A stretch of 64,000 nucleotides of DNA. Origin: Gammaproteobacteria bacterium LSUCC0096 (GTDB lineage Bacteria; Pseudomonadota; Gammaproteobacteria; Pseudomonadales; Litorivicinaceae). The first letter of the stretch is position 1. The number at the start of each line of letters is the position of its first letter. The position numbers were made by a program, and so were the translations under genes. Below are positions 1-64,000 of the stretch, piece after piece. Location: the NCBI GenBank assembly GCA_008087055.1, contig VIEA01000001.1, positions 1,240,014-1,304,013 on the forward strand, written 5' to 3'. Under the pieces are notes generated by a model. That model saw nothing but the letters and a program-made list of their open reading frames with translations, made no database searches and was not told the DNA's origin.

Positions 1-338
1 CCAAACCCACCATCCATGTGCAGAACTGAACCTTCTTTAGGCGATTTCGAAGCCTTAACGAATGCCCGCACTGAATTGTCTGTCATCAAGCGCTCAATCA
101 TCACTTCAATACGCCCACCAGATGCTTTTGCACCAAACAAACGTGCCGGAAATACCCGCGTATTGTTGGCCACCACCACATCTCCTTCGCGAAGCATAGA
201 AGGCAGATCAGATACATGACGATGAGATAGTGGCTGACTCGGATCAATCACCATGAGCCGACTGTCTGTTCGGTTTTCAAGCGGCTGAGTTGCAATTAGA
301 TCTTCAGGTAGCTGGTATGAAAAATCTTGACGTTTCAA
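1..338 (-). CDS. queA: QueA, tRNA preQ1(34) S-adenosylmethionine ribosyltransferase-isomerase (5' part only)
   Basis: The enzyme transfers and isomerises the ribosyl group of AdoMet onto preQ1 in tRNA, making epoxyqueuosine at the wobble base. Only the first 112 or so codons lie in the window; the gene runs off the left edge. The translation carries the family's N-terminal DFSYQLPEDLIA block, then VVANNTRVFPARLFGAK and KASGGRIEVMIER, which line up with E. coli QueA as remembered. I chose a TTG start at 338 because the protein then begins exactly where QueA proteins begin and a GAGG element lies a few bases upstream; no in-frame ATG is near. Confidence 0.9.
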   Translation of the reverse strand, partial: MKRQDFSYQLPEDLIATQPLENRTDSRLMVIDPSQPLSHRHVSDLPSMLREGDVVVANNTRVFPARLFGAKASGGRIEVMIERLMTDNSVRAFVKASKSPKEGSVLHMDGGF

Positions 339-431
339 AGGTGACCTCGCGTTGTCGAGGGCGAGAGTCTAATTTCTTTGAAAAAATAAGAAAGTGATCT
401 CGAACAAATACTTCACTTCACCACCGTAACG

Positions 432-602
432 TTAGGCATCGGATGAGTCGTTATCTAACAGCAGCTTTTCGTCTGAAATATTTTTCTGCTGTTGTGAAGG
501 CGAAAGACCGAGGTCTAACAGGATGTCCTGAGCCAACTCTTGCGCCTTTGCAACGATCGACGGATCTTCAGTTTCTAATATTTCTTCTCGAGTTCTTGGC
601 AT
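432..602 (-). CDS. Small hypothetical acidic protein, 56 aa
   Basis: I do not recognise this protein. The ORF has an ATG start with AGGTGA six bases upstream, a well-placed ribosome site, and ends in TAA. The product is acidic, with no membrane segment and no cysteine. It contains a helix-prone middle part (IVAKAQELAQDILLDLGLSP) and an Asp/Ser-rich tail. It lies between queA on the same strand and tRNA-Leu on the other. The strong ribosome site and the amphipathic helix favour a real gene, but no family or function can be given. Confidence 0.5.
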   Translation of the reverse strand: MPRTREEILETEDPSIVAKAQELAQDILLDLGLSPSQQQKNISDEKLLLDNDSSDA

Positions 603-702
603 CAACGATCACCTGATACGGCAAGCTTAGATTGCGATGATACCCATTCCTATGCGTAAACGAAAATCTCTATCCTGCGAACAGAGAAAAATTACAACTA
701 CA

Positions 703-726
703 TGATAATTAAAATAAAAATTATCA
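703..726. promoter_or_regulatory. A/T-rich inverted repeat in the 603-810 intergenic stretch
   Basis: TGATAATT is followed by 8 bases and then AATTATCA, a perfect 8-bp inverted repeat. It lies between the small ORF (minus) and the tRNA-Leu promoter (plus). It could be an operator or a weak hairpin. Apart from this, the A/T-rich stretch from 603 to 810 shows nothing I can name. Confidence 0.3.
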
Positions 727-810
727 CATATAAGTAATCATCCGAATGCTCATCTCGGTTAATAAAATCAATATCGGCCACCGATAGAGCACGTATACAG
801 CTGAAAGCAG

Positions 811-839
811 ATGACAACGAAGTCCACTTTGTTTAGTAT
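811..839 (+). promoter_or_regulatory. Sigma70-type promoter for tRNA-Leu
   Basis: ATGACA at 811-816 and TAGTAT at 834-839 are separated by 17 bases. A G/C-rich stretch follows directly, resembling the discriminator of stringently controlled stable-RNA promoters. Transcription would begin near 846, just upstream of the mature tRNA. Confidence 0.5.
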
Positions 840-851
840 TCGCGTCCCGTT

Positions 852-938
852 GCCGAAGTGGTGGAACTGGTAGACACGACGGATTCAAAATCCGTTGCCT
901 TTGCGGGCTTGGGGGTTCGAGTCCCCCCTTCGGTACCA
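852..938 (+). tRNA. tRNA-Leu (anticodon CAA, reads UUG)
   Basis: The 87-nt sequence folds as a class II tRNA with a long variable arm and an encoded CCA end. The anticodon stem ACGGA/TCCGT closes a loop TTCAAAA, giving anticodon CAA. The T arm is GGGGG-TTCGAGT-CCCCC. The acceptor stem pairs GCCGAAG with CTTCGGT, so the first pair is G1-U72 rather than G-C. The next gene starts 19 nt after the CCA, so co-transcription is possible. Confidence 0.96.
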
Positions 939-957
939 ATTCTCAATCAGTCAAAAG

Positions 958-1767
958 ATGATGCCTGTGTCAAAAGTCAGCTGCTACATCATCGCGTTCA
1001 ACGAAGCCAACAAGATTCGTCCTGCGATCGAAAGCGTTATCGAATGGGCTGATGAAGTCATCCTTTGCGATTCTCACTCGACTGATGACACCGCCAAAAT
1101 TGCAGAAGAGCTCGGCGCACGCGTTGTGCAGATTGATTTCTCAGGCTTTGGCAAATTAAGGAATGAAGCGATCGCTTCCTGCCAGTTTGAATGGATCTTC
1201 TCTCTTGATTCTGACGAACGTTGCACTCCTGAAGCGCGAGACGAAATCCTGTCCATCGTGAGACGTAATGATCCAGCCGGTCCAGTGGCTTATTTCATGC
1301 CACGCAAGAACTATCTTCTTGGTCGCTGGGTTAAACATTCAGGCTGGAACCCAGACTATCGCCAGCCACAACTGTTTCGCCAAGGGCGTCTGAGTTATAC
1401 GCTCGAAGAAGTCCATGAAGGCTTTATCTGTGATGGTCCAATCGGTCATTTAACACAGCCAATTTGGCAATTCCCTTTTGAGAATCTTGAACAGATGCTT
1501 CATAAAGCGCAGCGCTATTCGACGCTTGGCGCACAAAAATTGCTACGCAAAAACAAACGTGGCGGCATGGGTCCTGCCCTAATGCATGGTCTCTCCATGT
1601 TCCTGAAAATCTATGTATTAAAAAGTGGCTGGCGCGATGGCCGTGCCGGATTTGCCATTGCGATCGGCGGATTTATCGGTGCGTTCTATAAATATGCGAA
1701 ACTAGCGGAATTACAAAACGACTGGACTGAACCAACCATGCCAAAAGTGGGCAAGCCAGACTCATGA
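958..1767 (+). CDS. Family 2 glycosyltransferase (WaaE/KdtX-like)
   Basis: This is a GT-A fold glycosyltransferase, probably acting on lipopolysaccharide core at the inner face of the inner membrane. It has the N-terminal SCYIIAFNEANKI nucleotide-binding strand, a CDSHSTDDT segment, and SLDSDE as the DXD-type metal site near residue 82. The C-terminal half resembles WaaE-type beta-glucosyltransferases, which are about 255-260 aa. An upstream in-frame ATG at 895 lies inside the tRNA and was rejected. I chose ATG at 958; ATG at 961 is equally possible because no clear ribosome site separates them. It overlaps the next gene by 4 nt. Substrate and donor are inferred only. Confidence 0.85.
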   Translation: MMPVSKVSCYIIAFNEANKIRPAIESVIEWADEVILCDSHSTDDTAKIAEELGARVVQIDFSGFGKLRNEAIASCQFEWIFSLDSDERCTPEARDEILSIVRRNDPAGPVAYFMPRKNYLLGRWVKHSGWNPDYRQPQLFRQGRLSYTLEEVHEGFICDGPIGHLTQPIWQFPFENLEQMLHKAQRYSTLGAQKLLRKNKRGGMGPALMHGLSMFLKIYVLKSGWRDGRAGFAIAIGGFIGAFYKYAKLAELQNDWTEPTMPKVGKPDS

Positions 1768-2549
1768 TCAAACACGCGACACTTGTCACAGTCGTCGCGA
1801 CCGCCGGGTTATTGTATACAGCGTTAACCCGAGAAACTGATTTAGCTGAATTCGACAGAAAAGAACTTGAAGCTCTGATCGAATCCCATCGTCCAGCACT
1901 TGAAATCAATCCAGATATCAGTGACCGCCGACAGCAATTTGCCCGGCTCATGATGGATTATGCCGAGCACGAAAATGAAAGGCTCTGGGCAGCACGCGCA
2001 TTTATTCCAGGGATTATTGAACGACAAACGAAGCAAACGAAACGCGATCCAGCCCTTGAGCTATTGATCACTCATTTTGAAATCGACCCGAACACGTCAC
2101 TCGATCATATTGAGGAAGAGTTGTATCTCAGGGTCGATGGATTACCGCCTGCGTTGGTTGCGACACAGGCTGCAATTGAATCAGCTTGGGGAGAGTCGCG
2201 GTTCGCTGTCGAGGGTAACAACTTCTTTGGCCATCAATGCTACTCCAAGGGCTGCGGTATCAAACCAAAGAACAGCAGTAACAAATCACTCGAGGTTCGA
2301 CGCTTCAATACGATCGGTGATTCAGTTGCTGCGTATTATCAAAACATCAATACCCACAAAGCCTACAAACAGTTACGACAAGTCCGGTTCGAATTACGCG
2401 CGAAGGATGAGCCTTTAACAACTAAAGCACTGATTCCGACGCTTGGTCGGTACTCCGAACTTGGGAAGCAATACTTAAAGATTCTCCGATCCGTTTTTCG
2501 CTCGGAATACATTCAGCTCGCTCAAGAAGTGGACGCCAATGGAAGTTGA
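1764..2549 (+). CDS. bax: Bax-like peptidoglycan hydrolase (glucosaminidase domain)
   Basis: The protein has an N-terminal signal or anchor (residues about 6-20) and a C-terminal glucosaminidase-type lysozyme domain. The domain is seen in AIESAWGESRFAVEGNNFFG (catalytic Glu region), a GHQCYSKGCG segment, and a SVAAYYQNINTHKAY block typical of the Bax/FlgJ-like family. It would cleave glycan strands in the periplasm. At 261 aa it is close to E. coli Bax in size. Its ATG overlaps the glycosyltransferase stop (ATGA), and the RDD gene starts inside its last codons, so the three form one operon. Confidence 0.85.
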   Translation: MIKHATLVTVVATAGLLYTALTRETDLAEFDRKELEALIESHRPALEINPDISDRRQQFARLMMDYAEHENERLWAARAFIPGIIERQTKQTKRDPALELLITHFEIDPNTSLDHIEEELYLRVDGLPPALVATQAAIESAWGESRFAVEGNNFFGHQCYSKGCGIKPKNSSNKSLEVRRFNTIGDSVAAYYQNINTHKAYKQLRQVRFELRAKDEPLTTKALIPTLGRYSELGKQYLKILRSVFRSEYIQLAQEVDANGS

Positions 2550-2964
2550 GAATGCCCCTATTTGGAAACGTCTTCTTGCACTGATTTACGACGCACTAGT
2601 TGTTACCGCGCTGATTCTGCTTTCTGGGCTCGTATCATCAGTTATAGCGCAAGGTGAAGCACCTGCATTTTTGACTCAAATGATCATCGCGTTGTCTGTT
2701 GGCGGTTACTTTTGGTGGTCATGGTCCAATGGTGGAAAAACAGCTGGTATGCGCGCCTGGCGGCTACGATTGGTCGGCATGAATGGTGAAGCAATCACCA
2801 AAGATGTCGCCTTCCGGCGACTTCTGATGTGTGTGGTCACATTGGCACCAACCGGCGTCACCTTATTCACAGGATGGCTCTCACCGATTGGCCAGACTTG
2901 GTACGACATCCTGTCAAAGACACGAGTTGTCGCCGAACCGAAGCCGTCAAAGTCAACGCAATAA
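2539..2964 (+). CDS. RDD family inner-membrane protein
   Basis: This 141-aa protein fits the RDD family: an N-terminal PIWKRLLALIYDALVVTALI segment with the typical Arg and Asp in the first membrane helix, a second helix near residues 45-62, a GGKTAGMRAWRLRLV connector, and a third helix after the conserved FRRLL. RDD proteins are small membrane proteins, some linked to Na+ or Li+ tolerance, but the function here is unknown. It overlaps the Bax gene by 11 nt and converges on lptG, with a 12-nt overlap at the 3' ends. Confidence 0.85.
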   Translation: MEVENAPIWKRLLALIYDALVVTALILLSGLVSSVIAQGEAPAFLTQMIIALSVGGYFWWSWSNGGKTAGMRAWRLRLVGMNGEAITKDVAFRRLLMCVVTLAPTGVTLFTGWLSPIGQTWYDILSKTRVVAEPKPSKSTQ

Positions 2965-3990
2965 ACGTGGCGTCAGTAAGAGTGGAATCAAAAGCGGCAG
3001 GATAATCGCAAGTGATGGGTGCCCACCTGCGAGGAACACGGCAGGCGATGCCATGTCCATCGCGTATTTAAATACCAAACCGATCAACACCGCCAAAAAG
3101 ACCCGTGTCGACATCCCGAGTGCGCGCATCGAGCCAAACGCCGTTGCCGAAGCTAATAGTGCGAGCGCAACAAGCGTGATGGGTAATAAGAGTCGTTGCC
3201 AAAAGAGCTGGCTGTGCGCGCGAGCGTTTAGGCCCTCATCTGTGAGGTAGGTCGCAGCATCCCACAGCTCACTTAAAGACAACGCATCTGGATTCTGCAC
3301 CAACCACCTGACTTGGCGTTCGGTTAACTTGGTTTCTTGGCGGACGCCGACTGTTTGATCCACGATCTGATCACCGTCAAAGGTCAAGACTCGAGCTTCA
3401 GACAACGCAACTTCATTGCCATCAAAGGACACATCTCGAGATTGAGTGAGACGTGCGATTTCGTCGCGGCCGTCGGCCATTTCAATTTGTTTCCACAACC
3501 TAACTTTGCCATCAGGTGCTCCCTCAACAAAAAGATAGCGCCCTGATTCTCGAGTCCAGACGGAGTCTTTCACACCACCTGAGACATTGGCATCTTTCAA
3601 AGCTTGGCTGAAACGCTCGGCCTCCGGCATCCCATATTCAGCAATCACGATCGAGCCGACTAAAATAGGTGACAGCACCAAAACAATTTTGAAAAAGATT
3701 TGCCGGATACTGAGTCCCGCAGCACGTAAAATGGTGAGTTCACTCGATTGCGCGAGTCCGCCGAGACCTGCTGCCACAGCGATCAAAACCATCAATGGCA
3801 AATCCAAATACAGTCGCCGCGGCATCCCGGAAATTGAAACCAAACCGATCTCATCGGCGGTGTAGTTGGTGTGGGGAAGCTTGGCTTCATCCAGCACGCG
3901 AAACACCAACTCAAGACCGAAAAACACCAAAAAAACGATCAAAAAAGAAACCCAAATTGCGCGCGCTAATAGCCAAGTGGAACGACTCAT
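2953..3990 (-). CDS. lptG: LptG, lipopolysaccharide export permease
   Basis: LptG pairs with LptF and the LptB ATPase in the inner-membrane complex that extracts LPS and drives it along the Lpt bridge. The 345-aa translation has the YjgP/YjgQ layout: a first membrane segment at about 9-30, the SSELTILRAAGLSIRQIF coupling region, a large periplasmic jellyroll part, and three membrane segments near the C-terminus. The open frame extends to 4263, but the ATG at 3990 overlaps the lptF stop by 4 nt and matches family N-termini, so I used it. lptFG would be translated together. Confidence 0.95.
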   Translation of the reverse strand: MSRSTWLLARAIWVSFLIVFLVFFGLELVFRVLDEAKLPHTNYTADEIGLVSISGMPRRLYLDLPLMVLIAVAAGLGGLAQSSELTILRAAGLSIRQIFFKIVLVLSPILVGSIVIAEYGMPEAERFSQALKDANVSGGVKDSVWTRESGRYLFVEGAPDGKVRLWKQIEMADGRDEIARLTQSRDVSFDGNEVALSEARVLTFDGDQIVDQTVGVRQETKLTERQVRWLVQNPDALSLSELWDAATYLTDEGLNARAHSQLFWQRLLLPITLVALALLASATAFGSMRALGMSTRVFLAVLIGLVFKYAMDMASPAVFLAGGHPSLAIILPLLIPLLLTPRLLR

Positions 3991-5057
3991 AACCACCCTC
4001 TCCCGCGCGCAAACGAGCCAAATCCGATCAACAGACTGACCGCACCAATTAAGACCAAATGCACCCAAAACAGACCAGGCCATGGAGCCCACTGACCCAG
4101 AGTAATCGCCTTCTGTGCAAACGACAGCGCTGTGATGTAGCCAAACTGAATCAAGATGATCGGAATAACCCAAATAAATCGGCTTTGCCTTGGCGATCCA
4201 CGACCCATCAAGAATGCCCAAGGCAACATCAAAAGACACACGATCGGTAACGACACTCGCCATGAGGCAATGGCGAGCTCGGGTGCCTTACCCGATGCAA
4301 TAAGAGCCTCAGTCGATTTGGTATCCAGAGAATCTGGTCGGTTCTCAGTCTCGGGATTTAAGCGAATCAGATAGCGATCAAATTTTGAGATTTCCCAATC
4401 AAGCTGAGTCTCAGTTCCGATGTGACGATAACCATCAAAGAGTACCAAATACTTTTCGCCTTCGTTCAGTTCCTGACGCGCTGTCTTTCCAGTCAAAAAG
4501 ACTTCGGTATTTTTCTGCTTGGATGGCTCAACGATAAAGACATCAATCAATGACTCACGATCATCAGAGATCGCTTCTGCATAAATGAGGCGGCCTGACT
4601 TATCTGTTTGAAATCGACCAGGGACGACCGTATCGAACACAGTAAGGTTTTCTTTGGCAACAACTTGACGATCGAGTTCTCGAGCGACCTCTGGCGACAG
4701 CACCATCGACAACCAGCCAACAAGGAGTGCCACGAGCATCGCGGGCACCAACACAATTCCGAAGAGACGACGATTGGAATAGCCAGCCGCTCTCAGAATC
4801 GTCAACTCTGATTCTTGGTTCATGCGCCCCATCACTAAAAGCACTGAGAGCGTGAGCGCAAGTGGCAGGATGAGTTCTAATGACGATGGGATTCGCCAAA
4901 GAATCATTGTAAGCATCAATTCGACAGACAATTCTCCGTTGGCTGCTTTTTCCAAGAACTGGATAAATCGACCACTCAACACTACTAATAGGAGAATGAG
5001 GGAAACACCCGCGGTGGTTTCCAGAATCTCGCGACTGAAGTACCTCAGAATGATCAA
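3987..5057 (-). CDS. lptF: LptF, lipopolysaccharide export permease
   Basis: LptF is the partner permease of LptG in LPS transport. The protein shows the LIILRYFSREIL N-terminus, the ESELTILRAAGYSNRRLF cytoplasmic coupling motif, a periplasmic beta-rich domain and C-terminal helices. The frame stays open to a GTG at 5099, but that start would leave 2 nt to the divergent pepA start. TTG at 5057 (with AGGG upstream) aligns with E. coli LptF, which begins MIIIRYL, so I prefer it. The result is 356 aa. GTG 5099 remains an alternative. Confidence 0.9.
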   Translation of the reverse strand: MIILRYFSREILETTAGVSLILLLVVLSGRFIQFLEKAANGELSVELMLTMILWRIPSSLELILPLALTLSVLLVMGRMNQESELTILRAAGYSNRRLFGIVLVPAMLVALLVGWLSMVLSPEVARELDRQVVAKENLTVFDTVVPGRFQTDKSGRLIYAEAISDDRESLIDVFIVEPSKQKNTEVFLTGKTARQELNEGEKYLVLFDGYRHIGTETQLDWEISKFDRYLIRLNPETENRPDSLDTKSTEALIASGKAPELAIASWRVSLPIVCLLMLPWAFLMGRGSPRQSRFIWVIPIILIQFGYITALSFAQKAITLGQWAPWPGLFWVHLVLIGAVSLLIGFGSFARGRGWL

Positions 5058-5101
5058 ATGCCCTACACTTCCATGCTTAACGAAAATTAAAGGAGTCACC
5101 C

Positions 5102-6556
5102 ATGGAGATCAGCATCATTTCAACTTCTCTCACCGAACTTCAAACTGAATGTTTGGTCGTTGGCGTCTCCGAAGACGACAGTGTAGTTGGAAGCAGCGCG
5201 GAACTCGACACACTGATCTCAGATTTAATCGATTCAGGTGACTTCAAGCCCAAAGCGGGATCACAAATTACACTCAGAAACCCTCAAGGTCTTGGTGCCA
5301 AGCGTCTGGTCCTTGTTGGAGTTGGCAAAGCCGATTCATTCGATGCGCTCGCGCAAAACGATGCATTTGTCGGTCTCGGTAAAACGCTCAAAGGATTACC
5401 GATCACTGAGGCAACAATTGATGTGGCATCACTGAGTCGTGGTGATCAAGGGACGCAAGAGCGTCTGGGATATGGTCTTGTTTGGGCTGACTATGAATAC
5501 ACCACAACGAAACCAAAGCCTGCTGATGCTGATTCAAAGGTCTTGGAGACGCTCAAGCTTGTCGGAGAAGACTCGGATAAGGAACATGTCACCACCGGTA
5601 TGACTATCGGACACGGTGCGAATCTGACACGTGAACTCGGTAATCTTCCAGGGAATACCTGTACACCACGTTATCTTGCTGATCAGGCGGTCCATCTGGC
5701 TGATCGTTATAGCAAATTATCATGTGAAGTCTTTGATGAAGACACACTCGAAGAGATCGGCATGCATTGCTTACTTTCGGTTTCACGCGGCAGTGAGGAA
5801 CCGGCACGCTTCATCATCTTAAATTACCAAGGTGCGAAAGACCCGAACGCCAAACCTAAGGTGTTGGTTGGTAAAGGCGTCACCTTCGATACTGGCGGCA
5901 TCAGCTTGAAGCCAGGTGCGGGTATGGATGAAATGAAATTCGACATGTGTGGTGCAGCAACTGTTATGGGCTGCATGCAGAGCATTTGTGAAATGGGGCT
6001 TGAAGCCAACGTCATTGGGGTCATTGCAGCTGTTGAAAATATGCCATCAGGCCGTGCAACCAAGCCTGGTGACGTGGTCAAAACATTGGCTGGAAAAACA
6101 GTTGAGATCTTAAACACCGACGCCGAAGGCCGTCTTGTCCTCTGTGATGCACTCACCTACGTCGAACGATTTAATCCTGAAGCTGTGGTGGATATTGCAA
6201 CCCTCACAGGAGCCTGCTTGGTTGCGCTTGGGAAACATAACACAGGACTTTTGAGTACCGATGATGCATTGGCTGATGAACTCTTTGCGATCGGTAAAGC
6301 CTCGGGCGATCCATGCTGGAGACTCCCGATTGAAGCGCCTTATCAAAAGTTATTGGATTCGAATTTCGCAGATATCGCCAACATCGGTGGGCGTGATGCG
6401 GGAACCATTACAGCAGCGTGTTTCTTATCACGGTTTACTGAAAACTATCGGTGGGCACATTTGGATATCGCAGGCACTGCATGGTTCAGTGGCGGTAAAG
6501 CAAAAGGTGCCTCAGGACGTCCGGTTCCATTATTGGTGAACTGGCTCAGAGCGTGA
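5102..6556 (+). CDS. pepA: Leucyl aminopeptidase PepA (M17)
   Basis: This cytosolic dizinc aminopeptidase releases N-terminal residues from peptides. In Escherichia coli PepA is also a DNA-binding accessory factor. The C-terminal catalytic domain carries VGKGVTFDTGGISLKP with the ligand and active-site Lys/Asp, the FDMCGAATVMG segment, and the family signature NTDAEGRL near residues 341-348. Length is 484 aa, normal for the family. The ATG is preceded by AAAGGAG. It is divergent from lptF, and its stop overlaps the holC start. The same pepA-holC-valS order is common in gammaproteobacteria. Confidence 0.95.
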   Translation: MEISIISTSLTELQTECLVVGVSEDDSVVGSSAELDTLISDLIDSGDFKPKAGSQITLRNPQGLGAKRLVLVGVGKADSFDALAQNDAFVGLGKTLKGLPITEATIDVASLSRGDQGTQERLGYGLVWADYEYTTTKPKPADADSKVLETLKLVGEDSDKEHVTTGMTIGHGANLTRELGNLPGNTCTPRYLADQAVHLADRYSKLSCEVFDEDTLEEIGMHCLLSVSRGSEEPARFIILNYQGAKDPNAKPKVLVGKGVTFDTGGISLKPGAGMDEMKFDMCGAATVMGCMQSICEMGLEANVIGVIAAVENMPSGRATKPGDVVKTLAGKTVEILNTDAEGRLVLCDALTYVERFNPEAVVDIATLTGACLVALGKHNTGLLSTDDALADELFAIGKASGDPCWRLPIEAPYQKLLDSNFADIANIGGRDAGTITAACFLSRFTENYRWAHLDIAGTAWFSGGKAKGASGRPVPLLVNWLRA

Positions 6557-6975
6557 CCAAAGTTTCCTATTACATCTTAGGTGAGGATTCACTTGAGGCA
6601 AGGGCACGCTTTGCGGTGAAGTTTGTGCGACAATCGTTCCGAAAGGGTTTGGATGTGCACTGTCATGTCACATCGGAATCTGAGGCACACACGCTGGATC
6701 AGCTTCTGTGGGACGATGATGAAAGCTTCATCCCGCATGAAATTGATTCAGGCGATTCATCAAAAGCACCGGTTGGTATCGGCTGGCAAGACCCTCCCGA
6801 TCGTCATGGTGTATTGGTGAATTTAGGTGGTCCATTGCCTTCGTGGTTCTCACGCTTTGACCACTTAGTAGAAATTGTGGTTCAAGAACCACAGGTACTT
6901 GAAACCACGCGCGCCAACTGGAAACAATTGAAATTTGACGGCTATCCCATTACACAACACGACCTGCGTTCATGA
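6553..6975 (+). CDS. holC: DNA polymerase III chi subunit HolC
   Basis: Chi links the clamp-loader psi subunit to SSB at the replication fork. The 140-aa product has the typical N-terminus ([21 protein letters not shown]), a [16 protein letters not shown] segment, and the [10 protein letters not shown] core found in HolC proteins. It starts with GTG inside the pepA stop (GTGA) and ends overlapping the valS ATG (ATGA), so all three genes are translationally coupled. Confidence 0.93.
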
Positions 6976-9746
6976 CTGACACTTTAGACAAAACATACGA
7001 TCCTTCGGCCATTGAGACTCGTTGGTACGAGTTCTGGGAAAATAACGGACACTTCGCGCCTTCAGGCGAAGGCTCCCCCTACTCGATCATGATTCCGCCA
7101 CCCAATGTCACCGGCTCATTACACATGGGTCACGCATTCCAAGACACCATCATGGACGCGTTGATTCGGTATCACCGGATGCTCGGTCATGACACGCTGT
7201 GGCAGGTTGGAACAGACCACGCGGGGATTGCAACGCAAATGCTGGTCGAGCGTCAGTTGCTCGCATCAGATATCTCGCGCCACGATCTTGGTCGCGAGAA
7301 ATTTTTAGAGAAAGTCTGGGAGTGGAAACACACCTCAGGCGGCATGATCACCAAACAATTGCGCCGCATGGGAGCGTCGGTTGATTGGTCTCGCGAACGC
7401 TTCACGATGGATGACGGCTGTTCAAAAGCGGTCCAAGAGGTATTCATTCGATTATTTGACGAGGGCCTAATTTATCGCGGTCAACGCTTGGTGAACTGGG
7501 ATCCTGTACTCCACACCGCGATTTCTGATTTGGAAGTCGTCAGTGAAGAGGAACAAGGATCGCTTTGGCATTTTAGATATCCACTGGCCGATGGTTCAGG
7601 CCACTTGGTTGTCGCAACCACACGTCCTGAAACTATGCTTGGGGATACAGCGGTGGCTGTTCATCCAGAGGATGAACGCTACAGCCACTTGATCGGTCAA
7701 ACCATTGCCTTGCCATTGACTGATCGAGAAATCCCAATCATCGCTGATGACTACGTGGATCCAGAATTCGGAACCGGTTGCGTCAAAATCACACCTGCGC
7801 ATGACTTTAATGACTATGCGATGGGTGAACGTCACAGTCTTCCAATGATCAGCATCTTAACCAAAGATGCCAAACTCAATGACGAGGTCCCTGAGGCCTA
7901 TCGTGGGATGGATCGGTTCGATGCACGCGCTCAAATTGTTACTGATTTGGATGCGCTGGGGCTTTTAGAGAAAATCGACCCACACACATTGAAAGTTCCA
8001 CGTGGTGACCGCTCGGGTGTGGTGATTGAGCCGCTCCTTACAGACCAGTGGTTTGTGGCTGTCGAAACGCTTGCTAAACCTGCCATTGAGGTAGTTGAGA
8101 ACGGCTCGATCCAGTTTGTTCCGAAACAGTGGGAAAATACCTACTTTGCGTGGATGCGCGATTTGAAAGACTGGTGCATCTCACGACAGCTCTGGTGGGG
8201 TCATCGAATTCCAGCATTTTATGATGAGGCAGGCACCATTTATGTTGCCGAAAATGAGGCAGCCGCGCGGGCTAAATACAATCTGGGTTCAGAAGTTCAG
8301 TTGACCCAAGACGATGATGTCTTGGACACCTGGTTCTCATCGGCTTTATGGACGTTTTCAACCCTTGGCTGGCCTGATGATACGGACGCGTTAAAGCGCT
8401 ATCACCCAACAAGTGTTCTTGTAACCGGTTTTGACATTATTTTCTTCTGGGTCGCCCGGATGATTATGATGACGCTGAAATTCACAGGCGAAGTGCCGTT
8501 TAAAACAGTCTATGTCCATGGCCTGGTACGTGATGCTGAAGGCCAGAAGATGTCTAAATCCAAAGGTAATGTTTTGGATCCAATCGATTTGATTGACGGA
8601 ATCTCATTGGATGATCTGTTAGAGAAGCGCACAGGTTCACTGATGCAACCGCAGATGCGTGAAAAGATCGCCAAAGCAACCAAACGGCAGTTCCCGGATG
8701 GATTGCAAAGCTATGGGACTGATGCGCTTCGGTTTACGTTCTGCTCGCTGGCATCCACGGGCCGAGATATCAACTTTGATGTCGGACGGATCGAAGGGTA
8801 TAGAAACTTCTGCAATAAGCTTTGGAATGCCACTCGATTTGTGATGATGAAAATCGAGGGTCACACCTTAGGTGATCTCGATGCCGCTCACATGACGGTG
8901 TTTGACCGTTGGATTCGGTCAAGCCTTCAAGCAACTGAAGCGAAAGTCGCGCAGGCAGTCGAAAGTTATCGACTCGATTTAGCGAGCCAAGCAATCTATG
9001 AATTTGTGTGGAACGAATACTGTGACTGGTATTTGGAGCTGACCAAACCGATTCTGGCAGACGGTGGAGCGAGTCTTGAAACACAAGCTGCTACCCGGCG
9101 CACCTTGGTTGGTGTGCTAGAGACTATTCTGCGTCTCGCGCATCCACTCATGCCGTATATCACAGAAGAGCTTTGGCAGCAGGTTGCACCACTCATTGGT
9201 CGTGGTGGCGATACGATTTCCAGAGCACCCTACCCTGTCAGTGATGCATCGAAGGTGGACGCTGAAGCTGAAGCGGATGTGGATTGGATGAAGTCGGTGA
9301 TTGTTGCCGTCCGTACCATCCGTGGCGAGATGAATCTGTCGCCGGGTAAAGAGATTCCAATGATGCTTGCAGGTGGAAGCAGCGACGATCGCGATCGACT
9401 GACGCGCCTTCAATCACTCATTGTGCCGCTTGCGAAACTCTCAGAGGTACAATTCTTAGATGCCAATGATCCAATTCCGGCCTCTTCCACACAACTGATC
9501 GGGAAGCTCGAAGTCCATGTTCCCATGGCAGGCCTGATTGATGTCGAAGCAGAAGTTGCGCGTCTTGAGAAACAAGTGAAAAAGCTCGAAGGTGATATCA
9601 AAGGATTGAGTGGCAAACTCAACAATCCTGGGTTCACTGATAAAGCGCCTGCTGATGTGGTTGAACGTGAGCGCGGACGCCTTTCTGAAGCAGAAGCACA
9701 GCTTGCGAAAATCACTGTCACAATTACAGAGCTCAAACAGGGATAA
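6972..9746 (+). CDS. valS: Valyl-tRNA synthetase
   Basis: This is a class I aminoacyl-tRNA synthetase that charges tRNA-Val and edits misacylated threonine. The HIGH-type motif HMGH is at about residues 51-54 and KMSKS at about 526. Between them lies the CP1 editing domain (for example [20 protein letters not shown]). The C-terminus ends in the coiled-coil arm expected of ValRS ([16 protein letters not shown]). Length is 924 aa. It is the last gene of the pepA-holC-valS operon; a strong terminator follows. Confidence 0.97.
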
Positions 9747-9817
9747 AAACGGACAACAATCGAAATCAAAATCGTGTGTTCAATGAAAAAAATCTATCGA
9801 AAAAATTGATTCATAAT

Positions 9818-9826
9818 TTATCCACA
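9818..9826 (+). promoter_or_regulatory. DnaA box 1 (TTATCCACA)
   Basis: This is an exact match to the high-affinity DnaA 9-mer, upstream of nrdAB. A second identical copy in the same orientation starts 75 bp downstream. In E. coli the nrdAB promoter is known to carry two DnaA boxes that couple dNTP synthesis to replication. Confidence 0.6.
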
Positions 9827-9837
9827 GCCTGACAAAA

Positions 9838-9872
9838 GCCAAAGCCAGAGAATCTCTGGCTTTGGCGTTTTT
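9838..9872 (+). terminator. Intrinsic terminator of pepA-holC-valS
   Basis: GCCAAAGCCAGAG (9838-9850) pairs perfectly with CTCTGGCTTTGGC (9854-9866) around a 3-nt loop, and GTTTTT follows. The 13-bp stem plus T-run is a convincing rho-independent terminator, 90 nt after the valS stop. Confidence 0.92.
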
Positions 9873-9892
9873 AGCGCTTAGTTCTCCCCAAT

Positions 9893-9901
9893 TTATCCAC
9901 A
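9893..9901 (+). promoter_or_regulatory. DnaA box 2 (TTATCCACA)
   Basis: This second exact DnaA 9-mer lies just upstream of the candidate nrdA -35 element and overlaps the weaker NrdR-like box. Together with box 1 it forms a tandem pair in front of nrdAB. Confidence 0.6.
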
Positions 9902-9944
9902 AAAATTTTGGATTGACTTACAGTCTAACCACAGTATCTTGTGT
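9897..9944 (+). promoter_or_regulatory. nrdAB promoter with two NrdR-like boxes
   Basis: A sigma70-like promoter is formed by TTGACT at 9913-9918 and TATCTT at 9935-9940, with a 16-base spacer. CCACAGTATCTTGTGT at 9929-9944 matches the remembered NrdR consensus (ACACWATATWTWGTGT) at 13 of 16 positions and covers the -10. A weaker 10/16 match starts exactly 32 bp upstream at 9897. This is the helically phased spacing typical of NrdR box pairs. Repression of nrdAB by NrdR-(d)ATP is therefore likely. The nrdR gene is not in this window. Confidence 0.6.
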
Positions 9945-9960
9945 CCAAGATTCATAGCGA

Positions 9961-9976
9961 CCCCAAGATCTTGGGG
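9961..9976. promoter_or_regulatory. Perfect 16-bp palindrome in the nrdA leader
   Basis: CCCCAAGATCTTGGGG is fully self-complementary and lies about 43 nt before the nrdA start, just downstream of the expected transcription start. No T-run follows, so it is not a terminator. An operator for an unknown dimeric regulator, or a leader hairpin, are both possible. Confidence 0.4.
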
Positions 9977-10018
9977 TAGAGCACAAAACAGTGGAACCAG
10001 GGACTTGGTGGAGGCCGT

Positions 10019-12889
10019 ATGTACCAATCAAGCCGTGTGAGCGGACAAGAAGAACAAACAGTAGCGCCAAAAGCGGCTCCTGTTTCACCCGAGTCGACTC
10101 CGACTCCGGGTGAAATCCGAGTCATGAAAAGAAACGGTGCAGTCGTCAGTTTTGACGCGACAAAAATTGTCGTGGCCATGAGCAAGGCATTTCTCGCTGT
10201 TGAGGGAAATACGGCAGCTGCCAGTAACCGTATCCATGAAACCGTTGAGCGCTTAACAGCACAAGTGATGGATACGTTTCGTCGTCGGATGCCATCAGGT
10301 GGCATTGTGCACATTGAAGACATTCAAGATCAGGTTGAACTGTGTTTGATGCGCAACGGCGAACACCGCGTCGCGCGTGATTATGTTCTGTATCGCGAAG
10401 AGCGGAAACGAGCTCGCTCAGAGACGATCGAAGCGCCGCGTGAAGACCATCCAGAGATCCGTATTGTTAAAGAAGATGGCACGAAAGAGCCTTTGGATGT
10501 GGGCCGCCTAAAAACAGTCATCGGAGAAGCCTGTGCTGACCTGGCAGATGTTGATGGTTCCTTGGTGCTCGCTGAAACACTGAAAAACCTCTACGACGGC
10601 GTCACTCAACAGGATGTGAATACGGCTCTTATCATGAGTGCGCGCACCATGGTTGAGAAAGAACCAAACTACACTTACGTGACAGCACGTTTGTTATTGG
10701 ACGACATCCGAGCCAAGGGCCTGAGCCGTTTGGGCGTTGCCGAAAAAGCCACACAATTTGAGATGGAGACACTCTATCCAAAAGCACTGAAGGCATTTTT
10801 GCAGTTGGCTGTTGAGAGCGAGCTCGTCTCAAGTGAATTATTGGAATACAACCTCGATCAAATGGCAGCAGCCCTGATCGCTGAGCGTGATAACCAGTTC
10901 ACATACTTAGGCCTCCAAACACTTTATGACCGTTACTTTATCCACAAAGATGAAGTCCGAATTGAGTTGCCACAGGTCTTCTTCATGCGGATTGCGATGG
11001 GTCTTGCGCTTAAAGAAGAGAATCGCGAAGAGCGAGCAATTGAGTTCTATCAGTTACTCTCAAGCTTTGATTACATGGCATCCACTCCAACACTCTTTAA
11101 CTCAGGCACACTGAGAAGCCAGCTCTCGAGCTGCTACCTCACCACAGTACCTGACAATCTTGATGGCATTTACGGTGCGATCCGTGATAACGCGATGCTG
11201 TCAAAGTGGGCTGGTGGTCTTGGTAACGATTGGACACCTGTGCGTGCATTGGGTTCATACATCAAAGGAACCAACGGTAAGAGTCAGGGCGTTGTGCCAT
11301 TTTTGAAGGTGGTGAACGACACAGCGGTTGCTGTGAACCAAGGCGGTAAGCGGAAAGGTGCGGTCTGTGCGTATCTTGAAACGTGGCACATGGACATCGA
11401 AGAGTTCTTAGAGCTGCGTAAAAACACAGGTGACGACCGTCGCCGTACGCACGATATGAATACAGCGAACTGGGTTCCTGATTTGTTCATGAAACGTGTC
11501 TTTGAAGATGCTGAGTGGACACTGTTCTCACCAGCAACCTGCCCTGATCTGCACGATTTGTTCGGTAAAGCGTTTGAAACGCGTTATGCCGAGTACGAAG
11601 CAATGACACACACGGGCGAAATCAAGCACTTTAAGCGGGTTCAAGCAAAAGACCTGTGGCGGAAGATGCTCTCGATGCTGTTCGAGACGGGCCATCCTTG
11701 GATTACCTTTAAAGACGCCTGTAACCTACGAAGCCCGCAGCAGCACGCAGGTGTTGTGCACTCATCAAACCTCTGTACTGAGATTACCCTCAATACATCG
11801 GTCGATGAAATCGCGGTCTGTAATTTGGGCTCAGTGAACCTTCGCCAACACGTCACAAAAGACGGTGGTCTTGATCGTGAGAAGCTCGGAAAAACTGTGA
11901 AAACAGCAGTTCGCATGCTCGACAATGTCATCGACATCAACTACTACGCAGTACCACAGGCTGAAAATTCCAACATGAAGCACCGCCCAGTCGGTCTCGG
12001 CATCATGGGCTTCCAGGATGCGCTCTATGAGTTGGGTATTCCTTATGGGTCGGATGAAGCGGTGAAGTTTGCCGATGAATCGATGGAAGTCGTGTCTTAC
12101 TTTGCGATCGAAGCGTCGGCTGAACTCGCGCGTGAGCGTGGTTCGTATTCAAGTTTTGATGGAAGCCTCTGGTCACAGGGCGTCCTACCAATTGATTCAA
12201 TTGAAAAATTGAGGGAAGAACGTGGAGCCAACTATCTTAACATGGACACCTCCGCACAGCTCGACTGGACGGAACTTAGAGAGAAAGCCAAAGGTGGAAT
12301 GCGGAACTCAAACGTCATGGCCATCGCACCAACAGCCACGATCGCAAACATCACTGGCGTGTCGCAATCGATTGAGCCGACCTACCAAAACCTCTACGTA
12401 AAATCGAACCTGTCGGGCGAATTTACGGTGGTGAACCCGTACTTGGTTCGTGACTTAAAAGAGCGTGGACTATGGGATAACGTCATGGTCAATGATCTCA
12501 AATACTACGATGGATCCGTGCAACAAGTTGCGCGCATCCCAGATGATCTGAAAGCGTTGTATGCCACCTCGTTTGAGTTGGAAACACGTTGGATCGTTGA
12601 GGCGGCAGCACGTCGTCAAAAATGGATTGATCAAGCACAAAGCTTGAACATCTACATCGCAAATGCGAACGGTAAGAAACTGGATGTTACTTACCGAATG
12701 GCTTGGTTCAGCGGATTGAAAACAACCTATTACCTCCGTGCTCTCGGCGCGACACAGGCGGAGAAATCAACTATCAACAGATCGAACCTGAACGCGGTCT
12801 CCGCAAATCAGGCTGCACAGGCTGCCGAGCCTGCTGCTGTACCTAAGGCCTGTAGCCTGGACGATCCAGACTGTGAAGCCTGCCAGTAA
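10019..12889 (+). CDS. nrdA: Ribonucleoside-diphosphate reductase alpha subunit, class Ia
   Basis: NrdA reduces NDPs to dNDPs with the NrdB radical subunit. Two consecutive ATP-cone domains open the protein (about residues 33-125 and 148-235), as in Pseudomonas aeruginosa NrdA; the second may be non-binding. The catalytic barrel shows LSSCYL (first active-site Cys), NLCTEITL (Asn/Cys/Glu triad) and AVCNLGSVNL (second redox Cys). The tail ends with CSLDDPDCEACQ, the C-terminal redox cysteines. Length is 956 aa. GGAGG precedes the ATG. nrdB follows after 23 nt. Confidence 0.97.
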   Translation: MYQSSRVSGQEEQTVAPKAAPVSPESTPTPGEIRVMKRNGAVVSFDATKIVVAMSKAFLAVEGNTAAASNRIHETVERLTAQVMDTFRRRMPSGGIVHIEDIQDQVELCLMRNGEHRVARDYVLYREERKRARSETIEAPREDHPEIRIVKEDGTKEPLDVGRLKTVIGEACADLADVDGSLVLAETLKNLYDGVTQQDVNTALIMSARTMVEKEPNYTYVTARLLLDDIRAKGLSRLGVAEKATQFEMETLYPKALKAFLQLAVESELVSSELLEYNLDQMAAALIAERDNQFTYLGLQTLYDRYFIHKDEVRIELPQVFFMRIAMGLALKEENREERAIEFYQLLSSFDYMASTPTLFNSGTLRSQLSSCYLTTVPDNLDGIYGAIRDNAMLSKWAGGLGNDWTPVRALGSYIKGTNGKSQGVVPFLKVVNDTAVAVNQGGKRKGAVCAYLETWHMDIEEFLELRKNTGDDRRRTHDMNTANWVPDLFMKRVFEDAEWTLFSPATCPDLHDLFGKAFETRYAEYEAMTHTGEIKHFKRVQAKDLWRKMLSMLFETGHPWITFKDACNLRSPQQHAGVVHSSNLCTEITLNTSVDEIAVCNLGSVNLRQHVTKDGGLDREKLGKTVKTAVRMLDNVIDINYYAVPQAENSNMKHRPVGLGIMGFQDALYELGIPYGSDEAVKFADESMEVVSYFAIEASAELARERGSYSSFDGSLWSQGVLPIDSIEKLREERGANYLNMDTSAQLDWTELREKAKGGMRNSNVMAIAPTATIANITGVSQSIEPTYQNLYVKSNLSGEFTVVNPYLVRDLKERGLWDNVMVNDLKYYDGSVQQVARIPDDLKALYATSFELETRWIVEAAARRQKWIDQAQSLNIYIANANGKKLDVTYRMAWFSGLKTTYYLRALGATQAEKSTINRSNLNAVSANQAAQAAEPAAVPKACSLDDPDCEACQ

Positions 12890-12912
12890 TTGAGACGATT
12901 TGAAGGAGAAGA

Positions 12913-14166
12913 ATGACAATGCTGAATTGGGACGCGTTTAACGAACCAGAAGAGCAAATCGCCCCACCACCGGTCAAGGCGAAATCCGAAGCACCGCAGC
13001 AGCAGCTGGCAATTGAGCCTGAAGCTGTTGCTGAAGTAGCCGACACAACGCGCTACGAGCCAACGGGTTCAGCTGCTTATGAAGCAGCACAAAAGGCACT
13101 TGAGAACTTAGATGTTGCTCCAGGTCTTGAAGAGCTTGAGATGGGCGCTGATCGTGTACAGGTGGATCAAAAGCGCATGATCAATTGCCGTGCTGATTTG
13201 AACCAGCTCGTACCATTCAAGTATGAGTGGGCATGGACCAAGTATTTGGATGGTTGTGCGAACCACTGGATGCCACAAGAAATCAACATGACGCAGGATA
13301 TTGCGTTGTGGCGCTCAAACGATGGTCTTTCAGAAGACGAGCGGAAGATTGTGATGAGAAACCTAGGGTTCTTTTCAACCGCCGACTCGTTGGTTGCGAA
13401 TAACCTTGTTCTTTCGATTTATCGTTTGGTAACAAACCCTGAATGTCGTCAGTACCTTCTCCGTCAAGCGTTTGAAGAAGCGATTCATACACATGCGTAT
13501 CAATACTGCATTGAGTCGCTGGGCATGGATGAAGGTGAAATCTTCAACATGTACCGTGAAGTACCGGCTGTCGCGAAGAAAGCAGCCTGGGCACTGAAGT
13601 ACACGCAAGCGATTGGTAACCCACAGTTCCAGACAGGGACTGTTGAAAATGACCAAGAGTTGTTACAGAACTTGATTGCGTTCTACTGCGTACTCGAAGG
13701 CCTTTTCTTCTATTGTGGTTTCTCGCAGATCCTGTCGATGGGTCGTCGTAACAAAATGACTGGTGTTGCTGAGCAGTTCCAGTACATCTTGCGTGATGAA
13801 TCCATGCACGTGAATTTCGGTGTGGATGTCATTAACCAAATCAAGAATGAAAACCCACAGCTTTGGACTGAAGAATTCCAAGCCAAGATGACACAAATGA
13901 TTCTTGAAGGTTTGGCTCTTGAGATTGAATACGCACGTGACACGATGCCACGCGGCGTCTTGGGCATGAACGCACAGATGATGGAAGAGTATTTGAAGTT
14001 CATCACCAACCGTCGTTTGACCCAGATTGGTCTGTCTGAGCAGTTCCCTGGTGTGGAAAATCCATTCCCATGGATGAGTGAAATCATGGATCTCCGGAAA
14101 GAGAAGAACTTCTTCGAAACCCGGGTCACTGAGTATCAGGTCGGCGGCGCGCTGTCCTGGGACTAA
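12913..14166 (+). CDS. nrdB: Ribonucleoside-diphosphate reductase beta subunit, class Ia
   Basis: NrdB houses the diiron-tyrosyl radical cofactor. The segment EEAIHTHAY carries a Glu, a His ligand and the Tyr in the E-x-x-H-x-x-x-Y spacing of the E. coli radical site. The second ligand set lies in [10 protein letters not shown]. At 417 aa it is longer than E. coli NrdB because of an N-terminal extension rich in Pro, Glu and Ala, a trait shared with Pseudomonas-type NrdB. AAGGAG lies five bases before the ATG. A terminator follows at 14188. Confidence 0.97.
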
Positions 14167-14187
14167 GCCTCCACTGAGGATGATTCC

Positions 14188-14214
14188 AGCCCAGACTCCG
14201 GTCTGGGCTTCTTT
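14188..14214 (+). terminator. Intrinsic terminator of nrdAB
   Basis: AGCCCAGAC (14188-14196) pairs with GTCTGGGCT (14201-14209) around a TCCG tetraloop and is followed by TCTTTAT. It lies 21 nt after the nrdB stop. Confidence 0.85.
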
Positions 14215-14262
14215 ATGCATCGCGTTTCTACTTGATAACACGATACGCATTGACCTCTTCGC

Positions 14263-14306
14263 TTGACAGTTTGCTCGGCCTCATTATATTCCATAAATGG
14301 AATATA
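14263..14306 (+). promoter_or_regulatory. Toxin-antitoxin promoter fused with a palindromic operator
   Basis: TTGACA (14263-14268) and TATATT (14285-14290) are spaced by 16 bases. The -10 is also the first half of a perfect inverted repeat: TATATTCCAT (14285-14294), AA, ATGGAATATA (14297-14306). The second arm begins with the ATG of the toxin gene. A start site 7 bases after the -10 would fall on that ATG, predicting a leaderless mRNA. Binding of a HigA-type antitoxin or complex here would block both the -10 and the start region, giving classic autorepression. Confidence 0.75.
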
Positions 14307-14644
14307 TCGTTGAATACACAGAAACATTTGAGAGTTGGTGGTCAGGCCTTTCAGAGGCCGAACAAAAAGATATCGCTGCAGTGATCGAATTACTCGAAAA
14401 GCTCGGTCCTCATCTTCCCTTTCCATACAGTTCTCGAATCAATGGCTCGAAGCATCCTGAAATGCGAGAACTTCGCATTCAGCATCGAGGCAAACCATAC
14501 CGAACACTCTATGCGTTCGATCCGAGGCGAGCAGCGATCTTGCTCATTGGAGGGAATAAAGCTGGCGACAAACGATGGTATCCGAAACATATTACTATTG
14601 CCGATGCCCTCTTTGATCAGCATCTACAAAGGTTAGGTAAGTGA
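14297..14644 (+). CDS. HigB/RelE-superfamily toxin (phage Gp49-like)
   Basis: The 115-aa protein resembles HigB2/Gp49-like mRNA interferases of type II toxin-antitoxin systems: EYTETFESWWSGL at the N-terminus, a helical EQKDIAAVIELLEKLGPHLPFP part, and the MRELRIQHRGKPYRTLYAFDPRRAAILLIGG beta-sheet core with basic residues. Such toxins cleave mRNA at the ribosome. There is no ribosome site upstream, consistent with a leaderless transcript. The antitoxin gene starts 3 nt after this stop. Toxin-before-antitoxin order is typical of HigBA. Confidence 0.88.
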   Translation: MEYIVEYTETFESWWSGLSEAEQKDIAAVIELLEKLGPHLPFPYSSRINGSKHPEMRELRIQHRGKPYRTLYAFDPRRAAILLIGGNKAGDKRWYPKHITIADALFDQHLQRLGK

Positions 14645-14647
14645 GAG

Positions 14648-14986
14648 ATGTCAAAACAGTTTAAAGATCTCAGAAAAAAAATGTCCAAAGAGGCACAGGC
14701 TGAAGCACACCAGAGTGCTCTAGAAATGCTTCAACACCTTGCGTTGGCCGAACTCCGCCAAGCCCAACACCTATCGCAGGAAGAGCTAGCCAAAGTGTTG
14801 AACATCCAACAGCCTGCGGTCGCAAAAATCGAGAAAAAAGTGGACATGCATATTTCGACACTCAAACGATTTATCGAGGCACTCGGTGGAGAACTCGAAA
14901 TTAAAGCGCTTTTCCCTGACCGGGAGGTGCGCATTACTCAATTCGATGAATCCAAGGCAAGAAAGCTCAATCCATTCGCTGTGTAA
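14648..14986 (+). CDS. HigA-like XRE-family antitoxin
   Basis: This 112-aa protein has a helix-turn-helix at about residues 36-66 (RQAQHLSQEELAKVLNIQQPAVAKIEK), the XRE-type fold used by HigA antitoxins to neutralise the toxin and bind their own operator. The N-terminus is lysine/glutamate-rich and helical. The C-terminus (GGELEIKALFPDREVRI) resembles the toxin-facing tail of this family. The most likely DNA target is the palindrome at 14285-14306. Confidence 0.88.
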   Translation: MSKQFKDLRKKMSKEAQAEAHQSALEMLQHLALAELRQAQHLSQEELAKVLNIQQPAVAKIEKKVDMHISTLKRFIEALGGELEIKALFPDREVRITQFDESKARKLNPFAV

Positions 14987-15022
14987 ATCATTTGCATTGC
15001 CTAATGGATGTATACTCAAGTC

Positions 15023-15649
15023 ATGAATCTTTTCATCGATACAGCGAATACCGAGTGCTGGGCAGATCTTGCAGGTACTGGGCTTTTTTCCGGAATCACA
15101 ACCAATCCTTTACTCATTCAAAGAGCGGGCCTTAAGACATCAATCAAGACCTACCATGCCCTCTATGAAAGAGCGATTGAGCTTGGTTATCCGAGTATTC
15201 AATTTCAGGTGTTTGGTGAAGATTGGCTCCAATGTGCACAGTCAATTGCAGCGATTGGGCCTGAGGTATTGATCAAGATACCGGCGAATACAACCGGATT
15301 TGAAGTGGTCTCAGAGCTAGGTCTTCCTGATCGGACAACACTGACAGCAGTCTATTCAGATGGCCAGGTCATCGCAGCTGAAGCACTTCAAGTTGCATAT
15401 ACAGCCCCCTATTACGCTCGATTAAAAGAAGCGACAAACGAAGCCGATGAGATCTTTGATCGGATGCAAGACATCGCGTTTGAAACCGAACTTTTGGTTG
15501 CAAGCCTGCGATCGAATGAGCAGTTTCTTGACCTGGCAGCGCGCGGTTTCTCAACCTTCGCACTTCCTGAACCGATTGCACGCACTTTCTTTGAATCAGA
15601 CCTCGCTAACCAAGCGATTGCTGATTTTGAAAAAGCCACCCGCGGCTAA
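15023..15649 (+). CDS. Transaldolase / fructose-6-phosphate aldolase-like protein
   Basis: This TIM-barrel class I aldolase has LFIDTANTECW and FSGITTNPLLIQ at the N-terminus, VLIKIPAN with the likely Schiff-base Lys near residue 84, and LTAVYSDGQVIAA. It matches the short TalC/FSA branch (about 210-220 aa). It could handle sugar phosphates from the neighbouring polyol cluster. An in-frame ATG at 15008 exists, but the protein then gains five residues unlike the family. TATACT at 15011-15016 sits 6 bases before this ATG, so it may be a -10 giving a leaderless mRNA. It converges on mtlZ with a 4-nt overlap. Confidence 0.8.
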   Translation: MNLFIDTANTECWADLAGTGLFSGITTNPLLIQRAGLKTSIKTYHALYERAIELGYPSIQFQVFGEDWLQCAQSIAAIGPEVLIKIPANTTGFEVVSELGLPDRTTLTAVYSDGQVIAAEALQVAYTAPYYARLKEATNEADEIFDRMQDIAFETELLVASLRSNEQFLDLAARGFSTFALPEPIARTFFESDLANQAIADFEKATRG

Positions 15650-16581
15650 CCAAACGTTGCGTCTACTTCCTCGCGTGTCGGTGGCTGACATCCAGCCCGC
15701 GTGCAATTCATACCAGCAACACGTGATGCGAGAGTCAGGATCTCAGAGAGACTCTGTTGATTGAGTTGAGATAACTTATCTCCAGCAATCTGGAGTCGAT
15801 CGATCTCAGCCAATAAGGTTCCATGGACAGAATCACCCGCGCCAACCGTATCAGATAATGGCCCTGGCAGACTTGCACCAACTTCTACCATCACACCCTC
15901 TCGGGTGTAACCGTTCAGTCCCTCTGAGCCACGGGTATAAACGCAGAGTTGCGGTGCATAGGTTTCCATAAATTGATTAAGTGCATCTGTCGTCCAATCA
16001 GGATGCAGATACTCCAGATCCTCGTCACTCAATTTGACGAGATCCGCTTCATGAAAAAAACGCGCAATCCCAGTGCGATATGCGACTGGATCTTTGGTCA
16101 TCGAGGGACGACAGTTAGGATCAACAGAAATCAATGCGCCTCGTTCTTTTGCCGCTTTCACAACAGATAGCCACGCATCTTGATCCTCGATTGGAATCAA
16201 TGCACAGGATCCCACATGAAAGATCGACATCGACTGAGGGAAAGAGGCGATAATCTCTGCCACAGGCACTTCCCGATCAGCAGTCCCGTCGCGATAAAAC
16301 GCATAGCTTGGTTGACTGGTTTCATCGAGCGACACGACAGCGAGCGAGCTGTAGGCATCAGATCGCGCATTGTCTCGTAAAGATACTCGACACTCAGCCA
16401 ACCGTGCAGCAAGCAGATCACCATAGGCATCAGTACTTAACGTCGAGACATAGAGGACTTCTGATCCGAGTTGCCCTGCTGCCAAGGCACAATTCAGGGT
16501 CGAGCCGCCAGGACAGGCCTCGAACAACCGTTCACCACGATCGATCAAATCAACAATTGCATCACCGCCGATAACAATCAC
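15646..16581 (-). CDS. mtlZ: PfkB-family fructokinase (MtlZ-like)
   Basis: This ribokinase-fold sugar kinase has GGDAIVDLI and CPGGSTLNCALAAGQLG at the N-terminus and the C-terminal PfkB signature DTVGAGDS with the catalytic Asp. Length is 311 aa. As the last gene of a polyol operon it most likely phosphorylates fructose made by mannitol or sorbitol dehydrogenase, like MtlZ of Pseudomonas fluorescens. Its ATG overlaps the mtlD stop by 4 nt. The substrate is inferred from context. Confidence 0.85.
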   Translation of the reverse strand: MIVIGGDAIVDLIDRGERLFEACPGGSTLNCALAAGQLGSEVLYVSTLSTDAYGDLLAARLAECRVSLRDNARSDAYSSLAVVSLDETSQPSYAFYRDGTADREVPVAEIIASFPQSMSIFHVGSCALIPIEDQDAWLSVVKAAKERGALISVDPNCRPSMTKDPVAYRTGIARFFHEADLVKLSDEDLEYLHPDWTTDALNQFMETYAPQLCVYTRGSEGLNGYTREGVMVEVGASLPGPLSDTVGAGDSVHGTLLAEIDRLQIAGDKLSQLNQQSLSEILTLASRVAGMNCTRAGCQPPTREEVDATFG

Positions 16582-18005
16582 CCAGCAACTCCTTCTGACT
16601 GCACTGAGAATATCGAATCCAGAGCCTCTATTTCATTTACAAGGGTTGAAACGAATTCAGGGCATCGCGTCGGGACATCTCCCCACAAATCAGGCTCAGT
16701 TGCAAACGCTACTTCCTGACCTCTCTTTAGCATCGGTGCAATCCAATTCCATTTGGGGTCAACGTACTTAAAGGGTATACGACCAGCTTCTACATGACGC
16801 ATAAACACGTACCACGAGGCGATACCATGAATCGAGCGCACCGGAATACGACCTTGATTAACCATCCCTTTCACAGTCGGAAGCACAAAAATTGGGAACT
16901 TGCTGACGCCGTCCATGCAAATTCTCTCGACTGTGTCACCAATATGCTGATTCGAGAATCGAGACTCAATGATATCTCGGTACGCTTCTAAATCGATCGG
17001 TGATTCACCGATTGCAGGTATCACTTCCTCGGTCTCATACGCTCTAAAAAACGCGCGCAATTCAGGATCTAGAATTCCCGCATCGTATGTATGGTGCCCT
17101 TTCAATGCAGCAAGATAAGTCAAGATCGTGTGCCCTCCATTCAAGACACGAATCTTTGCGTCTTCATAAGGCTCAACGTCGTCTACAATCTCAACACCTG
17201 CCTGCTCAAAAGGAGGACGACCATTCGCGAAATGATCCTCGAGCACCCACTGAATGTAGGATTCTCCCATGACAGTCACTGCGTCATCGATCCCGAACCT
17301 TTGCTTTACATCCAGACTATGACGCGAGTCGATGCGAGGCGTAATACGATCCACCATCGAGCAAGGAAACGTAACGTGTTTGGTCATCCAGTCGACCGAT
17401 TCCATATCGCCCGCAGCCTTTAAATACTGCAATAATCCAGAGCGTAATTTACCCCCGTTATCACGTAGATTGTCACAACACAAAAATGTAATTGGTCCTG
17501 CTCCGTCACTCGCTCGTGCACGAATCACTGCGTGAAGAAATGTATAAATCGATGACCCAACTCCAGACGCCAAACCATCAATAATTGGCTTAGCAGACAC
17601 ATCGAGTACATTGTCATCATCCAAGTTGTATCCACTCTCAGTGACAGTCATAGAGATGATGCGAATGGATGGATCTGTTGCTCGACTCACGGCGACTTGG
17701 TATGCGGCCGAAGCATCAATCAATTCAATAATCGAACCTATTTCACGATAAGCGACTTCGCCATCAGGAGATATTGTTTTCAACACGTACTGTCCATTTT
17801 GGGCTTTGAGCGCGTCGAATAATGGACGATCTTCAGTGCGCAAGTTCACTCCACAAATACCCCATTGCGAAGAGAAATCCAGCAAGCTATCAATATATAC
17901 AGCTTGATGGGCACGGTGGAATGCGCCGACACCAACATGCATTATTCCAGCTGTGACTTGATCTCGCTGGTAAGAGATTCTTTGCAAATCAGGAGTTGTC
18001 ATCAT
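16578..18005 (-). CDS. mtlD: Mannitol 2-dehydrogenase (long-chain polyol dehydrogenase family)
   Basis: The enzyme oxidises D-mannitol (possibly D-arabitol or sorbitol too) to the ketose with NAD+. The N-terminus carries MHVGVGAFHRAHQAVYIDSL, the Rossmann loop of this family. The middle has KIRVLNGGHTILTYLAALKG with the catalytic Lys and the Asn-x-x-His. The frame opens at 18020 (ATGA overlap with mtlY), but AAGGA lies five bases before the ATG at 18005, so I chose that start. Length is 475 aa. Confidence 0.9.
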   Translation of the reverse strand: MMTTPDLQRISYQRDQVTAGIMHVGVGAFHRAHQAVYIDSLLDFSSQWGICGVNLRTEDRPLFDALKAQNGQYVLKTISPDGEVAYREIGSIIELIDASAAYQVAVSRATDPSIRIISMTVTESGYNLDDDNVLDVSAKPIIDGLASGVGSSIYTFLHAVIRARASDGAGPITFLCCDNLRDNGGKLRSGLLQYLKAAGDMESVDWMTKHVTFPCSMVDRITPRIDSRHSLDVKQRFGIDDAVTVMGESYIQWVLEDHFANGRPPFEQAGVEIVDDVEPYEDAKIRVLNGGHTILTYLAALKGHHTYDAGILDPELRAFFRAYETEEVIPAIGESPIDLEAYRDIIESRFSNQHIGDTVERICMDGVSKFPIFVLPTVKGMVNQGRIPVRSIHGIASWYVFMRHVEAGRIPFKYVDPKWNWIAPMLKRGQEVAFATEPDLWGDVPTRCPEFVSTLVNEIEALDSIFSVQSEGVAG

Positions 18006-18016
18006 TTGAGTCCTTA

Positions 18017-19450
18017 TCATCCACGCATCTGTCGAAGGGCCAGATACGCTTGTCTGTAATTTGTTAATTTTGACTGAAAGTAATCCCCGCGAGCTTGAAC
18101 AGGCGAAAGACAGTCAGTAATTTGTTCATTTGGATATGCAGTATTTTGATCTGTCATCGCGAGACGAGCCGCCCCCAAACTGGGCCCGATAATCGAGCTA
18201 TCTGATGTTTCAACCGTAATCTCGAGTGCATTCGCCATCATCTGGAGCCAATATTTAGAGCGCGTACCACCGCCAATCGACAGCGTCGATCGTATCGTCG
18301 CGCCAGCGTCTCTCAACGCACTCAAGCCATCACAAAACGAAAAAGTGACGCCTTCCATAACCGCTAAGCAAAGATCATCAACAGTGGTCGCAGACGACAG
18401 ATTGAGGAAAACACCGCGTGCATCGGGATCATTGTGCGGAGAGCGCTCACCATTCAGATAGGGAAGAAACTGCACATCTGTTTCTGTCTTGTTAGAAACA
18501 GACACTCGGTTCACCATATCTGCGACTGACTGCCCCGTGATACTCGACAACCAGTTCAGAGAATGTGCAGCACTCAATGTCACTGTCATTTGATGCCATG
18601 TATCAGGTAACGCATGTGCAAAAGCGTGAACAGTTTTTTCTGGGCAAGCCTGATGACTTTCGCTGACAGTAAAAAAAACGCCAGATGTTCCTAAACTAAT
18701 GAATGTCTGCCCTGGAGTCGAAATACCAAGTGCTAAAGCCCCGCACGCGTTATCACCACCGCCTGCAACGACAGGCACGCGTGGAAGACCATATTTTCGA
18801 CTGGCATCTAAAGAGACCACCGCAGTTTCTTCTGGGCCCTCAAGGACTTTTGGCAACCACTTACGATTAGCGCCGGTCACGTCTATCAGTGCATCATCCC
18901 ACTGTCGAGTCTGAGGATTCATCCACAAGGTACCGGAAGCGTCAGAAGGATCGGTATAAAACTCGTTGGTTAGTACAAACCGCAAATAATCTTTCGGTAG
19001 TAAGACATGCTGAATCTTTTGGTAGGTCTCGGGTTCATGTTGCTTAATCCACATGAGCTTTGGCGCGGTAAATCCAGGCATCGCAAGATTTCCAGCATAC
19101 GCTATGAACTCGGCGCCCATCCCATTGAGTATCTGGCATTCATTTCCTGACCGTCCATCGTTCCAGAGAATGCAAGGCCTCAGGATCTTACCTTTTGCAT
19201 CAAGACAGGTTGCGCCATGCATTTGTCCGGTCAAACCGATTCGTTCAATCTGTTGCAACTGGATTTGACCACTCAAATCTGCACAAACTGACAACAACGC
19301 CTGTTCCCAATGCACTGGATCTTGCTCAGACCAATGTGTTTTAGGATGACTCACATCAAGTGGTGCTTCGGCTGTCGCACGCACTTGATGGCCTTCATCG
19401 ATAACAACGGCCTTGAGCGACGACGTACCAAGATCGATCCCCAGAAACAC
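18017..19450 (-). CDS. mtlY: Xylulokinase (MtlY-like FGGY kinase)
   Basis: This FGGY carbohydrate kinase phosphorylates D-xylulose. It begins FLGIDLGTSSLKAVVIDE (phosphate 1 loop), has GLTGQMHGA and ILWNDGRSG near residues 73-100, and FISLGTSGVFF in the second lobe. Length is 477 aa, the xylulokinase norm. In P. fluorescens the mannitol/arabitol operon also holds a xylulokinase next to mannitol dehydrogenase, for D-arabitol via xylulose. GTG start directly after the mtlR stop. Confidence 0.9.
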   Translation of the reverse strand: MFLGIDLGTSSLKAVVIDEGHQVRATAEAPLDVSHPKTHWSEQDPVHWEQALLSVCADLSGQIQLQQIERIGLTGQMHGATCLDAKGKILRPCILWNDGRSGNECQILNGMGAEFIAYAGNLAMPGFTAPKLMWIKQHEPETYQKIQHVLLPKDYLRFVLTNEFYTDPSDASGTLWMNPQTRQWDDALIDVTGANRKWLPKVLEGPEETAVVSLDASRKYGLPRVPVVAGGGDNACGALALGISTPGQTFISLGTSGVFFTVSESHQACPEKTVHAFAHALPDTWHQMTVTLSAAHSLNWLSSITGQSVADMVNRVSVSNKTETDVQFLPYLNGERSPHNDPDARGVFLNLSSATTVDDLCLAVMEGVTFSFCDGLSALRDAGATIRSTLSIGGGTRSKYWLQMMANALEITVETSDSSIIGPSLGAARLAMTDQNTAYPNEQITDCLSPVQARGDYFQSKLTNYRQAYLALRQMRG

Positions 19451-20362
19451 TCAAAGGCCCTCTGGTGGAATATATCCAGCAGTTCCTGGACTCAGATTTG
19501 CCCTGACTACTCGCCGAAACTCAGATGGTGTGACGCCCTTAATCTTGGCGAAGTGACGATTAAAGTTCGCGACGTTATTGAAGCCGACTGAATAGCAAAT
19601 CGAAGAAACCTGGTCGTTTGTTTCAGTCAGCAAAACACAGGCTTTGCCGATACGCACTTGATTCACGAAATCGACAAACTTATTCCCTGTGGACTTTTGG
19701 AAGTGCCGCGAAAAAGCACTCGCACTCATATCAGACATCAATGCCATCCGCTCAAGTGAAATTTCTTGAGCGAAGTTATCCACCACATAATCAACCGCGT
19801 CGTTAATTTTTGATTCAACGACCCCTGTTAACGTCGAGTGAATTTTTGCTGAACTCAATGCGCGTTTTTTCGGCCACTCATGCAGTCGCTTTAGGACGTT
19901 GAGAAATGCCAGTACACGAGCAATACCATGTGTATCACGAACAGATGCGAGTAGCGCTTGAGCTTCAGCTTGATCAAAGCCAGTAAACTCCACGCCAGAT
20001 CGAGCCATCTCAAGGGTGGGCAACACATTTTTAAATTCTGGAAACGCATCGGCCAATTTCTTGAGTGAATCATCACGAAACTGAATCACCATGTCACGAA
20101 GTGTCACTGAATCGTACGCATCGATTTCAGTAACCCAGTTGTGAGGGAGCCGCGGCCCGGTTAGAACAAGTTGTCCAGGCTGGTAACGTCCAATATAGTC
20201 GCCCACAAAGACCTTACCTGTCGTTGCGACCATCAGGTGTAATTCATACTCGTCGTGCGCGTGCCAACGAATCAGATCGCAAGGCCATCCGTGCTCCAAA
20301 TAACGAATACTCCCAAGCTCTGGAGGTACGACTTCAAACTGAGGAACTGCGGCAATCGACAT
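19451..20362 (-). CDS. mtlR: AraC-family regulator of polyol uptake (MtlR-like)
   Basis: The N-terminal part is a cupin-like sensing domain (RWHAHDEYELHLMV, GDYIGRYQPGQLVLTGP). The C-terminal 100 residues hold two AraC-type helix-turn-helix units, with SASAFSRHFQKSTGN and GFNNVANFNRHFAKIKGVTPSEFR. It is likely an activator of the mtl operon in which it lies. The frame also allows a TTG at 20377; I prefer ATG at 20362, two bases after the SDR stop. Regulator position inside the operon suggests autoregulation. Confidence 0.88.
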   Translation of the reverse strand: MSIAAVPQFEVVPPELGSIRYLEHGWPCDLIRWHAHDEYELHLMVATTGKVFVGDYIGRYQPGQLVLTGPRLPHNWVTEIDAYDSVTLRDMVIQFRDDSLKKLADAFPEFKNVLPTLEMARSGVEFTGFDQAEAQALLASVRDTHGIARVLAFLNVLKRLHEWPKKRALSSAKIHSTLTGVVESKINDAVDYVVDNFAQEISLERMALMSDMSASAFSRHFQKSTGNKFVDFVNQVRIGKACVLLTETNDQVSSICYSVGFNNVANFNRHFAKIKGVTPSEFRRVVRANLSPGTAGYIPPEGL

Positions 20363-20364
20363 CG

Positions 20365-21138
20365 CTAACTCATCCAATTCCCGCCGTCGACGTTATAGGT
20401 TTGAGCTACCACATAGTCTGACGCGCTTGATGCAAGGAACAAAGCCATCCCAGTCAGGTCCTCTGCTGTTCCCATCCGACCGAAGGGCACTGACTCTCCA
20501 ACTTCCTTTTTCTTTTGCCCGAGAGGTTTGTTTTCATACTTTGCAAACAAGGCATCCACACCATCCCAGTGCTCGCCATCGACCACTCCAGGTGCTATTG
20601 CATTCACATTGATGCCGTGTTCAATAAGATTTAATCCAGCTGATTGCGTCAAGCTAATGACCGCTGCCTTTGATGCACAATAGACCCCAACCAAAGCTTC
20701 GCCGCGGCGGCCAGCTTGACTGGCCATATTAATAATTTTGCCTCCTGACCCTCGCTCGATCATGCATTGAGCAACTGCCTGCATCATAAAAAGAGTCCCT
20801 GCGACATTAATTGAAAAGCACTTCTCATAATCAGAACGATCAATCTCGACGATCGGAGCTGCTGTAAAAATCGCTGCGTTGTTGATCAAAACATCAATAT
20901 GACCCAATACATTGACCGTCTTTTCAACAGCAGACTGAATACTGGCTTGATCAGAGACATCCAGGTACGTTGCAAAACAAGCATCACCCAGTTCAGCGGC
21001 GGATTTTTTTGCTCGCTCAAGATCGCGATCAGCGATCATGACGCGCGCGCCGGCATCCACAAATGCGCGTGCAAAGGCATAGCCGATACCTCTTGCTGCA
21101 CCCGTGATAAGCACCTGCTTTCCGCCGACATCGATCAC
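20365..21138 (-). CDS. Short-chain polyol (sorbitol/galactitol) dehydrogenase, SmoS-like
   Basis: This classical SDR has the [18 protein letters not shown]-binding loop, NNAAIF, the catalytic YCASKAAV (Tyr-x-x-x-Lys), and a C-terminal [13 protein letters not shown]. The [20 protein letters not shown] block closely resembles Rhodobacter SmoS, which oxidises sorbitol to fructose and galactitol to tagatose. The GTG start overlaps the ABC ATPase stop by 4 nt. With mtlD it gives the operon two routes to ketoses. Confidence 0.88.
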
Positions 21139-22136
21139 AAACGAAGACCTTCAGCATCAAATTTATGAATCATCTCGGGGCGTGGTGACAAATAGACGGT
21201 ATCGCCATGCTTAAACGCAACCTCTCCACCTGCGCGAACAGTGATAGTCTCAGCGAGTCCCGTATCATGCACATGGAAAAACGTATCTGAACCTAAATGT
21301 TCGGAGACGCTAATCGAGCCTTTCCACTCACCTTTTGTTTCCGAAACACCAATATGTTCCGGCCTGATCCCAATGCAATGTGCGTCGTATTTTGCAGCCT
21401 CAGGACCCTCAATAAAGTTCATTTTTGGAGACCCGATAAAGCCTGCAACAAAGCGATTACGAGGATTTCGGTACAGCTCAAGAGGGCTTCCCACCTGCTC
21501 AATGACACCACCCTGAAGGACAACGATTTTATCTGCCATGGTCATGGCTTCGACTTGATCGTGGGTCACATAAATCATTGTGGTCTTTAAGCGCGCATGG
21601 AGCTCACTAATCTCCAAACGCATACCGACTCTAAGTGCCGCATCCAAGTTCGAAAGTGGCTCATCAAAGAGAAAAGCAGAGGGTTCACGGACGATAGCGC
21701 GGCCGATCGCCACGCGCTGACGTTGTCCGCCGGACAGTTGCCCAGGCCGTCTATCCAGATAATCGGTCAGGCTTAAGACTTCTGCCGCTGCTGCAACTCG
21801 ACGATCAATTTCAGCTTGATCCAACTTAGCCATCTTTAAAGGAAAAGCGATATTTTTCCGTACCGACATATGCGGATACAACGCATAGGACTGGAATACC
21901 ATCGCTAAGCGACGCTGCGCTGGCGGAAGATCTGTCGCGTTCTGATCATCAATGTAAATGTCGCCGCTAGACACATCTTCGAGTCCAGCAATCAATCGAA
22001 GCAGTGTTGATTTACCGCAACCAGACGGACCGACAAAGACAACAAATTCACCTTCCTCGATCGTTAGATCCAGTGGTTGGATAACCTCCACATGTTCAAA
22101 TTTCTTCGTGACTTTTTCTAAAACAATACGTCCCAT
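21135..22136 (-). CDS. mtlK: Polyol ABC transporter ATP-binding protein (MtlK/SmoK-like)
   Basis: This is a MalK/UgpC-type ATPase driving polyol import. Walker A is GPSGCGKST near residue 37, the signature is [14 protein letters not shown], and Walker B is [14 protein letters not shown]-terminal TOBE-like regulatory domain follows ([10 protein letters not shown]). Length is 333 aa. It has a good ribosome site (AAGGAAG) and sits between the permease and dehydrogenase genes. Confidence 0.93.
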
Positions 22137-22145
22137 GTGTCTTCC

Positions 22146-22976
22146 TTATTTGACGGCGCCGAATGTTAAGCCGCGAACCAGTTGTTTCTGACTGAACCAG
22201 CCAAGGATAAGAATTGGCGCAATCGCCATCGTCGAAGCCGCACTTAATTTTGCGTAAAAAAGCCCTTCAGGACTTGAGTAACTTGCTATAAATGCAGTCA
22301 AGGGAGCTGCTTGAGCAGCAGTCAGATTGAGTGTCCAAAATGCTTCATTCCAGGCAAGAATGAAGTTAAGTAAAATGGTGGATGCGATCCCTGGAATTGC
22401 CATGGGGGTTAAGACGTACAAGATTTCTGAGCGGAGCGAAGCTCCATCCATTCTCGCCGCTTCCAAAATCTCTGAAGGGATTTCCTTAAAATAGGTGTAT
22501 AGCATCCAAACTATGATCGGCAGATTGATGAGCATTAGCACAACAACGAGTCCGATCTTTGTATCTAGCAACCCCAATTCAATAAAGATCAGATAAATCG
22601 GATAGAGGACACCAACAGCCGGCAGCATTTTAGTCGACAGCATCCAAAGCAAAATATCTTTGGTTCTTTTTGAAGGAACAAAGGCCATCGACCACGCGGC
22701 CGGCACAGCAACAAAAATACCGAGGAGTGTCGATCCACCAGCAATAATTACTGAGTTCGTCAAAAATCGAAGATAGTCTGAGCGCTCCTGAACAATCGCG
22801 TAGTTCTCGAGCGTCCAGTCAAACATCAAAAATAGTGGAGGATCTGCAATTGCCTGACCTTCAGTCTTGAAACTCGTCAAAATTGTCCAAAGAATCGGGA
22901 AGAAGATCAAAAGGCCAATCGACCATGCGAGTACCGTATTGAAAGTTTTCCGGTTAAATGAAACTGCACGTGCCAT
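22146..22976 (-). CDS. mtlG: Polyol ABC transporter permease (MtlG/SmoG-like)
   Basis: This inner-membrane permease of the MalG family has six predicted membrane segments, the first at about residues 13-33, and the EAA coupling loop in ILEAARMDGASLRSEILYVLTP. Length is 276 aa. It would form a heterodimer with the MtlF permease and couple to MtlK. Confidence 0.92.
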   Translation of the reverse strand: MARAVSFNRKTFNTVLAWSIGLLIFFPILWTILTSFKTEGQAIADPPLFLMFDWTLENYAIVQERSDYLRFLTNSVIIAGGSTLLGIFVAVPAAWSMAFVPSKRTKDILLWMLSTKMLPAVGVLYPIYLIFIELGLLDTKIGLVVVLMLINLPIIVWMLYTYFKEIPSEILEAARMDGASLRSEILYVLTPMAIPGIASTILLNFILAWNEAFWTLNLTAAQAAPLTAFIASYSSPEGLFYAKLSAASTMAIAPILILGWFSQKQLVRGLTFGAVK

Positions 22977-22985
22977 CTTGTTCTC

Positions 22986-23852
22986 CTATTTATCCAAGTT
23001 CTTGCCAACAATCCGCATTAAGAAGATCGCGACAATGTTTGCGAGGATGATGGCGTAAACACCTCCGGCTGAACCAAGGCCAACATTTTGGCTTTCTAAG
23101 ACGCGCTGGAAGATCAAATACGTCAGTGTTTTTGAACCAAAGGCACCAGCGGTCGTGACGAAAATCTCAGCAAAGATCGACAACAGAAAAATTGTTTGAA
23201 TCAGTAAGACCACCGTTATCGCCCGGCTTAGATGAGGTAGAACGATGTACCAAAATCGCTTTAAAGCTGTTGCTCCATCCATTTCTGAAGCCTCGAGTTG
23301 CTCATGGTCGAGCGATTGAATGGCTGTTAAGAGAATCAATGTTGCGAATGGGAGCCACTGCCAACTCACAATCGTAATGATCGACGTCAATGAAGCATGG
23401 GACATCCACTGTAACGGCTCCGCCCCAAAAAACTCCCACAAATAAGATAGAAGACCGTAATTTGGGTCCATGAACATATTCTTCCAAACCAACGCGGACA
23501 CAGTCGGCATGACAAAGAAAGGAGCGATGACCAAAATACGGACAACACCTTGGCCCCAAATTGGTTGATCGAGAAGAAGTGCCAAGAGGGTTCCGAGAAT
23601 TAGCGTAATCGCGAGAACACCACCGACGATAATCAACGTGGTTGTAACACTTGGCCAGAATGAGCTTGAAGAGACGAATCGAACATAATTGTCAAAACCA
23701 ACCCAACCAAGATCCCCTCCACGCAGGGGTAAATATTTTTTAAACGAGAAATAAAGGGTCATGATGAGTGGCACAAGCATCCAGGCAAGCAAGAGCATTA
23801 CAGCAGGCGCCATCATGAATCGTGCCGCGGAACGTGAATGTTGAGTAGCCAC
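22986..23852 (-). CDS. mtlF: Polyol ABC transporter permease (MtlF/SmoF-like)
   Basis: This MalF-family permease has six membrane segments and the EAA loop QLEASEMDGATALKRFWYIVLPHL. The start is a GTG at 23852 with AGGG upstream. Length is 288 aa. It is separated from mtlE by 74 bp that contain a hairpin with a T-run, so expression relative to the binding protein is probably lowered. Confidence 0.92.
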   Translation of the reverse strand: MATQHSRSAARFMMAPAVMLLLAWMLVPLIMTLYFSFKKYLPLRGGDLGWVGFDNYVRFVSSSSFWPSVTTTLIIVGGVLAITLILGTLLALLLDQPIWGQGVVRILVIAPFFVMPTVSALVWKNMFMDPNYGLLSYLWEFFGAEPLQWMSHASLTSIITIVSWQWLPFATLILLTAIQSLDHEQLEASEMDGATALKRFWYIVLPHLSRAITVVLLIQTIFLLSIFAEIFVTTAGAFGSKTLTYLIFQRVLESQNVGLGSAGGVYAIILANIVAIFLMRIVGKNLDK

Positions 23853-23881
23853 TACGATATCCCTTTTTTTGTTGTGAAGTT

Positions 23882-23909
23882 AAAAATAGAGGCGGACTCG
23901 CCGCCTCTA
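23882..23909 (-). terminator. Intra-operon terminator/attenuator between mtlE and mtlF
   Basis: On the minus strand TAGAGGCGG pairs with CCGCCTCTA (9 bp, 5-nt loop; 23887-23909) and TTTTT follows. Placed after a binding-protein gene, such structures usually cause partial termination or protect the mtlE mRNA 3' end, so the periplasmic protein is made in excess over the permeases. Confidence 0.8.
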
Positions 23910-23926
23910 CTTTTGAGCTTTGAAAA

Positions 23927-25255
23927 TTAACGGTAACCCGCTGCTTCCATCGCTTCGTTAGTGATGTCCTGCGCCTTAGATAGCGCTTCTTCGACAGACT
24001 GCTGACCAGCATAGGCTGCTGCGAACTCTTGGCTGACCTGTGTCGCGATACCTGCAAACTCAGGAATTGCAGCGAACTGAATACCTACATAGGGGCTTGG
24101 CTCGACCGTTGAGTTGTTTGGATCTGCAGACAGGATCGAATCCAATGTCATCTGCGCGAAAGGTACTTTCTTGTAGTTTTCATTTTCATACAATGAAGTA
24201 CGCGCTCCTGGAGGAACGTTAGCCCAACCTTCTTTTGCAGCAACGAGTTCGATGTAATCTTTAGATGTCGCCCACTCAATGAACTGAAGTGCTGCTTTCT
24301 CTTTTTGAGTCCCAGCTGGAATCGCAAGCGCCCACGCCCATAACCAGTTTGAACGCTTACCAAGACCGGTATCTGGAGCAAGAGCAAAACCAACTTTGTC
24401 AGCAACAGTCGAATCCTTTGGATTTGTTACAAAAGATGCGGCTACTGTTGCGTCGATCCACATGCCACACTTGCCTTGCTGGAACAAAGAAAGGTTTTCG
24501 TTGAAGCCGTTGGTTGCGTAACCTTTAGGACCTGATGCATCCATCATGGTCTTAAAGAAATTCAACGTATTAGCCCATGGCTTAGTATCAAACTGAGCAT
24601 TCCAGTCCATATCAAACCAACGCGCACCGAAAGAGTTCGACATCGCAGTAATGAATGCTCCGCCTTCGCCCCATCCAGCCTTACCACGCAAACAGATACC
24701 ATTGATATCTTTTGAGCGATCTGTCATCGCTGCTGCCGCTTTTGCAATAAAGTCCCAAGTTGGCGCTTCAGGCATGCTTAGACCTGCCTTCTGCATCAGA
24801 TCTGTGCGATACATGATCATAGAGCTTTCGCCATAAAAAGGGGCTGCATAAAGCGTTCCTTTGTGACTTAAGCCACCGCGCATGGCTGGCAAAATATCAT
24901 CGACGTCATACGCTTCAGACAAGTTATTGGTATTGAAGTTGACGTTTTTATGCAAAGGAACCAACCAACCGTTCGCTCCCCAAATTGGAGTTTCGTACAT
25001 GCCGATTGTCATGATATCGAAGGCACCACCTTTGGTAGTGATATCAGTGGTTACACGCTGGCGAAGGACATTCTCTTCAAGAGTGACCCACTCAACGTTG
25101 ATTCCTGTTTGCTTAGTAAACTGATCGGTATAACCCTGCATACGGATCATGTCACCGTTATTCACAGTGGCAATGGTGATCGTTTCAGCCAAGGCTACGG
25201 TCGACGTAGCGAGTGATAATGCAACTGCAACACCCAAAGACGTTTTACGAATCAT
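23927..25255 (-). CDS. mtlE: Polyol ABC transporter periplasmic binding protein (MtlE/SmoE-like)
   Basis: This is a family 1 extracellular solute-binding protein that delivers mannitol, sorbitol or a related polyol to the MtlFGK transporter. A Sec signal peptide is clear (residues 1-23, ending ALA-ET). The mature part shows TPIWGANGWLVPL, GESSMIMYRTDLM and KAALQFIEWATSKDY, typical of polyol binders. Length is 442 aa. AAGGAG precedes the ATG. It is first in a nine-gene minus-strand operon. Confidence 0.92.
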   Translation of the reverse strand: MIRKTSLGVAVALSLATSTVALAETITIATVNNGDMIRMQGYTDQFTKQTGINVEWVTLEENVLRQRVTTDITTKGGAFDIMTIGMYETPIWGANGWLVPLHKNVNFNTNNLSEAYDVDDILPAMRGGLSHKGTLYAAPFYGESSMIMYRTDLMQKAGLSMPEAPTWDFIAKAAAAMTDRSKDINGICLRGKAGWGEGGAFITAMSNSFGARWFDMDWNAQFDTKPWANTLNFFKTMMDASGPKGYATNGFNENLSLFQQGKCGMWIDATVAASFVTNPKDSTVADKVGFALAPDTGLGKRSNWLWAWALAIPAGTQKEKAALQFIEWATSKDYIELVAAKEGWANVPPGARTSLYENENYKKVPFAQMTLDSILSADPNNSTVEPSPYVGIQFAAIPEFAGIATQVSQEFAAAYAGQQSVEEALSKAQDITNEAMEAAGYR

Positions 25256-25277
25256 TTGTAGACTCCTTGTTATGTTT

Positions 25278-25300
25278 GTCTATCCATCTAGTGGATAGAC
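25278..25300. promoter_or_regulatory. Hairpin/dyad in the mtlE leader
   Basis: GTCTATCCA and TGGATAGAC form a perfect 9-bp inverted repeat around TCTAG, 23-45 nt upstream of the mtlE start. No T-run follows on the minus strand. It may be an operator or an mRNA 5' stem that raises stability. Confidence 0.45.
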
Positions 25301-25344
25301 AGATTAAATCTGGATACATCGATCGAGAATAGCTTTATTTCTTC

Positions 25345-25387
25345 TGATAATGATACTTTTTTGCATGATGCGGTGCAAAAATTATCA
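25345..25387. promoter_or_regulatory. Nested dyad upstream of mtlE
   Basis: TTTTTGCA (25358-25365) and TGCAAAAA (25374-25381) form an 8-bp inverted repeat with an 8-bp spacer, flanked by TGATAAT (25345-25351) and ATTATCA (25381-25387). The 278-bp gap between mtlE and the kinase gene holds this and the leader dyad. It is the best candidate for the divergent control region. Which regulator binds cannot be told. Confidence 0.4.
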
Positions 25388-25533
25388 TTTAATTGAAAAA
25401 TAGTATTACTTTTTGTAACAAACTAATCATTAATGCTCGAGCTCTAGTGAGTGGCGGAGCAGGCGATAATTAAAGAATAGCTACGCCCTCCATATGCTAG
25501 GCATTACAATGAATAACCAGTTAAGCTCCCGAC

Positions 25534-26148
25534 ATGACCATTCCTATTGATCTTAGAAATCACCTCGATCGTTTGAAACTGCAAGGTCCTTCAAGAACCG
25601 TTGTTGCGATTGCTGGCGCACCTGCATCAGGCAAAACAACGCTAGCTCGCGAACTCGCCGAATCGATTCCGAATACCGCATTTCTTTCAATGGATGGATA
25701 TCATCTGGACAACCCACTACTTCAAGAAAAAAATCTTTTAGATAAGAAGGGTTCACCGGAAACGTTCGATCTCGATGGTTTCTCCGCACTGATTGCCCGA
25801 TTGAAAGAGCCAAGAGATATCTATTGCCCGATCTTTGATCGCCAAACCGAACGAACCATAAATAGTGCACACCTCATTTCGAAAACCATTAACATGGTGA
25901 TCGTCGAGGGCAACTACCTCCTGCTAAACGAACCAAGCTGGGTCGATCTTCGAGACCATTGGGACTATTCAGTATTTCTAGAAGTTGATATCGAGATAAT
26001 CAAACAACGACTACTCGAGCGATGGCTGTCATTCGGCTACTCGCGAGACGAAGCATTAAAAAAAGCCATGATGAATGATCTACCAAACGCAAAGCGCATT
26101 TTAGAGAATAGACTTAATGCAGATCTAGTCTTGACCTCTCAACGGTAG
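25534..26148 (+). CDS. P-loop nucleoside/sugar kinase-like protein (uridine kinase/FrcK type)
   Basis: The 204-aa protein has Walker A GAPASGKTTLA near residue 28, an SMDGYHLDN metal-binding strand, a YCPIFDRQTE segment, and IVEGNYLLLNEPSW, all typical of the PRK/uridine-kinase-like family. In Sinorhizobium meliloti a kinase of this type (FrcK) belongs to the fructose ABC operon; here it sits next to frc genes but on its own promoter side. Substrate unknown; a fructose or nucleoside role is inference. It is divergent from mtlE and convergent with the FucU gene. Confidence 0.75.
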   Translation: MTIPIDLRNHLDRLKLQGPSRTVVAIAGAPASGKTTLARELAESIPNTAFLSMDGYHLDNPLLQEKNLLDKKGSPETFDLDGFSALIARLKEPRDIYCPIFDRQTERTINSAHLISKTINMVIVEGNYLLLNEPSWVDLRDHWDYSVFLEVDIEIIKQRLLERWLSFGYSRDEALKKAMMNDLPNAKRILENRLNADLVLTSQR

Positions 26149-26160
26149 ACGAAACATTCA

Positions 26161-26565
26161 TCAAATACCCCTCGCACCCTTCGTAATCACGATATTTCCG
26201 TAAAGCGCGGGATCAGAGGTTGCGATGATTGCAAAGGCATCTTTCACCGCCTGATAAAACGTTTCATCATCGGGTCGAGTAATTTCTCCACCAAGCCCCT
26301 TAATCTGTTGAATCAAATCCAGATGCACCGGCCGCTCTGTTTTCGGAACCCAACCCGTCACTTGGTCGGTTTCAATCGGAAGGATAGTCAAAACAGCTTC
26401 GAGAACAGAAGAGACTGTATGACCGTCCATTCGGATTAAGCGATTCGCATCGCGCTCGGCTGGGTAGTTCCCATCAACAATAGCAATGGTATCGCCGTGT
26501 CCCATCGACGCCAGGATGTATAACAAATCTGGGCCGAGACGTTGATCAATTCCGAGAAGCATCAT
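26161..26565 (-). CDS. RbsD/FucU-family sugar mutarotase
   Basis: The 134-aa product matches FucU-type mutarotases that interconvert sugar anomers: ASMGHGDTIAIVDGNYPAE with the catalytic His, and LYGNIVITKGA at the C-terminus with the sugar-contacting Tyr/Asn. It follows frcC by 5 nt and is the last gene of frcB-frcC-fucU. It would help convert the imported pyranose/furanose form for kinases. Two adjacent ATGs (26565, 26562) are possible starts. Confidence 0.82.
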   Translation of the reverse strand: MMLLGIDQRLGPDLLYILASMGHGDTIAIVDGNYPAERDANRLIRMDGHTVSSVLEAVLTILPIETDQVTGWVPKTERPVHLDLIQQIKGLGGEITRPDDETFYQAVKDAFAIIATSDPALYGNIVITKGARGI

Positions 26566-26570
26566 TTACC

Positions 26571-28094
26571 TCAGTGCGCGACTTTAGCGCGTTGAAATAA
26601 ATCATCGGTCATCAGCGAACCAAGCACTGCGACAAGACCTAACACCAATACGGGGAAGCCAGGAAGTCCCTGAAGCAGAAGACCTACAGCCGCTGCAACA
26701 ATCACGGCAACCATGATGAATGCACGCTGCTGTGTTGGTTTAGCAACCATCACAAATCCAGCAACTGTGGCTATCAGAAGGCCCCAAGACAATACTGCTT
26801 GTGAACCAATCATCGCTTGAAGCGATGCGATTGCATCAGCCTCAAGTAAGCGTGTCATTTGATTCGGTGCCAGTTGTCCACCAGCAGCAACGATCGCCTG
26901 CATGCTTTGATGTTCATGAAGCGCAATCAAGCTTCCAAAATAGTTCGACGCGGGATGCATCGCGGCAAATAAAAGCGTCGCCGCACCAATCGCAAACAAC
27001 ACCTGTTTGATCCGCTCAGGAGATGCATTTTGACGCACGATATCGATACCGACGGCGAGAAGAATAATCATGCCAAGCACAATCATCTGCCAGAAGGTAT
27101 TCAACTGCGCTAGAGTCAATCCGTTGTTGATAAGTTTCAAGAGAATGACACCCAAGAAGGTTCCGAGGATTGATCCACGACCACCAAAGAGTGACGTACC
27201 GCCAATGACCACTGCTGCGATTGCATCCAATTCCCACATTTGTCCGTAGTCACTCTTGGCGTAAGGCGCGCGCCCCAAAAACATCAACGCACCAAAAGCA
27301 GCGGTGAACGAGCAGATCACATAGGCGAGTGTTTTATACAGACGAACATTGATGCCTGCTTGACGCGAGCCTTGCTCATTAGAACCAATCGCATAGGTAT
27401 ATCGGCCAAGCTTTGTATGTTTAACGATCAAGCCAAGCACAATAAAGAACGCAATGAAGATGACCAGACTCATTTGGAATGTTCGGAAATATTCGAGCCA
27501 ATTGGCATCGACCCACTGTCCAAGTGGCATCAAGAAGTCTGGCAAGGTTCCATCTTTATATCCCTGGCGAAGCGGAGACAAGGGGTTATAACGACCAAAG
27601 AAATCAAACAGCGAATCAAGCTTCGGCGTCGCCTGCGCACCTGTTGTTAGGTGGCCCGTACCGCGCCATATCGAAAGGCCCGCCAAGGTGACAATGAACG
27701 CAGGCATCCCAAACCGGGCGACCAGCGTGCCATGAATTAAACCGATCGAGAGCCCAAGGCCTATCCCGAATAGAACGGCAAGAACCGGTGGAAAGCCCCA
27801 ATATGAAGCAACGTACCCTGTCAGCGCTGCTGTCATACCCATGACAGAGCCAACAGACAAATCAATCCCAGCAGTCAGAATCACCAGCGTCATACCGCCC
27901 GCAATCACTCCAAGTGCTGCTGAGTTATTCAAAATCGTCATCAGATTGGATGGATGGAAGAATGAACGTCCATCGGTTACTAATTCAATCGCAATCGCGA
28001 GAATCACCACCGCCAGAAGAGCACCAGACCAGTCTTTCTTAAAGTAGCTCGCTAATAGTTGAGCAAACCGATCGTAGAAGGTTCTGTTATCCAC
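26571..28094 (-). CDS. frcC: Fructose-type ABC transporter permease (FrcC-like) with long C-terminal extension
   Basis: The first 360 or so residues are a typical ribose/xylose/fructose-class permease: GGMTLVILTAGIDLSVGSVMG, GMPAFIVTLAGLSIWRG, and AIAAVVIGGTSLFGGRGSI. About 140 more residues follow, with roughly three further membrane segments (around 365-385, 435-455, 460-500) and a soluble stretch between. Usual members are 320-400 aa, so 507 is long. GTG start with AGGGG upstream. It pairs with FrcB and FrcA. Confidence 0.85.
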   Translation of the reverse strand: MDNRTFYDRFAQLLASYFKKDWSGALLAVVILAIAIELVTDGRSFFHPSNLMTILNNSAALGVIAGGMTLVILTAGIDLSVGSVMGMTAALTGYVASYWGFPPVLAVLFGIGLGLSIGLIHGTLVARFGMPAFIVTLAGLSIWRGTGHLTTGAQATPKLDSLFDFFGRYNPLSPLRQGYKDGTLPDFLMPLGQWVDANWLEYFRTFQMSLVIFIAFFIVLGLIVKHTKLGRYTYAIGSNEQGSRQAGINVRLYKTLAYVICSFTAAFGALMFLGRAPYAKSDYGQMWELDAIAAVVIGGTSLFGGRGSILGTFLGVILLKLINNGLTLAQLNTFWQMIVLGMIILLAVGIDIVRQNASPERIKQVLFAIGAATLLFAAMHPASNYFGSLIALHEHQSMQAIVAAGGQLAPNQMTRLLEADAIASLQAMIGSQAVLSWGLLIATVAGFVMVAKPTQQRAFIMVAVIVAAAVGLLLQGLPGFPVLVLGLVAVLGSLMTDDLFQRAKVAH

Positions 28095-28122
28095 AACACA
28101 CCCCTGAAGTTTTAAATAGAAG

Positions 28123-28150
28123 AAAAACGCCCCGGAAGAATTTCCGGGGC
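28123..28150 (-). terminator. Intra-operon terminator between frcB and frcC
   Basis: On the minus strand GCCCCGGAA pairs with TTCCGGGGC (9 bp, 4-nt loop) and GTTTTT follows. It lies 8 nt after the frcB stop and likely allows partial read-through to frcC, giving more binding protein than permease. Confidence 0.85.
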
Positions 28151-28157
28151 ACAGGTA

Positions 28158-29102
28158 TTACATACCGATCAGCTTTTTGTACTCAGCTGATGTTTTTGGT
28201 GTCACAAGGAATGTTCCAGTATCAATACGCTTTGATACAGTTTCACCTTTTGCTGCAGCAACTGCAGCTTTCACGCCTTCATAGCCCATCTTGTAAAGCA
28301 TCTGCGCAGTATCGACGTGAACCCAACCTTGATCCATCGCGACGATTGCATCAGTCGCACCATCAAAGCCAACAAGCTTCACATCGCCGGCACTGTAACC
28401 CAGGTTTTCCAGGGCTGCTTTCGCGCCCATGGTGCCGCCATCCCATGCGTTCACAACCATTTTCACATCAGAGTGCTTGTTAAGGAGTGCTTCAACACCA
28501 GCTTGCGCTTGGTTTGAATCCCACTCTGTTGGAACGATCAAAATTTCTGAGTTAGGACGTGATGCCTTGAAACCTTTCATGAAGCCATCGCGACGCTCTT
28601 GACCAGTCGATTGCGCTTGGTTACCCGTCACATAGATAATTTTGTCACCGTCTTTGATGAGTTTCGCCGCTTCTTTACCTTGGATCTCGGCTACTGCTTC
28701 GTTGTCTGTTGCAACAAATGACGTGACTTCAGCGCCAGACACACCGGTATCAACAGCAACAACAGGAATACCTGCATCCATAGCAGCCTTCACAGCTGGC
28801 GCAATACCTGATGAATCAACAGGAGCAACTGCGATCGCGCTAACGCCCTGCGAGGTTAGGTTTTCAAAAACTTCCAACTGAGATGATAGGTCACCTTGGA
28901 ACGCTGGACCCACAGTAATGAGTTTCGCGCCAACTTCTTTAGCCGCGTCAGCAGCACCATTGTTGATCATGATCCAACCAGCATTTGTTGCTGATTTAGT
29001 GATGTAGCCCACAGTGATCTTACTGTGACCGCCAGCCAATGCTGATAGAGAGACAGAAGCGGCAACAGCGCCAGCAACTAGAATCTTTGCGAATGATTTC
29101 AT
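28158..29102 (-). CDS. frcB: Fructose-type ABC transporter periplasmic binding protein (FrcB-like)
   Basis: This ribose-class (family 4 type) sugar-binding protein has a signal peptide (residues 1-23, SLSALA-GG), then two alpha/beta lobes. Motifs include FENLTSQGVSAIAVAPVDSS, AVDTGVSGAEVTSFVATDN and NAWDGGTMGAKAALENLG. Length is 314 aa. Identification as fructose-specific rests on the frc-like neighbours (single-domain ATPase, ROK repressor), so the sugar is an inference. Confidence 0.87.
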   Translation of the reverse strand: MKSFAKILVAGAVAASVSLSALAGGHSKITVGYITKSATNAGWIMINNGAADAAKEVGAKLITVGPAFQGDLSSQLEVFENLTSQGVSAIAVAPVDSSGIAPAVKAAMDAGIPVVAVDTGVSGAEVTSFVATDNEAVAEIQGKEAAKLIKDGDKIIYVTGNQAQSTGQERRDGFMKGFKASRPNSEILIVPTEWDSNQAQAGVEALLNKHSDVKMVVNAWDGGTMGAKAALENLGYSAGDVKLVGFDGATDAIVAMDQGWVHVDTAQMLYKMGYEGVKAAVAAAKGETVSKRIDTGTFLVTPKTSAEYKKLIGM

Positions 29103-29262
29103 CGAGTTATCCTCTTTGCATTTATGTTTATTGGTCCCGCTTTCTACGCGGTTGACGTTAATGTCTCAAGATTGATGGATTGCTGTCAATAAATAAATTC
29201 ATTTGATTTAATTATTCAAAGTGTTTAGATTCGTCCCATAGTCATAACAACAGAGACATCTT
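29103..29262. promoter_or_regulatory. Divergent frcB / frcA control region
   Basis: This 160-bp gap drives frcB (minus) and frcA (plus). It is A/T-rich around 29185-29225, where TAAAT-N7-ATTTA forms a short dyad compatible with a ROK repressor site. No exact consensus can be assigned. The likely ligand-responsive regulator is FrcR, encoded behind frcA. Confidence 0.45.
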
Positions 29263-30066
29263 ATGAAATACGTTCTCGAGACTCACGGACTCACCAAACA
29301 TTACGGCGGCGTCCATGCACTCAATGACGCTGACTTCTTTCTAGAACCAGGCGAACATGTTGCCGTGGTTGGAGATAATGGCGCTGGTAAGTCAACGTTT
29401 GTGAGAAACATCACAGGTGTTGAACAACCAACCGATGGACGCATCGTTTTCTACGGAGAAGATGTCAGCTTCAGTTCGCCACTCGATGCACGCGAAGCGG
29501 GTATCGAAACGGTTTACCAAAATCTTGCCCTTGCCGATCACTTAGACGTGCCGGCCAACATTTTCTTAGGCCGAGAGGACGCATATGACGCAATCAAGAT
29601 TCCAGGACTCCCCTTTTCGATTCCGCTTGGTCCGTTTGCTTGGATGAAAGCAGGGTCCATGCGCGAACACGCGACCGAGCTCTTAGAAAAAACCGGAGTC
29701 AAAATTCCAGATCTATCTGAATCACTCGCCGGAATGTCAGGTGGTCAGCGCCAGTGTGTCGCGATTGCACGCGCAGCCGGCTGGGGCGAGAAGCTCATCA
29801 TCATGGATGAGCCAACAGCAGCCCTCGGGATTCAAGAAACGACACGCGTTGAGAACATTATTCGTGGGTTAAAGGAACAAGGAATCCCTGTCATCATTAT
29901 CTCCCACAACCTTCGCCAAGTATTTAACTTGGTTGATCGGATCTGGGTATTCCGACAAGGACGGATTGTTGGCAACAAAAAGACCTCAGAAACAGAACCC
30001 AACGAAATCGTATCAATGATCACAGGTCTCGACCAAGGCGTTCACGATAACGCGAGCTACATCTGA
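29263..30066 (+). CDS. frcA: Fructose-type ABC transporter ATP-binding protein (FrcA-like)
   Basis: This single-domain sugar ABC ATPase has Walker A GDNGAGKST near residue 37, the Q-loop in TVYQNLALADHLDV, signature MSGGQRQCVAIARA, and Walker B IIMDEPTAALG. At 267 aa it has one nucleotide-binding domain, as FrcA does, rather than the two fused domains of RbsA/XylG, so it should work as a homodimer. It is transcribed away from frcB and overlaps frcR by 1 nt. Confidence 0.9.
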   Translation: MKYVLETHGLTKHYGGVHALNDADFFLEPGEHVAVVGDNGAGKSTFVRNITGVEQPTDGRIVFYGEDVSFSSPLDAREAGIETVYQNLALADHLDVPANIFLGREDAYDAIKIPGLPFSIPLGPFAWMKAGSMREHATELLEKTGVKIPDLSESLAGMSGGQRQCVAIARAAGWGEKLIIMDEPTAALGIQETTRVENIIRGLKEQGIPVIIISHNLRQVFNLVDRIWVFRQGRIVGNKKTSETEPNEIVSMITGLDQGVHDNASYI

Positions 30067-31253
30067 TGCAGTCGCGCACCGTTCAGTCTCGCGGATCGAA
30101 TCAAGTCGCCGTAAGGCAGTACAACGAACGGCTGGTTTTACAAACGATTCGCCTGAACGGTCCACTGCCGAAAGCTGAGCTCGCGCGCCTGATTGGCCTT
30201 ACTCCTCAAACAGTGACTCACATTGTTAGAGACCTTGAAGCAGACGGTCTTTTAGTTCGTGGAGATCCTGAGCGCGGACGCGTCGGACAGCCATCAGTTC
30301 CATTTGATTTGAACCCCGATGGCGCACAGTCCATAGGCATTCATATTGGGCGACGATCGACTGAGATTGTTCTGATCAATCAGATTGGTACCATTTTGGC
30401 CAAACTAAATACGGTTTACGCATACCCGGAACCCGAAGCAATTTTAGATTTTATTAGCTCAAGCTATCGATCGCTCATTAAACGTAAATCGTGTCACGCG
30501 GAGAGGCTCATGGGTGTCGGAGTTTGCGAACCTGGCAATATCGCGGGCTGGCAGCAGCTCTTGGGCGCACCCTCTGACATCCTTGAATCATGGGAATCCA
30601 TTAATTTAAGTGATGCGATTGAACAAGCGATCGGCGTCACCCCCCTATTTTGCAACGACGCATCGGCGGCGTGTGGAGCTGAACTCCTATTCGGCCAGGG
30701 GCGACATTACGCCAACCACCTCTACACCTACATTGGATCCTTTATTGGCGGAGGACTTGTTCTCGATGGCAACCTCGTCATCGGCCGCGGCGGAAATGCA
30801 GGCGCGATCGGTTCGCTCCCGCTAGGACCACGGAGCAAAGACCAACTCATTGATCGGTCGAGTCTACTCCAACTCGAAGAGGCTCTCGTCTCTTCAGGAC
30901 TCGACCGCACAACACTTTGGAAGGATTCCAATGGATGGGAAGAGCATCGAGACCTCGTAGCGACTTGGATTACCCAGGCAGCTCCCGGGATCGCAATGGC
31001 CGCCCTCTCAGCAACAGCGCTCGTGGAACTGGACGCATTGATTATCGATGGCGCTTTTCCTGACTGGGTTAAAGCTGAGCTAGCGACAGCAATCGAGCAG
31101 GCCTCTGACAACCTCAATTGGGAAGGAATTGAGAGACCGATTCTCGTGGAAGGGACTTGCGGATTCCATGCCCGCGCACTTGGGGGCGCAGCGCTTCCAC
31201 TGCTCTCACAGTTTGCTGCAGATCACCAGAGTTTAATGAAAGCACCTGCCTGA
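30066..31253 (+). CDS. frcR: ROK-family transcriptional repressor (FrcR-like)
   Basis: The N-terminus is a winged helix (LPKAELARLIGLTPQTVTHIVRDLEADGLL) near residues 36-66. The rest is the ROK sugar-kinase-like domain (SIGIHIGRRSTEIVL, FIGGGLVLDGNLVIGRGGNAGAIG). This NagC/XylR-type layout senses a sugar or sugar phosphate and represses uptake genes. Coupled to frcA (ATG shares one base with its stop), it most likely controls the divergent frc region. Length is 395 aa. Its 3' end is overlapped by an antisense sRNA candidate. Confidence 0.88.
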   Translation: MQSRTVQSRGSNQVAVRQYNERLVLQTIRLNGPLPKAELARLIGLTPQTVTHIVRDLEADGLLVRGDPERGRVGQPSVPFDLNPDGAQSIGIHIGRRSTEIVLINQIGTILAKLNTVYAYPEPEAILDFISSSYRSLIKRKSCHAERLMGVGVCEPGNIAGWQQLLGAPSDILESWESINLSDAIEQAIGVTPLFCNDASAACGAELLFGQGRHYANHLYTYIGSFIGGGLVLDGNLVIGRGGNAGAIGSLPLGPRSKDQLIDRSSLLQLEEALVSSGLDRTTLWKDSNGWEEHRDLVATWITQAAPGIAMAALSATALVELDALIIDGAFPDWVKAELATAIEQASDNLNWEGIERPILVEGTCGFHARALGGAALPLLSQFAADHQSLMKAPA

Positions 31254-31366
31254 AACGGCAGTGTTGACGAAAGTCCTCGAGCATAAATTCGACATCCCTG
31301 TCGATGCCCGAATCCTTCCTAAAGTTCCCAATCCTTCGGGATACCGGAGACCGGCGTTTGTCCTAT
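31235..31366 (-). ncRNA. Candidate CsrA/RsmA-sequestering small RNA (RsmZ/CsrB type)
   Basis: On the minus strand about 130 nt carry seven GGA motifs (near 31361, 31332, 31326, 31318, 31314, 31296 and 31275), against about two expected by chance. One sits in a perfect hairpin, TCGACA-GGGA-TGTCGA (31289-31304). Its core ACAGGGATGT matches the CsrA SELEX core ACARGGAUGU exactly. Another is in TCCC-GAAGGATT-GGGA (31327-31342), with AAGGAT in the loop. An extended -10 promoter lies just upstream, and CACTGCC/GGCAGGTG with CTTTCATT (31263-31235) may be the terminator, though it is not strong. csrA is present in the window at 48327. Ends are estimates. Confidence 0.6.
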
Positions 31367-31372
31367 TTCTTA

Positions 31373-31401
31373 ATTATATCACGATATTTTTTTGGACAAA
31401 A
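31373..31401 (-). promoter_or_regulatory. Extended -10 promoter of the RsmZ-like sRNA
   Basis: The minus strand has TGA-TATAAT (31381-31373), a perfect -10 with an upstream TG. TTTTGT at 31401-31396 is a poor -35 at 17-bp spacing. Just upstream GGAC-N5-GTCC forms a small dyad. I see no TGTAAG-N6-CTTACA GacA box. The rest of the 31254-31557 gap is very A/T-rich and includes the peroxiredoxin promoter. Confidence 0.55.
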
Positions 31402-31557
31402 AGTCCGCGCAGACCAAAACAGCGAAGATATTGATTATAATTAACTATCGAAATGATAATTAAATACCATGTCAATCTATCAAATAATCCTTGATTAACA
31501 TATTTATATAATCATAATTTCAATATCGATTAATTTTATGTATCAAAGGATCTCAAG

Positions 31558-32100
31558 ATGAAGCAAGGACAACCAGTTCCACAAGTCACTTTCAAAACAC
31601 GTGTACGCGATGAGTCCATTGGTGGCGATAATCCATTTCGCTGGCAGGACGTCACAACGGATGACATCTTCAAAGGAAAACGCATTCTAATCTTCTCCCT
31701 TCCCGGCGCTTTCACACCAACATGCTCGACATTCCAGGTTCCAGGCTTTGAAGCCAACTACCAAACAATTCGAGACATGGGAATTGACGAGATCTACGTC
31801 GTTTCAGTGAACGATACTTTTGTCATGCGCAAATGGTTGATCGATCAAAACGTCTGCCACATCAAATTCATCCCTGATGGCAATGGCCACTTTACTCAGG
31901 GTCTCGACATGCTAGTCGACAAATCGAACCTCGGATTCGGGAGCAGATCATGGCGATACGCAGCGGTTATCGATAACGGCGTGATTGAACGCTGGTTTGA
32001 AGAGCCAGGTCGCGTGGATAACTGCGAAACGGACCCCTATGGCGAAACATCTCCAGAATCTGTCATGAATTACCTCGAAACAGTTGCAGTTGAGGCGTAA
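31558..32100 (+). CDS. Peroxiredoxin (Prx5/hybrid-type AhpC/TSA family)
   Basis: This thiol peroxidase reduces H2O2 or organic peroxides. The active-site motif PGAFTPTCS places the peroxidatic Cys at residue 56, and the middle has IYVVSVNDTFVMRKW, as in Prx5 proteins. Other cysteines (near residues 100 and 163) could resolve. No glutaredoxin domain is fused at the C-terminus, unlike Haemophilus-type hybrids. Length is 180 aa. AAAGGA lies well before the ATG. The A/T-rich upstream region shows no clear OxyR site. Confidence 0.9.
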   Translation: MKQGQPVPQVTFKTRVRDESIGGDNPFRWQDVTTDDIFKGKRILIFSLPGAFTPTCSTFQVPGFEANYQTIRDMGIDEIYVVSVNDTFVMRKWLIDQNVCHIKFIPDGNGHFTQGLDMLVDKSNLGFGSRSWRYAAVIDNGVIERWFEEPGRVDNCETDPYGETSPESVMNYLETVAVEA

Positions 32101-32111
32101 TTTGCCTCTAA

Positions 32112-32153
32112 TCCGGCTCGATACTTTCTTCCTTCTTCGAGCCGGAGCTTTTT
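32112..32153 (+). terminator. Terminator after peroxiredoxin that also holds the next ribosome site
   Basis: TCCGGCTCGA (32112-32121) pairs with TCGAGCCGGA (32137-32146) around a 15-nt loop, followed by GCTTTTTAT. The 3' arm ends in GGAG, seven bases before the ATG of the VOC gene at 32154. Termination and translation initiation of the next gene therefore use the same bases. Confidence 0.75.
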
Positions 32154-32531
32154 ATGCGAACCAACAGAATCACTCTACTTGTCGAGGATCTCGACCAGGC
32201 CATCCAATTTTATACAAACGCATTTGGGCTCTCTCTGATTGAGGATAGCCAGATCTCAGAGAGCAAACGGATCGTCCGAATTGCGACATCAGATGAAGAT
32301 GTGACCCTTAACCTTGCTACGCCAAAATTAGGAGATGAAGATCTTGTCGGCCGCCAGGCAGGCCAACGTGTGCTGGTCTTCATTGATACCAGCAATCTGG
32401 AAGCCGACCTTGCGCGGTTTACAGACAATCGCGTTGACATTATTGATGGCCCACGCACCGAGTCATTTGGTCACTGCGTTTTAGTCAAAGACCTTGTCGG
32501 CAATACATGGGAGTTTGTGGAGCGAATTTAG
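32154..32531 (+). CDS. VOC-family (glyoxalase-like) protein
   Basis: This 125-aa protein has one vicinal-oxygen-chelate repeat pair: TLLVEDLDQAIQFYTNAFGL at the N-terminus and FGHCVLVKDLVGNTWEFVER at the C-terminus, with the metal-type Glu in WEFVE. The reaction is unknown (glyoxalase, dioxygenase or fosfomycin-type enzymes share the fold). It begins 54 nt after the peroxiredoxin gene and its ribosome site is inside the terminator stem, so it may be expressed by read-through. Confidence 0.8.
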   Translation: MRTNRITLLVEDLDQAIQFYTNAFGLSLIEDSQISESKRIVRIATSDEDVTLNLATPKLGDEDLVGRQAGQRVLVFIDTSNLEADLARFTDNRVDIIDGPRTESFGHCVLVKDLVGNTWEFVERI

Positions 32532-32533
32532 AT

Positions 32534-32560
32534 AAAGAAAAGGCGGCCCGAAGGCCGCCT
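32534..32560 (-). terminator. Intrinsic terminator of the 32.6-kb sRNA
   Basis: On the minus strand AGGCGGCC-TTCG-GGCCGCCT is followed by TTTCTTT. The T-run exists only in the minus direction, so it serves the sRNA (and the hydrolase gene upstream) rather than the VOC gene. Confidence 0.88.
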
Positions 32561-32690
32561 ATAAAGTCCAAGAAAACTGGACAGGGCATGGTGACCCTGA
32601 AACCATCGGCAATCCCTAGAACGATGGCTTCAAACGAACACCGTGAATCAGTCCCCAACAACAAACGTGCCTAAGCACAACTGATTCACT
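32534..32690 (-). ncRNA. Candidate independent small RNA, about 157 nt, family not recognised
   Basis: The minus strand has promoter, folded body and terminator in order. The body starts with a 10-bp stem (GTGAATCAGT 32689-32680 with ACTGATTCAC 32652-32643) that encloses a GTGC-TTAG-GCAC hairpin. Then follow a 10-bp stem (GAAGCCATCG 32631-32622 with CGATGGTTTC 32608-32599, one G-U) with a 13-nt loop holding AGGGAT, the small stems AGGG/CCCT and GTCC/GGAC, and an 8-bp terminator with a TTCG tetraloop. It lies between two convergent genes and has no ORF of note. It is not 6S, tmRNA, RNase P or SRP RNA as far as I can compare. Confidence 0.7.
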
Positions 32691-32696
32691 CACTGC

Positions 32697-32724
32697 AGTA
32701 TATATAACCAAGAACGCTATACAA
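32697..32724 (-). promoter_or_regulatory. Sigma70 promoter of the 32.6-kb sRNA
   Basis: On the minus strand TTGTAT (32724-32719) and TATACT (32702-32697) are separated by 16 bases. The start would be near 32690. The -35 begins 33 nt after the hydrolase stop codon. Confidence 0.65.
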
Positions 32725-32756
32725 ATAACATTTTGTTATATAAAAGCACGAGGAAC

Positions 32757-33602
32757 CTAACCAACAGTTCTAGATTGTTGTTTTAACGCGCGTTTTAGCT
32801 GATAGCCAATCCAAGCTGAAACCTCATGAGCCCCTGGATCGAACATCAACATGTGCGAACCACCCTCCACCCAATGAACCTCAGTCTGATAAAACTGCCC
32901 TGCCTCACTGGCATCACGCGGACGAATCAGTTGATCGGAATCACCACTTACGACGCATACGGGCGGCATCGATTCCGCATCATACTCAGCCGGAGCGATT
33001 CTTGAGATCCCCTGTAAATCGATTGCAAGCCAAGGCGACTCATCGGTGCATTGACTGAAAAACCATCGAACCTCATCTGTGACCTCTTTTTTTGAAAAAA
33101 GAAGTCTTGCGCCAACCCGCTCTGAAACATGATGCACTCCAACTGTCAGTGCGACAGCAAGCTGTTGATAGGCCATTGGGTCAGACCACAACATCCTAAG
33201 AGAAATGGTTGAAAGACCTCTTGGCGGCACAGGACTCATTAAAACAACAGCCGACATCGGATAATGCTCACGAACTAATATTTGAGCAATCGCAGTTCCG
33301 AGCGAATGACCAACCACAATGGCTGGCTCAGCTAGCTGATTAAGAATTGAGACCACGTCCTCGACATAGTCACTCAATCGCCAATGATTGATCCGATCAG
33401 CACCTTCACTCTGACCATGACCGCGATACGACAAGGTATGTACTCGATACCCTTGATCTAATAGTGGCTGAATAAACGTCTTCGGAAAGACCCAGGCCCC
33501 AGCACAAATTCCGTGCAACATCACAATATCAGGCTGTTCCGTCGGAACCTGTGGTTCAAACACATGGTGCTCTAGTTTGAGGGTTTGCCCGTTCTTGGCC
33601 AT
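32757..33602 (-). CDS. Alpha/beta hydrolase
   Basis: The protein has the alpha/beta hydrolase core: MLHGICAGAWVFP oxyanion region, LSYRGHGQSEG, the nucleophile elbow VVGHSLGTA (Ser), and late SGDSDQLIRP (Asp) and GGSHMLMF (His). It may be an esterase, lipase or similar; the substrate cannot be told. The frame opens at 33704, but CGGAG lies seven bases before the ATG at 33602 and the N-terminus fits there, giving 281 aa. It is divergent from the GNAT gene, and the sRNA lies downstream on the same strand. Confidence 0.85.
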   Translation of the reverse strand: MAKNGQTLKLEHHVFEPQVPTEQPDIVMLHGICAGAWVFPKTFIQPLLDQGYRVHTLSYRGHGQSEGADRINHWRLSDYVEDVVSILNQLAEPAIVVGHSLGTAIAQILVREHYPMSAVVLMSPVPPRGLSTISLRMLWSDPMAYQQLAVALTVGVHHVSERVGARLLFSKKEVTDEVRWFFSQCTDESPWLAIDLQGISRIAPAEYDAESMPPVCVVSGDSDQLIRPRDASEAGQFYQTEVHWVEGGSHMLMFDPGAHEVSAWIGYQLKRALKQQSRTVG

Positions 33603-33648
33603 ACTGATCTCCGTTTCCGATAGTGTACAACCTTTGAGCAACTGCAAC

Positions 33649-34098
33649 ATGATCCACTGCCGACGCGCGACAGACGACGACCTTCCTTTTTTGATCGAGG
33701 GCAATCAATCAATCGCAACTGAAACAGAAGGCGTCCATCTCTCTGAGTCAATACTTCGACCAGGTATCCAAGCGATCATCGAAGACATCAGCAAGGGAAT
33801 TTACTGGGTCGCAGTCAACGATCAGAAAATTGTTGGCCAAATTCTGGTGACTTATGAATGGTCCGACTGGAGAAACGGTCAGATTTGGTGGATTCAGAGT
33901 GTCTATGTCTGGAAAGAAGCGAGGCGTCAGGGTGTATTTAAAGCACTGCTCAACCAAGTGACACAGGAAGCGCTCGATCATTCAGTGGTCGAGCTCAGAC
34001 TTTATGCCGACACGACCAACCGAAAAGCGCACCAGACCTATCTAAACCAAGGATTCAAGACAGGTCATTATCAGGTATTTGAGAAGCCACTTCGATAG
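33649..34098 (+). CDS. GNAT-family N-acetyltransferase
   Basis: The 149-aa protein has a typical GNAT layout: CRRATDDDLPFLIEGN at the start, IWWIQSVYVWKEARRQGVFKALL with the acetyl-CoA-binding R/Q-x-x-G-x-x motif, and ELRLYADTTNRKAHQTYLNQGF near the end. The acceptor is unknown. I used ATG at 33649 rather than the frame's first start at 33577, because the domain begins there. It converges on eda with a 3-nt gap. Confidence 0.82.
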   Translation: MIHCRRATDDDLPFLIEGNQSIATETEGVHLSESILRPGIQAIIEDISKGIYWVAVNDQKIVGQILVTYEWSDWRNGQIWWIQSVYVWKEARRQGVFKALLNQVTQEALDHSVVELRLYADTTNRKAHQTYLNQGFKTGHYQVFEKPLR

Positions 34099-34101
34099 AA
34101 G

Positions 34102-34725
34102 TTAAAGTGATGCCGCATGTCGCGCGCGGGCTTCAATCTCAGCGTAATCACCTGCCACCAACAAATCAGTGGGTGCTATCCAACTCCCACCAACACAAAC
34201 AACATTAGGGCATGCAAGATAATGACTCGCTGTCTCTGCTTTAATGCCACCTGTTGGACACACTAGAAAATCGGGCAATGGACCTGCGAGCGATTTTAAA
34301 TAGTTCACTCCACCAGATGCCTCGGCTGGAAAAAATTTTCCACAACGACTACCGCGATCCATCAAAGCCATCGCCTCAGATGCCGTCGAGAAACCTGGAA
34401 GAATCGGTAGTTGATGCTCGACACTCGACGCCCATAGAGCATCTGTAGTGCCTGGACTCACTACAAAGTCAGCACCAGCGTCTTTCGCCTCACGCATTCG
34501 ATCTGCATTGGTCACGGTCCCGGCACCGATCAACGCATCAGGCACTGTTTCTTTCATCACGACCATCGCATCCAACGCACAATCCGTCCGAAGCGTAATT
34601 TCAAAAACGGTCAAACCACCGGAGGCCAGAGCCTCAGCCAAGGGCGCAGCCATTGAAATCTCAGGAATCACCAAAACCGGCATCACTGGACTGCGCGATA
34701 GCGCTTCATGTAAAACAGGATGCAT
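34102..34725 (-). CDS. eda: KDPG aldolase (2-keto-3-deoxy-6-phosphogluconate aldolase)
   Basis: Eda splits KDPG into pyruvate and glyceraldehyde-3-phosphate, the last step of the Entner-Doudoroff pathway. The catalytic Lys is in GKFFPAEASGG and the Glu in TVFEITLRT. The frame is open to 34812, but ATG at 34725 shares one base with the edd stop (TAATG) and gives the usual 207-aa length. It is the last gene of pyk-zwf-pgl-edd-eda. Confidence 0.95.
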   Translation of the reverse strand: MHPVLHEALSRSPVMPVLVIPEISMAAPLAEALASGGLTVFEITLRTDCALDAMVVMKETVPDALIGAGTVTNADRMREAKDAGADFVVSPGTTDALWASSVEHQLPILPGFSTASEAMALMDRGSRCGKFFPAEASGGVNYLKSLAGPLPDFLVCPTGGIKAETASHYLACPNVVCVGGSWIAPTDLLVAGDYAEIEARARHAASL

Positions 34726-36560
34726 TAGGCCTCCGGAAGTAACTGTAACCCGCCACCTAAAGTTGCTGGCCCGGCTTGATGCCGTAATGTTGAAAATAGT
34801 GAACGCCCCCAAGGCGCAGGATGAGTAGGCTCGGAAACCGTTGCTGACTGACGGGCGTTTAAGATCGCATCATCAACAAGAACATTGAGTTCACCGGTCG
34901 TTGCATCCAATCGAATGACATCACCGGATTCAATTCGACTCAGCGGTCCACCATCCTTTGCCTCAGGCGAGACATGGATTGCAGCAGGAACTTTGCCACT
35001 AGCGCCACTCATACGACCATCAGTGACTAAAGCCACTCGATACCCCTGGTCTTGCAAAACAGATAAAGACGGTGTGAGACCGTGGAGCTCAGGCATGCCA
35101 TTGGCTTTTGGACCTTGACCTCGAACAACAACGACTACGTCTTTGTTTAACTGACCTGCTTGAAACGCAGCCTTCACATCGCCTTCATTATCGAACACCT
35201 GACATGGGGCTTCGATCACCTGTCGTTCGGCATCAACAGCGGATGTTTTGATCACCGCCTCGCCGATATTGCCAGTCAGATGGACGAGCCCACCGGTCTC
35301 CTGAAATGGAGAATCAACAGGCTTTAAAATAGATGAGTCAAGTGATGTCTGTTGCGGCGCGACCCATTGTAGCGCGCCTTCGGTCATCACAGGCTCTGAA
35401 ATACTTTCAGCGATCGTACGACCGGTCATCGACAAAGCATCGCCGAGCAGGAGACCTGAATCCATCAATTCACGCATGACATATCCCATCCCTCCCGCTG
35501 CATGGAAATGATTCACATCAGCAGATCCATTGGGGTAAACGCGTGCAATGAGGGGAGTCACCTTCGACAGTAAAGCAAAATCATTCCACGTCACTGACAA
35601 GCCGGCAGCTTGGGCAATCGCAACCAAGTGCATGGTATGGTTGGTCGATCCACCAGTTGCATGCAAACCAACAATAGCGTTCACGATCGCTCTTGCATCA
35701 ATGACAAGTCCGATCGGCAAATACTGATCACCTCCGCGTGATGCTCGAAGCGCCGCTTCGACAGCCGCATCAGTGAGTAATCCTCGAATTTCATCGCCCG
35801 GATTGATAAAACTCGATCCTGGAAGTTGCACACCCATCATCTCAAGCAACATCTGATTGGAGTTGGCCGTTCCGTAAAAAGTGCAGGTGCCCGGGCTATG
35901 ATAGGCTGCAGCCTCGGACGCAAGTAACTCCTCACGACCGACCTCACCTTTGGCAAACGCTTTTCGAACCTGCGACTTGGCATCGTTACTGATACCCGTC
36001 TGCATCGGTCCAGCAGGAATGAACACCGTCGGCAAATGCCCAAATGACAATGCACCCATAAGAAGGCCCGGAACAATCTTGTCGCAAATACCAAGTGCGA
36101 CGGACGCATCGTAAACATTATGGCTTAATGAGACTGCCGTCGACATTGCGATCACATCACGGGATAAGAGCGATAACTCCATGCCTGGACGGCCTTGGGT
36201 GACACCATCACACATTGCAGGAACGCCACCGGCGACTTGCGCCATCGCACCGAGCGATCTCGCTTTCTCTTTAATCCGGCTTGGATAGGATTCATAAGGC
36301 TGATGCGCAGACAACATATCGTTGTATGCCGTCACAATTGCCAAATTCTTAGGACGCGTGCTGTCAACGGTTAATAGCTTGGATTGATCTTCAAGAGCAC
36401 CGGCCGCCGCATGTGCAAGATTGGAGCAACCCACCTGACCTCGATCTGAATCCGATGCATCGGCCATTTCCCGAATTCCAATCAGATAGCGCTCGCGCGT
36501 TTTTTGACTTCGGGTTTCAATCGCCTGAAGAACAGTTCGTACCGCATCGTTACGATTCAT
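34725..36560 (-). CDS. edd: 6-phosphogluconate dehydratase
   Basis: Edd dehydrates 6-phosphogluconate to KDPG with a [4Fe-4S] cluster. Motifs are ARS-type DHAD/EDD signatures: CDGVTQGRPGMELSLLSRDV, FGHLPTVFIPAGPM, SPGTCTFYGTANSNQMLLE and VTDGRMSGASGKVPAAIHV. Cluster cysteines are seen in the CDG and GTCTF segments. Length from ATG 36560 is 611 aa, close to E. coli Edd (603). It overlaps pgl by 11 nt. Confidence 0.96.
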   Translation of the reverse strand: MNRNDAVRTVLQAIETRSQKTRERYLIGIREMADASDSDRGQVGCSNLAHAAAGALEDQSKLLTVDSTRPKNLAIVTAYNDMLSAHQPYESYPSRIKEKARSLGAMAQVAGGVPAMCDGVTQGRPGMELSLLSRDVIAMSTAVSLSHNVYDASVALGICDKIVPGLLMGALSFGHLPTVFIPAGPMQTGISNDAKSQVRKAFAKGEVGREELLASEAAAYHSPGTCTFYGTANSNQMLLEMMGVQLPGSSFINPGDEIRGLLTDAAVEAALRASRGGDQYLPIGLVIDARAIVNAIVGLHATGGSTNHTMHLVAIAQAAGLSVTWNDFALLSKVTPLIARVYPNGSADVNHFHAAGGMGYVMRELMDSGLLLGDALSMTGRTIAESISEPVMTEGALQWVAPQQTSLDSSILKPVDSPFQETGGLVHLTGNIGEAVIKTSAVDAERQVIEAPCQVFDNEGDVKAAFQAGQLNKDVVVVVRGQGPKANGMPELHGLTPSLSVLQDQGYRVALVTDGRMSGASGKVPAAIHVSPEAKDGGPLSRIESGDVIRLDATTGELNVLVDDAILNARQSATVSEPTHPAPWGRSLFSTLRHQAGPATLGGGLQLLPEA

Positions 36561-37221
36561 GCATGACTCCGTTCTGTATAGTGACCATTGAGCCATCAGG
36601 CCAGGCAATCAAAATCGGATGATCTGATGCCAATAGATAGCTCACTGGATTGAGAGGATTAGTTGATTCCAAACCATCCATCACTTTCTCTTTTTTCGCA
36701 TCCGAGCTCACCAGCAAAATGACGAGCTCAGCCGATAAAATTTGACTCAGTGTCATCGAAATCCGAGGTACTGATGGCGATCCAATTGCAGGGGTCGCCA
36801 CAAAGCCAATAACCCCATCGCCCAACCCTGGAACAGCGCTCTCACTTGGAAAAAGACTCGCAAAGTGCCCATCGTCTCCCATCCCAAGAACCGCGATATC
36901 GAGCGGTACGTTGTGTTGATTCAGCAGATCAGCTGACTCCTTTGCATCGTCTGCTAGGAACATCGGTTCGAAGATGGCTTGCTCAGCGCGATTCTGACAA
37001 AGCGTTGATTTTACGAGTGCCGCATTGGACGCATCCGATGATTCATCGACCGCGCGCTCGTCAACCAACGTGACATTCACTGATGACCAATCAATGGATT
37101 CATTCGAAAGCTCAGACATCAATTCGACAGCACTTCGACCACCTGGAAATGCAATTCTCGCGCTTCCTTTTCTATCGATGGTTTCACTCAAGGCTTGAGT
37201 AATGATTTGAGCAACACTCAT
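36550..37221 (-). CDS. pgl: 6-phosphogluconolactonase (DevB/Pgl type)
   Basis: This enzyme hydrolyses 6-phosphogluconolactone. The NagB-like fold is seen in ARIAFPGGRSAVELM (phosphate loop), VNVTLVDERAVDESSDASN, and DIAVLGMGDDGHFASLFP with the catalytic Asp/His. Length is 223 aa. Its start overlaps the zwf stop by 4 nt (ATGA), so the two first oxidative steps are co-translated. Confidence 0.94.
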   Translation of the reverse strand: MSVAQIITQALSETIDRKGSARIAFPGGRSAVELMSELSNESIDWSSVNVTLVDERAVDESSDASNAALVKSTLCQNRAEQAIFEPMFLADDAKESADLLNQHNVPLDIAVLGMGDDGHFASLFPSESAVPGLGDGVIGFVATPAIGSPSVPRISMTLSQILSAELVILLVSSDAKKEKVMDGLESTNPLNPVSYLLASDHPILIAWPDGSMVTIQNGVMHES

Positions 37222-38711
37222 CCATCCACCTCAGGCTCAATCCAGCGATGACCGTGTTCAGCCATTAATTCAAAAGCTGACACAGGCCCCCAAGTCCCTG
37301 CGGTGTATTTCTCTGGCTGACGCAGCTTTGCTTCATTCACGATCGGGTCAATGAATGCCCAAGCGGCTTCAACTTCATCAGATCGCATAAAGAGTGTTTG
37401 GTTGCCACGGGCGACATCCATGAGTAACCGCTCGTAAGCTTCGGGCAAACGTATCTTAAATGTTTCATTAAAAGAGAGGTTTAGACTCGCTGGAAACAAA
37501 CGCATCCCACCAGGACCAGGCTCTTTACTTGTCATACTGAGCTTCAATCCTTCGTTCGGTTGCAACCGAATCACCAAACGATTCGGCTCCATGACCTCAG
37601 AACTCCGAGGGCCGTCTTCGAAGATGTTGTGTGGTGGACGCTTGAACGTGATGACAATTTCACTGGCGCGCCCGGCTAACCGTTTGCCCGTCCGCAGATA
37701 AAAGGGAACGCCAGACCAACGCCAATTGGAGATCTCACAACGGAGCGCTGCAAACGTTTCTGTGCGACTCGCATGCCCAACCTCATGGGAATAGGAATCA
37801 ACAGGCTTCGCTTCAATCGAGCCCTTGGTGTACTGACCCAACTTCACACAGCGATCGAAATTATCTCGCGTAATTGGCTTCAGTGCCCGAAGCACTCGAA
37901 GCTTCTCATCACGCACCTGGTCTGCTACGAATTTTGATGGAGGCTCCATTGCGACAAGACACAAGAGTTGCAACAAATGGTTTTGAACCATATCGCGAAG
38001 TGCACCGAAGTCATCGTAATAAGACGCTCGAGAACCGACACCCACTTCTTCAGCCACTGAGATTTGCACATGATCGATATGCGCATTCGACCACAGTGAT
38101 TCAAAGATTGAGTTCGCAAACCGCAGTGCCATCAGGTTCTGTACTGTTTCTTTACCGAGATAGTGGTCGATTCGGTAAATTTGGCGTTCTTCAAAGACCG
38201 CTAAAATTGAGTCATCAAGCGCCTCTGCACTCTTTAAGTCATGACCCATTGGTTTTTCGACAACCAAGCGGGTTTGTTCTGTCTTAAGACCAGTGCGCTC
38301 AAGTGTCTGACACGCGTCTGAAAACAGGGTTGGTGAAATCGCAAAGTAGAACACACGCGGGACGGCAGCGGTCGCAAGGCAGGCCGCTTCAATTTCTTCA
38401 GCACCTTCGCCTGTTTTGACATCAAATCCGATGATCTGAACACGCTCACCAAAAGCCAGCCAGTCGGCTTCGTTGTCTTTTGTGATGACTTCATCACAAA
38501 ACGGCCGTAACTGCGCTAGAAAGTCATCCTTGGGCAGCGTGTGACGGGCTGCCGCGATTAATGCGCAGCTCTCTGGAATCTGTCCGTCCAAGAATCGATG
38601 AAACAGTGCGGGAAAAATTTTACGGAGTGCGAGATCACCAGTACCACCAACAATGACAAAGTCAGTGGGCGGTATCTCAGCTTCTTTAGGGATTTTCGAT
38701 TCAATCACCAT
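37218..38711 (-). CDS. zwf: Glucose-6-phosphate 1-dehydrogenase
   Basis: Zwf oxidises G6P to 6-phosphogluconolactone. The NAD(P)-binding loop is VGGTGDLALRKIFPAL and the active-site signature is RIDHYLGKETVQNL (His/Asp/Lys). Length from ATG 38711 is 497 aa. The frame permits a TTG at 38735 inside pyk, but ATG 38711 overlaps the pyk stop by only 11 nt and matches family length, so I chose it. Confidence 0.95.
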   Translation of the reverse strand: MVIESKIPKEAEIPPTDFVIVGGTGDLALRKIFPALFHRFLDGQIPESCALIAAARHTLPKDDFLAQLRPFCDEVITKDNEADWLAFGERVQIIGFDVKTGEGAEEIEAACLATAAVPRVFYFAISPTLFSDACQTLERTGLKTEQTRLVVEKPMGHDLKSAEALDDSILAVFEERQIYRIDHYLGKETVQNLMALRFANSIFESLWSNAHIDHVQISVAEEVGVGSRASYYDDFGALRDMVQNHLLQLLCLVAMEPPSKFVADQVRDEKLRVLRALKPITRDNFDRCVKLGQYTKGSIEAKPVDSYSHEVGHASRTETFAALRCEISNWRWSGVPFYLRTGKRLAGRASEIVITFKRPPHNIFEDGPRSSEVMEPNRLVIRLQPNEGLKLSMTSKEPGPGGMRLFPASLNLSFNETFKIRLPEAYERLLMDVARGNQTLFMRSDEVEAAWAFIDPIVNEAKLRQPEKYTAGTWGPVSAFELMAEHGHRWIEPEVDG

Positions 38712-40164
38712 CTGTGATTCGCTTCGCCTCTTCAACAGATACTATTTTTAACGTACTGGTGCCACCCGGTGTATTCAGGCGATCACCGCGAGTGAGTAGC
38801 ACTTGGCTGTCCTCAGGGAGTTTTAATGATTCCGCGACCTGTCCAACGACGACCTTATCGACAATGCTCATCGGCTGATCACTCGGTGGATCAAATGCCA
38901 AAGGCATAACACCTCGAAATAATGCCATTCGAGCCAAGGTTTTTGGCTGAACTGATAACGCGGCAATTGGAAGACTGGATCCGGAGCGACTCATCCACAA
39001 AGGGGTGGATCCGCTCTCTGTGATACAGACAATTGCTGCCAATTTTTTCAAATGGTTTGCGATGTACATTGCACCCAAAGCGATGGCTTCATCGCGACGG
39101 CCATATTGCGCCTCAACCCGTGCACCAAGTGCTTGCGCCTGCTCAGTTTGTTCTGCACCTTCAGCTGTTTTTGCCATAGCGAGCACTGTTTCCACCGGAT
39201 AATCACCAGCGGCCGTCTCAGCGGATAACATCACGGCATCTGTTCCATCGAGCACCGCGTTTGCAACATCAAAGACTTCAGCGCGCGTTGGCATTGAATT
39301 AGAGATCATGGATTCCATCATCTGTGTAGCTGTAATGACTGGGCGATCAAGCGCCCGAGCGCGCGTGATGATTTTCTTTTGCACGCCGATCAATCGATCA
39401 TCACCGATCTCGACGCCCAAATCACCGCGTGCAACCATCACAGCGTCACTTGCCGAAATCAGCGCATCGAGTACTTCATCTGAGGCAACCGCTTCTGCTC
39501 GCTCAATTTTAGCGACCAAATCAGCATGAGAACCTCGCTGCTTAAGCGCTGCTCGTGCGAGGTGCATATCTTCCGCATCTCGCGGGAATGAGATTGCGAC
39601 GAAGTCTGCATCGATTTCAGCAACAACATCCATGTCGCTGTAATCTTTGTCCGTCAAGGCAGAAGCGGACAGGCCACCACCTTGTTTGTTGATACCTTTA
39701 TTATTGGACAGCTTTCCGCCAGTGATCACTTCGGTGACAACCTGAGATCCTTTCACGTCGGTCACGCGCAAAACAACTCGACCGTCATCGAGTAGCAGTA
39801 CATCACCTGGCCGACTGTCTTTTGGAAGTTCGCGGTAATCCAAACCCACTTGTGTTTCATCACCCGCGTTCGAATCAAGCTGTGCATCAAGGACAAATTG
39901 ATCGCCAGCCTTCAGGATGACTGGCTGATCTTTAAATCGTGCAATCCGAATTTTCGGTCCTTGGAGGTCCGCCAGGATTGCGACGGTTCGACCAATGCCT
40001 CTTGCGATCTCACGAACCTCTCGTGCGCGACGACGATGATCATCCGCGCTGCCATGAGAGAAATTCAGTCGGCAGACGTCCACACCAGCTTCTAACAGTT
40101 GTTTTAAAACACCCGGGTTATCTGATGCCGGGCCGAGAGTAGCCACAATTTTTGTTCGACGCAT
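38701..40164 (-). CDS. pyk: Pyruvate kinase
   Basis: Pyruvate kinase converts PEP and ADP to pyruvate and ATP. It starts RRTKIVATLGPASDN, has VCRLNFSHG, the ADLQGPKIRIARF strand, the active-site block VMVARGDLGVEIG and ATQMMESMISN. Length is 487 aa; the C-terminal allosteric domain is present. It heads the operon with zwf, pgl, edd and eda, and the HexR-like site at 40201 lies upstream. Confidence 0.96.
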   Translation of the reverse strand: MRRTKIVATLGPASDNPGVLKQLLEAGVDVCRLNFSHGSADDHRRRAREVREIARGIGRTVAILADLQGPKIRIARFKDQPVILKAGDQFVLDAQLDSNAGDETQVGLDYRELPKDSRPGDVLLLDDGRVVLRVTDVKGSQVVTEVITGGKLSNNKGINKQGGGLSASALTDKDYSDMDVVAEIDADFVAISFPRDAEDMHLARAALKQRGSHADLVAKIERAEAVASDEVLDALISASDAVMVARGDLGVEIGDDRLIGVQKKIITRARALDRPVITATQMMESMISNSMPTRAEVFDVANAVLDGTDAVMLSAETAAGDYPVETVLAMAKTAEGAEQTEQAQALGARVEAQYGRRDEAIALGAMYIANHLKKLAAIVCITESGSTPLWMSRSGSSLPIAALSVQPKTLARMALFRGVMPLAFDPPSDQPMSIVDKVVVGQVAESLKLPEDSQVLLTRGDRLNTPGGTSTLKIVSVEEAKRITDGD

Positions 40165-40200
40165 GGTTATATCCCTGCCTTTGCGATCGCTTCCATTAAT

Positions 40201-40217
40201 TTGTAGTAATTTAACAA
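40201..40217. promoter_or_regulatory. HexR-like site upstream of pyk
   Basis: TTGT-N9-ACAA lies 37 nt before the pyk start, close to the Pseudomonas HexR pattern TTGT-N7/8-ACAA. Match to the wider palindromic consensus is only about 10 of 15, so confidence is modest. It fits the known control of zwf/edd/eda by HexR. Confidence 0.4.
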
Positions 40218-40242
40218 GATTTTATGACAACAGGAAGACATC

Positions 40243-41082
40243 TCAATCAGGCAGACGTGTTCCATCCAATGACTGCTTAATCCGAGCAAGGTGAGGCTGA
40301 AAGTCTGATCCGCGCTTTTGAGCAACCCCCGTCACCAAAATATCCAAAACCAACAACTGCATCAATCGCGACATCATCGGGATATAGAGGTCGGTATTCT
40401 CATCCACATCGACCGGAACCGTCAGAGTTGCAGCCCGAGACAAGGGGGTCTGGGAGCGCGTCAAAGCCAGCACACTCGCCCCCGCATCCCGAGCAAAGGT
40501 TGCCGCCTCAACCATCGCACGCGTCCTCCCGGTATGCGAAATGACAACAGCCAGGTCACCGGTCTTCATTGCAGCCGCATGCATGCGCTGCATTAACCCG
40601 TCTTCATAAGCAACAACTGGGACGTTAAACCGAAAGAACTTATGCTGCGCATCACGTGCGACAGAGCCGCTCGCACCCATGCCGAAAAACGCGACTTGTC
40701 GCGCCTGACAAAAAAGATCCACAGCACGCTCAAGGGTCTGAACATCAATCGACGACTTAAGATCTTGGACCGAGCGAATGGCTTTATCAGTCAGTTTCAC
40801 GAAGATCTCTGGCATTGCATCATCTTCGGAAACCATTGCCGTTGTCAGTGTCGGACCGCTCGCAAGACTCTGTGCGAGCTTTAACTTAAAGTCGGGAAAC
40901 CCAGTTGCAGCAAAGGTTCTGCAAAATCGATTGACCGTTGGCTCAGAGACCTCAGCTTCCTGGGCGACCCGAGCGATCGACATCGACAAAATGCGTGATG
41001 CATCCGCCAAAACAAATTCCGCAACTTTACGCTCTGATCGACTGAGTTGATCAAGCGACGTTTCAATTTGCGATAGCACCAA
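40243..41082 (-). CDS. hexR: HexR, RpiR-family regulator of central sugar metabolism
   Basis: The N-terminal 75 residues are an RpiR-type helix-turn-helix (SMSIARVAQEAEVSEPTVNRFCRTFAATGF). Residues about 125-255 are a SIS sugar-isomerase domain (VAFFGMGASGSVARDAQHKF, DLAVVISHTGRTRAMVEAA), which binds KDPG in HexR. Length is 279 aa. It sits between pyk-zwf-pgl-edd-eda and divergent gap, the classic HexR regulon. A long operator-like palindrome covers its upstream region. Confidence 0.92.
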   Translation of the reverse strand: MVLSQIETSLDQLSRSERKVAEFVLADASRILSMSIARVAQEAEVSEPTVNRFCRTFAATGFPDFKLKLAQSLASGPTLTTAMVSEDDAMPEIFVKLTDKAIRSVQDLKSSIDVQTLERAVDLFCQARQVAFFGMGASGSVARDAQHKFFRFNVPVVAYEDGLMQRMHAAAMKTGDLAVVISHTGRTRAMVEAATFARDAGASVLALTRSQTPLSRAATLTVPVDVDENTDLYIPMMSRLMQLLVLDILVTGVAQKRGSDFQPHLARIKQSLDGTRLPD

Positions 41083-41110
41083 AATCTCCCTTGCAGATTG
41101 ATTCGTTTTT

Positions 41111-41134
41111 TTGTAAATTTACGTAATATTACAA
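41111..41134. promoter_or_regulatory. HexR-type operator between hexR and gap
   Basis: This 24-bp sequence begins TTGTAA, ends TTACAA, and has TTACGTAA at its centre; 10 of 12 positions pair in dyad symmetry. Its right half contains GTAATATTACA, like the gammaproteobacterial HexR motif TGTAATTAAATTACA (from memory). Binding would repress both hexR and gap. Confidence 0.65.
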
Positions 41135-41176
41135 ACATAAGCAATGCAATGCACGCTAAAACATAGGCATGATGAC

Positions 41177-42202
41177 ATGATTAGAGTAGCAATTAACGGA
41201 TTTGGGCGGATCGGACGCAATATCCTCCGAGCGCTTTATGAAAGAAATCTACAGACCGAGATCCAAGTCGTTGCAATTAATGATTTGGGTAGCCCAGAAA
41301 TCAATGCGCACCTTCTACAGTTTGATACGACCCACGGACGATTTGGCCTTGATGTTCAGTTAACGAAGAGTGGTTTTGACATTGCTGGGCAGCACATTGA
41401 AACGCTCGCGATTAAAAATCCATCCGAACTTCCTTGGGATAGGCTCGGCGTTGATGTCGTATATGAGTGCACAGGGCTTTTCACATCGAAAGAAGACGGC
41501 CTTTCTCATATCAAGGCCGGCGCAAAAAAGGTCATTATTAGTGCCCCCGGGAAAAATGTAGACGCGACAATTGTGTATGGGGTCAACGATATGATCCTGA
41601 CAGATGAAATGCAGGTCATCAGTAACGCAAGCTGCACGACCAATTGTCTCGCACCACTGGCCAAGGCACTCGATGACGCATTTGGTCTCGAAGAGGGACA
41701 AATTACGACCATTCACGCGTTTACAAATGACCAAAAGCTCACCGATGTTTATCACTCAGATTTGTATCGCGCACGCGCTGCAGGTCATTCCATGATTCCA
41801 ACCAAAACTGGGGCTGCGGCTGCGGTTGGATTGGTACTGCCTCATCTCAACGGACGCCTTGATGGCATGGCAGTACGCGTACCAACCATTAATGTGTCAT
41901 TAGTGGATCTGACCTGCCGACTGAAAACAAAGGCCTCAGCGGATGAAGTCAATCAAGTTCTTCAGAAGGCAGCCTCAGAGAGCCCAAATGGAATACTCGC
42001 TGTCAACACCCTGCCACTTGTCAGTCAGGACTTTAACCATAACCCCGCGAGCTCAATCGTCGATTTAAATCACACCAAAGTGCTCGGCGGTCTTACCAAG
42101 GTACTGTCTTGGTATGACAACGAATGGGGCTTCTCAAACCGCATGCTGGACACGACTTTAGCGTGGATGGCGAACAGCACATCACGGCGATCGGCTGCAT
42201 AG
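41177..42202 (+). CDS. gap: Glyceraldehyde-3-phosphate dehydrogenase (central metabolism)
   Basis: GAPDH oxidises G3P from Eda to 1,3-bisphosphoglycerate. It starts [20 protein letters not shown], has the catalytic [12 protein letters not shown] (Cys), HAFTNDQKL and the C-terminal [13 protein letters not shown]. Length is 341 aa. Upstream frame to 41144 was rejected since the Rossmann strand begins at ATG 41177. Strong terminator follows. Divergent from hexR, hence likely HexR-controlled. Confidence 0.94.
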
Positions 42203-42223
42203 ATTTTACGGTTGCGATCTTTA

Positions 42224-42247
42224 GGCGGGGACTCCCCGCCTTTTTTT
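42224..42247 (+). terminator. Intrinsic terminator of gap
   Basis: GGCGGGG-ACT-CCCCGCC is followed by TTTTTTT, 22 nt after the gap stop codon. It is a very strong rho-independent terminator. Confidence 0.95.
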
Positions 42248-42262
42248 GGCATACATTTCGCT
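42246..42262 (+). promoter_or_regulatory. Candidate sigma54 promoter of amt
   Basis: TTGGCATACATTTCGCT keeps the invariant GG and GC with 10 bases between, as sigma54 promoters require. It differs from the TGGCAC-N5-TTGC consensus at a few other positions. It starts in the T-run of the gap terminator. Transcription would begin near 42273, leaving a leader of about 110 nt. Confidence 0.4.
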
Positions 42263-42347
42263 CCGTCTCCGCGTAGATACATATTTCGCACCAAAGTCGC
42301 GCACATTGAACCAAGTTTGTGCGCGGACGCGGTCGTTTAACTTAGAT

Positions 42348-42364
42348 TGCACCACGATGGTGCA
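42348..42364. promoter_or_regulatory. Perfect NtrC-type binding site upstream of amt
   Basis: TGCACC-ACGAT-GGTGCA is a full match to the NtrC consensus TGCACC-N5-GGTGCA. It lies 18-34 nt upstream of the amt ATG and downstream of the candidate sigma54 promoter, an unusual position. An 8-bp inverted repeat CGCGCACA/TGTGCGCG lies nearby (about 42298-42325). Confidence 0.65.
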
Positions 42365-42381
42365 GATAACGGAGAGACTTT

Positions 42382-43602
42382 ATGGAGCCGACTCTGACAG
42401 GCCTTGCTGAACGCATCGATGTCATCGTTGCTGGAACAGATACGTTCTTCCTTTTAATGGGAGCGATTTTAGTGCTCTTTATGCACGCAGGATTTGCATT
42501 TTTGGAGGTCGGGACTGTTCGCCACAAGAACCAAGTTAACGCCTTAGTGAAAATCTTGACTGATTTTGGTGCATCGACGCTTGCTTATTTCTTTATCGGC
42601 TATCAAGTCGCTTATGCAACAGGGTTTTTAGTAGGCGCTGACCAGATGATGGAAGGCAATGGTTTTGCTCTGGTGAAGTTCTTCTTCTTGTTAACCTTTG
42701 CAGCTGCCATTCCCGCAATTATTTCAGGTGGAATCGCAGAGCGCGCCAAATTCTGGCCAATGATGCTTGCCAACGTATTAATTGTCGCTCTCATCTACCC
42801 ATTCTTCGAAGGCATGATTTGGAACGGTAACTTCGGCTTCCAAAAGTGGATTGAAGACCTTACAGGTGCGGGCTTCCATGACTTTGCGGGTTCGATTGTG
42901 GTGCACGGCATGGGTGGATGGCTGGCTCTTGCAGCTGTTTTATTGCTCGGCTCGAGGAAAGGTCGCGTTCGTGATGGGCGGATTATTTCATTTGCACCGA
43001 GTTCAATTCCCTTCCTCGCGCTTGGCGCATGGATTCTCACTGTGGGCTGGTTTGGCTTTAATGTCATGAGTGCGCAGGCTGTTGAAGGAATCAGTGGATT
43101 AGTGGCGGTAAATTCCCTCATGGCGATGGTTGGCGGCACCATCGCAGCGCTGATCGTCGGTAAGAATGACCCAGGCTTTATCCACAACGGTCCGTTAGCT
43201 GGATTGGTTGCTGTGTGCGCAGGTTCTGATGTGTTCCATCCACTTGGAGCACTCGCTACTGGCTTAGTTGCTGGTGCATTATTTGTGTGGCTGTTCGTAT
43301 GGTGCTCTAAGCAGAAGGCACTTGATGACGTGTTGGGTGTATGGGCACTTCACGGCGTCTGTGGCGCTTGGGGTGGTCTTGCATGCGGCATCTTTGGAAC
43401 GGCAGCCTTTGGCGGCCTTGGTGGCGTTTCATTCATGGCGCAGTTGATTGGAACGGTGACCGGAGTCGGTATCGCTCTTGTTGCTGGCTTCATCATTTAT
43501 GGCGTAATTCGGCAAACACTTGGCCTACGCTTGTCTGAAGAAGACGAATTCGATGGTGCTGACCTTGCAATTCACCGCATTAAGGCGAATCCTGAAGTTT
43601 AA
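42382..43602 (+). CDS. amt: Ammonium transporter (Amt family)
   Basis: Amt moves ammonium across the inner membrane. The 406-aa protein has about 11 membrane segments without a cleaved signal peptide. FMHAGFAFLEVGTVRHKN is the first-helix motif. The twin pore histidines lie in GSIVVHGMGGW and LGVWALHGVCGAWGG. GGAGAG precedes the ATG. No glnK is adjacent. Likely nitrogen-regulated by the NtrC site just upstream. Confidence 0.94.
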   Translation: MEPTLTGLAERIDVIVAGTDTFFLLMGAILVLFMHAGFAFLEVGTVRHKNQVNALVKILTDFGASTLAYFFIGYQVAYATGFLVGADQMMEGNGFALVKFFFLLTFAAAIPAIISGGIAERAKFWPMMLANVLIVALIYPFFEGMIWNGNFGFQKWIEDLTGAGFHDFAGSIVVHGMGGWLALAAVLLLGSRKGRVRDGRIISFAPSSIPFLALGAWILTVGWFGFNVMSAQAVEGISGLVAVNSLMAMVGGTIAALIVGKNDPGFIHNGPLAGLVAVCAGSDVFHPLGALATGLVAGALFVWLFVWCSKQKALDDVLGVWALHGVCGAWGGLACGIFGTAAFGGLGGVSFMAQLIGTVTGVGIALVAGFIIYGVIRQTLGLRLSEEDEFDGADLAIHRIKANPEV

Positions 43603-43609
43603 ACGGGTT

Positions 43610-43629
43610 GGCACAGCCTAGGCTGTGCC
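43610..43629. terminator. 20-bp perfect palindrome between amt and arsJ
   Basis: GGCACAGCCTAGGCTGTGCC is fully self-complementary and contains the arsJ stop codon (minus strand). T-rich sequence follows only weakly on the plus side (CTCCTCTTCC). It most likely terminates amt transcription, and maybe also arsJ. Confidence 0.55.
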
Positions 43630-44820
43630 CTCCTCTTCCTGCGGTAGTGAAAGCGCTGTAATTGATGCAAATGCAATCAAGAGTGCAGACACCCATAAAC
43701 ACGCCTCTAACCCCACCAACTGAAAGAGTGCTCCCGAGGCGACTGTTCCAGCGAGACGCCCGCCTGCATTAGCCATGTAATAAAAACCAATATCAAGACT
43801 CGCACCCTCTACACGCGCAAAGCGGACGATCAAATAGCTGTGTAGCGCTGAATTCATCGCGAATAACAGCGCAAACAGTAACAACCCCATCGTCACCACA
43901 TAAACAACCGACAGCTCATACATGAGCGCCATCGCGATGCCTGCAGGCACAAGCGCTAAAAGACCTCCAAACAGCACCAACTGTGATCTGACGGCCTGAG
44001 GTGTCTTGTCTTTTCCTGTCAATTGAGGTGCTGCGGCCTGAATAAACCCATAGATAATGATCCAGGAAGCGAGATAGCCACCCACTTGCCAAAAATCCCA
44101 CTGCAGTGTCTGATGGAGAAAGACAGGGAGTGCGACCACAAACCACACATCACGTGCACCAAACAAAAAGAAGCGTGCGAGTGATAACCAATTCACTGCG
44201 CGCGACTTCGAAAAAATCTGGTTAAATTTGGGCTTGTTTTTCATCACACCAAGCTCTTGCCGAAGTAACAGAAGGCTCAATACCCATACAATGGCAAGCA
44301 TTGAAGCCATGGCTGTCACAGCACCTTGGAACTCAAATAATGACAACAAAACCGCACCGATAAAGAACCCCGCCCCCTTTAACGCATTTTTAGATCCAGT
44401 TAAAAAGGCGACGATCCGATACAAGCCGTCATTTTGATCGCTTGCAATCGACTTCATGGAGCTTTTAGCACTCATTTTGTTGAGATCTTTGGCGATCCCA
44501 GACAGTGCTTGCGCTACCATCACCCAGACCACGGTCAACATATGCTCAGGCACAAGCAACATCGACAACGCACCGATTTGTATCAATAAACCGATTTGCA
44601 TGGTGCGATTGAGACCAATACGAGCACCGAGCCAACCACCGACTGCGTTGGTCACAATCCCAAAGAACTCATAAAATAAAAACAATGAGGCAATCTCGAA
44701 AGGCGTGAAACCTAATGTATGGAAATGCAGCACCACCAGCATACGGAGCGCACCATCAGTGAGGGTGAACGCCCAATAATTACCAGTAATTACCGCATAA
44801 TCACGCAACTTAGAGTCCAC
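43618..44820 (-). CDS. arsJ: ArsJ, organoarsenical (1-arseno-3-phosphoglycerate) efflux MFS permease
   Basis: ArsJ exports the unstable 1-arseno-3-phosphoglycerate formed by its partner GAPDH, giving arsenate resistance. The family core is seen in [20 protein letters not shown] and [15 protein letters not shown], followed by [20 protein letters not shown]. About 10-12 membrane segments are present. The frame opens at 44883, but GTG at 44820 has GGAG six bases upstream and matches ArsJ N-termini; it overlaps the gapdh gene by 11 nt. Length is 400 aa. Confidence 0.92.
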
Positions 44821-45814
44821 GCGCAGCTCCGGTGTAGGCAGCCAGTTCAACCAAGCGATTCGCATACCCCCACTCGTTGTCATACCAAAGGTATAACTTC
44901 AACTGAGTATCATTAACGACCATCGTTGAGAGCGCATCGACAATACTTGAGCGGGGATCCGTCTTGTAATCGATGGAAACAAGCGGGCGTTCTTCATATC
45001 CCAAAATACCTGACAAAGTTGTATCAGCCGCCTGTTTCAATGCCTGATTCACCGTATCCACTGTCACGGAGGACTCAAGTTCAAACACGCAGTCTGTAAT
45101 CGATGCGTTAGCCAAAGGCACGCGGATCGCATGGCCATTGAGTCGACCACGAAGCTCTGGAAAGATTTCAGCAATGGCTGTCGCACTTCCAGTTGTCGTT
45201 GGAATCAACGACATGCCGCATGCCCGTGCTCGACGAAGATCCTTATGCGGCGCATCTAAAATGGTTTGTGTATTGGTAATGTCATGCACAGTCGTGATCG
45301 ATCCGTGTTTAATCCCGAATGTTTCATGAATCACTTTGATCGCAGGAGCAATACAATTGGTCGTACAACTCGCTGCAGTCACGATTGGATATTTCTCAGC
45401 GTCAAATAGGGTGTGATTCACACCCATGACAACATTAAGAACCTCAGGGACTTTAATTGGCGCGGAGACAACCACCTGTTGAATCCCTGATTTCAGATAA
45501 GGATTCAATGCATCAACAGATTTGAATTTACCTGTGCACTCAAGGACGAGATCACAGCCGCTGAAATCAGCGCCTTCAAGGGGTTTTTCGGAAGTAACTT
45601 TGACAGACTTGCCATCAATCACTAAGTGCGATCCATTGGCTGAGACTGGTATATCCCAGCGCCCATGGACTGAGTCAAAGCCTAGTAAATGAGCGTGAGT
45701 CGCAGCGTTCCCTGCAACATCATTGACATGCACTAGCTCAAGATTCGGATGATTCCGCAAGGCACGGATCGCAAGACGACCAATCCGACCAAGGCCATTG
45801 ATTCCTATACGCAT
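44810..45814 (-). CDS. ArsJ-associated glyceraldehyde-3-phosphate dehydrogenase
   Basis: This second GAPDH (334 aa) has [18 protein letters not shown], the catalytic [11 protein letters not shown], and [14 protein letters not shown]. In arsJ operons such enzymes use arsenate in place of phosphate to make 1-arseno-3-phosphoglycerate for export. The ATG at 45814 has AAGGAAG upstream; the longer frame to 45892 overlaps arsR and was rejected. Position between arsR and arsJ, not sequence alone, marks the role. Confidence 0.9.
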
Positions 45815-45825
45815 AGTTAACTTCC

Positions 45826-46173
45826 TTACTGACAACTGGTATTGATTTGCAAGAGCGCCGGTGAGCACAAATCTCTGCGCCCCTGACAGCAATCCGCCAA
45901 CAAAAACTCCAAGAGTTCACGCACGGCTTTCGGTGCGATCCGATAGCGTATAAAACGCCCCTCTCGCTCACCAAAACACAAACCTGACGCCTCGAGTTCT
46001 TTCAAATGAAAACTGACTTGAGAGGGTGCGAGATCTAAAGATTCAGCAATTAAGCCCGCTGTCATACCGTGATCGCCAGCTTGAGCAAGCTGCTGAAACA
46101 TCTCTAAACGATGTGCTTGGCCGATCGCCTGAAAGCAACGTACGGCAGTGACTGTATCCATCTCAACTCTCAT
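45826..46173 (-). CDS. arsR: ArsR-family arsenic-responsive repressor
   Basis: The 115-aa protein has the winged helix [26 protein letters not shown] and a C-terminal cysteine cluster ([14 protein letters not shown]) suited to As(III) binding, as in ArsR types with C-terminal thiol sites. It leads the arsR-gapdh-arsJ operon. ATG at 46173 or 46161 could start it. The promoter region upstream is A/T-rich with repeated TTGAA/TTCAA elements (46174-46200) that may be the operator. Confidence 0.88.
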
Positions 46174-46238
46174 CAATTCAATATTTCAATAATTATTAAA
46201 ATATAAGACGAGCGAGCGAATAACAAATGAAGATTGTG

Positions 46239-46868
46239 TTACATAAATCCGTCGGCGCCCGGTGCGCGCTTTGGCTCTCCTTCAGAAACTTCCGACTGTT
46301 CTTCAGCCCGTTCTGGCATCTGATCATCGTCAAGCCCGAGAAGATCCTCCGGTGATTGATAGCCCAACTGCATGTAAAGACGATCAATCGTTGATTGAAT
46401 CGATTGAATGGCTCGCTCATCGGTTGCATTCTTTGCAAGCACAGCACCTTGAATTAAGAGAGAATTCACTACGTCTTGAGGTAACCAAGAACGCACAGGG
46501 CCTCGCAGTGTCCGAATAATCGTCTCGGAATCTAGAGAACGCTCACCCTCTTTAGCCTTTTCCAAGACTTCAAGGATGTGCTTACGGATTACAAGTTCAA
46601 AGCGTTTTCTGGCATCTTCAGAGAATTCCAATTCTTGGTGGTACTCACCAGCCATTGCATAAAAGAGCGCCTCACCCTCGAGATCATGAAAAATATCATC
46701 ACTCTTTTTTGTGCTCGTCGCCTTCGATCCTTGTGCTTCGGCAGCTTTTTCAGCAGCCATCTGACGCTTTTTTTCTTCGAGCCGCATGACACGCTGATTC
46801 AACTGAAATAAGCCATAGATCAAAAATGCCATGGTTAATAGTGCGGTTAATAACAGTAATCCATGCAT
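46239..46868 (-). CDS. Hypothetical single-span membrane-anchored protein, 209 aa
   Basis: I do not recognise this family. Residues about 3-24 form one membrane helix. A Lys/Glu/Ala-rich coiled stretch follows (MRLEEKKRQMAAEKAAEAQ). The body is helical and charged (ARKRFELVIRKHILEVLEKAKEGE), then QGAVLAKNATDERAIQ. The tail is acidic and ends GADGFM. A cytoplasmic body anchored by the N-terminus is likely. I used ATG at 46868; the frame also allows a TTG at 46877. It sits upstream of arsR in the same direction, probably as a separate unit. Confidence 0.7.
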   Translation of the reverse strand: MHGLLLLTALLTMAFLIYGLFQLNQRVMRLEEKKRQMAAEKAAEAQGSKATSTKKSDDIFHDLEGEALFYAMAGEYHQELEFSEDARKRFELVIRKHILEVLEKAKEGERSLDSETIIRTLRGPVRSWLPQDVVNSLLIQGAVLAKNATDERAIQSIQSTIDRLYMQLGYQSPEDLLGLDDDQMPERAEEQSEVSEGEPKRAPGADGFM

Positions 46869-46948
46869 GAGTTGCAACAGCCTGTATTTTGGATTTTCTC
46901 AAGTTCTATATGTATCGACAGATACCCGTAAATCTTTGGTTCAGCTCA

Positions 46949-47653
46949 TCACAGATTCGATGATAACCAACGATCAAGTGTTCGCTTCAACCATTGTGAT
47001 TGCTTGGGGTAGTACCGAGTCATTCCCCCACGGTGATTATCAATATCCATCGCACCAGGAAGATCAAGCATATGGCCAGCACGAGTGAGCCAACGATTCA
47101 TCATTTTTGGATGCATCTCAGGATGAAACTGAGTAGCAAAAGCATGTTGCCCTACCAGATAGGCCTGCTCTCTAAAGAGGCCTCCGACAACTCCAGAGGC
47201 CAACCGAATCGCACCATGGGGCAACTCAAAACCTTCTCGGTGCCATTGATACACATGAGTCAATGGACCAAAAATTCGTTTACCCCGACCCACTGGATGC
47301 ATCGGATACCAGCCGATTTCAACCTGGTCATCGGGATGCGTATATACAGAAGCCCCCAACACTCGCGCCATCAATTGCGCTCCCAAGCAGATTCCCCAAA
47401 CAGGTCTGTCGATCCGCATCCAACGCTCAATTAACTGGAGTTCGGTGCGAATCCCTGGGAGATGATCATCATTCGCACTCATTGGCCCGCCGAATACAAT
47501 CAGACCGTCAAAGCGATCAATCTGTCTCGGAATGCGCTGACCAATCAATGGCCGAACGATCTGGGCGTGATGTCCAAGTTGCCGAAGCGCGATACCAACC
47601 TGACCCGTTGTCGAATGCGCTTGATGCAAAACACACAAAATCCGCCGACTCAT
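46949..47653 (-). CDS. Class I glutamine amidotransferase-like protein
   Basis: The 234-aa protein has the GATase triad: nucleophile Cys in WGICLGAQLMARVLGA near residue 89, and His/Glu in FATQFHPEMHPK near residue 180. It resembles the GuaA-like stand-alone GATase1 proteins (YfeJ-like). The synthase partner is unknown. Its ATG directly abuts the AlkB stop with no gap, so the pair is one operon. Confidence 0.85.
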   Translation of the reverse strand: MSRRILCVLHQAHSTTGQVGIALRQLGHHAQIVRPLIGQRIPRQIDRFDGLIVFGGPMSANDDHLPGIRTELQLIERWMRIDRPVWGICLGAQLMARVLGASVYTHPDDQVEIGWYPMHPVGRGKRIFGPLTHVYQWHREGFELPHGAIRLASGVVGGLFREQAYLVGQHAFATQFHPEMHPKMMNRWLTRAGHMLDLPGAMDIDNHRGGMTRYYPKQSQWLKRTLDRWLSSNL

Positions 47654-48265
47654 TTAAGAAGCCACCGATCTGAACGTCAAATTCATCCGCGGTCCGAGTT
47701 CTTGTCGCGTTTTTAGCAAAGCATGCTCCCAATGCGTTTGTGTTAGCCCGTACATGACTACCAGATCTCCGTGCCCCAATTCAAATGTGAGAGGGGAAAT
47801 CGCATCATTGTTTTTTTGCCGTAATCGGAACCGACGCGGTGCGCCAAGGGACAATGAGACAATAACAGGCTGTGAGCCGAGCTCTAGTTCATTGTCACGA
47901 TGCCACCCCATAGAGTCTTGGCCTGATCGATAATAATTGAGCAAGCAATGATTTAAATTGTGTGGCGTGGCGATCGCATTGGCCTCAAGCCAACCTTCGA
48001 GCTGATGACGTAACTCCCTGAGTCTTGGGTGCCAAGCTCTTTCCTCAAGAACACGTTTTGAGTATGTATAGGACACATCTCCACACCACGCTGTGAATCG
48101 AGGCTCAGCGACTGAGCGACCGAAAAGGCGGATCTCACCTTGCATCCAAGTAAGTTCAGCATAGAGAGCGGCCAGGAGTGCTTGCTCATCTTCAGAGGAT
48201 AGCCATGCGCGGACAACACACAATGAAAGGCCCGGGCGGATATAAATAGTCTGGTTTGAATTCAA
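47654..48265 (-). CDS. alkB: AlkB-like 2-oxoglutarate/Fe(II) dioxygenase
   Basis: This repair enzyme removes alkyl groups from DNA or RNA bases by oxidative demethylation. Fe ligands are seen in GWHRDNELELG (His-x-Asp) and a later THWEHALLKT (His), with RMNLTFR carrying the 2OG-binding Arg. Length is 203 aa, like bacterial ALKBH2/3-type proteins. The start seems to be a TTG at 48265; there is no in-frame ATG nearby. It is followed directly by the amidotransferase gene. Confidence 0.87.
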   Translation of the reverse strand: MNSNQTIYIRPGLSLCVVRAWLSSEDEQALLAALYAELTWMQGEIRLFGRSVAEPRFTAWCGDVSYTYSKRVLEERAWHPRLRELRHQLEGWLEANAIATPHNLNHCLLNYYRSGQDSMGWHRDNELELGSQPVIVSLSLGAPRRFRLRQKNNDAISPLTFELGHGDLVVMYGLTQTHWEHALLKTRQELGPRMNLTFRSVAS

Positions 48266-48326
48266 TGGAGTGCTCGCATATCACTGAATGTCAATGATAC
48301 GCGAACTAAAAAGAACAGTTTAAAGA

Positions 48327-48521
48327 TTAAGAATTAGACGATTCGACTTCGTCAGAAGCTTCCGTGCGCTCGACGAGCAATTCTTCTCGCAATACAGGCA
48401 CATCACGTGGCGCATCCACGCCGACGCATATCTGCTGCGTTCCTTTGATCTTGACTACGGTGATTCGGATGTCATCGCCAATACGGATCGATTCATCCAC
48501 GCGTCGTGTCAGTACAAGCAT
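48327..48521 (-). CDS. csrA: CsrA/RsmA carbon storage regulator
   Basis: CsrA binds GGA motifs in mRNA leaders and controls translation and stability; small decoy RNAs titrate it. The 64-aa protein starts [18 protein letters not shown], then [16 protein letters not shown], and [11 protein letters not shown]. The RNA-binding Arg of the last strand is present; the usual His before it is Leu here. ATG at 48521 has GAGGTGG before it; the frame to 48551 was rejected. Candidate promoter with a HexR-like site at 48674-48702. Confidence 0.95.
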
Positions 48522-48673
48522 ATTCCACCTCAATCCGTTGAAAACTTTCATCCATGAAACGTTTTGCCAAAATCCCTACAGCACACGTCTCGCAGAACTT
48601 ACAGATACAGCATGCCATAGTTAGCAATCGATAAAAGCAACCCACCAAGAAAATGATAGACGCTTTGTCCGAC

Positions 48674-48702
48674 AATATTCTGTAATTAAATTACCTAATC
48701 AA
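48674..48702 (-). promoter_or_regulatory. Candidate csrA promoter with HexR-like operator in the spacer
   Basis: On the minus strand TTGATT (48702-48697) and AATATT (48679-48674) are 17 bp apart. The spacer contains GGTAATTTAATTACA (plus TGTAATTAAATTACC, 48681-48695), 14 of 15 to the remembered HexR consensus. This would leave a leader of about 145 nt before csrA. The remaining 48522-48844 stretch also serves the cytochrome b gene; I see no other feature in it. Confidence 0.45.
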
Positions 48703-48844
48703 AAATGGCTAGAGGTGCAAATTTGCCACAGATCTAGATAGTGAATCCTTAACATAGAGCAAGATACCATCAGTGGGGTGTCTGTATAGTAATAGCGTAA
48801 ATTGCCTTTAGAGGCGCCATCCAAACACTGAACGGAGAGCAAAT

Positions 48845-49525
48845 ATGTCATCACCTCAGCCAGTCTGGGATTTCTGGATTCGGCTCGGTCACTGGCTCAT
48901 TGTCGCAGGAATCATTTTCCAACAAATCTCGGGAGAAGAGATCGAGCTTGTCAATGCCCACGCGACCGTCGGCGTGTTACTCGGTGGCTGGGTGTTATTT
49001 CGAGTCATCTGGGGCTTCACGGGACCCTACTACGCGCGTTTCTCGAGTTTTCCGCCGCCCGCACCAAAAACAGCAGTAGCCAGTCTTAAGCGCGTATTGA
49101 AGAAAGAAACTGAAGAAACAGCCGGACATTCTGCGATCGGTGGCGTTGCCGTGTATCTGCTGATCACCTTGATCGGATTAACTGCTCTGACGGGCATGGC
49201 GTCGTCGGACGACATATTCTTTTCCGGACCGCTTGCACCGTTTTTGTCAGCAGATGCAGTGGACCTTGCAGGTCGCGCCCATCCGATTCTCAGTAAAATG
49301 GTGTTAATCACGGTCATCATGCATGTATTCGCAGTTCTCTGGCACCAGTTCGCCATGAAAGAACGCTTGATACAGGGCATGATTACAGGATTAAAAATCG
49401 GATCTGAAAAACTGTCAGCACATCCGCATCCGTTTTCAAAAATGATTCTGCTTCGCGGATTTGTGATTTTTTCAATATGCGTTGGAGGCACTTACGGCCT
49501 CCTCGGCATCTATTTAGGCTGGTAG
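48845..49525 (+). CDS. Cytochrome b561-family membrane protein
   Basis: The 226-aa protein has four membrane segments and heme-ligand histidines in WIRLGHWLIVAG, VNAHATVGV and MVLITVIMHVFAVLWHQF. It resembles the di-heme b561/Ni-Fe-hydrogenase-type cytochrome b that often neighbours a c'-type cytochrome. It probably transfers electrons between quinone and a periplasmic partner. GGAGAG lies before the ATG. It abuts the convergent cytochrome c' gene. Confidence 0.85.
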   Translation: MSSPQPVWDFWIRLGHWLIVAGIIFQQISGEEIELVNAHATVGVLLGGWVLFRVIWGFTGPYYARFSSFPPPAPKTAVASLKRVLKKETEETAGHSAIGGVAVYLLITLIGLTALTGMASSDDIFFSGPLAPFLSADAVDLAGRAHPILSKMVLITVIMHVFAVLWHQFAMKERLIQGMITGLKIGSEKLSAHPHPFSKMILLRGFVIFSICVGGTYGLLGIYLGW

Positions 49526-49966
49526 CTAGTCTGCGCGATACGCCTTGTGACAGGCCTTACAAGCACCTGCTACATTCTTAAATGCAGGTGCAATCGCACC
49601 TTGATCACCTGAGGCAACTGCTTGATTTAAAGCAGCTACATTCTTTTCAAAAGCAGAGAGCTTTTCCGCATACCCGTCTGCATCAGACCAGATTTTTGGT
49701 AATGCGCGGGATTCATCGGATTCAGAACCCACAGGCGTCGTCTCTTTCGCAAGAGGCGCGAGAACAGCGAGTCTTGCAGCTGCAGCCTGAAAACGCTCTT
49801 GATCCATTGGGCGTTTTTTCTGAATCATGGCAGCCATTACATCGCCAAATTCATGCTTCACGACTTGCCAGTAGCCTTGTCTAAACTCGTAGGCTTTATC
49901 TGCATCAGAGGCTAAAGCTGAACTCGAGAGTGCCACTAAAATTAAACTTCCTGCAATTACACGCAT
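49526..49966 (-). CDS. Cytochrome c' (c-556 type)
   Basis: A signal peptide (residues 1-19, ending ALA) leads a four-helix bundle, with the heme site CKACHKAY close to the C-terminus (Cys-x-x-Cys-His near 134-138), as in cytochromes c'. They bind NO or act in electron transfer. Length is 146 aa. Gene lies tail to tail with the b561 gene, 0-nt spacing, a pairing known in other bacteria. Confidence 0.9.
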   Translation of the reverse strand: MRVIAGSLILVALSSSALASDADKAYEFRQGYWQVVKHEFGDVMAAMIQKKRPMDQERFQAAAARLAVLAPLAKETTPVGSESDESRALPKIWSDADGYAEKLSAFEKNVAALNQAVASGDQGAIAPAFKNVAGACKACHKAYRAD

Positions 49967-50024
49967 TCAAATCATTCCTTCTTTGTTAAAGTCACACCCA
50001 GACATCCAAGTATGAGAGGCTCGA

Positions 50025-51059
50025 GTGAATACCGGAGAACGTTGGCTTTTTAATTTCGCCGCCTTTGTTGTGGTGCTGGCAGGCATCAAATCAGCAAGCG
50101 CAATCATTGTGACGTTATTGGTCGCATTATTTGTCGCACTGGTTTCAGCCCCACTCTCTATTGGTCTGCAGCGAAGAGGTATTCCTAACGTACTGTCGGT
50201 ACTCATCGTCTTGATTCTGTTGCTCTCTGTTATTGCCGGTCTGAGCGCCGTGGTTGGCGGTTCAGTCAACGCATTCAGTGAAGCGGCACCAATCTATGAG
50301 GCGCGTCTCAACGAACAGCTCGAATCACTGTGGATATTAGCTGCGAGTTATGACATTCCCATTGACGCAAATCAATTACGTCAATCCTTCGATACTTCAG
50401 GCGTCTTTACGCTGCTATCCAACCTATTAACAGCTCTTGGTGCGCTATTAACGAATGGTTTCTTAATTCTCTTGATCGTTGTGTTTATTTTGATGGAAGC
50501 GGCTTCTATGCCACAAAAGGTCCGCGTTGCGTTTGGCCGCGGCGAACACGAGCCCTTTGCCGCTTTCACACAGTTCATGATTCACCTGAACCGGTATCTT
50601 GCGATTAAGACGTTAATCGGTGCTTTGACAGCGATCGCAGTCACTGTTTTTCTATTAGCAGAAGGCGTCGACTTCCCATTTGTTCTTGGACTACTCGCAT
50701 TCTTACTGAACTTTATTCCGACCCTAGGATCGATTTTGGCTGGAGTTCCTGCCGTTATCCTCGCATTTTTGGAGTTTGGACTCGGCTCCGCTGGCATAAC
50801 TACCCTCGTATATCTAGGTGTCAATATTTCGCTTGGTCAAATCATTGAACCGCGCCTACAAGGACAGGGACTCGGGCTCTCACCAATGGTCGTGTTCTTA
50901 TCATTGGTTTTCTGGGGTTGGCTACTTGGAATTGTTGGTATTCTGTTAGCAATTCCACTCACAATGACTGCAAAACTCGCATTTGAAGAATCTCCAAAAT
51001 ACAAATGGTTAGCTGTGCTTTTAGGTCCAGAACGGCCCTCACACACTCAATCAGACTAA
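50025..51059 (+). CDS. AI-2E family (PerM/UPF0118) membrane protein
   Basis: The 344-aa protein has the typical layout of about seven or eight helices: a first pair of membrane segments at 9-30 and 58-80, a soluble middle, then FVLGLLAFLLNFIPTLGSILAGVPAV and GQIIEPRLQGQGLGLSPMVV near the C-terminus, the family signatures. Members are exporters, antiporters (some Na+/H+) or AI-2 exporters, so the role is not fixed. GTG start at 50025 with GAGAGG upstream. Confidence 0.88.
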   Translation: MNTGERWLFNFAAFVVVLAGIKSASAIIVTLLVALFVALVSAPLSIGLQRRGIPNVLSVLIVLILLLSVIAGLSAVVGGSVNAFSEAAPIYEARLNEQLESLWILAASYDIPIDANQLRQSFDTSGVFTLLSNLLTALGALLTNGFLILLIVVFILMEAASMPQKVRVAFGRGEHEPFAAFTQFMIHLNRYLAIKTLIGALTAIAVTVFLLAEGVDFPFVLGLLAFLLNFIPTLGSILAGVPAVILAFLEFGLGSAGITTLVYLGVNISLGQIIEPRLQGQGLGLSPMVVFLSLVFWGWLLGIVGILLAIPLTMTAKLAFEESPKYKWLAVLLGPERPSHTQSD

Positions 51060-51122
51060 AGCAAGCTGGATTTTTATGTTGCAGGCGCTAAAATTCGCCC
51101 CGCGGTCTAGGAGGGATTCTTT

Positions 51123-51323
51123 GTGACCACTGCCGAAATAGAAGAGATCATCATGTTGGTCTGTGTGACAGGCCTCGTCGGCTACATGGGGTTTATTGTC
51201 GTCGATCTCGCGAAACGATCCGGTGCCGGTAAGTTAGGAATGTACATCCTCCTAGGCGTTTTGATGCTGGCGCCTGCTGTTTTTATCTTAAAAGAACTGG
51301 CTGTGCTCCTCATCGATTTATAG
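51123..51323 (+). CDS. DUF2788-like small membrane protein
   Basis: The 66-aa protein has two membrane helices joined by the conserved MGFIVVDLAKRSGAGKLG loop, the mark of this small family known in Pseudomonas and relatives. Function unknown. GTG start with AGGAGGG, a very strong ribosome site. nhaD follows after 20 nt, so the two are likely co-transcribed. Confidence 0.8.
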   Translation: MTTAEIEEIIMLVCVTGLVGYMGFIVVDLAKRSGAGKLGMYILLGVLMLAPAVFILKELAVLLIDL

Positions 51324-51343
51324 ACGAGAGGATGTAACCCAAC

Positions 51344-52813
51344 ATGCTATACATTGCCCGAGTGCTGATAATGGCACTAATCCCTGGGCTTGCGTTTGCT
51401 TCCGACACTCCGGACAACGTAATTGATCTAACCAACCATACTGCAGGCTTTCTTGCCATTGCCGCTTTTGTCATTGCATATGCATTGGTTATGGCTGAAG
51501 AAGCCATTCATCTCCCAAAATCCAAACCTGTTTTAATCGCGGCAGGCCTCATCTGGCTGATTATTGCAATTTCCTATCAGGGGACTGGATACGAACACCT
51601 AGCTGAAGAAGCCGTACGTCATAATTTGCTTGAATTTGCTGAACTGATGTTGTTCCTACTTGTCGCGATGACTTACATCAACGCGATGGAAGAGCGGCGC
51701 TTATTTGAGTGGCTACGAGAGAAACTGATTGCATCAGGATTGGGCCTTCGTTCGCTCTTTTGGTTAACAGGGATCCTCGCGTTTTTCATTTCACCCATTG
51801 CGGACAACTTAACAACAGCCCTCTTAATGTGCGCCGTTGTCATGGCAGTTGGCGGGAACAATTCTCGGTTTATCGGTCCTTCCTGTATCAACATTGTTGT
51901 TGCCGCGAACGCAGGCGGTGCATTCAGTCCGTTTGGAGACATCACAACACTTATGGTCTGGCAAAAAGGTGTGCTTGGATTCAGTGAATTTTTCACTTTG
52001 TTTGTGCCAGCTGCTGTTAACTTTCTGGTTCCCGCCGCAATCATGTCGGTCGTTCTACCTAAAGAAAAACCAGAGGCCACGGGGCAATCCGTTGAACTCA
52101 AGCGCGGAACCTGGCGCATTGTGTGGCTGTTTTTGGCAACAATAGCGACCGCAGTTTCATTCCATAACTTCCTTCACCTGCCGCCTGTGATTGGGATGAT
52201 GTTGGGACTTGGTTATCTCAATATGTTTGGCTACTACTTGGTCAAGACGCTGCCTAAATCGCTCGATCGTAAACGGAAAATCTATGAACAACGTGGCGAT
52301 GTCGAGGCTATTCAGCGTCTCGGTGAAGTTGTCCCCTTTAATGTCTTTTCAAAAGTTGCCCGCGCCGAATGGGATACCCTTCTCTTTTTCTACGGCGTTG
52401 TATTGTGCGTCGGTGGATTGGGGTTCATGGGATACTTGTCGCATGCCTCAGAGCTTCTCTATGGTGACTTCGGACCAACTATTGCGAACGTCACAGTCGG
52501 AATTCTGTCCGCCATCGTTGATAACATCCCTGTGATGTTTGCTGTCTTATCGATGATGCCCGACATGTCCCATGGCCAATGGCTACTTGTCACCCTAACG
52601 GCAGGTGTTGGCGGATCATTGCTATCTATTGGTTCTGCAGCAGGTGTTGCCTTAATGGGACAAGCCAAGGGAAAGTACACATTCTTCGGTCATTTGAAGT
52701 GGTCGTGGGCTGTTGCACTCGGATATATCGCGAGTATCATTGCTCATATGTGGATTAACGCAGACCTGTTTCACGTAACAGTCGAAACCGCTCGAGTGAC
52801 CACAGGACACTAA
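51344..52813 (+). CDS. nhaD: NhaD-type Na+/H+ antiporter
   Basis: NhaD exchanges Na+ or Li+ for H+, important in marine and haloalkaline bacteria. The 489-aa protein starts with a signal-like helix, then AIHLPKSKPVLIAAGLIW. The ion-transport motif ISPIADNLTTALLMCAVVMAVG and INIVVAANAGGAFSPFGD are clear, with a matching second half (IVDNIPVMFAVLSMMP). Follows the DUF2788-like gene. Confidence 0.93.
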   Translation: MLYIARVLIMALIPGLAFASDTPDNVIDLTNHTAGFLAIAAFVIAYALVMAEEAIHLPKSKPVLIAAGLIWLIIAISYQGTGYEHLAEEAVRHNLLEFAELMLFLLVAMTYINAMEERRLFEWLREKLIASGLGLRSLFWLTGILAFFISPIADNLTTALLMCAVVMAVGGNNSRFIGPSCINIVVAANAGGAFSPFGDITTLMVWQKGVLGFSEFFTLFVPAAVNFLVPAAIMSVVLPKEKPEATGQSVELKRGTWRIVWLFLATIATAVSFHNFLHLPPVIGMMLGLGYLNMFGYYLVKTLPKSLDRKRKIYEQRGDVEAIQRLGEVVPFNVFSKVARAEWDTLLFFYGVVLCVGGLGFMGYLSHASELLYGDFGPTIANVTVGILSAIVDNIPVMFAVLSMMPDMSHGQWLLVTLTAGVGGSLLSIGSAAGVALMGQAKGKYTFFGHLKWSWAVALGYIASIIAHMWINADLFHVTVETARVTTGH

Positions 52814-52815
52814 AC

Positions 52816-53055
52816 CTAGTAAGGCGAGCGATGATTTACATCGCTCGTCTGAGGAATTCGTTCGATGCTCATCGCCCATATCTTAATGATGTTGATCCCA
52901 GGTGTACCCACGCCTGTTTCAACTGGACAGATCTTCCAATCAGAAGCCGCATGCGAGGTCGCCAGAGCAGCGATCGCATCAAACGACAAGGTGAACCAAT
53001 ACAGTTGCTCACCCGCACCTGGTAGCACGCCCAATCGGTGAAATCCTTGCACCAT
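52816..53055 (-). CDS. Possible small hypothetical ORF, 79 aa
   Basis: An ATG at 53055 opens 79 codons reaching 52816. The translation (start MVQGFHRLGVLPGAGEQLYW) resembles no family I know, and the ribosome site is weak. Its last codons run through the hairpin at 52825-52847. It may be a real small gene or a chance frame. Confidence 0.25.
   Translation of the reverse strand: MVQGFHRLGVLPGAGEQLYWFTLSFDAIAALATSHAASDWKICPVETGVGTPGINIIKIWAMSIERIPQTSDVNHRSPY
52825..52847. terminator. Hairpin after nhaD
   Basis: CGAGCGATG pairs with CATCGCTCG around ATTTA (9 bp), 11 nt after the nhaD stop. No clear T-run follows, so it may be a rho-assisted terminator or a 3' mRNA stabiliser. Confidence 0.5.
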
Positions 53056-53207
53056 TTCCGTGCACACTATCCACAACAAGGCGTTACTTTCAGAAACACA
53101 GACTATCCGCCCCTTGTCTGTCTAAAAATCACTGCTAAAACAGCTAATTGCCTGAACGGATTTTATAAATAATTGATTTTTATATGAATAATTTTATCAG
53201 CATAAAC

Positions 53208-53224
53208 TGATCAAATTTTGATCA
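53208..53224. promoter_or_regulatory. Palindrome in the long gap upstream of azlC
   Basis: TGATCAAATTTTGATCA is a perfect 8-bp inverted repeat with a one-base centre. It sits about 150 nt before azlC in an A/T-rich region (53156-53215). A DnaA-type TTATCCACA lies at 53286-53294. The 52814-53371 gap otherwise holds only the low-confidence ORF above. Confidence 0.4.
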
Positions 53225-53371
53225 ATGCAAGCGATGGCCATCAGATCAAGCACTTAGGTCACCCTCCAAAAATAAATCCCCAAAGTTATCCACAGCCTTT
53301 GTGGGTATCCAATTTGTCAATGCCCGAACAAAATTTCTGCGCTTTTTTTTCACTTGCGGTATCGTCAATTG

Positions 53372-54076
53372 ATGCAACACTCTTCAGCCATCAATCTTCG
53401 AGCGCGCGCATTACAAGGGATGTCCGCTATGTTGCCGTTATTACCGGGCATCATTCCGTTTGGGCTCATCGCCGGATTCACGCCGGTCTCATTCGGATAT
53501 ACATGGTTAGATTCATGGATGGGGTCTCTCCTGATGTTTGCGGGCGCCTCACAACTAGCCGCCTATCAGCTCATGAATGAAGATGCTTCGATCTGGGTCA
53601 TTCTGCTGACAGTGGCTGCAATCAACCTTCGCTACGTCCTCTACAGTGCGTCAATCGCGCCACATCTTGCAGATGCCAATCGTACAACTCGTCTCCTTGC
53701 AGGATATGGACTCACTGATCAAATCTATGCTGTTTGTCATCGAGACTACCCAATACACAACTGGAACTTAAATGAACGCATTGCCTACTACACAGGCGGC
53801 ACATTGCTACTCTGGGGTTTGTGGCAAGCATGCACGGTCGTTGGCGCATTTGTTGGACAGGTGATTCCGGTCTTTTGGTCTTTGGAATTTATGATTCCTT
53901 TGACATTTCTTGCGCTTGCATTAAACACGCTAAAAACCCGCGCCCATCGAGTTGCTGCCATCACCGGTGCGATAGTGTCGTTTGCAGGACTGAACCTGCC
54001 ATATAACTTAGGGCTAATTCTTGGAGGACTTGCTGGAATTCTTGCCGGCGTCTTATTTCGAAGGGTCAACCAATGA
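53372..54076 (+). CDS. azlC: AzlC-family branched-chain amino acid exporter, large subunit
   Basis: The 234-aa protein has the AzlC pattern: GMSAMLPLLPGIIPFGLIAG, FAGASQLAAYQLMNE, INLRYVLYSASIAPHL, and a later EFMIPLTFLALALN. Five or six membrane segments are likely. AzlC and AzlD together export branched-chain amino acids or analogues. I used ATG 53372; the frame also allows TTG 53354. Overlaps azlD by 4 nt. Confidence 0.9.
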   Translation: MQHSSAINLRARALQGMSAMLPLLPGIIPFGLIAGFTPVSFGYTWLDSWMGSLLMFAGASQLAAYQLMNEDASIWVILLTVAAINLRYVLYSASIAPHLADANRTTRLLAGYGLTDQIYAVCHRDYPIHNWNLNERIAYYTGGTLLLWGLWQACTVVGAFVGQVIPVFWSLEFMIPLTFLALALNTLKTRAHRVAAITGAIVSFAGLNLPYNLGLILGGLAGILAGVLFRRVNQ

Positions 54077-54408
54077 CGCAAGAATTTATCATCATCGTGG
54101 CCTTAGCTGGCCTTGTCACTCTCGCATTAAAGAGTGCCTTTATCGAAGGCCAACATTATTTCACGCTCCCCAAATGGTTTGTTGATGCTCTAGAATTCGT
54201 CCCGCCAGCAGTCCTATGCGCCCTGATTATTCCAGGCATTTTTAAAGGTGAGGTTGGACTGATCGCTGCTTTTGGTGCAGTGACCATCGATCCAAAACCA
54301 ATCGCTGCAGCTGTCGCTGCGCTCGCTTTCTTCATGACAAAAAAAACCATCCCAACATTGACTGCTGGGATGGCCTCTTTGTATCTCGTTTATTGGTTAC
54401 AAATCTAA
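54073..54408 (+). CDS. azlD: AzlD-family branched-chain amino acid exporter, small subunit
   Basis: This 111-aa membrane protein is typical AzlD: LPKWFVDALEFVPPAVLCALIIP in the middle and FMTKKTIPTLTAGMAS near the end. Four short membrane segments. The ATG lies in the azlC stop (ATGA). It converges on the Yip1 gene with a 4-nt overlap. Confidence 0.9.
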   Translation: MTQEFIIIVALAGLVTLALKSAFIEGQHYFTLPKWFVDALEFVPPAVLCALIIPGIFKGEVGLIAAFGAVTIDPKPIAAAVAALAFFMTKKTIPTLTAGMASLYLVYWLQI

Positions 54409-55010
54409 GGTAGATAGACTAGAGGGACAAAATGACTCCATGCGATGACACTCGCAGCCAACATGCCGACCAATGTGCACAATGCGACCGTCAGGATTGA
54501 TGAAGCGAACATAAACGCACGATCCTCATCAATCTTCATAATCCGCGATGTACCGCTGTATAAGAGATAAACCGAGTACGCTAAAGCGACGCCAGCAACA
54601 GCCACGTTCAACCACAAGATCGGCATCAAAAATGATACACCAGACAAAAATAAGGGAGTGGCAGTCACTGTGGTCAGCACCAGACACTCATCAAGCGAAA
54701 CATCGCCCCCATATGTTTTTTCCATCCAGTGCGTACAGGCTGCAATGAATGCGACCGCACCCCACATTGCAAAATAAAACAGTACAGCTGATCCCAATGC
54801 ACTTGATGCCGCTAGCCGGACTGGCTCCTCGCCTGCGACAGACCAGCCGACCTGTGTCACGCCGATATACATTGCGATTGCGGGAATCGCCGCGAGAATT
54901 GAGATTTGTGTCAAAAAGACCGTTTTTGCTGAGTAATGCTCTTCTTCGATCAGAGCCCACTCACTTTTTGGATCCTTCAATATGCCTGCAATGTGTCCAA
55001 AGTACATCAT
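54405..55010 (-). CDS. Yip1-domain membrane protein
   Basis: The 201-aa protein fits the Yip1 family: N-terminal soluble stretch GILKDPKSEWALIEEEHYS with the conserved P-x-x-x-W, then about five membrane helices (from about residue 35), including GVSFLMPILWLNVAVAGVAL. Function in bacteria unknown. AGGAGG lies before two consecutive ATGs (55010, 55007). A 135-bp gap to ctaB holds its ribosome site and a weak dyad. Confidence 0.8.
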   Translation of the reverse strand: MMYFGHIAGILKDPKSEWALIEEEHYSAKTVFLTQISILAAIPAIAMYIGVTQVGWSVAGEEPVRLAASSALGSAVLFYFAMWGAVAFIAACTHWMEKTYGGDVSLDECLVLTTVTATPLFLSGVSFLMPILWLNVAVAGVALAYSVYLLYSGTSRIMKIDEDRAFMFASSILTVALCTLVGMLAASVIAWSHFVPLVYLP

Positions 55011-55145
55011 GCCTACTTCCTCCTTTTGACTCAGGGAACCTAAGTCTTCAAAGCTTTTGTGCTTTTTATAGTTATTTGTCGTCTTTATTCAAAGGGCCGA
55101 AAGTGCTGTCCTTGCGCGTTTCGGTCGCATTTGTTCAATTTTGTA

Positions 55146-56045
55146 TCACAGTACTACAAAGTGGTCTACCAATAAGATCAAGAACAACCACATGATGTAG
55201 CGTATCGAATACCAGAAAAGCGCCATCGCGTCTTTTGAGTCTTTAGAGTCCGCGTGCTTTTTCAGAAGCATCAGGAACCGCGCATTAATCGCAGTAGTAC
55301 CGATCAAATACAACACACCACTCATCCCACTCAGATACGGCAAGACTGTCACCAACACCATCAAGATGGTGTACAAGAGCATCTGAAGCCGTGTGTACTC
55401 CTCGCCATGGGTAACCGGTAGCATGGGAATCTCTGCCTTGGCGTACTCATCTTTTTTAGCAATACACAGCGCCCAAAAGTGCGGCGGAGTCCATGCGAAA
55501 ATGATCGCAACCAAAAGCAATGCATGCGCGTCGACAGAACCGGTCACGGCAACCCAACCCAAAAGCGGAGGCGCCGCTCCTGCGATACCGCCGATGACAA
55601 TGTTCTGTGGCGTAGCACGCTTTAAATACAGGGTGTAAATCACCGCATACCCAATAATTGAAGCAAATGTCAGCCAGGCGGTTAGGGGGTTCGCAACAAT
55701 CGCAAGAATTGATAATCCAGAAGCACCTAACAGAAACGCAAACATCAACGCATAAGCAGGCGACACCTTCCCGTCTGATACAGGGCGATGCTTGGTTCGA
55801 TTCATAACGGCATCAATCCGACGATCGACAACATGATTGATGGCGGCAGCAGCCGATGCAGCCAAAGCGATCCCAAGGTTGGCGAGAATAAAGAGCTCAA
55901 CACTCGGCAACACTGGCCGTGCCAACAACATACCAACCATCGAAGTCAGCACCATCACGGCAACAACGCGAGGCTTGGTGAGCGTGAGATAATCACGCCA
56001 CGAAGGTGCGTTTGATCGTGCGTTAAGCGTGTTTGACAGAGCCAT
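55146..56045 (-). CDS. ctaB: Protoheme IX farnesyltransferase (heme O synthase)
   Basis: CtaB adds a farnesyl group to heme B. This UbiA-family enzyme shows LTLTKPRVVAVMVLTSMVG and the prenyl-diphosphate motif NHVVDRRIDAVMNRTKHRP, with several membrane helices. Length is 299 aa. The frame opens at 56117, but ATG at 56045 has GGAGG upstream and overlaps ctaA by 23 nt. Works with CtaA to make heme A for the oxidase. Confidence 0.94.
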   Translation of the reverse strand: MALSNTLNARSNAPSWRDYLTLTKPRVVAVMVLTSMVGMLLARPVLPSVELFILANLGIALAASAAAAINHVVDRRIDAVMNRTKHRPVSDGKVSPAYALMFAFLLGASGLSILAIVANPLTAWLTFASIIGYAVIYTLYLKRATPQNIVIGGIAGAAPPLLGWVAVTGSVDAHALLLVAIIFAWTPPHFWALCIAKKDEYAKAEIPMLPVTHGEEYTRLQMLLYTILMVLVTVLPYLSGMSGVLYLIGTTAINARFLMLLKKHADSKDSKDAMALFWYSIRYIMWLFLILLVDHFVVL

Positions 56046-57048
56046 AACCGGCCTCCTCTTGTTCGACAGCCGTGGCATACGCGATAGACCAGGCGGATAA
56101 CAACAATGCAACTCCAAGCGCGTGATGGATGAACGCCAGACTATCTGGCACTGCGTACACTACGTTGGCATAACCAAAAAGAATTTGTAAAACAATGAGC
56201 CCAACGAAATGCATCGCCTTACGGCTCGTTAAAATGCCGTTTTTAATTAGAGACCACAAAAGAACAAACCAATAAGCAGTCACAACAAAAGCGCCTGCAC
56301 GATGCACCATCTGGATCGCGGCACGAGCACCATGTTCAAGTTGACCACCCTCGTAGTTCGGCCCGATTTCAGGGAAGAAATGGAATCCACTTTGGAAGTC
56401 ATATTGAACTTCAGCGCCTGGTGCACATGAGAGGATTCCTGGGCAGGCCCATCCAGCATAGTTAGTACTTACCCAACCACCCAAGAGAATTTGGACGAAC
56501 AAGACAAAGACACCGATCAACACAGGAAGACGCATCCGCATCATTGTGGAATCGCCATCAGCGAGCCGCTTGAGGCGATGCCTCAAATACATCAACGTCG
56601 AAACAATAATAAGACCACCCATCAAGTGGAGTGTCACGATGTTGGGAAGCAATTTCAAAGTCACCGTAAACGCACCAAACGCGCCTTGAACAATGACAAG
56701 CCCAAGAAGACCAAGAGATAAGAGATATGGATAGTTCGGTGTTTTTTCTTTTTCACGATATCCAATATAGGCAAGTGCCATAATCAACAAACCGAGACCA
56801 GCTGCGATATAGCGATGGATCATTTCGATCCATCCTTTGTGCGCAGCAACGTGAATCTCTGGATAGCGCTCTTGCAGGTATGCCAGAGTCTCTGTGTCAG
56901 TTGTCATCACCATCTTACCAAAACAACCAGGCCAATCAGGGCAACCTAATCCGGAGTCAGTGATGCGTGTAAATCCACCCATCAACACCACCTCAACAGC
57001 GAGGAAGAGCGCAATGGTCGCAAGCTTTAATGGAAGGTTATTAGCCAC
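56023..57048 (-). CDS. ctaA: Heme A synthase (COX15/CtaA)
   Basis: CtaA oxidises the C8 methyl of heme O to a formyl, giving heme A. It shows MGGFTRITDSGLGCPDWPGCFG, HAAHKGWIEMIHRYIAAGLG with a heme-ligand His, and a repeat-like QMVHRAGAFVVTAYWF. Length 341 aa, eight membrane segments. The GTG start shares one base with the stop of the upstream gene. Confidence 0.94.
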   Translation of the reverse strand: MANNLPLKLATIALFLAVEVVLMGGFTRITDSGLGCPDWPGCFGKMVMTTDTETLAYLQERYPEIHVAAHKGWIEMIHRYIAAGLGLLIMALAYIGYREKEKTPNYPYLLSLGLLGLVIVQGAFGAFTVTLKLLPNIVTLHLMGGLIIVSTLMYLRHRLKRLADGDSTMMRMRLPVLIGVFVLFVQILLGGWVSTNYAGWACPGILSCAPGAEVQYDFQSGFHFFPEIGPNYEGGQLEHGARAAIQMVHRAGAFVVTAYWFVLLWSLIKNGILTSRKAMHFVGLIVLQILFGYANVVYAVPDSLAFIHHALGVALLLSAWSIAYATAVEQEEAGYGSVKHA

Positions 57049-57497
57049 TATCCCACCTTTGACAATTTCAGCAGTTTCTTGAGGTCTTGCAGGATGAGAG
57101 TTGGGTTGACCTCTGGATCAAATCGCAACACCACATTTCCGAGAGGATCAATGACCCATATCGAGGCTTGGTCAACAGTCAAACTCGATGCATCAAGCTC
57201 TGAAACACTCACGCGATCGCGTTCGCGACCAAGTGCCGTATGAAAGTTAGACAGTCCCTGACTGAATGTTTGGCATGGATCACAATCGGGTCGAGAGGCC
57301 AACACAACCTGCCAGGTTGCAGGCTCCCCTGGTTGCGGCAAACCAACATCACTGTATTGCGTGCCTGATTTCACCAATTCGCCATGGTGTGTGCGCCCTT
57401 CAGGAACACCGATACCACCAAAATACATCACAAATGCAGCCAACATCGGAATCACAGCGATTCCCCAAATGAGCCAAAATGTGGTGCGATTACCCAT
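57048..57497 (-). CDS. CxxC-containing membrane-anchored protein of the cta cluster
   Basis: The 149-aa protein has one N-terminal membrane helix (about 8-28) and a periplasmic domain with a thioredoxin-like CDPC (RPDCDPCQTF) near residue 72. Such proteins often sit between SURF1 and ctaA in gammaproteobacterial oxidase clusters, and probably help oxidase maturation (thiol or copper handling), though no specific function is known. Overlaps SURF1 by 8 nt and ctaA by 1. Confidence 0.7.
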   Translation of the reverse strand: MGNRTTFWLIWGIAVIPMLAAFVMYFGGIGVPEGRTHHGELVKSGTQYSDVGLPQPGEPATWQVVLASRPDCDPCQTFSQGLSNFHTALGRERDRVSVSELDASSLTVDQASIWVIDPLGNVVLRFDPEVNPTLILQDLKKLLKLSKVG

Positions 57498-58173
57498 GTG
57501 TTAATCCTCGCCGATAGACATAAGCTGCAAGACCAGCTAGCACGATCGATAATAAAAACCACTGGACCGCATAGCCATAATGTGTGGCTGGGCCAAGTCG
57601 TGGAGTTGGTCCAAATGCGTCACTCACCAGTAAACCCTTTGCTAAAAACATCCCCGATAGAGCAGCTGCTGGCTCGACCCCCTTTAAGGATTGGACTCGA
57701 ACCGATTCATCGAACTGTTCTTCAAATGCATCGGACATGTAATAACTGTCCGTCACCGGAACCCAGAGCGCGTCTAATTCAAATTCTTCTGGTATCTCGA
57801 CCTTGGGTAGCTCATTGCGGCGCTCTGTCGCTGGAACCCAGCCAAGGTTGGCAAATAGCCGAAGACCACCCTGAATAGTCGCCACTTCAGCAAACACCTC
57901 ATATCCAGCAACACGTTCTTGAATCCGATTATCCAGATAGATGAAACGCGGATTGTCTAAACGAACTGGCAATCGAACCTGGTAGGTTCCCCGATCAAGC
58001 GATGCTGTCATCAATTCTGATGGTTTCGTCAACGTCGATTCACCGACAGTTAAGCGCTCAATCAAACGCTCTTTCTCATGCGCTCGATCCAACTGCCAGA
58101 ACCCTGCTTTCATGCACAAACCGATGACTGGTAGCACAACAATTACAAACCACCATTTCTTTGTGAGCCGCAT
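57490..58173 (-). CDS. SURF1-family cytochrome oxidase biogenesis protein
   Basis: SURF1 proteins assist insertion of heme a into subunit I. The 227-aa product has an N-terminal membrane helix (KWWFVIVVLPVIGLCMKAGF), GFWQLDRAHEKE, a periplasmic domain with FIYLDNRIQERVAGYEV and FANLGWVPATER, and a C-terminal helix with THYGYAVQWFLLS, which is the family signature. It heads SURF1-CxxC-ctaA-ctaB, divergent from the DUF2909-like gene. Confidence 0.92.
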   Translation of the reverse strand: MRLTKKWWFVIVVLPVIGLCMKAGFWQLDRAHEKERLIERLTVGESTLTKPSELMTASLDRGTYQVRLPVRLDNPRFIYLDNRIQERVAGYEVFAEVATIQGGLRLFANLGWVPATERRNELPKVEIPEEFELDALWVPVTDSYYMSDAFEEQFDESVRVQSLKGVEPAAALSGMFLAKGLLVSDAFGPTPRLGPATHYGYAVQWFLLSIVLAGLAAYVYRRGLTHG

Positions 58174-58212
58174 TGTGGTTTCCTGCTCGTTAAATTCGTT
58201 GTGAGACCGACC

Positions 58213-58419
58213 ATGTTTAAAATTCTTATCGTGATCTTATTCTTTGCCGTCGTTGGCGTGCTGTTCTCAGGTCTTTATTTCCTTATGAAAGACCCATCTG
58301 ATAAAAAACGCGTCGTTAACGCGTTAGCGTGGCGAGTGGGGCTCGCCGCGGCTCTAATCGCCCTTGTCGGATTTGGCATCGCAACAGGGCTACTCGAGCC
58401 GCACGGGATCGGCGGTTAA
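58213..58419 (+). CDS. DUF2909-like twin-transmembrane protein
   Basis: The 68-aa protein has two membrane helices around a LMKDPSDKKRVVNALAWR loop, matching a small family found beside cytochrome oxidase genes in gammaproteobacteria. Function unknown. ATG 58213 is used; GTG 58201 would add four residues. Converges on coxC with a 4-nt overlap. Confidence 0.78.
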   Translation: MFKILIVILFFAVVGVLFSGLYFLMKDPSDKKRVVNALAWRVGLAAALIALVGFGIATGLLEPHGIGG

Positions 58420-59297
58420 AGGATATAGACGAAAATAAAGAGTCCAACCCAGACCACATCAACAAAGTGCCAATACCAGGACACTGCCTCAAATGCGAAG
58501 TGCTTTTCCGGTGAGAAAGCCCCATCAAAGCACCGGAGCAACATAACAAATAACATTGTTGTTCCGAGCATTACGTGGAAGCCGTGAAATCCAGTCAACA
58601 TAAAGAATGTTGCACCATAGATACCAGCCTGAAGCGTAAGTCCCAGTTCAGTATACGCTTCATGGTATTCAACTGCCTGGAAGTACAGGAACACCACAGC
58701 CAATAGGATAGTCGCGGCAAGCCATGCTTCTAATGCACGACGCTTGTTCTCCTTTAAAGCGTGATGGGCAAACGTGACTGTAACGCTCGATGAAATCAGG
58801 AGAATTGTATTCACCAATGGCAAGTGCCACGGATCGATAATATTCTGCGCACCCGGGAACTGTTTCATATCTGGTGTCTGCAGTAGTGGCCATGTTGCGG
58901 TGAAACCTTCCCACAGCATATTCGCGACACCTTTCTCACCTTCACCACCAAGCCATGGCACCGAAAATGTGCGTACGTAAAATAGCGCCCCGAAGAATGC
59001 AGCGAAAAACATTACCTCAGAAAAAATGAACCACAGCATCCCCTGACGATATGAGCCGTCTAATTGGTCGCTGTGTAAACCTTCAGCTTCTTCGCGAATT
59101 TGGTCTTTAAACCATCCGAAAATGACATAAAAAATAACTAAGAAACCCGTTCCGAGCACCCAAGGCCCAATTGAGTCACGATCCGCTGACATCGATGTCA
59201 ATGTCATTGCCGCACCGTAAGCGAGGAGCCCAAGCGCAATTGAGGCCAAGATTGGCCATTTGCTCTGTTCTGGAACGTAGTAGGTAGAACCACTCAT
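58416..59297 (-). CDS. ctaE: Cytochrome c oxidase subunit III
   Basis: Subunit III of the aa3-type oxidase. The 293-aa protein has seven predicted membrane segments, with WFIFSEVMFFAAFFGALFY (the conserved Glu helix), and the C-terminal HVMLGTTMLFVMLLRCF and FEAVSWYWHFVDVVW signatures. Overlaps ctaG by 4 nt. Last gene of coxB-coxA-ctaG-coxC. Confidence 0.95.
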   Translation of the reverse strand: MSGSTYYVPEQSKWPILASIALGLLAYGAAMTLTSMSADRDSIGPWVLGTGFLVIFYVIFGWFKDQIREEAEGLHSDQLDGSYRQGMLWFIFSEVMFFAAFFGALFYVRTFSVPWLGGEGEKGVANMLWEGFTATWPLLQTPDMKQFPGAQNIIDPWHLPLVNTILLISSSVTVTFAHHALKENKRRALEAWLAATILLAVVFLYFQAVEYHEAYTELGLTLQAGIYGATFFMLTGFHGFHVMLGTTMLFVMLLRCFDGAFSPEKHFAFEAVSWYWHFVDVVWVGLFIFVYIL

Positions 59298-59869
59298 AAA
59301 GATGCCCGTCCTTTGTCATTATTGTGTGAACTTTGAGTCACTTTTTGGTTATCTGTCAGGTCATACAAAGCGTATGACAGAGTTATGGTTGAGATATGTC
59401 TTGGAAGATCCGGATCGATCACAAACACCAGTGGCATTTCTGTATCTGCTCCTGCCTCCAACGGCTGCCGATCAAAGCAAAAACAATTCACTTTATGAAG
59501 ATACGGCGCTGCCTCAGAGGGTGTCACGGAAGGAACTGCCTGAGCGACCATCCATTCAGGAGTGGGATTCTTCGCATAAAACGCGGTGACTTTATCTTCC
59601 CCAGGAAATACTCGCATGGTGCGTTCATTCGGTCGGAATTCCCAAGGCATATCTGCAGGGTTAACCGTCACAAACTGAATTTTTACTGTCCGAGAACGAT
59701 CAACCGATGAGATCGCAGCAGGGCCTTCATTGAAGTTTTTACCGTTCAGCCCTGTGATGTCACAAAACACCTCATACAAGGGAACTAAGGCAAATCCGAA
59801 TCCAAACATCAGTACAGCGGCTGTTGCCAGCCGCACGACTAAGCGCTTGGTTTTCACCTGCTCATGCAT
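59294..59869 (-). CDS. ctaG: CtaG/Cox11 copper chaperone for cytochrome oxidase
   Basis: CtaG delivers copper to the CuB site of subunit I. It has one N-terminal membrane helix (about 11-30), FCDITGLNGKNF, and the copper-binding KVNCFCFDRQ motif (Cys-Phe-Cys-Phe) near residues 127-133, followed by a beta-sandwich domain. Length is 191 aa. Sits between coxA and coxC as usual. Confidence 0.95.
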   Translation of the reverse strand: MHEQVKTKRLVVRLATAAVLMFGFGFALVPLYEVFCDITGLNGKNFNEGPAAISSVDRSRTVKIQFVTVNPADMPWEFRPNERTMRVFPGEDKVTAFYAKNPTPEWMVAQAVPSVTPSEAAPYLHKVNCFCFDRQPLEAGADTEMPLVFVIDPDLPRHISTITLSYALYDLTDNQKVTQSSHNNDKGRASL

Positions 59870-59872
59870 TGG

Positions 59873-61471
59873 TTAGTCAACCTTTGGAGGAGTTGAAAAC
59901 GTGTGATACGGCGCTGGAGATGGAACTGTCCACTCAAGGCCATGTGCACCCTCCCACACCTGAGCTGTCGCCTTCTCACCCACTCTCACGTTTTGAATAA
60001 TGTTATAGATGAACACCAACTGTGAGAAGCCGAAGATGAAGGCACCGACAGATGCCATGCTGTTGAAGTCGGCAAACTGTAACGCGTAATCAGGAATACG
60101 ACGAGGCATACCAGCCAGACCAACAAAGTGCATTGGGAAGAACGTGATATTGACCCCAACGAATGACAGCCAGAAGTGCACTTTACCCATCGTCTCATTC
60201 AGTTGATGGCCGGTCCACTTAGGCAACCAATAGTAAGCAGCTGCCATGATCGAGAAGATTGCTCCTGGCACCAAAACATAGTGGAAATGCGCAACCACGA
60301 AGTATGTATCGTGATACTGGAAGTCAGCCGGCGCGATCGCGAGCATCAGTCCAGAGAAACCGCCAATCGTGAAGAGCACTACGAACGCAATTGCAAATAG
60401 CATCGGCGTCTCGAATGTCATCGAGCCACGGAACATCGTTGCAACCCAGTTAAACACCTTCACACCAGTTGGAACCGCGATCAGCATAGTCGCGAACATA
60501 AAGAACACTTCACCAACCAGCGGCATACCCACCGTGAACATGTGGTGAGCCCACACAACGAATGACAGTAGGGCGATCGATGCAACCGCATAAACCATCG
60601 ATGAGTACCCGAACAAACGCTTGCGCGCGAACGTTGGGATGATCTCGCTGATAATACCGAATGCCGGCAAGATCATGATGTACACCTCAGGGTGCCCGAA
60701 GAACCAGAATACGTGCTGGAACAAGACCGGGTCACCGCCACCGGCTGCGTTGAAGAACGACGTGCCGAAGTGGATATCCATCAGCATCATTGTCACAACG
60801 CCTGCCAATACGGGCATAACAGCAATCAGCAAAAACGCTGTAATCAGCCAAGTCCAAGTGAACATTGGCATTTTCATGAGTGTCATACCTGGTGCACGCA
60901 TGTTCAAAATGGTCGCGATGATATTAATCGCACCCATGATTGATGACGCGCCCATAATGTGAACACCAAAGATAAAGAACGTCACTGATTCGGGAGCATA
61001 GGTCGTCGACAACGGTGCGTAGAAGGTCCAACCAAAGTTCGGAGCACCACCTGGCATAAAGAGCGACGACAACAGAATCAAGAATGCAAACGGGAGAATC
61101 CAAAAACTCCAGTTATTCATCCGCGGAAGTGCCATGTCTGGCGCGCCGATTTGCATCGGAATCATCCAGTTCGCCAAGCCAACGAAGGCAGGCATCACAG
61201 CACCGAAGACCATGATCAATCCATGCATCGTCGTCATTTGGTTGAAGAAGTTTGGCTCAACCAACTGAAGCCCGGGCTGGAACAATTCTGCACGAATGAT
61301 CAACGCCATGATGCCGCCAATCATGAACATACATAGACTGAAAATTAGATACATCGAACCAATATCTTTATGGTTCGTTGTGAATAACCAGCGACCAAGA
61401 CCCTTCGCAGGACCGTGATGGTGCGGATCGTCGTCTTTTACGTGCGGTAGATCAACATCAACTGTAGCCAT
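59873..61471 (-). CDS. ctaD: Cytochrome c oxidase subunit I (aa3 type)
   Basis: The catalytic subunit carries heme a, heme a3 and CuB. Motifs are MTTMHGLIMVFGAVMP (heme a His), GHPEVYIMILPAFG (His-Tyr cross-link region), VVWAHHMFTVG (CuB His pair), and YFVVAHFHYVLVPG (a3 and a ligands). It has 12 membrane segments, 532 aa. Part of coxB-coxA-ctaG-coxC, 12 nt after coxB. Confidence 0.97.
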   Translation of the reverse strand: MATVDVDLPHVKDDDPHHHGPAKGLGRWLFTTNHKDIGSMYLIFSLCMFMIGGIMALIIRAELFQPGLQLVEPNFFNQMTTMHGLIMVFGAVMPAFVGLANWMIPMQIGAPDMALPRMNNWSFWILPFAFLILLSSLFMPGGAPNFGWTFYAPLSTTYAPESVTFFIFGVHIMGASSIMGAINIIATILNMRAPGMTLMKMPMFTWTWLITAFLLIAVMPVLAGVVTMMLMDIHFGTSFFNAAGGGDPVLFQHVFWFFGHPEVYIMILPAFGIISEIIPTFARKRLFGYSSMVYAVASIALLSFVVWAHHMFTVGMPLVGEVFFMFATMLIAVPTGVKVFNWVATMFRGSMTFETPMLFAIAFVVLFTIGGFSGLMLAIAPADFQYHDTYFVVAHFHYVLVPGAIFSIMAAAYYWLPKWTGHQLNETMGKVHFWLSFVGVNITFFPMHFVGLAGMPRRIPDYALQFADFNSMASVGAFIFGFSQLVFIYNIIQNVRVGEKATAQVWEGAHGLEWTVPSPAPYHTFSTPPKVD

Positions 61472-61483
61472 AATGATTCCCTC

Positions 61484-62578
61484 TTATTTCTGGATCGCGC
61501 TTGGCTGGACCATATCGCCCACAGAATTGCCAAGTGCGTTCCGCTGATAAGTAACGACAGCTGCAATATCAACTGCCGAAAGTTGTTCTTTAAATGCTTG
61601 CATTGCAGTTCCGGCTTTTCCGTTCACTACAATATCAATGTGACCGTCGATTGAGCCTGTCGCTATCGAGCTTCCGGTAATCGCTGGAAAAGCTCCAGGA
61701 ATACCTTGGCCATTCAACTGATGACACCCTGCACAAGTGGCTTGATATACGCCCTCGCCTTTCGCGAGGAGCTCATCCATTGAAAACTGCTTTGATGCTT
61801 CGCCAGCCATCGCAAGTTTCATTGCCTTCTGATCGGCAACCCACTTGGCATAGTCTTCTTCAGATTTGACTTCCACGACAACAGGCATAAACCCGTGGTC
61901 CTTGCCGCAAAGTTCTGTGCACTGGCCGCGATAAACGCCTGGTTCTTCAACCTTAACCCATGACTCGTTGATAAATCCTGGAATCGCATCTTTCTTCACC
62001 GCAAAGTGAGGGACCCACCATGAATGAATCACATCATTCGCAGTAATCAAGAAGCGCACTTTTTTATTCGCTGGAATAACAAGTGGGTTATCAACTTCAA
62101 GAAGGTAGTTTGCATTTTTCGCCTGCGCATTCATGATTTCTTCACGAGGCGTCGAGAGGTTTGAGAAGAAATCGATATCCTCGTCGAGGTACTGATAACG
62201 CCACTTCCACTGATACCCAGTAATCTGAATATCAACGTCCGCTTCAGAGGTATCGTACATGTCCATCAGTGTCGCTGTCGCTGGCACTGCCATGCCGATC
62301 AAGATCACAAATGGTATCACCGTCCAAAGTACTTCAACGGTTGTGTTTTCGTGCCAATGCTCCGCAACAGCGCCCTTCGACTTACGGAATTTGAAAATCG
62401 AATAGAACATCACGCCAAAAACGGCGATACCGATTGCCACGCAGATCCAAAAGATCAACATGTGTAGATCGAACACTTCGCGTGAAATTGCTGTCACGCC
62501 CTCGTTCATATTGACTTGCCAATCTGCCCACGCAGGCACAGCCAAAAGCGATAGAGCCAAAGTAATTGCTTTGGTCAT
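61484..62578 (-). CDS. ctaC: Cytochrome c oxidase subunit II with fused cytochrome c domain
   Basis: The protein has a signal peptide (ends PAWA-DW), two membrane helices (about 40-65, 85-105), then the CuA cupredoxin domain with HSWWVPHF and GQCTELCGKDHGFM (His, two Cys, His, Met ligands). At the C-terminus a cytochrome c domain follows, with TCAGCHQLNGQG near residues 280-290. This c-domain fusion is a caa3-like design. Start choice: GGGAGG lies seven bases before the ATG at 62578, while the ATGs at 62593 and 62584 are badly spaced. Length is 364 aa. Confidence 0.95.
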   Translation of the reverse strand: MTKAITLALSLLAVPAWADWQVNMNEGVTAISREVFDLHMLIFWICVAIGIAVFGVMFYSIFKFRKSKGAVAEHWHENTTVEVLWTVIPFVILIGMAVPATATLMDMYDTSEADVDIQITGYQWKWRYQYLDEDIDFFSNLSTPREEIMNAQAKNANYLLEVDNPLVIPANKKVRFLITANDVIHSWWVPHFAVKKDAIPGFINESWVKVEEPGVYRGQCTELCGKDHGFMPVVVEVKSEEDYAKWVADQKAMKLAMAGEASKQFSMDELLAKGEGVYQATCAGCHQLNGQGIPGAFPAITGSSIATGSIDGHIDIVVNGKAGTAMQAFKEQLSAVDIAAVVTYQRNALGNSVGDMVQPSAIQK

Positions 62579-62718
62579 TCGCATACCTCCCATTTATGTT
62601 TATATATTCGGCGGTTAACGAAAATTTAAATTGTTTAGTTATGATTGTTGTTGGGCAAAACTTTAAACGGGATTAGCAGGGTCCCGCAAGGGTTTGTTGC
62701 AAAAAAATTAGACAACGA

Positions 62719-62907
62719 CTACACAAAACTCATCACTACTTTTACAAGAACATACACAGTCAATAAAAAGCCAAGTGTTAAGGCGATCCCAGCCACAACA
62801 AATACCGAAAAACGTCCTTGCTGAAAGTCCCGCTCACGGTTTTCTTCCGACTGCACACCCAAAAAAGCTGCAAATACGCTAGCGAACGCCCTTAACCAAT
62901 CCTTCAT
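62719..62907 (-). CDS. DUF2970-like small membrane protein
   Basis: The 62-aa protein starts WLRAFASVFAAFLGVQSEENRERDF, typical of DUF2970, and has one C-terminal membrane helix (about 35-60). Such genes often lie near cytochrome oxidase operons. Function unknown. The 140-bp gap to coxB is A/T-rich and holds the oxidase promoter, not clearly recognisable. Confidence 0.8.
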   Translation of the reverse strand: MKDWLRAFASVFAAFLGVQSEENRERDFQQGRFSVFVVAGIALTLGFLLTVYVLVKVVMSFV

Positions 62908-63031
62908 GTGCTTACCACTTCATATAACGGAAACATAACGACGACCCAAGCTATCTCTTTTTTGCTCGCAAACAACGGTAACCAATTGGCAACCTAACCC
63001 ACAAAACACATCATCGACAAGCCATCACACT

Positions 63032-64000
63032 CTAAATCTCTGACTTTAGGCATCTGAGTTGATTGATAAAAGGGAGCTCTCCACGGAGCCTCACTGCATC
63101 GATGACTGCATCGGTGACGATTTCAAGGTCAACCTTGCCTCTCAGGTAATGAATCCGCAAGTCAAACGATGCACTCGGATTCGCAATTGCTGAACGGACA
63201 GCTTCCTCAATTTCAGGTCTTAACGGTCTTAGGGACGATGGACCTTCTTGATCAATCTCTGCGTCATCTTCAGGGTCAATATGAAACGTAATATCTGTAA
63301 TGTCAGAAAATTGTTCCCGAATTGATGCCGCGACCCAGCAACCGATTTCATGGCCTTCTGATACCGACACGCGTGGATCGACTTGCAAGTGCAAATCCAT
63401 CAGGGTCTTACCACCCATGGTCCGAGTCCTAATGTGGTGCACATCGCGAAGACCCGGAACAGCCATCGCGACCCCACGAATTGCTGCAATTTGCTCTGCA
63501 GGCAAGGCCGTATCAATCAATTCCTGCATGGAATCCCACAGTAGGCTCAATGCAATTTTTGCAATAAATAACGCGACGACGAGGGCTGCGGCTGCATCAA
63601 GCCACATCACATCAAATGTTACGCCGATCAGACCAATTAACACGGCGATCGATGACAATGAATCTGTTCTTGAATGCCATGCATTCGCCATCAATAGCTT
63701 GGAATTAAGCTTCTTCGCATAGTGAAGGGTGTAATGATAGATCGCCTCTTTCGAGACGATTGATGCGACTGTTACAACGAACGCTGCAATACCCAAATTG
63801 ATTGCAACACCCGGATCCAATAACCGTTGCACGCTGTCATACAAAATACCGCCAGCAACTGCGAGTAAGACACTACCAAGAACAAGTGTTGCTAGCGTTT
63901 CAATCCGATCGTGCCCATAGGGGTGATTCGCATCGGGCTCCTCATTACTCCACTTAGCTGCCAAGATCACCAACACATCCGTTCCAAGATCTGACAGTGA
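63032..64000 (-). CDS. Cation diffusion facilitator transporter (5' end outside window)
   Basis: This CDF family antiporter exports divalent metals such as Zn2+, Fe2+ or Mn2+. Visible are SLSDLGTDVLV and HPYGHDRIETLATL (the His-x-x-x-Asp metal site helices), four or so membrane segments, and a C-terminal cytoplasmic domain (VHHIRTRTMGGKTLMDLHL). The extra tail (about 70 residues after the domain) is longer than in FieF. The frame runs to the right edge, so the first residues are missing. Metal not known. Confidence 0.88.
   Translation of the reverse strand, partial: SLSDLGTDVLVILAAKWSNEEPDANHPYGHDRIETLATLVLGSVLLAVAGGILYDSVQRLLDPGVAINLGIAAFVVTVASIVSKEAIYHYTLHYAKKLNSKLLMANAWHSRTDSLSSIAVLIGLIGVTFDVMWLDAAAALVVALFIAKIALSLLWDSMQELIDTALPAEQIAAIRGVAMAVPGLRDVHHIRTRTMGGKTLMDLHLQVDPRVSVSEGHEIGCWVAASIREQFSDITDITFHIDPEDDAEIDQEGPSSLRPLRPEIEEAVRSAIANPSASFDLRIHYLRGKVDLEIVTDAVIDAVRLRGELPFINQLRCLKSEI

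Follow-up and report, generated by a model that had tools for sequence, protein, structure and literature searches.

A conserved, structured RNA element with putative CsrA sites in the marine genus "Ca. Halomarinus"

On sequence grounds, an element on the minus strand of the LSUCC0096 genome is a real, conserved structured RNA gene that appears to form a sequence family of its own, outside RsmY, RsmZ and CsrB by sequence model. It quite probably functions like these RNAs, as a stand-alone CsrA-sequestering small RNA. A CsrA-decoy-type sRNA had been proposed here by a sequence-only reading, and the proposal is now supported by GGA motifs invariant in 12 homologs, by compensatory changes, by a conserved promoter-like sequence on the same strand and by neighbouring genes that change from locus to locus. 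The element was studied in a window, the whole stretch of 64,000 nucleotides that was analysed, which corresponds to positions 1240014-1304013 of contig C1 in the LSUCC0096 genome (G000; 1,935,310 bases in 4 contigs). LSUCC0096 is placed in the OM252 clade, genus "Ca. Halomarinus", sister to Litoricola (excerpts of PMC8269220).

The minus strand from 31401 to 31235 holds seven GGA motifs (first G at 31363, 31334, 31328, 31319, 31315, 31297 and 31276), which is the number the sequence-only reading had given. Its other observations were also borne out by the fold and the sequence: two of the seven lie in predicted hairpin loops, within UCCCGAAGGAUUGGGA (31341-31326) and within UCGACAGGGAUGUCGA (31304-31289), the latter closed by a 6-bp stem, and both a SELEX-type core, ACAGGGATGT (31301-31292, minus strand), and an extended -10 element with TATAAT are present. 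ACARGGATGT occurs twice in the window against 0.25 copies expected from base composition, the second copy lying at 52533 on the minus strand, antisense within a 489-aa ORF. Seven GGA in 167 nt compare with 4.7 ± 1.4 in dinucleotide shuffles (P = 0.11), and on this comparison the tally was dropped as proof of a decoy RNA; against mononucleotide shuffles P was 0.012, and at least seven GGA occur in 0.5% (plus strand) and 0.7% (minus strand) of the 167-nt segments of the whole sequence. The number of GGA by itself is weak and unconvincing; the constituent motifs are real. The earlier claim that no coding ORF explains the region agrees with the ORF list, in which no ORF of at least 60 aa overlaps the core (31277-31368), and by eye no open frame is kept in register across the 12 homologs.

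When 57 genomes were searched with the DNA of the region, 10 congeners showed 86-93% identity, and the divergent G020 and G006 showed 71% and 79%; six of these loci begin to match at query positions 66-87, past the end of frcR. A covariance model, R1, was built from 12 sequences (alignment A1), and 13 sequences, including locus L007, which is cut at a contig end and stands outside A1, were aligned to R1 as A4; the weak DNA-search loci L014-L020 were left unused. Together these delimit a conserved RNA core at 31277-31368 (minus strand). With 150 candidates scored per genome, R1 found one strong copy per genome, at 69-120 bits, in 13 of the 22 genomes of the genus, and homolog records by name include HIMB30 and an uncultured Litoricola sp. 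Among 293 genomes of the order, strong scores came from genus members alone, and three matches in other genera reached 21-22 bits; with 13 candidates scored in each genome, weak relatives may have escaped this search. Scanning 84,980 species genomes for a pattern of 20 specified bases returned 25 stretches, 12 of which score at least 69.5 bits with R1 and 13 of which do not. Neither the order search nor the pattern search with R1 scoring found a homolog outside the genus, the sister-genus flanks of nrdB, the VOC gene and csrA gave at most 10.3 bits, and plasmids, phages and viral contigs contained no match to the element.

Nine genus genomes gave no strong R1 hit. In seven of them (G003, G005, G010, G011, G012, G013 and G016) neither the VOC gene (E <= 1e-12) nor nrdB (E <= 1e-30) was found, so the absence of the RNA is uninformative. 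The contig of G001 stops, by eye, a few bases before the RNA promoter. In G014 (L059 / L137) the nrdB-VOC interval is intact and holds no RNA, which counts against the decoy reading. This assembly, 87% complete, also yielded no csrA2 (see below) and no match to the neighbour gene of csrA2; co-loss of the RNA and csrA2 was considered and, being a single case in such an assembly, was not used as proof.

Alignment across related genomes, a check that the earlier reading had suggested, showed that the GGA loops are conserved; the refuting outcome that this reading had named, loops not conserved in relatives, was not found. Six GGA of the window sequence fall within the aligned core, and five of them are invariant in the 12 A1 rows; the sixth, at 31328 in the stem of H2, varies and, with that at 31276, makes up the unconserved two of the original seven. 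Every one of the 15 unpaired GGA columns is invariant, whereas of the 25 unpaired columns outside GGA 6 are (Fisher P = 1.4e-6, a guide only, because the A1 rows are related). Site 1 is single-stranded, within AGGACA, at 31361-31363. Hairpin H1, GCCGGUCUCCGGU (31343-31355), has no GGA. Hairpin H2 (31326-31341) carries site 2 (31332-31334) in a loop that reads A-(A/U/G)-GGA, so that the GGA is invariant and the base before it is free. A single-stranded linker, UAGGAAGGAUUC (31310-31321), holds sites 3 and 4, and GGAAGGAUUC within it is identical in all 12 rows. The long hairpin H3 (31277-31311) presents site 5 (31295-31297) in an ACA[N]GGAUGU apex; in the A1 rows it takes the form ACA-N-GGA-(U/G)-G, where N can be any of G, A, U and C, and L007 has GGAC there. 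All of these features lie on the minus strand. Site 2 is spaced 15 and 19 nt from sites 3 and 4, and site 4 is 18 nt from site 5; spacings near 18 nt are favourable for a CsrA dimer. Judged by their aligned bases, the H2 and H3 loops fit the published CsrA-type pattern A(N)GGAX, in which the base before GGA is free (excerpts of PMC4005645), and come close to the SELEX consensus RUACARGGAUGU (excerpts of PMC7652899).

The predicted structure was evaluated on its 25 base pairs in A4. Helix 1, that of H1, is paired in 100% of cells, with one pair changed on both sides; the H2 stem is paired in 93.5% of cells and has one pair changed from C-G to G-C; and three outer pairs of H3 are changed on both sides. 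Overall, 96.0% of A4 cells are paired, against 92.8 in shuffles, and double changes affect 5 of the 25 pairs, compared with 1.3 in shuffles, none of the 500 reaching five. The covariation measure was 0.159, compared with 0.023-0.041 for structures shifted by 1-3 columns; a single double-changed pair arose among these, with the +3 shift. Further pair types numbered 10 versus 9.5 in shuffles, no excess. Fitting to the model biases the A4 counts in favour of the structure; in the unfitted A1, four pairs are already changed on both sides, and RNAalifold gives this alignment a very small covariation term (-0.13). Single-sequence z-scores of the roughly 100-nt core are modest, from -0.9 to -3.2.

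Upstream of the core lies the extended -10 box TGATATAAT (31373-31381, minus strand), which predicts a start near 31366. Twelve bases before it stands the conserved TTTTTGTCC (31394-31402, minus strand), a weak -35 element or an operator half-site. The spacing between TGTC[CT] and -10 bases of the TG(A/T)TA type is constant in all 12 homologs reaching that far, which makes a leftward promoter likely. The TATAAT box is not among the sites listed by a consensus promoter scan, as a good -35 is lacking. At the other end, the weak hairpin H4 with its pyrimidine-rich tail (31261-31235, minus strand), which resembles part of the homologs, is the best candidate and possibly the 3' end. The sole terminator-like site that the scan listed in this region is the H3 hairpin, with 1.0 expected by chance, and the 3'-tail alignment, which excludes L011-L013, contained no strong terminator common to the homologs. 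The GacA/UvrY repeat TGTAAGN6CTTACA was absent from the 300 nt upstream of the 12 homologs (171 and 227 nt in two of them), and the best matches to it had 4-6 mismatches in 12 positions, no better than shuffled sequence, in all 12. The consensus was taken from excerpts of PMC4682653, which also describe an imperfect repeat at csrC. We also observed an inverted repeat, TTTGTCC ... GGACAAA (31357-31401, minus strand), which spans the -10 box and whose core, TGTC[CT]/AGGACA, occurs in 12 of 12 homologs. It could be an operator, or a coincidence of the -35 region with the first putative CsrA site.

The sequence-only reading had placed the RNA antisense to the 3' end of frcR. This does not hold for the core, which lies outside the convergent frcR-like gene of a ROK-family regulator (30066-31253, plus strand); the overlap is limited to H4, at the frcR stop, and this is the sole sense in which the RNA is antisense. 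On the other side, the window has a divergent peroxiredoxin (Redoxin/AhpC-TSA) gene (31558-32100, plus strand) and then a VOC/glyoxalase gene (32154-32531, plus strand), the most constant neighbour, which 10 of 13 loci have upstream in divergent orientation. On its downstream side the RNA is followed by a convergent frcR in three of the 13 loci (the window and two others), a same-strand fructokinase gene in five, a directly adjacent convergent nrdB in two, and a RelE-like gene, a PRK-family kinase gene and a contig end in one each. Since the neighbours change, the RNA looks like an independent unit. The same counts bear on the idea that the element acts in cis as the 5' leader of whichever gene follows, for example fructokinase, whose start lies 152-222 nt further along the same strand in those five loci. 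We consider a leader very improbable, as the core is kept where the next gene is the convergent frcR, or is nrdB (L012, L013).

A sharper competitor is a base-pairing sRNA in which the invariant GGAAGGAUUC would serve as the seed for pyrimidine-rich mRNA sites, CsrA being uninvolved or a helper. The longest unbroken invariant stretch of A1 is indeed this piece of the linker plus the next G, and excerpts of PMC7652899 indicate that some CsrA-binding base-pairing sRNAs also carry at least two GGA. Such an RNA would leave unexplained why GGA with a free preceding base recurs in two separate hairpin loops and near the 5' end, and we rate this reading as improbable. It is most unlikely, finally, that the functional strand is the plus strand, as a 3' UTR or terminator region, or that the element acts as DNA. 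The plus strand does fold (z = -1.9 for the 167 nt, against -3.5 on the minus strand), its z-score is the more negative in 4 of 12 homologs, and the conserved TGTC[CT]/AGGACA repeat across the -10 box would suit a DNA element; against this, the minus strand has the lower folding energy in all 12 homologs and in the consensus (-25.5 vs -14.9 kcal/mol), G-U pairs in H1, H2 and H3 fit the minus strand only, and the extended -10 points leftward. For the CsrA-sequestering sRNA that we favour, we infer the following course: a non-coding RNA of at least about 90 nt, perhaps 130 nt, would be transcribed leftward from the extended -10 promoter as a unit of its own; it would offer five CsrA-type GGA sites, close to the 5' end, in the H2 loop, twice in the single-stranded linker and in the H3 loop; and by binding it would titrate canonical CsrA and/or a linked paralog, CsrA2, off mRNAs.

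CsrA is encoded in 56 of the 57 genomes searched, and LSUCC0096 has two copies, a canonical one (C1:1408056) and the divergent csrA2 in the window (48327-48521, minus strand; PF02599, 73.6 bits). The claim of csrA 17 kb from the RNA thus stood as to a CsrA gene at that place and failed as to its identity, the gene being a second, divergent paralog and not the canonical csrA. Residues aligned to L4 and R44, whose roles are given in a legend of PMC7652899, are kept in both proteins. In three congeners compared, csrA2 identity was 94%, 91% and 94% (the last over 48 residues). The csrA flanks of the sister genus gave no match to csrA2, whereas csrA1 does match there, and the extra CsrA of the sister genus is unlike csrA2. 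In 7 of 13 RNA-bearing genomes csrA2 is on the contig of the RNA, 5.4-26.5 kb off, and in the other six on a different contig; the linkage could reflect synteny and nothing more.

The GacA orthologue of LSUCC0096 lies directly before uvrC (L100:1816-2505, which is C1:543815-544504). It scored 114 of 280 bits against the UvrY/SirA/GacA model, far below the cut-off and from profile position 52 onward, and Pfam found no receiver domain in it at E <= 0.001, while the GacA of the sister genus shows one. The model match begins earlier in G020 and G006, at profile positions 3 and 22, and takes in more of the receiver part, so loss of the receiver is stated for LSUCC0096 only. Of 21 uvrC loci (20 genomes), 8 carry an undivided GacA and 5 a fragmented or partial one; at the other 8, which include those of the RNA-bearing G004, G007 and G017, none was found. 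Two of these 8 (G013 and G001) are contigs whose sequence begins with uvrC, and in G013 a different contig carries GacA. We tentatively raise the possibility, which we think somewhat doubtful, that a CsrA sponge has escaped Gac control: GacA of LSUCC0096 lacks a recognisable receiver, and beside uvrC in several RNA-bearing congeners it is fragmented or was not found, while the RNA, its promoter and, in the same region, the genus-specific csrA2 persist, so that the RNA might be a constitutive or differently switched buffer, largely for CsrA2. Excerpts of PMC4682653 propose BarA-UvrY/GacA as the driver of such RNAs throughout gammaproteobacteria; if confirmed, the element would suggest that a decoy RNA can outlast a decaying BarA-UvrY/GacA module.

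Known RNA families miss the element, as the sequence-only reading had expected of decoy RNAs. At the gathering threshold, Rfam reported one tRNA and nothing else in the whole window; at E up to 10, 801 bases gave one chance snoRNA match outside the element, and four homolog loci gave two weak matches, both outside the element. The covariance models of RsmY (RF00195), PrrB_RsmZ (RF00166) and CsrB (RF00018) had no match at the element, nor any in the LSUCC0096 genome at E <= 0.001 (50 of 91 candidates scored for RsmY); CsrC and RsmX were covered by the all-family scans only. An RsmY-like hit in G020 (28 bits) was rejected as a gene end with terminator-like hairpins. Weaker matches to the RsmY model occurred in G015 (23.6 bits), in G018 (24.2 bits, partial) and in other genera. 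The CsrB model matched in 0 of 25 genomes of the family.

In size class, in GGA placed in loops and linkers, in intergenic position and in a host with more than one CsrA, the element resembles RsmY, RsmX and RsmZ of Pseudomonas; unlike them, it has no covariance match, no GacA palindrome found upstream and no clear terminator. RsmZ of P. fluorescens has eight GGA in 127 nt and a rho-independent terminator (excerpts of PMC4005645), compared with only five conserved GGA here. The GGA hairpin loops recall those of enterobacterial CsrB and CsrC, near the CAGGA(U/A/C)G and ACARGGAUGU types, and H3, with its long stable stem, is unlike most SELEX hairpins, which mostly have at most 4 contiguous pairs (both from excerpts of PMC7652899). 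The element is also much shorter than CsrB, whose model has 356 positions, and has far fewer sites. The Csr sRNAs Pf1-Pf3 of Pseudoalteromonas are likewise reported from marine gammaproteobacteria outside the model organisms, a likeness by description only (PMC9927453, PMC11882849). A partial search of open-licence literature found no published small RNA or CsrA work on Litoricola, OM252 or Halomarinus, and the main text of PMC8269220 makes no mention of CsrA or BarA. CsrA decoy RNAs diverge fast, so known models miss those of new lineages, the present element probably included. The element is directly testable, since it has a covariance model, five invariant sites of putative CsrA binding and hosts in culture (LSUCC0096 and HIMB30; excerpts of PMC8269220), and confirmation would extend Csr control by decoy RNA to a cosmopolitan ocean clade with small genomes.

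The sequence-only reading had also attached meaning to fructose uptake and an Entner-Doudoroff island bordering the locus. The wider comparison does not support this, as fructose genes adjoin the RNA in part of the genus and nrdB is directly adjacent in 2 of the 13 loci. In LSUCC0096 nrdB lies at 12919-14163 of the window, and in G020 and G006 it stands directly beside the RNA. Sugar-transport genes (fructose being the label of that reading; 26571-31253 was examined) separate nrdB from the RNA here, between 14163 and 31253. As nrdB is distant in LSUCC0096 and adjacent elsewhere, the sugar genes seem to have been inserted between nrdB and the RNA, the direction of the change being the one we presume from this comparison.
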